IMG/VR virus record: IMGVR_UViG_3300042478_000465
Span: 1 to 20,212 of that record
DNA from: a virus
Length of the DNA stretch: 20,212 bases
Reading direction: 5' to 3' (one strand)
The translations under genes were made by a program, and so were the position numbers. This document shows positions 1-20,212 of this stretch, one piece after another; position 1 is the stretch's first letter; the number at the start of each line of letters is the position of its first letter. The notes beneath the pieces were generated by a model. It saw only the letters and a program-made list of their open reading frames with translations. It had not been told where the DNA came from and made no database searches.

Positions 1-168
1 TACCGCTGTACGAGCGTAGGAACCACCAGATACCTCAGTACCTGTATTGCCTTCACCCGGATCGCTTGTGTAAAGACCTACATAAACCGCAGCAGGGCTT
101 GTGTAGGCTGTGTTTCTCAAAGTCGCGTTAATAATCGCGTTTTCGAGGAAATTCGAGATTTCTGCCAT
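1..168 (-). CDS. Tail-associated (tail fiber-like) protein, N-terminal part only
   Basis: Partial gene: the ATG is at 168 and the reading frame stays open for 56 codons to the left edge. The protein begins MAEISNFLENAIINATLRN and continues through a VYVGLYTSDPGEG stretch to a glycine/serine-rich GTEVSGGSYART segment. From memory, this pattern occurs in a family of short phage proteins annotated as tail fiber-like; the exact role is not settled. A good ribosome site (AGGTGA) lies just upstream and overlaps the end of the adaptor gene. Its place directly after the adaptor fits a virion or tail component. No catalytic motif is visible. Confidence 0.6.
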   Translation of the reverse strand, partial: MAEISNFLENAIINATLRNTAYTSPAAVYVGLYTSDPGEGNTGTEVSGGSYARTAV

Positions 169-172
169 GATT

Positions 173-790
173 TCACCTCACGTTATAAGACATACTCATT
201 GGTTGACCTGAATACTCACTTGCTTGGTCGGTCGTTGAGATTCCCTCAATCGCCCTAGAATACAAGGAAGCCCAAGTCTGCAACCTCGCATCATTCATCA
301 AATACGGTTCTGCCTCACCTAGAGCCGCATACAGCAACGCATCAGGACAATACGCTAGGAATACGTTACTAGCGTTAGTGTCACTCAATAGCGCAGGTTT
401 AGCGTAGTACAGCATTTGAGCCGTATAAGTCGAATCAGGAACCGGAGCTAATTGCATCTCAGCACCTAAGATCGTGTAATCAACTGGCTTACCAGACTCA
501 GTTACACGCGCTGTTTCGTAGAATGAATTAGGAGCTTTGTAGCGCAATGTTGATACCGGATTGGTATTCAAATGAATATCGCGCATCGATAAGAAGTCTG
601 TCGGCAACCCTAGAGTCGAATCACCGCCAGTTGTTGCAGCAGTCGCAACTACCAACATTTGCCGAATCCGTAAGTCTCGCTGCAAACGGTACTCAGCCAA
701 CTGAATAAAATCAGGAATAACAGAAGTCAGATCACTACGCGCTAGGTAGTTCGCTACCGTGTTCTTTAAGTCGCTGTAGGTCAGGATCAT
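173..790 (-). CDS. Head-tail adaptor protein (SU10 adaptor-like)
   Basis: A 205-residue protein that most likely forms the ring docked beneath the portal and joins head to tail. It opens with MILTYSDLKNTVANYL and has an early helical segment (IPDFIQLAEYRLQRDLRIRQM, about residues 25-45). A mostly beta middle follows, with a GLPTDFLSMRDI motif (about 61-72), then a second helical region rich in Ala, Leu and Glu (about 148-185). This order of helix, LPxDFL motif and late helices is typical of small adaptor or connector proteins of podovirus-like phages. It sits downstream of the capsid gene, where adaptors normally lie. The assignment rests on remembered family features, not on a search. Confidence 0.7.
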   Translation of the reverse strand: MILTYSDLKNTVANYLARSDLTSVIPDFIQLAEYRLQRDLRIRQMLVVATAATTGGDSTLGLPTDFLSMRDIHLNTNPVSTLRYKAPNSFYETARVTESGKPVDYTILGAEMQLAPVPDSTYTAQMLYYAKPALLSDTNASNVFLAYCPDALLYAALGEAEPYLMNDARLQTWASLYSRAIEGISTTDQASEYSGQPMSMSYNVR

Positions 791-791
791 C

Positions 792-1445
792 TCATTCCTC
801 TAGTTGCTCAAAATCTTTCCAGCCATATTCGTAAGTGCCAATGTGCCGGATGTGCATCGATAACTCATGGTCTACATACGTCTGAAAGCCCTCAGAACCG
901 GCTTTAACGCAGAAGTAGACATCCTCACCACAGACACCACTAGCACCCCATCCAGCGTCAAACCAAGGTCTGCCAGTCTTTTCAAACACCTCTCGACGAA
1001 TCATCACAGCACCAAACCCTACCGCTGTAACTTCCTCGATACCTTCTTTCCCGCGAGAATCAATGTTCGACCATTCATGGACAAGAGTCTCCCCATCCAT
1101 GTACTTACGCAACATCTTCGCAGTCGGTGTTACTGGCTTACGTCTAGTCGTTGCATTGACACCAACTATCGGCACTTCACGACTTAGCATAATGCTAATG
1201 ATGTCATGAGGAAACCGCATATCGCTATCAATAAACAATACTGCGTCACAACCTTCTTTGAACGCTACCTCTGCCAACTTCTCACGCTGGTCAAATATCA
1301 GCGTTCCCGGCATTGTATATAGGCTCAAACCGCCTTTGCCATCTTTACAACGAACTGACGCATCATGAGCCGCCATCCGAGCAAAATCAAAAGCAAAACC
1401 TGTGTGAACCTCATCCCTACATGGTACGCAAACACCAACTCTCAT
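792..1445 (-). CDS. GT-A fold glycosyltransferase in the head operon
   Basis: A 217-residue probable glycosyltransferase. The N-terminus (MRVGVCVPCRDEV) is a nucleotide-sugar binding start. FIDSDMRF at about residues 71-78 contains a DSD triad (73-75), the metal-binding DxD motif of GT-A enzymes. A later GED motif (in SGVCGEDVYFC, about 170-180) fits the usual acidic residue near the acceptor site. No signal peptide or membrane segment is seen, so it should act in the cytoplasm. Its ATG overlaps the stop of the preceding gene in an ATGA (1442-1445), so the two are probably coupled. A glycosyltransferase between capsid and adaptor genes is unusual; substrate unknown. It is not closely similar to the second glycosyltransferase at 8546-9256. 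Confidence 0.75.
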   Translation of the reverse strand: MRVGVCVPCRDEVHTGFAFDFARMAAHDASVRCKDGKGGLSLYTMPGTLIFDQREKLAEVAFKEGCDAVLFIDSDMRFPHDIISIMLSREVPIVGVNATTRRKPVTPTAKMLRKYMDGETLVHEWSNIDSRGKEGIEEVTAVGFGAVMIRREVFEKTGRPWFDAGWGASGVCGEDVYFCVKAGSEGFQTYVDHELSMHIRHIGTYEYGWKDFEQLEE

Positions 1446-1744
1446 ATAGTTCCTCGATACGTACGCCAGACAGCATTATCAGGGTCGTTTAGCCACTTAG
1501 CAAACCCAACGTCATCCACCACGTTAAAGCCCTTCATAATCCCCATCTGGTTCAATACATCGATAACCGTAAAAGGAATTCTGGCTACATGGTGCAGATC
1601 GTTAAGATGCCCTTTTCGCTCTTTATCGAAATCTAACTGAGCCTTGTTAGCCTCAATGATCTCGGTAACGTCCTGTTTAGTCTCGATGACGATACCACCG
1701 TCACCATCCTCGTATGCTGTTTGAGTCCGTATCGGAGTACTCAT
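1442..1744 (-). CDS. Conserved phage protein of unknown function, between capsid and adaptor genes
   Basis: A 100-residue soluble protein. The N-terminal third is polar (a DGDGG turn, then IETKQDVTEIIEANK). The middle has a charged helix followed by LHHVARIPFTVIDVLNQMGI (about residues 49-68), and the end is WLNDPDNAVWRTYRGTI. The NDPDN..W.T..G ending recurs in small proteins next to capsid genes in related phages (from memory), whose function is not known. It follows the capsid gene after a 64-base gap with a strong hairpin and overlaps the next gene by 4 nt. A minor virion or head-completion role is an inference from position. Confidence 0.6.
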   Translation of the reverse strand: MSTPIRTQTAYEDGDGGIVIETKQDVTEIIEANKAQLDFDKERKGHLNDLHHVARIPFTVIDVLNQMGIMKGFNVVDDVGFAKWLNDPDNAVWRTYRGTI

Positions 1745-1760
1745 AAATCCTTTCGTAGTT

Positions 1761-1784
1761 CCCCCTAGCCCGTAGGCTAGGAGG
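1761..1784 (-). terminator. Strong hairpin after the capsid gene (UACG tetraloop, no clear U-tract)
   Basis: The gap between the capsid stop and the next start holds a 10-bp stem, CCCCCTAGCC paired with GGCTAGGAGG (one G-U pair). In minus-strand RNA the loop is UACG closed by C-G, a member of the very stable UNCG class. No run of U follows, so it is not a standard intrinsic terminator. It may be a partial terminator, an RNA-processing site, or a 3' stabiliser of the capsid message. Confidence 0.5.
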
Positions 1785-1808
1785 ATTTGCTACTTATACA
1801 AACATCCG

Positions 1809-2753
1809 TTATAGAGCCATGTCCAGATCGAAGATTCCGCCATGAGCAGCTTCGTTCTTAACTTCAAGAGTGACTTCAGCCAGCAACTGAGTGTTCTCAG
1901 AGTCACCAGTCTTAGCCAGATCGTTAGTCTGGAACGGACGCAGATACGCTAGTGCTGCGTATTCTGGATCGAGTACCAGAGCATCACGGGTACGCATGAA
2001 GCGGTTAGGAACAACCGACATCGTGCCAAAGTCAGACATATAAACGTCAGCAGCACCGATAATGGTGGTCGGAGTGTTACCCGGAGCCATGTAACGCTGT
2101 GCAGCGATACCAGCAAACGAGCTAACCTTCTGCTTACCAGCAGCACCAACCATCAGAATCTTAGGCGAGCCACCAGAAACATATACCTCAGACACTACGG
2201 TCTTCAGCAGAGCTTCGGTGAAAGTACGCTGTGTACCATCAGTACGAGTCGATACGCCGATAGTTGCTGGATCGGAACCGTCAGAAGCCTTGTCCGAGTT
2301 AGTCTTGATCCACGACAGGATTGAACCGAGCTTACGAGCAACAGTCGATGTACCAGCCGAACGACCTTGGTTAGCCAACAGGATAGTTTCCAGATCGCGC
2401 TTCAGTTCAGCCGATGCTTTAGCCAACTGGTAAGCCTTTTCTGACTTACGACCTGCCTTGTTAACTGTGTCCAGAGTACCCGAAACCTGAACGGTTTTCT
2501 GGATGATCTGAGTGTAGTTACCAAGACGAACGGTAGGAGCCAGAGTTGCCGATGTAGCATCAGCACCTTCAACAGCAGCGTTAGCCGTAGTAGCAGCAGC
2601 TAGGCTGTCAGTCTGCCACTCGTGATAAACGGCTGTAGCTTTGGTCTTGCCAATCGATGACATAAACGGGGTTTCCGTTGGAGAAATGTCATAGATGATG
2701 TCGGTCAAATCTTCGCGCTGACCAATTGCGCTATGTGCTGTAAATGTAGGCAT
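1809..2753 (-). CDS. Major capsid protein (SU10-like / DUF5309 type)
   Basis: A 314-residue protein that should form the icosahedral shell. It opens MPTFTAHSAIGQREDLTDII, then has YDISPTETPFMSSIGK (about residues 21-36), a start typical of this HK97-fold subgroup. Later marks are a TVQVSGTLDTVNKAGRKSE segment (about 88-106), a helical region rich in Ala and Lys, and a C-terminal ALAYLRPFQTNDLAKTGDS motif (about 268-286) ending in an acidic stretch. The length is normal for the family. It lies right after the scaffold-like gene with a 9-base gap, the usual order for scaffold and capsid. No protease gene is visible nearby and no cleavage site can be read with confidence. Confidence 0.88.
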   Translation of the reverse strand: MPTFTAHSAIGQREDLTDIIYDISPTETPFMSSIGKTKATAVYHEWQTDSLAAATTANAAVEGADATSATLAPTVRLGNYTQIIQKTVQVSGTLDTVNKAGRKSEKAYQLAKASAELKRDLETILLANQGRSAGTSTVARKLGSILSWIKTNSDKASDGSDPATIGVSTRTDGTQRTFTEALLKTVVSEVYVSGGSPKILMVGAAGKQKVSSFAGIAAQRYMAPGNTPTTIIGAADVYMSDFGTMSVVPNRFMRTRDALVLDPEYAALAYLRPFQTNDLAKTGDSENTQLLAEVTLEVKNEAAHGGIFDLDMAL

Positions 2754-2762
2754 GATAATTTC

Positions 2763-3734
2763 CTATAAGAATCGTTCAAATGCTTTTGCGGCATCAGCAA
2801 CCCTTCCGGTCTGCTTTGCTCGCGCTTTTGCTTTCCTCAGTTCATCGCTAACTTCCCGGCCCTGAGCAACACCCGACTTAACAACCTTCGGAGCCTCATT
2901 AACACGCTTCGTAATCCCCGGTTTAGAGGATTGCAACTTGTCGTATTGCATCGCCTTGTATAGCGTTAGAACCTGCCGAGAATCATAGATTCCCGATAAC
3001 TCTTGGTCTGAAAACCCTAACTTTAGGCCAAACTCCCTCAGTTCTCGCCGAGTTACTTCACCCTTTTGCGGATCAGCATATTCAGGTATTGCCTCTGCCA
3101 GCTTACGAGACTCAGCCTGTATTACCTGACCGAGTTGCTCCTGACGTTCCTGCTGTTGCTGTTCTGCAATTCGCTGTCGTTCAGCCTGAACTTGAGCTAT
3201 TTGCTCTTTTCTCCGCTGCTGATCCGTATAAGCTATGGCATAACCGATTGGATCGTTTTCCTTTAGTGCTTCTAGGTTTTCACCTTCTGGCTGCTGATTG
3301 AGCATTTGCTCAATAATCTGCAACCGTTCCGCATACTGATCCCGCAAGTATCTGGCTTCTTCGATACGCTGTCGTTCAGCCTCGACTACCTTACGTTCCT
3401 CAGCTACGGCTTGCGATTTCTTTGTATAGTCTGTGCCAAGTTGATAAGACTTGATAAGCTCATCAAGGGTTACCTCACGTTCTTCACCGGCTGCTTTCAC
3501 CCGGAACTTCTGAGGCTCCTCTTGCTCATCCTGCTCATCTTCTTGTTCTACCTCTGACTCATCATAAGACTCATCAGATTCGGCTTCGCTATCGTTGGCC
3601 TCTGCTTGCAGTTCTGGTTGTTCCTGTTCGGAGCCTTCTTCTGCACCCATCAGACCCAAGATAGCGTCGGCTGCACTACCTACAGTTAACTCTGGACTAC
3701 CGGATTCCGGTGTCGTTCCTTGAGTATCGCTCAT
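2763..3734 (-). CDS. Probable scaffolding protein
   Basis: A 323-residue hydrophilic protein. The first third is very acidic (runs of Glu, Asp and Ser at about residues 35-75). Next comes a short ordered block (KFRVKAAGEEREVTLDELIKS, about 76-96), then a long Gln/Glu/Arg-rich coiled coil (about 105-210). The C-terminus is basic (about 265-323, ending in AKAFERFL). An acidic start, coiled-coil core and basic capsid-binding end, placed just before the capsid gene, are the standard marks of phage scaffolding proteins that shape the procapsid and then leave. There is no enzymatic motif. The role rests on composition and position, since scaffolds diverge quickly. Confidence 0.75.
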   Translation of the reverse strand: MSDTQGTTPESGSPELTVGSAADAILGLMGAEEGSEQEQPELQAEANDSEAESDESYDESEVEQEDEQDEQEEPQKFRVKAAGEEREVTLDELIKSYQLGTDYTKKSQAVAEERKVVEAERQRIEEARYLRDQYAERLQIIEQMLNQQPEGENLEALKENDPIGYAIAYTDQQRRKEQIAQVQAERQRIAEQQQQERQEQLGQVIQAESRKLAEAIPEYADPQKGEVTRRELREFGLKLGFSDQELSGIYDSRQVLTLYKAMQYDKLQSSKPGITKRVNEAPKVVKSGVAQGREVSDELRKAKARAKQTGRVADAAKAFERFL

Positions 3735-3775
3735 TTTTTCTTTCCTAAATTATATCGGGAACCGCCCGAAACGGG

Positions 3776-4006
3776 TTACAAAATCTTTAATCTTTTCTCC
3801 TCGATGAGCCTGTTTGCTGAAAGCCCTTCCAAGTAAGTCTCAACTAATTCTAATGTCCTTAACCGCATATAAGCAGTCTCTCTAGCCTGAAGATCAGCGT
3901 AATCGCTAGTTGCGAACTTATTAAGTTCAGCAGTCCTAAGATCAGTCATCATTTCCTGAAAGAATTCATCCTTCAGTAGATTCTCAGCCCATTGAACTTT
4001 GCTCAT
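3776..4006 (-). CDS. Small helical phage protein, unknown function
   Basis: A 76-residue, almost entirely helical protein: a first helix around VQWAENLLKDEFFQEMMTDL, a TSDYADLQARETAYMRLR segment (about residues 33-50) and a charged last helix. From memory, proteins of this size with an ARE.AY.RLR pattern often lie between portal and capsid genes in podovirus-like phages; their role is not known. It starts one base after the preceding stop. A 41-base gap follows, holding only a weak CCCG/CGGG hairpin and the ribosome site of the scaffold gene. Confidence 0.55.
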   Translation of the reverse strand: MSKVQWAENLLKDEFFQEMMTDLRTAELNKFATSDYADLQARETAYMRLRTLELVETYLEGLSANRLIEEKRLKIL

Positions 4007-4007
4007 A

Positions 4008-4757
4008 TCAATCCATTGCGTTAGGTAGTTTGTCCACCTTATTTACGGATATTCCAGTCTTTTCCAGATTGGTTAAATACCGATCAAACATAACCTTTTC
4101 AGCTTTCCTTAAGCCTTTGTAAGCCTCTGGAGATACCCAAACCTCAGTTATCGCCTTTGCAATCTTCCCCGGCTGTTCTTTAATCTCAAACTCACCTGCC
4201 TTACCAAGATACGATTGCTCTAGCCCCGGCTTTCCTAAGTACGGTCTCCCTGTCAGCCCTTCTGATTGAACCTTGAACATGACTCCTTTGTTCGCACCTT
4301 GACCCAATGCCATCTCTGGAATCTCAGCAAAATAAGTAACTGGCGCACCGAATGGGCTACTTCCTTTAGCCATATCCATTAGACTATTCGCGCTTGTTTC
4401 TCGATACAACGCACCTGATGGCAATGGTTTAGAGAACTTCGTAATCTCACCCATATCAGGCAATGGCAACTTTCTAGCTCCAGTACCAACGGTTCCAGCA
4501 AAGCCCATCGCTAGGTCTTGATTCACCCGATCCACATACTCCTTAGCAGCAGCCTGTTCAGGAGTCACCAGAAGCCCTCTAAGCTCATTTAACTTAGCCT
4601 GAGCCGCTAGATTGCCAGCCTGATTAAACGCCCTAGCCTGATCGTTAACCGATGCCATGTACTCTCTAGGATCGCTGACCAATAGCCCAACATTAGCCTT
4701 AGCACTCTGCTTGGCTCTGTCAATCATCCCAACGATGTCAGATAGTAAGCCAGCCAT
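4008..4757 (-). CDS. Portal-adjacent protein, possible ADP-ribosyltransferase-like domain
   Basis: A 249-residue protein I cannot place with certainty. The N-terminal half (MAGLLSDIVGMIDRAKQSAK, then an Ala/Gln-rich helical part to about residue 90) looks structural. The C-terminal half resembles an ADP-ribosyltransferase core in order: an arginine in SGALYRETS (about 115-123), a TYFAEIPE strand (about 141-148), and KAGEFEIKE (about 186-194), whose E-F-E spacing matches the ExE motif of R-S-E-class enzymes. The middle Ser motif is not clear. It begins with a 1-base overlap (TAATG) with the portal gene. If the domain is real, it may be an injected virion enzyme, or an inactive relative used structurally. 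Function unproven. Confidence 0.45.
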   Translation of the reverse strand: MAGLLSDIVGMIDRAKQSAKANVGLLVSDPREYMASVNDQARAFNQAGNLAAQAKLNELRGLLVTPEQAAAKEYVDRVNQDLAMGFAGTVGTGARKLPLPDMGEITKFSKPLPSGALYRETSANSLMDMAKGSSPFGAPVTYFAEIPEMALGQGANKGVMFKVQSEGLTGRPYLGKPGLEQSYLGKAGEFEIKEQPGKIAKAITEVWVSPEAYKGLRKAEKVMFDRYLTNLEKTGISVNKVDKLPNAMD

Positions 4758-6856
4758 TATGAAGTCAAACTCCCTAGCTCTTTAATCGCCTTCAGGACAA
4801 TATCAGCCTGACGTTGGCGTGTTTCCTCGTCTGCCAAGTCCATCGCTAAGATAGCCTGTAGTTGTTTAACCGCTAACTCAGCCTCTTTAATCTTCATATC
4901 GGCTTCTTGCTGGCGTGTTTTCATCGCCATCTCAAGACCCTTACGAGTGTACTCAGCCTCTAACGACTGACGCTCTAGTTGCAACTTAGCAGCCTCAATC
5001 TCGCTCTTAGCTTGGGTCTTTTCTCGCTCTACCTCAGCAAATATCTTGGTAGCCTCTGCCTGCTGATCTGGCGAAGGAGGTTGTGGCTGTGACAACTTCT
5101 CGTTAATCTCAGGCGTAATCTCGTTAAGGAAAGCGTTAGCATCCTTGAAACCAGCCGATTCAATCAGTCGTGCCAATGTGTCACGGTATTGCGCTACAGA
5201 TACCAGAGGATTTGATGGGCCAAACTGAGTCAGAATCTGCTCTTGCTTGGCTAGAATCATTTGCAACATGGCTAGCTTCTGCTCACGATCACCTGATCCT
5301 AGACCCACATTAATCGCTACGTCGTACTGGTTAGTCCAAGTCCTCGGATCAAACGTTACGAACTTGCCACGCATACGGACAATCTTTGCCGTATCCTGAT
5401 ACTTGCCCAATAGGTGCAGAATCCCCTTAAACAGCGACTTTACGCCTGTCTCAGCAAAGATTCTCGCTATCAACTCCAGCTTGCCAGAGTTCGACTTCAT
5501 CATCGCAGCAATAGCTGTAGCGGAAACATTGTTCAGTACGTCAGGGTCAAGACCTTGCTGCTGGTCGCTAACACCTGTACGTTTAGCCTGAACCTGATCC
5601 ATGTACTCAAGCAATGGGAAAGCCTGAGCCGTTACCGCAGGAACCTCGATAGGCGCAATAGCACCGGCAGACTTCATGCGGATAACACCCCCCGGAGTAG
5701 CGTTTAGAACGTCATCCAAGTTCACCTGACCATCAACAACGCCAATACGAGCATTGTTCGTCAGATACAGGTTATCCAGCATTTGACGAGTCACGGTAGA
5801 CTTGATTAGCTGGATGTCCATTGTTCGGTCTGCCAACGACTGACCAAAGAACTTGTGCGGAATCGGGATAGGACAGAGACTGTGGAACGGAACTAGGTCA
5901 CATTCCTCGTCATCTAAGATTTCGTTGCCAGAATAGGTAATCTTCCGCAGTTCAGCGATACCATCGCCATTAACGTCAATGCGGATATAGCACTCGTAGA
6001 CCTCGACCACCTGCATCGTGTAGTCAAGGCTAATGTTCTCATCAGGCTGCTCACCCTGACTGAATCGAGCAATACGCTCTGTCGTGTACTGGAGATCATC
6101 ATAGCTAGGCAAGCCATCGATAATGTCCTTGTCAAAGCCCATAGCCGCTAGTTCGCTACGAGTCATCAACTTACGATGAGCCACAAACGGGCTATCTTCA
6201 ATCGTTCTAGCCGACTTGCTAATCAGGAATTCTTCAGGTGGTACGTTCTCAATCTTGACGCAGCCGTATTTCTTGACCTTCTTTACCTTTACCGAATACA
6301 ACGGAATCTGAATCGGCATTCCCATAGGGTCAACGCCACCATCGATCAACTCGACGTTCTGGCTAGTCACCTCAATGGCAGGATCAGATAGCAGCATGGC
6401 TAACTCATCCTCGGTCAGATTCTTGTAGCTTTCCTTGTTGACATCTTCCTTGGCATCCCAATAGGCTTTGACCACGCCAACCTTTGCCATTAGCGCATCT
6501 TTGAACCAGTTATGCAGGATGATTAGCCCATCATTCTCACGATAAAAGACCCAATTACAGTAGTCTGTGGCTTGTTTAGCTGACTGCTCGTCATCAGGAG
6601 TCTGAGGCTCGAAACTAACAATATCCTCGGTGGTGGTGAATACCCGAATAAGTTGAGGCAAAGCACCATCGATAGCCTCTGCTACCTCGCCAGTTACGAT
6701 CTGGCTTCTACCCTCTACCTCGTTGCCATACGGATAACGAAGATAGTATTCGAGAGCCTTAGCCCTCTGGTCGGTCGTTTCGGTGTCGATGTATCCAATT
6801 GAGTTATCAATCTCGTTATCTAGGATACTTTTGATTTCACCTTGATCCATCTTCAT
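4757..6856 (-). CDS. Portal protein
   Basis: A 699-residue protein, the size of portals in P22- and SU10-like phages. It forms the dodecameric ring at one capsid vertex through which DNA enters and leaves. Supporting features are a long ordered core, the segment VSDQQQGLDPDVLNNVSATA (about residues 430-450), characteristic of this portal group, and a C-terminal Gln/Glu/Lys/Ala-rich coiled coil (about 595-690) like the barrel or crown helices of P22-type portals. It follows the terminase gene by 24 bases and has an AGGGG ribosome site. Two in-frame ATG codons (6856 and 6850) could serve; the first is slightly better placed. Confidence 0.88.
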   Translation of the reverse strand: MKMDQGEIKSILDNEIDNSIGYIDTETTDQRAKALEYYLRYPYGNEVEGRSQIVTGEVAEAIDGALPQLIRVFTTTEDIVSFEPQTPDDEQSAKQATDYCNWVFYRENDGLIILHNWFKDALMAKVGVVKAYWDAKEDVNKESYKNLTEDELAMLLSDPAIEVTSQNVELIDGGVDPMGMPIQIPLYSVKVKKVKKYGCVKIENVPPEEFLISKSARTIEDSPFVAHRKLMTRSELAAMGFDKDIIDGLPSYDDLQYTTERIARFSQGEQPDENISLDYTMQVVEVYECYIRIDVNGDGIAELRKITYSGNEILDDEECDLVPFHSLCPIPIPHKFFGQSLADRTMDIQLIKSTVTRQMLDNLYLTNNARIGVVDGQVNLDDVLNATPGGVIRMKSAGAIAPIEVPAVTAQAFPLLEYMDQVQAKRTGVSDQQQGLDPDVLNNVSATAIAAMMKSNSGKLELIARIFAETGVKSLFKGILHLLGKYQDTAKIVRMRGKFVTFDPRTWTNQYDVAINVGLGSGDREQKLAMLQMILAKQEQILTQFGPSNPLVSVAQYRDTLARLIESAGFKDANAFLNEITPEINEKLSQPQPPSPDQQAEATKIFAEVEREKTQAKSEIEAAKLQLERQSLEAEYTRKGLEMAMKTRQQEADMKIKEAELAVKQLQAILAMDLADEETRQRQADIVLKAIKELGSLTS

Positions 6857-6880
6857 AGCAAACCCCTAAGATTTTGCTAA

Positions 6881-8137
6881 TTATACAATCCATTTCGTTG
6901 AAATTGGCAATGCTGACTGCCATGAGGAATCAGTCTCGTCAAGACCTATCGCTAGGTAACGGAAGGCATCCGAGTAGTGGCTAGACCAATCATGCAAAGG
7001 CTTCTCATAGAATATCTGCCTACGCTCGTCATGCTCTCGACGATAGTTCCGTAGCGCATCTAGTCCGTTCTTTGTTCTCGGATTGAACCAGCATCTAGGC
7101 AACATACGTCGCACAGCCTGAATCCCGTCGGCAACGCTAAGTCTCGGAGCAACCCTGATGTTAAGTCCAGCTTCCTCCAGCACTTCCTTACGACTCTTGC
7201 CTGTTCCGAGTTCTCTAACCTGTACGTCATGGGGCAGGATTTGCTCATATTTCTCATAGCCGTTATCCCTCAGCCAGCCCACATACCAGTCCAGACCTAC
7301 GCCATGATTCTCGATGCAGTCAATAAGTCGGACTTCTTTCCCTGCCAGTTGAGCAATCCATATCGCAGTCGAATCACCCATGCCCAAATCCCAAGCAGCG
7401 TAGCTACGGCACAAACTATCGTTAGGAAAGTCGCTAATACGACCATTGCTCTCAAGATCGTTAATGAGCTTGCCATAGTAAGACCCCTCAACCGCTGCGT
7501 TAAAGGAACACTCGAACTCTTGGTTATACCTGTCCTCGCCCATCTCTCGATAGGCTGCTTTCAGTTCTGAGTCGGGTAGAACTCCTGTCTGACTAGCCTT
7601 GAACTCTAGATATTTCCATCCCGGCTCAGCCTTGGCTCTGTCGGCTAAAGTGGCGAAATGGTTAGCACCGCGAGGAGTGCCAATGAAGCAAGCCCACCCA
7701 AGACGGTCGGCAAGAGCAGGTCGGACAATTTCGTTCCAAACACGTGGATTCTGATCGCCAACCTCGTCGATAACCACGCCGTCATAGTACTGACCACGAA
7801 GGCTATCAGGATTGTCAGACCCGTAAAGACTAATCCTACGCCCATAAAAATCAGCCCGTAGCTCAGATACATTGTAGGTAGCTCCCAACGGTCTAGTGTA
7901 TTTCTGTAAATAATCCCACGCCACCCTCTTAGCCTGTCCATACGTCGGACAGAGGTACGCGAACCTTGGGTCTGGCTTGTCGCACTCGATAGCGGCTTTG
8001 ATGAGATGGTTAATCGCTGAGACTGTTTTACCAAGTCTCCTATGCGCTACCACCACAGTAAAACGATGCTGCTCAATGGCATCATGTATCTCTAGCTGCT
8101 GCGCTCTAGGCAGGTAGTCGATAACTATCTCTGTCAT
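6881..8137 (-). CDS. terL: Terminase large subunit (packaging ATPase and nuclease)
   Basis: This packages DNA into the head. Counting from the ATG at 8137 (418 residues), Walker A is AHRRLGKT (31-38) and Walker B is VVIDEVGD (121-128) with Asp124-Glu125. An IGTPRG coupling motif lies near 152-157. The RNase H-like nuclease has Asp250 in AAWDLGMGDS, a middle acid probably in LPHD (304), and Asp390 in HYSDAFRYLAIG. The frame extends ten codons further to a GTG at 8167, but the ATG at 8137 is preferred because it overlaps the stop of the zinc-ribbon gene in an ATGA, the coupling used throughout this operon. Length and motifs are complete. Confidence 0.92.
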   Translation of the reverse strand: MTEIVIDYLPRAQQLEIHDAIEQHRFTVVVAHRRLGKTVSAINHLIKAAIECDKPDPRFAYLCPTYGQAKRVAWDYLQKYTRPLGATYNVSELRADFYGRRISLYGSDNPDSLRGQYYDGVVIDEVGDQNPRVWNEIVRPALADRLGWACFIGTPRGANHFATLADRAKAEPGWKYLEFKASQTGVLPDSELKAAYREMGEDRYNQEFECSFNAAVEGSYYGKLINDLESNGRISDFPNDSLCRSYAAWDLGMGDSTAIWIAQLAGKEVRLIDCIENHGVGLDWYVGWLRDNGYEKYEQILPHDVQVRELGTGKSRKEVLEEAGLNIRVAPRLSVADGIQAVRRMLPRCWFNPRTKNGLDALRNYRREHDERRQIFYEKPLHDWSSHYSDAFRYLAIGLDETDSSWQSALPISTKWIV

Positions 8138-8223
8138 GCAGTCTTTTGATACCCGCAGTTCAGACACTTGCTATTGACCAGAAATGCGCTGCACATAGGG
8201 CAATTAGTCGGCTTGTAACTCAT
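8134..8223 (-). CDS. 29-residue zinc-ribbon microprotein between terminase genes
   Basis: A very short frame beginning MSYKPTNCPMC and ending CLNCGYQKTA. Its four cysteines form CxxC...CxxC, with the second pair in C-L-N-C-G-Y, a classic zinc-knuckle turn. Both ends are coupled: its ATG overlaps the stop of the upstream gene in an ATGA (8220-8223) and its stop overlaps the terminase ATG in another (8134-8137). The exact fit between two genes and the intact cysteine pattern argue that it is translated. It might bind DNA or a terminase subunit; no function is known to me. The alternative is a short spacer whose translation only couples the flanking genes. Confidence 0.6.
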   Translation of the reverse strand: MSYKPTNCPMCSAFLVNSKCLNCGYQKTA

Positions 8224-8549
8224 TTCTTTCCACCCCACTTGATAACCATCTCTTGAGCTTCCCCGTCCTTACCCGTTACTTCTGTCCTAGCTAGCTTAGG
8301 TATATGGTACTCAGACAGCTTGTTCATTAGGTCTAGTGCCTTGTACGGGTCTTCTGCTGCGACCTCGTTTAGCCACTTGTCCATGTTAGGCGCATTACGC
8401 TCTAGTAGATTAGCAATAGCCTCTCTAACGATTGCTGTGGACTTATTAGGCACTCCTTTAGGTCTGCCCGGCCCTGCTAGTCCTTCTCCGATTTTTGGCG
8501 TTTCTTTAACTTTATTTGTTTCCACTTTGGCATTACCTTTCGGTGTCAT
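8220..8549 (-). CDS. Terminase small subunit candidate
   Basis: A 109-residue basic protein. The N-terminus is polar and probably disordered. A GPGRPKGVPNKST motif (about residues 26-38) resembles an AT-hook with its following turn, as seen at the start of many phage small-terminase-like or DUF5681-like proteins. Two or three helices follow (IVREAIANLLERNAPNMDKW; DPYKALDLMNKLSEYHIPKL). Small terminase subunits recognise phage DNA and hand it to the large subunit. Its place just upstream of terL, separated only by the microprotein, supports the role. The motif is not exclusive to terminases, so confidence is moderate. Confidence 0.6.
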   Translation of the reverse strand: MTPKGNAKVETNKVKETPKIGEGLAGPGRPKGVPNKSTAIVREAIANLLERNAPNMDKWLNEVAAEDPYKALDLMNKLSEYHIPKLARTEVTGKDGEAQEMVIKWGGKK

Positions 8550-9256
8550 GCACCATAGATTTGTTGATACATATCCGGTCTATGAGCCTTGATCCACTCT
8601 CTCGGCTCCTCATGGCATTTCTGGTAGTCCATCCCTACTGTTTGACTTCCGGCATGATGAACATACGCCCTGCTTACGAAATGCCTGTAACCCGCTTCTT
8701 GCAGGTCATGGCAAATTATATTATCTGAATACCAATTAGTGCTAGGAAACTTTGCTGTATCCCAAGCCTCTCTCGTTATCGTGGCAAATATGGGTGCTAT
8801 TACCTGAGTTTCCTTAATCTTTGCCTCACTAGCCCAGTAAACACCTTCCTGCCTATCATCATGCACAGGGAATCTAATGTTCTGATCTGGCAACACGTAG
8901 TCGCTTCTCGCACCTAAGAAACCTATCTTCTGTCCGTTTTCCTCAAGAATCCGTTTATCCTCGCCCAATAACTCGATTGTTTGCGGATTCAGAACGACAT
9001 CATCGTTAGCCACAATCAATGAATCGACTGCGACCCTTCCAAAAACGTCGCTGATGGCTTCATTATATGAGTCTCCAAAATTTCTACCAGTATTGGGTCT
9101 GACGATAACATTGGGCAAGATTCGTCGGAATCTCTCTCCTCTGGCAATGTCAACGCTATAAACGTAAACCGGGGTGGTAGGTGCATATACCTTGATGCTT
9201 TCCAGCAATACCGAGATACCCGGATTGCTTACGTGACAAATGACTATGGCTTGCAT
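8546..9256 (-). CDS. GT2-like glycosyltransferase
   Basis: A 236-residue probable family 2-type glycosyltransferase. The N-terminus (MQAIVICHVSNPGISVLLES) is a Rossmann-like nucleotide-sugar start. RPNTGRNFGDSYNEAI (about residues 53-68) is typical of the sugar-nucleotide loop. VANDDVVLNP (about 82-91) carries an NDD version of the DxD metal site. The last third has NIICHDLQEAGYRHFVSRAYVHHAG (written in two parts: NIICHDLQEAGY, then RHFVSRAYVHHAG), as in enzymes modifying small acceptors. No membrane segment is seen. Its ATG overlaps the methyltransferase by 13 nt and its stop overlaps the next gene in an ATGA. With its two upstream neighbours it forms a sugar-modifying set. Acceptor unknown. 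Confidence 0.75.
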   Translation of the reverse strand: MQAIVICHVSNPGISVLLESIKVYAPTTPVYVYSVDIARGERFRRILPNVIVRPNTGRNFGDSYNEAISDVFGRVAVDSLIVANDDVVLNPQTIELLGEDKRILEENGQKIGFLGARSDYVLPDQNIRFPVHDDRQEGVYWASEAKIKETQVIAPIFATITREAWDTAKFPSTNWYSDNIICHDLQEAGYRHFVSRAYVHHAGSQTVGMDYQKCHEEPREWIKAHRPDMYQQIYGA

Positions 9257-9771
9257 AAAACGACTCTCATGCTATCTACAGCCCTCGGAGTCCTAATTAC
9301 TTCATCGTCTGGTTGTCTAGTTATTAACTTCTGACCTAGTTCTGACAGGTCAAACGCCAATTCCTTGAGCTTAAATCCTTTTTCCCAACCTAGATACCAA
9401 GCCCAATCGGTGTAGTACAACCAGCTATTCTCGTTAAACGCTCGTACATGAGTCGGGTCTTGCCATGCCCCTAAACTCAGGTCATAAGGTACGCTAATAT
9501 GAAACTCACCACCAGACTTCAGTAAGTCATAGCAGTTTTTCATCGCAGAAACTAAGTCAGGGATATGCTCTAAGACATCGTTAGCAATGATCTTCTCGAA
9601 CATCTCAGGCTGTATCGTCATCGATCCCCATCGGGTATCAATCTTAGCCCCGAAATGCACCTTAGAAATATCTACCCACCAATCCGGGTTAGTCCTCTGC
9701 TGAATATCGGCATTGACGCAATCCTCTCGCCAATCCTTACCAGAGCCTAAATTAAGCGTTACAGGCTGCAA
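9244..9771 (-). CDS. Class I SAM-dependent methyltransferase
   Basis: A 175-residue Rossmann-fold methyltransferase. Motif I is VTLNLGSGKDW (about residues 4-14). IIANDVLEHIPD (about 62-73) is the familiar post-II DVLEHI motif of small-molecule methyltransferases. A GGEFHISVPYD strand (about 88-98) follows. Such proteins commonly sit in sugar and O-antigen loci. The start is a TTG at 9771 with a strong GGAGGAG site a few bases upstream; no ATG lies nearby in frame. It overlaps the acetyltransferase end by 20 nt. The target may be a sugar made or attached by the flanking enzymes (inference). Confidence 0.78.
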   Translation of the reverse strand: MQPVTLNLGSGKDWREDCVNADIQQRTNPDWWVDISKVHFGAKIDTRWGSMTIQPEMFEKIIANDVLEHIPDLVSAMKNCYDLLKSGGEFHISVPYDLSLGAWQDPTHVRAFNENSWLYYTDWAWYLGWEKGFKLKELAFDLSELGQKLITRQPDDEVIRTPRAVDSMRVVLCKP

Positions 9772-10264
9772 TTAGCTCCTCCACATTGTCTGAACACAGC
9801 AACGGAATTAAATCGCGTATACGCTCGTCTGGTAGCTCCCACCAAGGTTTCTTACGAAGCCTCTCTATCTGGCTCAACGTAAATCGGAGCTTGATAACCT
9901 TAGCCGGATTCCCACCGACTATTGCATAAGGAGGAACATCTTTCGTTACAACGGATTTCGCAGCAACAACAGCACCATCGCCTATCGTTACCCCTGACAT
10001 AATCGTGCAGCCCGATCCTAGCCAGACATCATTCCCAATAACAACATCACCCTTAGTAGCTGGATGTCCTTGACCATGATGCGGAAATTCTTCTTCATGG
10101 ATATGCCCGAAAGGGTAAGTCGTTATCCAGTCTACCCTGTGGTTTCCACCGATAAATATCTCGACGTTATCGCCAATCGAGCAAAATGACCCGATCCTTA
10201 CGTCTGCACCCTCTCCCCAATCTCGGAGCCGGATATTCTCTAAACCGTAGGTGTATCTCACCAC
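9752..10264 (-). CDS. Hexapeptide-repeat O-acetyltransferase (CatB/xenobiotic acetyltransferase type)
   Basis: A 170-residue left-handed beta-helix acetyltransferase. Hexapeptide repeats are visible as VRIGSFCSIGDNVEI (about residues 22-36) and GDVVIGNDVWLGSGCTI then MSGVTIGDGAVVAAKSVV (about 77-110). A GGNHRVDWITTYPF loop (about 39-52) carries the His expected as catalytic base in this subgroup, and VVTKDVPPYAIVGGNPAKVI (about 109-128) is the standard end of the helix. These enzymes move acetyl from acetyl-CoA to sugars or drugs and act as trimers. A sugar substrate is more likely given the neighbours. The start is one of two tandem GTG codons (10264 or 10261); the second overlaps the preceding stop in a GTGA. 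Confidence 0.85.
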   Translation of the reverse strand: MVRYTYGLENIRLRDWGEGADVRIGSFCSIGDNVEIFIGGNHRVDWITTYPFGHIHEEEFPHHGQGHPATKGDVVIGNDVWLGSGCTIMSGVTIGDGAVVAAKSVVTKDVPPYAIVGGNPAKVIKLRFTLSQIERLRKKPWWELPDERIRDLIPLLCSDNVEELIAACNA

Positions 10265-10533
10265 TTAACTTTATTAGCCCAATACGCAGCAGACATCTTG
10301 CCCTTCTGGATATTCTCGGCGTGACGAGCCTTAAACGACTTTCGACGGGCTTCCTCCGACTTAGATTCACCTTCCCTAGCCGGAGAACCTGACACACCCT
10401 GCTGCCCGAATCGGATTAACTTGACCTGCTCCCCCTGCTTGGCGAGAACAGCATGGCTTTTCGTAGGATGACTCGGAGTCTTTTTAGGCTTGTTATAGCC
10501 AGCAAATTCCTCCGAACCACGCTTAATCGCCAT
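10258..10533 (-). CDS. Basic conserved phage protein of unknown function
   Basis: A 91-residue strongly basic protein starting MAIKRGSEEFAGYNKPKKTP. It has a VKLIRFGQQGVSGSP motif (about residues 37-51) and a conserved-looking end, ARHAENIQKGKMSAAYWANK (about 70-88) followed by VKW. From memory, this ending recurs in small phage proteins of unknown role. The frame runs 14 codons further upstream, but the ATG at 10533 is preferred: it lies just past the previous gene with an 11-nt overlap and a GGGTAAGAAGA upstream. The many Lys and Arg suggest nucleic-acid binding or packaging with DNA; this is inference. Confidence 0.65.
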   Translation of the reverse strand: MAIKRGSEEFAGYNKPKKTPSHPTKSHAVLAKQGEQVKLIRFGQQGVSGSPAREGESKSEEARRKSFKARHAENIQKGKMSAAYWANKVKW

Positions 10534-10675
10534 TCTTCTTACCCTTCTTTTTGCCCATAGGGATTTTGATTTCAATCTCTATCTCATTCACACCGTTCTT
10601 TTTCTTTTCTTTCTCGTCCTCAAGATACTGCTTTAGCAATTCCTTGTCGGACATCTTCTTCCCGTTCTTCATCAT
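10523..10675 (-). CDS. 50-residue Lys/Glu-rich small protein
   Basis: A short frame starting MMKNGKKMSDKELLKQYLED, then a charged helix and an alternating EIEIEIKIPM strand, ending in KKKGKKNGD. It starts in an ATGATG overlapping the stop of the gene before it and overlaps the next gene by 11 nt, so it fits the tight operon on both sides. No domain is recognised. Lysine-rich ends are shared with its two upstream neighbours, which suggests a common origin or a common partner such as DNA. Confidence 0.55.
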   Translation of the reverse strand: MMKNGKKMSDKELLKQYLEDEKEKKKNGVNEIEIEIKIPMGKKKGKKNGD

Positions 10676-10824
10676 TTCTTCTTCCCCTTAGCAGTTTTAG
10701 CCGCTTCTTTGAAAGCTTTAGCAGTCGGCGCACCTTCTGATCCCGGCTTACGCATCTTTTCCTTGCTGCCAGCTTCTATACGCTTACGCTTGGCATGAAT
10801 GTTGGCATAGAGTCCGGGCTTCAT
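10672..10824 (-). CDS. Small basic conserved phage protein (YANIHAKRKRI type)
   Basis: A 50-residue basic protein starting MKPGLYANIHAKRKRIEAGS, followed by a KMRKPGSEGAPTAKAF block and a lysine-rich end (KTAKGKKK). The YANIH.KR.RI..GS..KMRKPG..GAPT pattern is one I recall from many phage and metagenome small proteins with no known role. Its ATG overlaps the preceding stop in an ATGA (10821-10824), and its stop overlaps the next start. The composition suits a nucleic-acid-binding or virion-packaged peptide, but this is inference. Confidence 0.65.
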   Translation of the reverse strand: MKPGLYANIHAKRKRIEAGSKEKMRKPGSEGAPTAKAFKEAAKTAKGKKK

Positions 10825-10988
10825 TTCTTTTTGCCTTTCTTAGCCATACCCGCCTCGCTGAGTGCGATAGCTACGGCTTGCTTAGGATTCTTAACTACTA
10901 GCCCACCCTTACCAGAGTGCAGAGTACCCTCTTTGTACTCACCCATAACCTTGCCGACCTTCTTTTGCGCCTTAGACATCTTTTTCAT
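10821..10988 (-). CDS. DUF6496-like small basic protein
   Basis: A 55-residue protein starting MKKMSKAQKKVGKVMGEYKE. It contains GTLHSGKGGLVVKNPKQAVA (about residues 21-40) and IALSEAG, ending in KKGKKK. The KVM.E.K.G.L.S.....VKNPKQAVAIALSEA pattern matches what I recall as the DUF6496 family, found in phages and bacteria, function unknown. The ATG at 10988 is preferred over a second in-frame ATG at 10979 because a GGGG lies about eight bases upstream. It overlaps the end of the Ref-like nuclease gene by 17 nt and couples to the next gene by ATGA. Confidence 0.68.
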   Translation of the reverse strand: MKKMSKAQKKVGKVMGEYKEGTLHSGKGGLVVKNPKQAVAIALSEAGMAKKGKKK

Positions 10989-11265
10989 TTAGCAACCCCA
11001 TCAGTTCATCCTGAAGCTCTGCCTCAGTCACACCATATCGACGTTCAAAAGCCTTACGACCTAACCCATGATAGCCAGTATTTCCTCGATGATGCTCAGG
11101 ACATAAAGGCAAAACATTGTCGTGAGAGTTCCGAACTCCCATTCCTAGCCCCATACCTCGTACATGGTGAATCTCTGCTGGAGTGCCGGAATAACCATTT
11201 TTATAACAGATTATGCACCCAAAGTCAGCCACTTTAGCTAGGTATTTTCTGTCGCTTTTTCTCAT
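10972..11265 (-). CDS. Ref-like HNH nuclease
   Basis: A 97-residue HNH-type protein starting MRKSDRKYLAKVADFGC. Zinc and active-site residues read in order: Cys17-x2-Cys20, His33-His34 in AEIHHVRG, Asn50, and a VLPLCPEHHRG motif with Cys55, His58 and His59, followed by GYHGLGRKAFERRYG. This matches the nuclease domain of the Ref family (named after phage P1 Ref, a RecA-dependent nuclease). Here the domain stands alone without the long basic N-terminus of P1 Ref. The frame extends 28 codons upstream, but the ATG at 11265 fits the operon better. A role in recombination or DNA processing is expected. Confidence 0.75.
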   Translation of the reverse strand: MRKSDRKYLAKVADFGCIICYKNGYSGTPAEIHHVRGMGLGMGVRNSHDNVLPLCPEHHRGNTGYHGLGRKAFERRYGVTEAELQDELMGLLNEKDV

Positions 11266-11443
11266 CGATTCGCTTGGCTCTCTCAGGATCGTAGTCAGCC
11301 ATATTATCCACCTCATCGCAGCTAGGGCAGTAATACATACTCTCGCCACTTACCGCACAATGACCGCCGGGAATCTCTACCCAATCATCAACGTAGCCAC
11401 AAGCACAGCATTGCGCCAAATCTGAATCATCTATCTCGTTCAT
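11234..11443 (-). CDS. Small cysteine-rich (zinc-binding) acidic protein
   Basis: A 69-residue protein starting MNEIDDSDLAQCCACGYVDD. Cysteines at about 12, 13, 15, 29, 39 and 42 include a CxxC pair in YYCPSCDEV, a likely zinc finger. The end is charged (ERAKRIDEKKRQ). The ATG at 11443 is preferred over a frame start at 11476 because a GGAG lies seven bases upstream and it begins just after the preceding stop. It overlaps the Ref-like gene by about 32 nt. No family recognised; such small zinc proteins in phages often act as adaptors or regulators. Confidence 0.6.
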   Translation of the reverse strand: MNEIDDSDLAQCCACGYVDDWVEIPGGHCAVSGESMYYCPSCDEVDNMADYDPERAKRIDEKKRQKIPS

Positions 11444-11444
11444 A

Positions 11445-12260
11445 TCAATCTCCACAAAAACAATCAATTGAGTCATCTAGCATATCGATTTGTTGTCCTA
11501 CATATTTGTGCATCTCGGAATAACTAGGACGATCTTTCCGAAATCTAGCTCCTGATCCAAATGTTTTATCGCTAGTCTGAACTAAAGTTTCCATCCTAGC
11601 CCACCAGATAGCCCTCTCTGGCTTTTCTTGGATTAGGCTTAACGTCTGCTGATAGCCCTTCAAAAAGCATAAATCGCAATTGCCATGCATCGTCTTACCA
11701 TTGTTATTTGGCAACATTAGGTCAAATGGTTGCCAAGCCCAAAACTCACCTACATCTTTCGCTGTGATTCCAGCAGCTACTAACGGAGTACGCTCCCTAG
11801 CAATCTTTGCAGCCCTTCTAGGCTCGTCTGCTCGAATCCCAACCCAATCCATGTTTTCGTTATGCTTCCAACCCTTAGCCTTCAGAAACTTATGAATTGA
11901 CCTGATTTTTAGCTCAATGGTGCAAAACCGAGTTACAGGATTAGGTAGATATTTCTTCTTAACAATCAACTGCTCAAAAGGCTCACCGTTTCTGCTGGCT
12001 GTCTCAAACGTCACCTCAGCAAACTTAGGATCGTCAGCCCGATATTCCACCCAATGAATCGGCACATTCCAGTTTACTGAGCAGTCTCGGACAAACTCTA
12101 AGGTAGCTTCTTCCTCTTTCCCGGTATTAGCAAAGCAGACAATAGCCTCATCAGGTAGCCCATTGTTAGCCTGTAGAACCCGCCAGAGCAGATAAGCACT
12201 TGTCCTACCACCAGAGAAACTGATAACGGTAGGCTCATCAATAACAAATGGGTTTCTCAT
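11445..12260 (-). CDS. PAPS reductase-like (PP-loop) enzyme
   Basis: A 271-residue PP-loop protein of the phosphoadenosine phosphosulfate reductase group. The pyrophosphate-binding loop is VISFSGGRTSAYL (about residues 12-24). FANTGKEEEATLEFV (about 43-57) is the second family block, and RFCTIELKIRSIHKFLKAKG (about 111-130) includes the Cys and following Arg/Lys expected near the active site. A CDLCFLKG motif (about 195-202) and a Cys-rich end (CFCGD) could hold a metal. Phages carry many such genes; proposed roles include sulfur transfer in nucleic-acid modification, but none is proven here and no dnd partners are in the window. It follows the HNH-AP2 gene after 32 bases. Confidence 0.8.
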   Translation of the reverse strand: MRNPFVIDEPTVISFSGGRTSAYLLWRVLQANNGLPDEAIVCFANTGKEEEATLEFVRDCSVNWNVPIHWVEYRADDPKFAEVTFETASRNGEPFEQLIVKKKYLPNPVTRFCTIELKIRSIHKFLKAKGWKHNENMDWVGIRADEPRRAAKIARERTPLVAAGITAKDVGEFWAWQPFDLMLPNNNGKTMHGNCDLCFLKGYQQTLSLIQEKPERAIWWARMETLVQTSDKTFGSGARFRKDRPSYSEMHKYVGQQIDMLDDSIDCFCGD

Positions 12261-12269
12261 TGAGTAATC
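12260..12269. repeat. 10-bp direct repeat, copy 1 (bounds the HNH-AP2 insert)
   Basis: TTGAGTAATC lies at the start of the PAPS-reductase-like gene. An exact copy lies at 12770-12779, at the start of the HNH-AP2 gene. The bases flanking the copies differ, so the match is exactly ten. The pair encloses the HNH-AP2 gene. Confidence 0.6.
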
Positions 12270-12292
12270 CGGTCTAAACCACGATTAGAAGC

Positions 12293-12781
12293 CTATGGTC
12301 TTGCAAATTCACCAAACAATTTTTCTGCTGCAATTCTGTATGCTTTTGCAGCATCTTCAATTTTTTCAAAAGATCCAAGGTTGTAATGTTTTTTATCTTT
12401 ACTAATTTGAGCCACCCATTTACTTGTATCTTTCCGCCAAACAACACCTTTATAACCGCTAGTATTTGCTTTGGAAGTAACGCTATTTGCGGTATTCAGA
12501 CTTTGATTAGCCTCTCTTAAATTTTCAATTCTGTTATCAAAAGAATCACCATTTATATGATCTATACATTTTGGCAAGTATCCATGATGCAAAAGAAATA
12601 TTGCTTGATGCAAATAAATCGGATTCCCACATACATTTAACCTAATGTATTTTTTGCCTCTACTGACAGTATTTACCCATCCAGCAAAAGTTCCAGCTTT
12701 TTTCCCACCAGAATTAAAGTTCCTAACTAACTGACCATCTTTGTAGGAAAAATATTGTTTTAGCAATTCTTGAGTAATCAT
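12293..12781 (-). CDS. HNH homing endonuclease with AP2 DNA-binding domain
   Basis: A 162-residue free-standing homing-type nuclease. The HNH core reads PIYLHQAIFLLHHGYLP (about residues 54-70) with His58, then CIDHINGDSFDNRIENLREA (about 72-91) with Asp74-His75 and Asn87. An AP2-type DNA-binding domain follows (about 108-162): SGYKGVVWRKDTSKWVAQIS, then YNLGSFEKIEDAAKAYRIAA. This pairing is standard for mobile HNH genes in phages. Codon use is visibly richer in A and T than its neighbours, which suggests later arrival. Its ATG overlaps the stop of the gene before it in an ATGA. Exact 10-bp repeats near both ends support insertion. Confidence 0.88.
   Translation of the reverse strand: MITQELLKQYFSYKDGQLVRNFNSGGKKAGTFAGWVNTVSRGKKYIRLNVCGNPIYLHQAIFLLHHGYLPKCIDHINGDSFDNRIENLREANQSLNTANSVTSKANTSGYKGVVWRKDTSKWVAQISKDKKHYNLGSFEKIEDAAKAYRIAAEKLFGEFARP
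12770..12779. repeat. 10-bp direct repeat, copy 2 (bounds the HNH-AP2 insert)
   Basis: Second exact copy of TTGAGTAATC, covering the first codons of the HNH-AP2 gene. Deleting one copy and the DNA between would join the stop of the 12778-13107 gene to the PAPS-reductase-like start with a normal short gap, as expected for an ancestral empty site. Confidence 0.6.
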
Positions 12782-13107
12782 CTCACCGCCTTATCAATTG
12801 ACCTGTTGCTGGCTTCCTGAGTACGGTACACATCGATCCTAGCCTGTGCTGCTACCAGCATCCATCTAAGCCCTTCAGCCTTCTCTACAGCCGCTTTAAG
12901 CCCATCTAGCACCGCTAAGTAATCTGGATGGCTATATGCCTGATTCTCCCGATCCGCTACGGTATTCCCGATAGCCGAACTAAATAACATGGCTTTCTTG
13001 CTTTTACGAAATTCCTCTAAGTAAGTCACCTCAGCCTTAGCTTGAGCATAGGCTTTGGCATTCTTAATCATGTAGTTGATTGCTTCGTGAGGATCGATTG
13101 AGTTCAT
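12778..13107 (-). CDS. Conserved phage protein of unknown function, helical
   Basis: A 109-residue helical, charged protein. Features are a first helix around EAINYMIKNAKAYAQAKAEV, a RKSKKAMLF stretch, ENQAYSHPDYLAVLDGLKAA (about residues 54-73), and EGLRWMLVAAQARIDVYRTQ (about 78-97) before a polar end. From memory, the ENQAY.HP.Y.....L..A......LRW.L.AAQARI..WR pattern belongs to small proteins in the replication/recombination region of many phages, function unknown. It may have been the direct neighbour of the PAPS-reductase-like gene before the HNH-AP2 gene arrived. Confidence 0.65.
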   Translation of the reverse strand: MNSIDPHEAINYMIKNAKAYAQAKAEVTYLEEFRKSKKAMLFSSAIGNTVADRENQAYSHPDYLAVLDGLKAAVEKAEGLRWMLVAAQARIDVYRTQEASNRSIDKAVR

Positions 13108-13109
13108 AT

Positions 13110-13571
13110 TTATCTAAATTTTCTTAATTTATTTTGTTGGATTCCATATCCAACGCCATGCCCTAAATCTATTTTATTTTTGTCATCAAATAGGCTTTCT
13201 CCATATTCCCATCCAACAACATCAGCACCACCATCATCAACAATAGCCAGTATGTACACATCACAAGGGCTATCTTTTTTCTTTAACGTCGCAAGCAATC
13301 TGCCGTTTTTATGCCTTGTTGACTTTACATCTATCGTTTTCCCTTTAGAAACTAAATCATGACCGCCGTTTCTTGGGCTAACTGATAAATCAACGCAAAC
13401 ATTCAACATCTTTGCTACGCAATACTCAGCAACTACACCATCAATATCTATTGACCAAACGCAATCATTTCCTACTTGCTGGTCTTTTACATTCTTCATC
13501 GCTACAGAACGCCTCATAACGCCTAACGTTCTGCAAATAAATAGTTCCTCATCCGTAAGATTAACTCTCAT
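13110..13571 (-). CDS. PD-(D/E)XK-like nuclease candidate
   Basis: A 153-residue protein with a plausible restriction-endonuclease-like core. A helix carries Glu49 (GVVAEYCVAKML, about residues 45-56). Asp72 begins a strand in GGHDLVSKGKTIDVKST (69-85), where Asp81-Val-Lys83 matches the DxK half of the motif, followed by a strand and DVYILAIVDD (104-113). The order Glu, Asp, DxK is that of the PD-(D/E)XK superfamily, though no closer family is recognised. The gene is markedly AT-rich, with AT-rich gaps of 37 and 2 bases on its two sides, suggesting it was acquired. It could be a homing, restriction-like or repair nuclease. Confidence 0.6.
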   Translation of the reverse strand: MRVNLTDEELFICRTLGVMRRSVAMKNVKDQQVGNDCVWSIDIDGVVAEYCVAKMLNVCVDLSVSPRNGGHDLVSKGKTIDVKSTRHKNGRLLATLKKKDSPCDVYILAIVDDGGADVVGWEYGESLFDDKNKIDLGHGVGYGIQQNKLRKFR

Positions 13572-13608
13572 ATCTCATATTTCTCAATATAAATATTTCT
13601 ATCAAGAA

Positions 13609-13899
13609 TCATTCTTCAATAGTTTCCGAACAAGCAATCCTTACAGCCTTAACCGCAGCCTGTGGATTCGACACTACTGCTACCTGACCTCGCCAAGTTT
13701 GATGCCATATCACCTGATCCGGTGTCAGCTTGGCTTTCTCGTCTTTCTTTATTTCTAACAAAATGTTCTTGCCACGATAGCCCACCAGAATATCAGGGCA
13801 ACCTTGACCGACTCCATGTAAGTGCTGGACATCCATTCCTACCCGCCGGAGTTCCTTGACGATCTGCGTCTGTGTTGAATCTACTCGCTTGAATGTCAC
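13609..13899 (-). CDS. VRR-NUC-type nuclease
   Basis: A 96-residue protein from the GTG at 13899, the small stand-alone VRR-NUC type of the PD-(D/E)XK superfamily. GVGQGCPDILVGYRGKNILL (about residues 29-48) contains Pro35-Asp36. LEIKKDEKAKLTPDQVIWHQ (48-67) supplies Glu49-x-Lys51 and the Q..W. helix typical of the family. A final strand and helix end it (QVAVVSNPQAAVKAV). Relatives cut branched DNA such as Holliday junctions. The GTG overlaps the preceding stop in a GTGA and has a GGGG upstream; an in-frame ATG at 13914 has no clear ribosome site. It probably serves replication or recombination intermediates. Confidence 0.82.
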   Translation of the reverse strand: MTFKRVDSTQTQIVKELRRVGMDVQHLHGVGQGCPDILVGYRGKNILLEIKKDEKAKLTPDQVIWHQTWRGQVAVVSNPQAAVKAVRIACSETIEE

Positions 13900-14303
13900 T
13901 TTGTTACACCCCATTGATTTGAACGATTGTGCCGACGCATACTTTGACCAATCAATCCACCACGCTTCCTATCTATATTTGACAATCTTTTCAACCTAAT
14001 ATCATCGTTATTTTTCGTTGATTCGGTATTTAAGAAAGTCATCCAGTTTAATGTTTCAAGGTCTTTTGACTTATCCGTATCCCATAACCGATCAGCTAGC
14101 GGCTTTAAGTAACAGCCTACAAAAGCCTGAACGCGCATTTTGTTAGACTTAGGTTGACGTTTTAACGATTTCTCAGGAACATCAATCCCATAGACTCGTA
14201 ACCAATTCCACAGAACACCAACTGTTACGTCCTTGCGAAACGCCTTAATTAGCATTGCGTCATAAATTCGTTGCTTATCCACGCCAATCCCCTTTTTTGC
14301 CAC
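13896..14303 (-). CDS. Basic protein of unknown function in the replication operon
   Basis: A 135-residue basic protein. After a short MAKKGIGVD start it has RIYDAMLIKAFRKDVTVGVL and WNWLRVYGIDVPEKSLKRQP (about residues 13-52), which could be a helix-turn-helix, then a polar, Arg/Asn-rich tail. No family is recognised. The start is uncertain: a GTG at 14303 has AGGA four bases upstream, and a second in-frame GTG at 14282 has AAGGGG at better spacing and lies just before the stop of the previous gene. Its stop overlaps the VRR-NUC start in a GTGA. DNA binding is a guess from charge. Confidence 0.55.
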   Translation of the reverse strand: MAKKGIGVDKQRIYDAMLIKAFRKDVTVGVLWNWLRVYGIDVPEKSLKRQPKSNKMRVQAFVGCYLKPLADRLWDTDKSKDLETLNWMTFLNTESTKNNDDIRLKRLSNIDRKRGGLIGQSMRRHNRSNQWGVTK

Positions 14304-14484
14304 GGTTTCCTAACGACCATTCTCTACGACAATCAGCCTCTAGCTGGTCAGCCGCCTTATGCCCACGTTTCTGCCTAACAACGCTCAGGTACTTTAAGGC
14401 TGAATCCCTGTCTGCTGTCCTCCACGCTAGTACAGCCCTGACTTCACATTGATGCCTGTATTCCTCAGTCTCTAAAACGTCCAT
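14275..14484 (-). CDS. Small conserved phage protein (DUF7696-like)
   Basis: A 69-residue protein starting MDVLETEEYRHQCEVRAVLA. It continues WRTADRDSALKYLSVVRQKR and ends in a W-S-L-G-N-R-G-K-K-G-D-W-R pattern. The EEYRHQCEVR start and GNRG..GDWR end are a combination I recall from a family of small phage and prophage proteins of unknown function, probably DUF7696; the name is from memory. The frame runs further upstream, but the ATG at 14484 is preferred, giving a 20-nt overlap with the helicase end. The conserved Trp, Arg and Cys suggest a compact fold, not a random frame. Confidence 0.65.
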   Translation of the reverse strand: MDVLETEEYRHQCEVRAVLAWRTADRDSALKYLSVVRQKRGHKAADQLEADCRREWSLGNRGKKGDWRG

Positions 14485-15466
14485 TGTTGTCAAAGTCCTG
14501 TGGTCTTGATCCTGCCGATTCAACAAACTGCTGGCTAGCTTGGTGATACCAAAGCTGATACCACTCCTGAGCCTCACCGTTACGCTGCTTCTCGTTCATT
14601 AAGAACGTATCGCCCTGTGATTCATCCACAGTTTCGCCACGGTTTCGCTGGTTTTCCTTCTTTTTGTTGCGCCACACAAGAAAGACGTTATCAACCTGAT
14701 CGCTAATAGAGCCAGAGCCTTTTAAGTCGTTTTTATTCGGAGTTACCTCGTCACTAGCCTGTTTCCGGATATGGTGGACTAGGTGAATGTGTACGTTATG
14801 ATCTCTAGCCAAAGCCGTTAACTCATCGATAAAGCCCTTCTGACCGTTAAAGTCATCCTCGTTCTTAACGCACTTCATTAGGGAATCGATAAAAATATGC
14901 TGGACTCCTAGTTCTACAGCGCAATATCTCGCCATAGCAATAACCTTGTCCGGGCTAGTCGTTCCCTGCTGATCGTAAAGATAAAGATGGTCAACTGTAA
15001 ACTTATCCATCCGAGTCAGAATCTTCGTGATGTAACCCTCACGGTCTGATACCAGCGGATCATCAATAAATTCTCCTGAGAACTGTCGCAACATCCTCTC
15101 TAGCGTCTTAATCGGCTTCATCTCGAAACTAGCAATACATACCTTTTGGTTCTGCTTCACTAGGTGCAGAGCAATCTGTCCGGTCAACAGCGACTTACCG
15201 CCACCGTTAGAACCTGCGTAAACCGTTACCTCTCCCGGTCTGAACGCAAAGGAATCGTGAGTCTTGCTCCAAGGTAATAGTATTTTTGCATCTCTAGTGG
15301 TGCTGAGATAGCTTTCCTTTATGTCATCGAGGAAGTCTCTAGCCTGTTTAACCTTTAGCGTTACATCATTAGCGTGAAGGTATTTCTCTACGTCAATAGA
15401 ATCAGACTTGATAATCCTCAGCCGTCTCGCTTCGTCTAACTGTTCTGCTCTCTGCTCCAGACTCAT
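14465..15466 (-). CDS. RecA-fold replicative helicase (DnaB/T7 gp4 helicase type)
   Basis: A 333-residue helicase with only the motor domain. Walker A is GSNGGGKS (85-92), Walker B is QHIFIDSLMK (189-198) with Asp194, and a HIHLVHHIRKQ segment (226-236) followed by KGSGSISDQVD (249-259) matches motifs H3 and H4 of the hexameric SF4 helicases. The N-terminal 70 residues form a short helical lead, with no primase fused. It should unwind DNA 5' to 3' at the phage fork as a hexamer. The primase-like zinc finger is a separate gene upstream. The ATG has a GGGAG site and lies inside the end of the small gene before it (65-nt overlap). Confidence 0.88.
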   Translation of the reverse strand: MSLEQRAEQLDEARRLRIIKSDSIDVEKYLHANDVTLKVKQARDFLDDIKESYLSTTRDAKILLPWSKTHDSFAFRPGEVTVYAGSNGGGKSLLTGQIALHLVKQNQKVCIASFEMKPIKTLERMLRQFSGEFIDDPLVSDREGYITKILTRMDKFTVDHLYLYDQQGTTSPDKVIAMARYCAVELGVQHIFIDSLMKCVKNEDDFNGQKGFIDELTALARDHNVHIHLVHHIRKQASDEVTPNKNDLKGSGSISDQVDNVFLVWRNKKKENQRNRGETVDESQGDTFLMNEKQRNGEAQEWYQLWYHQASQQFVESAGSRPQDFDNNGRFRD

Positions 15467-15572
15467 CTCGTCTCCCTAGTTCGTAAAGTTTATGCAAAGC
15501 AAATACGCTACCTACCCAAAACCCCGGTGCTACTTCAGAGAAGCCTAACTCAATCAGCTTTGATTCAGTCAT
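15402..15572 (-). CDS. 56-residue small protein overlapping the helicase start
   Basis: A short frame starting MTESKLIELGFSEVAPGFWV and continuing GSVFALHKLYELGRRDESGA to a polar end. The first 35 residues look ordered, with a GF.EV..GFW.G pattern; the last 20 lie in the helicase overlap and are low in hydrophobics. Its ATG overlaps the previous stop by 8 nt, consistent with coupling. No family recognised. It may mainly deliver ribosomes to the helicase start, or be a genuine small protein of the replication module. Confidence 0.5.
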   Translation of the reverse strand: MTESKLIELGFSEVAPGFWVGSVFALHKLYELGRRDESGAESRTVRRSETAEDYQV

Positions 15573-15771
15573 CTTTTCTCACTTCCATCATGGCATCGGC
15601 GATTGAATAGGCAAGTGCTGCTTGCTCATAACCGTTCCAAACAGGGTCACTCTCAAAGTTCATCGCTAGTGACTGCATAATCATCCCTGCAAACCAGTCG
15701 CGCAAATCCATGCCATCTTGCGTAGTGATGTGACCGTTATCCTTCAACGTAGGAAATGCTTTCATCCTCAT
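15565..15771 (-). CDS. Small conserved phage protein (DLRDWFAGM type)
   Basis: A 68-residue protein with GMDLRDWFAGMIMQSLAMNF (about residues 19-38) and a late helix (AALAYSIADAMMEVRKD). The DLRD.FAG.AMQ motif occurs in many small phage proteins near replication genes (from memory), function unknown; the late A..Y..AD.M...R helix also fits. It has the clearest ribosome site of the region, GGAGG six bases before the ATG, and starts eight bases after the preceding stop. Confidence 0.68.
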   Translation of the reverse strand: MRMKAFPTLKDNGHITTQDGMDLRDWFAGMIMQSLAMNFESDPVWNGYEQAALAYSIADAMMEVRKDD

Positions 15772-15779
15772 GTTTCCTC

Positions 15780-16196
15780 CTATAAATAACTTACCGCTTC
15801 GTTAATTCGCGTAAAAGCCGTTTTAAGCCGTTTTTTATCCACGTCTGATACCTGCCTACCCTCAGCCATATCAAACGCCGCTATCGACGTAATAAGCGCC
15901 TCAAATTGGATTATTTTCATTAGGTCTGTGGCATAAAACGGTCTACGGACTGGTTTATTCGTTTCGCTAGGCATAAAAGATTGATCTTTAGGAAACAGAT
16001 CAGTCAAGTCCATACCGACTGCACTAACGACTTCGTAAGCCGAGCAACCAGCAAAACACTTCAGCAGAATCCGTCCGTCATCAGTCTCAGTAATCGCTAG
16101 GCTAGGACGCTTATCCTCATGCGCTGGACAACAGGCTACCCAATGACCACGCTTACCTTGAACCTTCTCCAGCTTGTTTAGGAAATCTCCAATCAT
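15780..16196 (-). CDS. Stand-alone CHC2-type primase zinc-finger protein
   Basis: A 138-residue protein holding only the N-terminal zinc-binding part of a DnaG/T7-type primase. GHWVACCPAHEDKRPSLAIT (17-36) gives Cys22/Cys23 and His26. ILLKCFAGCSAYEVVSAVGM (43-62) gives Cys47 and Cys51, followed by DLTDLFP. The C-terminal 70 residues are helical with no Toprim or polymerase motif. It probably recognises the priming sequence and works with the helicase or host DnaG. It could instead be a remnant of a larger primase, but the clean ATGA overlap with the gene before it and the undamaged fold argue for a working small protein. Confidence 0.8.
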   Translation of the reverse strand: MIGDFLNKLEKVQGKRGHWVACCPAHEDKRPSLAITETDDGRILLKCFAGCSAYEVVSAVGMDLTDLFPKDQSFMPSETNKPVRRPFYATDLMKIIQFEALITSIAAFDMAEGRQVSDVDKKRLKTAFTRINEAVSYL

Positions 16197-16834
16197 TTCA
16201 GAATCCTCCCAAAAGGAAGATTCGGCGTGCTGGAGACCGTAATTTCATCTTCCCAACGTCTAGCGTTAAGCCATGAGGCAGGATAAGGAACATACGTTAG
16301 GTCATCAGTATCTAATTCCTGAATTATTATGGCTTTAGCAATTTCATCAAAAAGCTCATCAGTCATATCCAGCTTGCTAAATGCTTTCCTAGCAGCCTCT
16401 TTAGCTACCCTTTTAGGATAAAGTTTCCAAAATTCGGCAAAATAATCTCTGGTAGTCTCTGTATTTAATGTGATCTTGCAAGGTTTATCTAATCGATCTT
16501 GCAAAGGTTGCGAGATGGAAGAACGCAACATTGAGTAATTTGGTCTGTAGTAAAGCGTCTGATCCCAATGGTTTTCGCTCTTACGTTCAGCGATAAGTAA
16601 TCCATCTTCACGAAGACGTTTCAAAATTGAAAATATTGTTCGCTCAGACCAAAACGGAAACTGCTTTTTCCACTCAGGAATCGAGTTATAGACCCATGTA
16701 TAGCCATCATCATAGGTTTTTGCTTTGTTGCACCAGTAATGAACCTGCTGGATAACGATTGCTTCATTTAGACCATATAGCTCCGCAAGAGTAGGAAGCA
16801 CCACTAACGGATACTCGTCAATAAGAACATTCAT
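16193..16834 (-). CDS. Phage replisome organizer, winged-helix (DnaD/DnaT-like)
   Basis: A 213-residue initiator-type protein. The N-terminal 100 residues are a winged helix: a TLAELYGLNEAIVIQQVHYW helix (about 15-34), the typical DGYTWVYNSIPEWKKQFPFW segment (about 42-61), a SERTIFSILKRLREDGLL recognition helix (about 62-79), and a wing. The middle is polar, and the end has DYFAEFWKLYPKRVAKEAAR (about 130-149) and a YVPYPASWLNARRWEDE motif (about 177-193) found in phage replication proteins. It should bind the origin and recruit helicase. It is the first gene after the structured leader; only a weak GGA ribosome site precedes the ATG. Confidence 0.8.
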   Translation of the reverse strand: MNVLIDEYPLVVLPTLAELYGLNEAIVIQQVHYWCNKAKTYDDGYTWVYNSIPEWKKQFPFWSERTIFSILKRLREDGLLIAERKSENHWDQTLYYRPNYSMLRSSISQPLQDRLDKPCKITLNTETTRDYFAEFWKLYPKRVAKEAARKAFSKLDMTDELFDEIAKAIIIQELDTDDLTYVPYPASWLNARRWEDEITVSSTPNLPFGRILK

Positions 16835-16846
16835 AGCTTTTTTCCA

Positions 16847-16954
16847 ATAAAAAAAGCCCTAGGAGAGACTCTCACCGAATTACCGGCGTTGGCGGACTGG
16901 CACGTACCAGCAGAGTCCCTTCTAGGGCTTACGTGAACACGCCGCCAAGCGTGT
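16847..16954 (-). ncRNA. Structured leader RNA with terminator-like stem and possible pseudoknot
   Basis: Read on the minus strand, a small hairpin comes first (ACACGC, loop, GCGTGT; 16937-16954). Then a long stem pairs 16913-16930 with 16854-16871 over 18 positions (nine perfect pairs at the base, one mismatch and one G-U above), ending in a run of seven U, just 13 bases before the replication gene. The first hairpin's loop contains TTGGCG, and TTGGCGG (16942-16948, minus) can pair fully with CCGCCAA (16889-16895, minus) inside the large loop, giving a possible pseudoknot. It looks like an attenuator or riboswitch-like control, but no known class is recognised. Confidence 0.5.
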
Positions 16955-16959
16955 GCAAA

Positions 16960-17133
16960 TCATACCTTCGGGTTTCTTCTTTCGCAAGTCTTACAAACAT
17001 CGCTATTGTTGTACTGCGCTAACGATCTTGTTTTTTTGCAAACAGAGCAAAGCCGAGTACTAAAGTTATAAATCGTTTCCGTTCCATGTGAATCGGACTT
17101 TCGACGCAAGGGTTTTGAAGGGTCTATTTCCAA
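16960..17133 (-). CDS. Small zinc-finger protein (four Cys), start uncertain
   Basis: A frame whose end holds a clear zinc-finger: RLCSVCKKTRSLAQY, then DVCKTCERRNPKV, with Cys29-x2-Cys32 and Cys47-x2-Cys50. Given here from a TTG at 17133 (57 residues) with an AGAGG about eight bases upstream. The frame stays open to about 17243 without any ATG, and the extra part also looks like protein (LWLRKKTYQKSNLKKY, then KDFCLKLALEVNP), so the true start may be a rare codon further upstream or may be reached by frameshift from the overlapping frame at 17066-17245. It is the first gene of the minus-strand unit and could be a regulator. No family recognised. Confidence 0.5.
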   Translation of the reverse strand: MEIDPSKPLRRKSDSHGTETIYNFSTRLCSVCKKTRSLAQYNNSDVCKTCERRNPKV

Positions 17134-17245
17134 TGGGTTGACCTCTAGGGCTAGTTTTAGGCAGAAATCTTTGTACTTCTTTAGGTTGCTCTTTTGGTAA
17201 GTCTTTTTTCTTAACCATAATTGTGCCAGAGTTAGGGTGTTTCAT
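17066..17245 (-). CDS. Overlapping 59-codon frame, possible alternative gene start
   Basis: An ATG frame beginning MKHPNSGTIMVKKKDLPKEQ and ending KVRFTWNGNDL, overlapping the zinc-finger frame in another register. It has the ATG the other lacks, plus a second ATG at 17218, but no ribosome site. A TATTAT that could be a -10 box overlaps the first ATG (17244-17249), so that ATG may not be transcribed. Either this is a separate small gene, the first half of a frameshifted product, or a chance frame. Confidence 0.3.
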   Translation of the reverse strand: MKHPNSGTIMVKKKDLPKEQPKEVQRFLPKTSPRGQPIGNRPFKTLASKVRFTWNGNDL

Positions 17246-17286
17246 AATAGAATGTTTCTATTGGGATATGGATTCCTATTAGAAAT
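17246..17286. promoter_or_regulatory. Twin inverted repeats, likely operator between divergent units
   Basis: Two dyads lie in the divergent control region. AATAGAA-TGT-TTCTATT (17246-17262) is a perfect 7-bp inverted repeat. ATTCCTA-T-TAGAAAT (17272-17286) is a 15-bp dyad with one mismatch. Both carry the TAGAA/TTCTA element, with centres 25 bases apart, about 2.4 helical turns. Such spaced dyads between diverging genes are typical phage repressor sites. The Cro/CI-type protein at 19807-19998 is the likely binder (inference). Weak promoter candidates lie nearby: TATTAT on the minus strand at 17244-17249, and TAGTAT on the plus strand at 17315-17320. Confidence 0.55.
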
Positions 17287-17348
17287 GTTTTTACACACAA
17301 GTCTTGAATCGGTTTAGTATTTCGGAACTGCAACTAGGAGATTAAATT

Positions 17349-17681
17349 ATGGATAAGCAGGGTTACGAGCAGTTCTTAATTGGTACGCTACAAGACGGGT
17401 TTCCCGGCGAGTTGACCGCTTGTTTCAAAGATACATTAAAACAGTCACGCGAGGAACGGTTAGAGGAAGAACTTTGCATCCTCCTTGAGACTTGCGCTGT
17501 GTTCCAGTCCGATCCACTAAAGTTGCAAGCAGCTATCCGTCGCAACATGGTAGGTATCGTTAATCGACTGGTCAAAGAATCTACACTTCCTGAATATGTT
17601 GAAACTCAGGAAGATATTGATAGAGATCGTGGTGACTGGCTCTATCAGGAAATGAAAGACAGAGAAGCGGAGGGAAGATGA
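17349..17681 (+). CDS. First gene of the plus-strand unit, unknown function
   Basis: A 110-residue acidic helical protein starting MDKQGYEQFLIGTLQDGFPG. Two helical stretches follow (REERLEEELCILLETCAVFQ; LQAAIRRNMVGIVNRLVKES) and the end is very charged (EDIDRDRGDWLYQEMKDREA). A good ribosome site, AGGAG, lies nine bases before the ATG. No family recognised. As the first gene after the operators it is likely expressed early. Its stop overlaps the next ATG in an ATGA (17678-17681). Confidence 0.6.
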   Translation: MDKQGYEQFLIGTLQDGFPGELTACFKDTLKQSREERLEEELCILLETCAVFQSDPLKLQAAIRRNMVGIVNRLVKESTLPEYVETQEDIDRDRGDWLYQEMKDREAEGR

Positions 17682-17878
17682 ACCCTAGCCGTACAGAAAT
17701 CGATAACTGGCAACTCGCTGAAATTGTCTATGCTTTGCGTCTATTGATTGATAGAGTAGAACGCAGAACAGCATCGGATGAAGATAAACAAATTGTCTAC
17801 ATGGCTTATCGTGCGTTAGAGAATACTCCTCACGTTATTAAGCAGATCGTAGACGAACTAGAGAGAGGCAACCAATGA
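17678..17878 (+). CDS. 66-residue helical protein, unknown function
   Basis: An almost wholly helical protein: WQLAEIVYALRLLIDRVERR (about residues 11-30), then ASDEDKQIVYMAYRALENTP and a final helix ending in DELERGNQ. The heptad-like Leu/Ile spacing suggests a helical hairpin or dimer. It is coupled to its neighbours by ATGA overlaps at both ends, which supports real translation. No family recognised. Confidence 0.6.
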   Translation: MNPSRTEIDNWQLAEIVYALRLLIDRVERRTASDEDKQIVYMAYRALENTPHVIKQIVDELERGNQ

Positions 17879-17988
17879 AAAAGCTATTCAATCCAGACGA
17901 TAAACTGGCAGACTTTATCGACCGTCATGCTGGTGCTGTGTTAGCGTGTATGCTGTTACTAGCGTTACTAATGGACAGCTTTGCATGA
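17875..17988 (+). CDS. 37-residue single-span membrane peptide
   Basis: A short frame starting MKKLFNPDDKLADFIDRHAG, followed by a hydrophobic stretch AVLACMLLLALLM (about residues 21-33) and a DSFA end. It has ATGA overlaps with both neighbours. The hydrophobic segment is somewhat short for a full span but could sit in the inner membrane. Small membrane peptides in early phage operons often affect host functions, though nothing specific can be said here. Confidence 0.5.
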   Translation: MKKLFNPDDKLADFIDRHAGAVLACMLLLALLMDSFA

Positions 17989-18167
17989 AGAAAACATTCC
18001 CTTGTATCTTAGACAAAGATTTTAAATATGTTCCGTCAGGCAAAACGAACATTCGCAAGACTTTCGACCGTATTCGCAAAGAGCAAAAGGAGGCTTCAAC
18101 GGTACAAACTACTACGCAAACACAATCTCACAATATCATTTTCAATAAGAAATTCGCTAAGGGATAA
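17985..18167 (+). CDS. 60-residue basic protein, unknown function
   Basis: A basic protein starting MKKTFPCILDKDFKYVPSGK, then TNIRKTFDRIRKEQKEAS and a Thr/Gln-rich, probably flexible end (TVQTTTQTQSHN). The IL.KDFKYVPS..T.IR.TF.RIR pattern appears near annealing-protein genes in related phages (from memory). The frame extends 13 codons upstream, but the ATG at 17985, which overlaps the membrane-peptide stop, is the likely start. It lies directly upstream of the ERF gene. Confidence 0.6.
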   Translation: MKKTFPCILDKDFKYVPSGKTNIRKTFDRIRKEQKEASTVQTTTQTQSHNIIFNKKFAKG

Positions 18168-18171
18168 ATAA

Positions 18172-18837
18172 ATGGATAACCAACTAGATAACAGACAGCA
18201 GGAACAAGACGAACATCAGCAATGGATCGTTTACCAGAAGCTACAGACAGCCAGAGTCAAGTTACAAGGCGTAAAGTTAGAGAAGTCCGGTCACAATAAG
18301 TTTGCTGGCTATCGGTACTTTGAACTCGCTGACTTCCTGCCTACTGTAAACAATATATTCGCTGAACTAGGTCTTGCTCATACGCTAGAGTTTACGGATA
18401 CGTTAGCATCAATGTATGTCATTGATACAGAGAACGGTGGTCATGCAAAGTTTACTTGCCCTATGGCTAATGCTGAACTTAAAGGATGCCATCCAGTACA
18501 AAACCTCGGAGCATCGATAACGTACATCACTCGTTACCTGCTGGTTATGGCTCTGGCTATCTGTGAACACGATGCCCTAGACGCTACTACTGGTGCTGAT
18601 GAGCCTCGTTCTGCAAAGCCGATCACTAAGTCGGTATTCGATACGTTAGACGAACAATCTCAGAACGAGATTAAAAGCTATGCAGCCGACATCATCATGA
18701 TGATTCATAAGGATAGGGTCGGAGAAGCAGTCGAGTACATCAATAGTCTGGAGCTAGATGCTGACTGGAAAACAGCACTCTGGAGCCAGTTAGATAGTAA
18801 ACAGCGTAGTGCAATCAAGAAATTCGCTCAAGGATAA
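18172..18837 (+). CDS. erf: ERF-family single-strand annealing protein
   Basis: A 221-residue protein of the ERF superfamily (named for phage P22 Erf), which anneals complementary single strands during recombination. The core runs from about residue 20 to 145. It includes KLEKSGHNKFAGYRYFELAD, the hallmark GY.YF...D block (about 38-57), then FLPTVNNIFAELGLAHTLEF, and the conserved NLGASITYITRYLLVMALAI (about 110-129) with the RY motif. The C-terminal 80 residues are polar with a helical end. It is followed after three bases by the SSB-like gene, a natural partner. No partner exonuclease of lambda type is visible; the VRR-NUC or other nucleases might serve. Confidence 0.9.
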   Translation: MDNQLDNRQQEQDEHQQWIVYQKLQTARVKLQGVKLEKSGHNKFAGYRYFELADFLPTVNNIFAELGLAHTLEFTDTLASMYVIDTENGGHAKFTCPMANAELKGCHPVQNLGASITYITRYLLVMALAICEHDALDATTGADEPRSAKPITKSVFDTLDEQSQNEIKSYAADIIMMIHKDRVGEAVEYINSLELDADWKTALWSQLDSKQRSAIKKFAQG

Positions 18838-18840
18838 AAC

Positions 18841-19092
18841 ATGGAATACGACAATACAAACAAAGGTACTTTAGGCAAGAACCATAACAAGAAGTCAGAT
18901 ACGCATCCTGACTATTCAGGTCAGATCAACATCGATGGAACTGATTACTGGCTATCAGGCTGGCTTAAAGAGTCTAAGAAAGACGGTAGCAAGTTCTTCT
19001 CTTTAGCGGTTAAGGCTAAAGATTCAAAGCCTTCTAAAGCTCGTCAGAAGGATGATTTCCAGGGTGATGACTTAGCTGATGTGCCGTTTTGA
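18841..19092 (+). CDS. SSB-like protein with acidic PF tail
   Basis: An 83-residue protein that may bind single-stranded DNA. The middle, SGQINIDGTDYWLSGWLKES then KKDGSKFFSLAVKAKDSK (about residues 25-63), is a compact set of strands of the kind seen in small phage OB-fold-like proteins. The end, DDFQGDDLADVPF, is acidic and closes with Pro-Phe, exactly the kind of tail bacterial SSB uses to dock partner proteins. The N-terminus is polar. It sits between the ERF gene and a nuclease, consistent with recombination or replication. It is shorter than classical SSB and the fold is inferred. Confidence 0.65.
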   Translation: MEYDNTNKGTLGKNHNKKSDTHPDYSGQINIDGTDYWLSGWLKESKKDGSKFFSLAVKAKDSKPSKARQKDDFQGDDLADVPF

Positions 19093-19532
19093 TGAAAGAC
19101 TATTTTGCTGAACTTAGGGCAAAAAGAAAGGCTTTAGGTCTTTGCGTTTCTTGTGGCAAACACCCTGTTCCTTGCGAACCATGTAAATTACGAAACCGTG
19201 AATACATGAGGCGTAAACGAGCAGGGATACCGCAAGAAGAAAAAACAAGACAATGGCACTCAAAAAGACACTATTACTTAAAGTATAAGTATGGAATCAC
19301 AGAGCAACAGTATGATGAACTGTTTAAGTTGCAAAGTGGTAAATGTGCGATTTGTCAGTCAAGCGAAACAAAAGATAAAAAGAGGCATAAATTGATGGTG
19401 GATCATTGTCATACAACTGGAAAAGTAAGGGGGTTGTTATGTTCATCATGCAATAAAGCAATAGGACTTATGAGCGATTCTCCTAAAACGCTTTTAGCTG
19501 CAATAAAGTATTTGAAGGATAACGGTCATTGA
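19092..19532 (+). CDS. Endonuclease VII-like HNH nuclease
   Basis: A 146-residue protein. An N-terminal Cys cluster (Cys18, 21, 28, 31 in LCVSCGKHPVPCEPCKLRNR) forms an extra zinc finger. The nuclease follows: CAICQSSE (85-92), LMVDHCHTTGKVRGLLCSSC (101-120) with Asp104-His105, His107, Cys117 and Cys120, then NKAIGLMSD with Asn121. This is the Endonuclease_7 type, used by phages to resolve branched DNA and also spread as homing genes. The ATG at 19092 overlaps the previous stop (TGATG); an adjacent TTG at 19089 is less likely. The gene is richer in A and T than the SSB-like gene, so it may have been inserted. Confidence 0.88.
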   Translation: MKDYFAELRAKRKALGLCVSCGKHPVPCEPCKLRNREYMRRKRAGIPQEEKTRQWHSKRHYYLKYKYGITEQQYDELFKLQSGKCAICQSSETKDKKRHKLMVDHCHTTGKVRGLLCSSCNKAIGLMSDSPKTLLAAIKYLKDNGH

Positions 19533-19806
19533 TTACGGACGAAAGCTAACGAGTACCGGATAGCACCACCGGACGAGAGAGCGTTAGTGAGTAGTCCACC
19601 ACTACGGGGGAAAGCTAATGCTAGTTTGCCGATTAACAAATCGTCAAGGATAGAGCTAGTGCTGCGAGTACCCCACCTTTTCCCGCCTAGCTGTGAGTGG
19701 CGGCAATAACTCCAGCAGCATACGCAATGACTCCTTTACGTGTTTGCTCCCTCGTTGTGAGTATGCTGACTGCCGGGAAAGACCGGCTTAACTAACCGAG
19801 GAACCC
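19533..19806 (+). other. 274-base structured region without a gene, before the regulator
   Basis: No frame of useful length runs through this gap on either strand. It holds a chain of possible hairpins on the plus strand: CTAACG...CGTTAG enclosing CCGG...CCGG (about 19550-19586); GTAGT-ccacc-ACTAC (about 19592-19606); CGATT-aaca-AATCG (about 19630-19643); CCGCC...GGCGG (about 19684-19704); CAGCATAC...GTATGCTG (about 19718-19770); and GCCGG-gaaaga-CCGGC (about 19773-19788). Short words recur (GAAAGCTAA, GAGTACC). It could be a leader RNA, an untranslated RNA, or an origin. The ribosome site of the next gene (GAGG) lies at its end. Confidence 0.5.
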
Positions 19807-19998
19807 ATGAAACTACTAGACTTTCTAAAGAAGCAATTTGACATTAAGAATGACCGCCAACTAGCCCTAACTATGGGTGTTCGTGCGCCAGCAATCAGCA
19901 AGATTCGTAACGGACACACCACGATTACCGCTGATTTCATTCTTAAAGTGCATGAGACTTTCGATATTCCTATCAAAGAGATTAAGGCAATGATATGA
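19807..19998 (+). CDS. Cro/CI-type helix-turn-helix regulator
   Basis: A 63-residue protein, the length of Cro-like repressors. It opens MKLLDFLKKQFDIKNDRQLA. The helix-turn-helix is DRQLALTMGVRAPAISKIRN (about residues 16-35), with a conserved Gly in the turn and Ser/Lys/Arg on the recognition helix, followed by GHTTITADFILKVHETF. GAGG lies about six bases before the ATG. It probably represses one or both of the divergent units by binding the twin dyads at 17246-17286 (inference). It could also be an activator of later genes. Confidence 0.8.
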   Translation: MKLLDFLKKQFDIKNDRQLALTMGVRAPAISKIRNGHTTITADFILKVHETFDIPIKEIKAMI

Positions 19999-20212
19999 GT
20001 TACGAACAGACTGAACTACTGGTAGTCCGTTGGGGGGAAGCCAGAGGCATTATCCAGAACTCAGATAGCAAGACGCAGTTACTCAAGGCTTTTAGCGAAA
20101 TGGGGGAACTAGCTGATGCAATTACCAAACGAGATCGTGACGCAATTATCGATGGACTTGGCGATGTTCTTGTATGCCTCACTATGGTTGCTGCTATTGA
20201 AGATGTCGATCT
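19995..20212 (+). CDS. MazG-like nucleotide pyrophosphohydrolase, N-terminal part
   Basis: Partial gene: the ATG overlaps the regulator's stop in an ATGA and the frame is open for 72 codons to the right edge. It reads MSYEQTELLVVRWGEARGII, then KAFSEMGELADAITKRDRDA and IIDGLGDVLVCLTMVAAIED. EMGE and the following GLGDV form the metal site of the all-alpha NTP pyrophosphohydrolases (MazG group), with DGLGD where the usual ExxD is expected. Phage relatives hydrolyse (d)NTPs or ppGpp-like signals and may influence host starvation responses. The rest lies outside the window. Confidence 0.75.
   Translation, partial: MSYEQTELLVVRWGEARGIIQNSDSKTQLLKAFSEMGELADAITKRDRDAIIDGLGDVLVCLTMVAAIEDVD

What the first reader, a model, noticed from the sequence alone, without database searches (positions are those of the whole stretch)
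16847..16954. Pseudoknot-capable leader RNA with a terminator-like stem just before the replication genes
On the minus strand a 6-bp hairpin is followed by an 18-position stem and seven U, ending 13 bases before the replisome-organizer ATG. The first hairpin's loop strand (TTGGCGG) is fully complementary over 7 nt to CCGCCAA inside the second element. A terminator here would cut off the whole replication, packaging and head unit, so read-through must be controlled, or the stem is not a terminator. No known riboswitch class was recognised.
Basis: partly seen in the sequence, partly recalled or inferred. Interest (0 to 1): 0.62.

Follow-up and report, generated by a model that had tools for sequence, protein, structure and literature searches.

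The report
Self-targeting C4-type phage leader RNA
Just before its DNA-copying genes this phage carries a small folded RNA in which a rearranged version of a known phage 'antisense' switch is built into an off-signal and pairs with its own target in the same molecule; the same unlisted element sits in roughly a hundred other environmental phage contigs.

Summary
The leader RNA is real and is more than a pseudoknot plus terminator. On the minus strand (about 16954-16849) a hairpin (a1 loop UUGGCGG) and a linker (b1) are followed by a 16-bp stem ending in U7. Inside that stem lie a hairpin whose loop (b') pairs with b1, a strand (a', CCGCCAA) that pairs with a1, and a small hairpin. In 74 distinct homologues 98.6% of pair cells are kept and 24 of 41 pairs change on both sides. 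A promoter-like site lies directly upstream; the next start codon, usually that of the first replication gene, follows the U-tract by 9-16 nt. No Rfam family hits it. Its core is a circular permutation of the C4 antisense RNA (phages P1/P7; CI RNA of P4): a model of the permuted core finds all 21 C4 loci (E 1e-11 to 3e-4), the unpermuted model none. Here the antisense core lies in the loop of the terminator behind its own a1-b1 target. Most likely it is a C4/CI-type attenuator of replication-gene transcription. Whether it acts on its own transcript, on other copies, or both is open. New variant of a known kind; a metabolite riboswitch is unlikely.

The parts
16959..16987 (-). promoter-like site TTGCGA-17-TATGAT; its -10 hexamer (16964-16959) ends 10 nt before the C that precedes a1, so a start would fall in or next to the P1 5' arm
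   Evidence: in 47 distinct homologues the best score in the 55 nt before a1 averages 8.3 of 12 (23/47 at 9 or more) against 4.7-5.6 (1-3/47) in windows further up
16937..16954 (-). P1 / a1 target hairpin: ACACG-C-UUGGCGG-CGUGU, with a1 (UUGGCGG) at 16948-16942
   Evidence: P1: 4 of 4 counted pairs change on both sides, 93.6% of cells paired; same layout as the a1 hairpin GGGCUUGGCGGCCC of classical C4 loci
16930..16935 (-). b1 target: CACGUA, 5' strand of pseudoknot 2
   Evidence: 5 of 6 pairs with b' change on both sides, 95.5% of cells paired; 89/93 RNAs match their own loop over 5 nt or more, against 6.6% for foreign loops
16912..16928 (-). P2 5' arm (terminator stem): GCCCUAG A AGGGACUCU
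   Evidence: 10 of 16 pairs change on both sides, 99.9% of cells paired
16896..16911 (-). P3 hairpin G-CUGG-UACGUG-CCAG-U with b' loop UACGUG at 16906-16901; G16911 and U16896 can form the G-U pair that the Rfam C4 model shows in its third hairpin
   Evidence: CUGG/CCAG becomes CCGG/CCGG in L194-L202
16889..16895 (-). a' strand CCGCCAA, 3' strand of pseudoknot 1 (pairs with a1)
   Evidence: 100% of cells paired, swaps G-C to A-U and C-G to A-U; further compensated variants UUGGCAG/CUGCCAA (L014), UUGCAGG/CCUGCAA (L209), UUGGUCG/CGACCAA (second copy in L124)
16873..16888 (-). P4 hairpin CGCCGG-UAAU-UCGGUG
   Evidence: 3 of 4 counted pairs change on both sides, 99.3% of cells paired
16856..16872 (-). 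P2 3' arm AGAGUCUCU C CUAGGGC
16849..16855 (-). U-tract (U7) directly after P2: intrinsic-terminator end
   Evidence: U4-U9 in all 74 aligned rows; the HNH-linked copies lack a long U-tract
16835..16862 (-). possible alternative hairpin GCUUUUUU...AAAAAAGC between the end of P2 plus the U-tract and the ribosome-binding region
   Evidence: 25 of 63 distinct downstream regions, against a mean of 17.1 (maximum 23 in 1000) with swapped arms; absent in the other 38
16193..16834 (-). first gene after the RNA: DnaD-like helicase loader / replication initiation protein
   Evidence: phrog_6493, E 3.5e-36

Best explanation
A C4/CI-type phage regulatory RNA in a new, circularly permuted layout. The a1 hairpin and b1 are the target; the terminator stem that follows b1 holds the antisense core (b' loop, a' strand) in its loop. 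Shown by sequence: the two pairings, the stem with U-tract, the promoter-like site and the place in front of the replication genes. Inferred: during transcription a1 and b1 are captured by a' and b', the P2 stem closes and RNA polymerase stops at the U-tract, giving an RNA of about 105 nt; the replication operon is expressed only by read-through. As in P4, antisense RNA from earlier rounds or a resident phage may also pair with a1/b1 of new transcripts, which would give dose-dependent limitation of replication genes or exclusion of a phage of the same a/b type.
For: Covariation of all helices but P3, both pseudoknots included, P3 itself in the divergent copies. Permutation: R2, built from permuted cores, hits all 21 C4 loci at the C4 position with 24-48 bits, E 1.5e-11 to 3.3e-4, while 33 chance loci holding the same sequence pattern reach at most 21.5 bits and the unpermuted R1 gives E 0.64 or worse on the C4 loci. 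Rfam confirms C4 in nine of these loci and c4-a1b1 in two. Classical loci show the order a1 hairpin - b1 - terminator - C4, which matches a1 - b1 - terminator-with-core here. P4 CI RNA is described as stopping transcription ahead of the replication genes by pairing with seqA and seqC (PMC4825925). The start codon lies 9-16 nt after the U-tract in 58 of 63 distinct copies. RNAs identical elsewhere differ in both b1 and b' (L149/L151, L142/L170), as expected if b is a matched specificity.
Against: No expression, termination or pairing data. Because target and antisense are in one molecule the antisense may be locked by its own target, so action on other transcripts is not shown. No second target (a2/b2) was found in the loci. 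20 of 22 long records lack a tyrosine integrase and all 22 lack matches to a serine recombinase, ParA or S24-repressor family, so a role in lysogeny is not evident for most. P1 and P4 also change fast, so b1/b' variation alone does not prove selection for specificity.
Confidence: 0.62

Rival explanations
1. Metabolite or ion riboswitch: the double-pseudoknot junction binds a ligand that stabilises the terminator stem.
For: Compact junction with two pseudoknots, terminator expression platform, leader position.
Against: Almost every conserved base is paired; the two conserved junction bases G and U can form the G-U pair that C4 also has; the pseudoknot strands vary freely as matched pairs; no Rfam match up to E 5; the core matches C4, whose known partners are RNA.
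Confidence: 0.1
2. A self-contained cis attenuator only: the core descends from C4 but no longer acts in trans; read-through is set by folding speed or by ribosomes leaving the upstream gene, whose stop codon lies just before P1.
For: Target and antisense are always in the same RNA; no second target in the loci; an upstream reading frame often ends about 10-25 nt before P1 (in the window 6 nt before).
Against: It does not explain matched swaps of b1 and b' in otherwise identical RNAs or two copies with different a and b in one contig, though neutral change could. The predicted promoter would uncouple the RNA from upstream translation.
Confidence: 0.3
3. A factor-independent antitermination element of the HK022 put kind: the folded RNA binds RNA polymerase and makes it read through terminators downstream.
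For: Structured RNA at the predicted 5' end of an early phage transcript.
Against: The fold ends in its own terminator stem and U-tract, the opposite of what put does; the core is C4-like; no Rfam match. The put comparison is from memory, not a test.
Confidence: 0.05
4. Stand-alone small RNA acting on host or other phage targets, with its place before the replication genes incidental.
For: Own predicted promoter and terminator give an RNA of about 105 nt; C4-like small RNAs of Acinetobacter are strongly expressed (PMC5320573).
Against: The U-tract lies 9-16 nt before a start codon in 58 of 63 distinct copies, with different genes downstream, which points to control in cis.
Confidence: 0.08

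Closest known systems
C4 antisense RNA of phages P1/P7 (Rfam RF01695)
   Same: Core G-CYGG-[b' loop]-CYRG-U-CCGCCAA-C in a three-way junction; a' and b' complementary to a1 (UUGGCGG in a hairpin loop) and b1.
   Different: Circularly permuted: the helix that is the closed second hairpin in C4 is the open outer stem here, and it is the terminator; the outer stem of C4 is the small closed hairpin P4 here. No a2/b2 target found downstream. The Rfam model does not match.
c4-a1b1 (Rfam RF03163) / isrK (RF01394) / seqA of P4
   Same: a1 hairpin, then b1, then a terminator.
   Different: In L226 and L260 the terminator is a separate hairpin and C4 follows it; here the C4-like core sits inside the terminator's loop.
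CI RNA immunity of satellite phage P4
   Same: C4-type RNA ahead of replication genes; described to stop their transcription early by antisense pairing (PMC4825925).
   Different: CI is processed out of a longer transcript and has targets on both sides; here one target, in the same RNA of about 105 nt, with its own promoter-like site and terminator.
Antisense-controlled attenuators of plasmid rep genes (pT181 kind; from general knowledge)
   Same: Terminator before replication genes and RNA-RNA pairing as control logic.
   Different: There the antisense is a counter-transcript from the opposite strand; here it lies on the same strand, in the same molecule.

Membership tests
C4 antisense RNA (RF01695) | match to the Rfam covariance model | tested here: not met
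   no C4 match up to E 5 in the window or in L181, L182, L192, L193, L064, L114, L145, L171
C4 antisense RNA (RF01695) | helix order outer stem - hairpin 2 - hairpin 3 (b') - a' - outer stem | tested here: not met
   order here is outer stem - hairpin with b' - a' - hairpin - outer stem; only the permuted model R2 aligns to C4
C4 antisense RNA (RF01695) | hairpin with b' loop followed at once by the a' strand | tested here: met
   G-CUGG-UACGUG-CCAG-U-CCGCCAA-C in the window; compare C4 alignments
C4 antisense RNA (RF01695) | a1/b1 target upstream, a1 in a hairpin loop | tested here: met
   P1 hairpin with UUGGCGG, then b1; all pairings covary
C4 antisense RNA (RF01695) | a2/b2 target downstream at a ribosome-binding site | tested here: not met
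   no recurring second a/b site in 93 loci
C4 antisense RNA (RF01695) | processing by RNase P | not testable with these tools
   needs RNA data
P4-type RNA immunity | antisense RNA ahead of replication genes | tested here: met
   downstream gene is a replication initiator/helicase loader in the window and a replication-type or early gene in most homologues
P4-type RNA immunity | RNA-dependent premature termination and immunity to the same phage | not testable with these tools
   needs transcription and infection assays
intrinsic terminator | G+C-rich stem followed at once by a run of U | tested here: met
   P2 then U7; kept through compensatory changes
metabolite riboswitch | conserved unpaired ligand-binding core | tested here: not met
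   conserved bases are nearly all paired; copies were found with patterns that fix part of the core, so this is not free of bias

The most novel reading that the evidence does not exclude
A widespread one-molecule RNA control module, with target, antisense and terminator nested in about 105 nt, that sets type-specific replication dose or superinfection exclusion in phages that mostly lack a recognised integrase and repressor, with b1/b' (and a1/a') pairs acting as interchangeable specificity codes.
Probability: 0.3. Interest if true: 0.82.

Novelty: new variant of a known kind. Interest (0 to 1): 0.66.

Why it matters
C4/CI RNAs are among the few known RNA-based phage immunity factors. It shows that this RNA fold can be cut open at another helix and rewired as an attenuator, it gives a one-piece system in which antisense-controlled termination can be tested, and its matched b1/b' swaps give a ready-made set of natural specificity variants. 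It also raises the question what a C4-type RNA does in phages in which no integrase was found.

Tried and rejected
Riboswitch and ribozyme classes: no Rfam hit. DNA-level structure (origin): rejected as main reading because G-U pairs are frequent and the reverse strand scores only 25-34 bits against about 100-127 on the sense strand. An antiterminator pairing of the P2 5' arm with P1: only three pairs by eye and lost in UUGACGG types, so dropped. A second target elsewhere in the phages: not found. The first estimate of fast b1/b' change was biased by the choice of pairs; the fair leave-one-helix-out version shows PK2 as the fastest helix (0.23 double changes per pair) but P4 (0.13) and P1 (0.11) close. 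A translational switch by pairing of the terminator arm with the ribosome-binding site: significant but in only 25 of 63, so kept as a side feature. Similar DNA in the phage collection: only two records of one metagenomic phage; plasmids none. Six of seven genome contigs pattern hits were chance; one was real, in Polynucleobacter. Held literature: no description of a permuted C4 found.

Full report
1. Check of the observation. It folds far better than shuffled sequence (z -5.6, 0 of 200). Small corrections: U7 ends 14 nt before the ATG, and the stem is 16 pairs in the comparative structure (18 in the MFE, where two A pair into the U-tract). The element has no Rfam match up to E 5.

2. Homologues. 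The gene after the RNA encodes a DnaD-like helicase loader (phrog_6493, E 3.5e-36). Relatives of that protein in viral contigs carry the same RNA upstream, sometimes with another small gene between. A genome-collection scan gave one true copy, in Polynucleobacter sp. UK-Kesae-W10 (L181), and six chance hits. A complete metagenomic phage record, MW202462.1, has another. A covariance search of 398 genomes of the same family found L181 and two divergent copies (L192, L193) before HNH endonuclease genes; 369 genomes drawn from the class gave only the known copy.

3. Structure. On the 74-sequence alignment A1 a 41-pair structure with two pseudoknots keeps 98.6% of cells paired; 24 pairs change on both sides (shuffled 15.9), covariation 0.411 against 0.144, and slid controls fall to about 40% paired. 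Pseudoknot 1 (a1:a') is 100% paired with G-C to A-U and C-G to A-U swaps; further compensated forms are UUGGCAG/CUGCCAA (L014), UUGCAGG/CCUGCAA (L209) and UUGGUCG/CGACCAA (second copy in L124). Pseudoknot 2 (b1:b'), not noticed before, changes on both sides in five of six pairs. A loop matches its own linker over 5 nt or more in 89 of 93 RNAs, but foreign linkers in 6.6%. In divergent copies the P3 and inner P2 pairs, constant in A1, also change with compensation.

4. Setting. A promoter-like site lies just upstream: mean best score 8.3 of 12 in the 55 nt before a1, against 4.7-5.6 in windows further up. Its -10 box mostly ends 9-10 nt before the C that precedes a1, so a transcript would begin in or next to P1. 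The start codon of the next gene follows the U-tract by 9-16 nt in 58 of 63 distinct copies. Upstream lie small zinc-finger-like, Cro-like or nuclease genes; downstream genes differ but most are early or replication-type genes. Thus one or more early transcripts must read through this stem to express the operon (inference).

5. Identification. A search with the C-G variant of the P3/a' core brought in, unasked, loci that Rfam calls C4 antisense RNA (RF01695) and c4-a1b1 (RF03163). In C4 the order is outer stem, hairpin 2, hairpin 3 with b', a', outer stem. Here it is outer stem, hairpin with b', a', hairpin, outer stem: a circular permutation. Test: a model of the permuted core (A3/R2; its GAAA joining loop was added by me) finds all 21 C4 loci with 24-48 bits; 33 loci that share only the sequence pattern reach at most 21.5 bits; the unpermuted model R1 finds no C4 (best E 0.64). 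Nine of the 21 are confirmed by Rfam; the other 12 are taken as C4 from sequence likeness. Classical loci read a1 hairpin - b1 - terminator - C4 - a2 hairpin - b2 (L226). The window reads a1 hairpin - b1 - terminator with the C4-like core in its loop.

6. Mechanism. Known background: P4 CI RNA stops transcription ahead of the replication genes by pairing with seqA and seqC (PMC4825925); C4 is cut out by RNase P, and its a' and b' bind targets (PMC5320573). By analogy, the best explanation is an attenuator in front of the replication operon controlled by C4-type pairing. Shown here: pairings, stem, U-tract, position. Inferred: that the stem terminates, that pairing affects it, and whether pairing is within one RNA or between copies. 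For action between copies: RNAs identical elsewhere differ in both b1 and b', and L124 holds two copies with different a and b. Against: target and antisense share one molecule, no second target exists in the loci, and P1 and P4 also change quickly.

7. Puzzle. 20 of 22 long records with the RNA lack a tyrosine integrase, and none matches a serine recombinase, ParA or S24-repressor family. Some records may be fragments, but MW202462.1 is listed as complete and circular. If these phages do not form classical lysogens, the RNA may limit replication dose or exclude like phages rather than keep lysogeny (speculation).

8. Limits. All evidence is from sequence. Copies were gathered with patterns that fix part of the core, which overstates its constancy. 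The collections are metagenomic; hosts are mostly unknown.

Noticed in passing
L192, L193, L195, L198, L200; L197: Divergent copies of the RNA lie directly before an HNH endonuclease gene (L192 etc.) or a GIY-YIG-like gene (L197); the HNH-linked copies lack a long U-tract but keep a hairpin GGUCU..AGACC right after the fold.
   Followed up: partly
L124:2574-2451 and L124:238-122 (minus strand): Two copies of the RNA in tandem in one contig, with different a (UUGGUCG, UUGGCGG) and b pairings; the first follows a small HTH-like gene and precedes a helicase/methylase-like gene.
   Followed up: partly
window 16835-16862 and 25 of 63 distinct homologues: The end of the terminator stem plus the U-tract is complementary to the ribosome-binding region (GCUUUUU..AAAAAGC, GGUUU..AAACC, UAAGUCU..AGACUUA), more often than with swapped arms; a possible translational layer in some lineages.
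   Followed up: partly
window 17066-17245 and 16960-17133, minus strand: Two small overlapping reading frames before the RNA: a basic 59-aa protein and a 57-aa CxxC..CxxC zinc-finger-like protein (phrog_38162, E 2.9e-6). Their families recur upstream of the RNA in 32 and 35 loci; they are possible partners of the RNA or an early regulator pair.
   Followed up: partly
22 records behind loci with the RNA, 25-63 kb: Only two have a tyrosine integrase and none matches a serine recombinase, ParA or S24-repressor family, unusual for carriers of a C4-type RNA.
   Followed up: partly
L260, L247, L226, L235, L204: In classical C4 loci b1 overlaps a small hairpin that competes with the following terminator hairpin, so C4 binding at b1 could favour termination; a reading by eye.
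   Followed up: no
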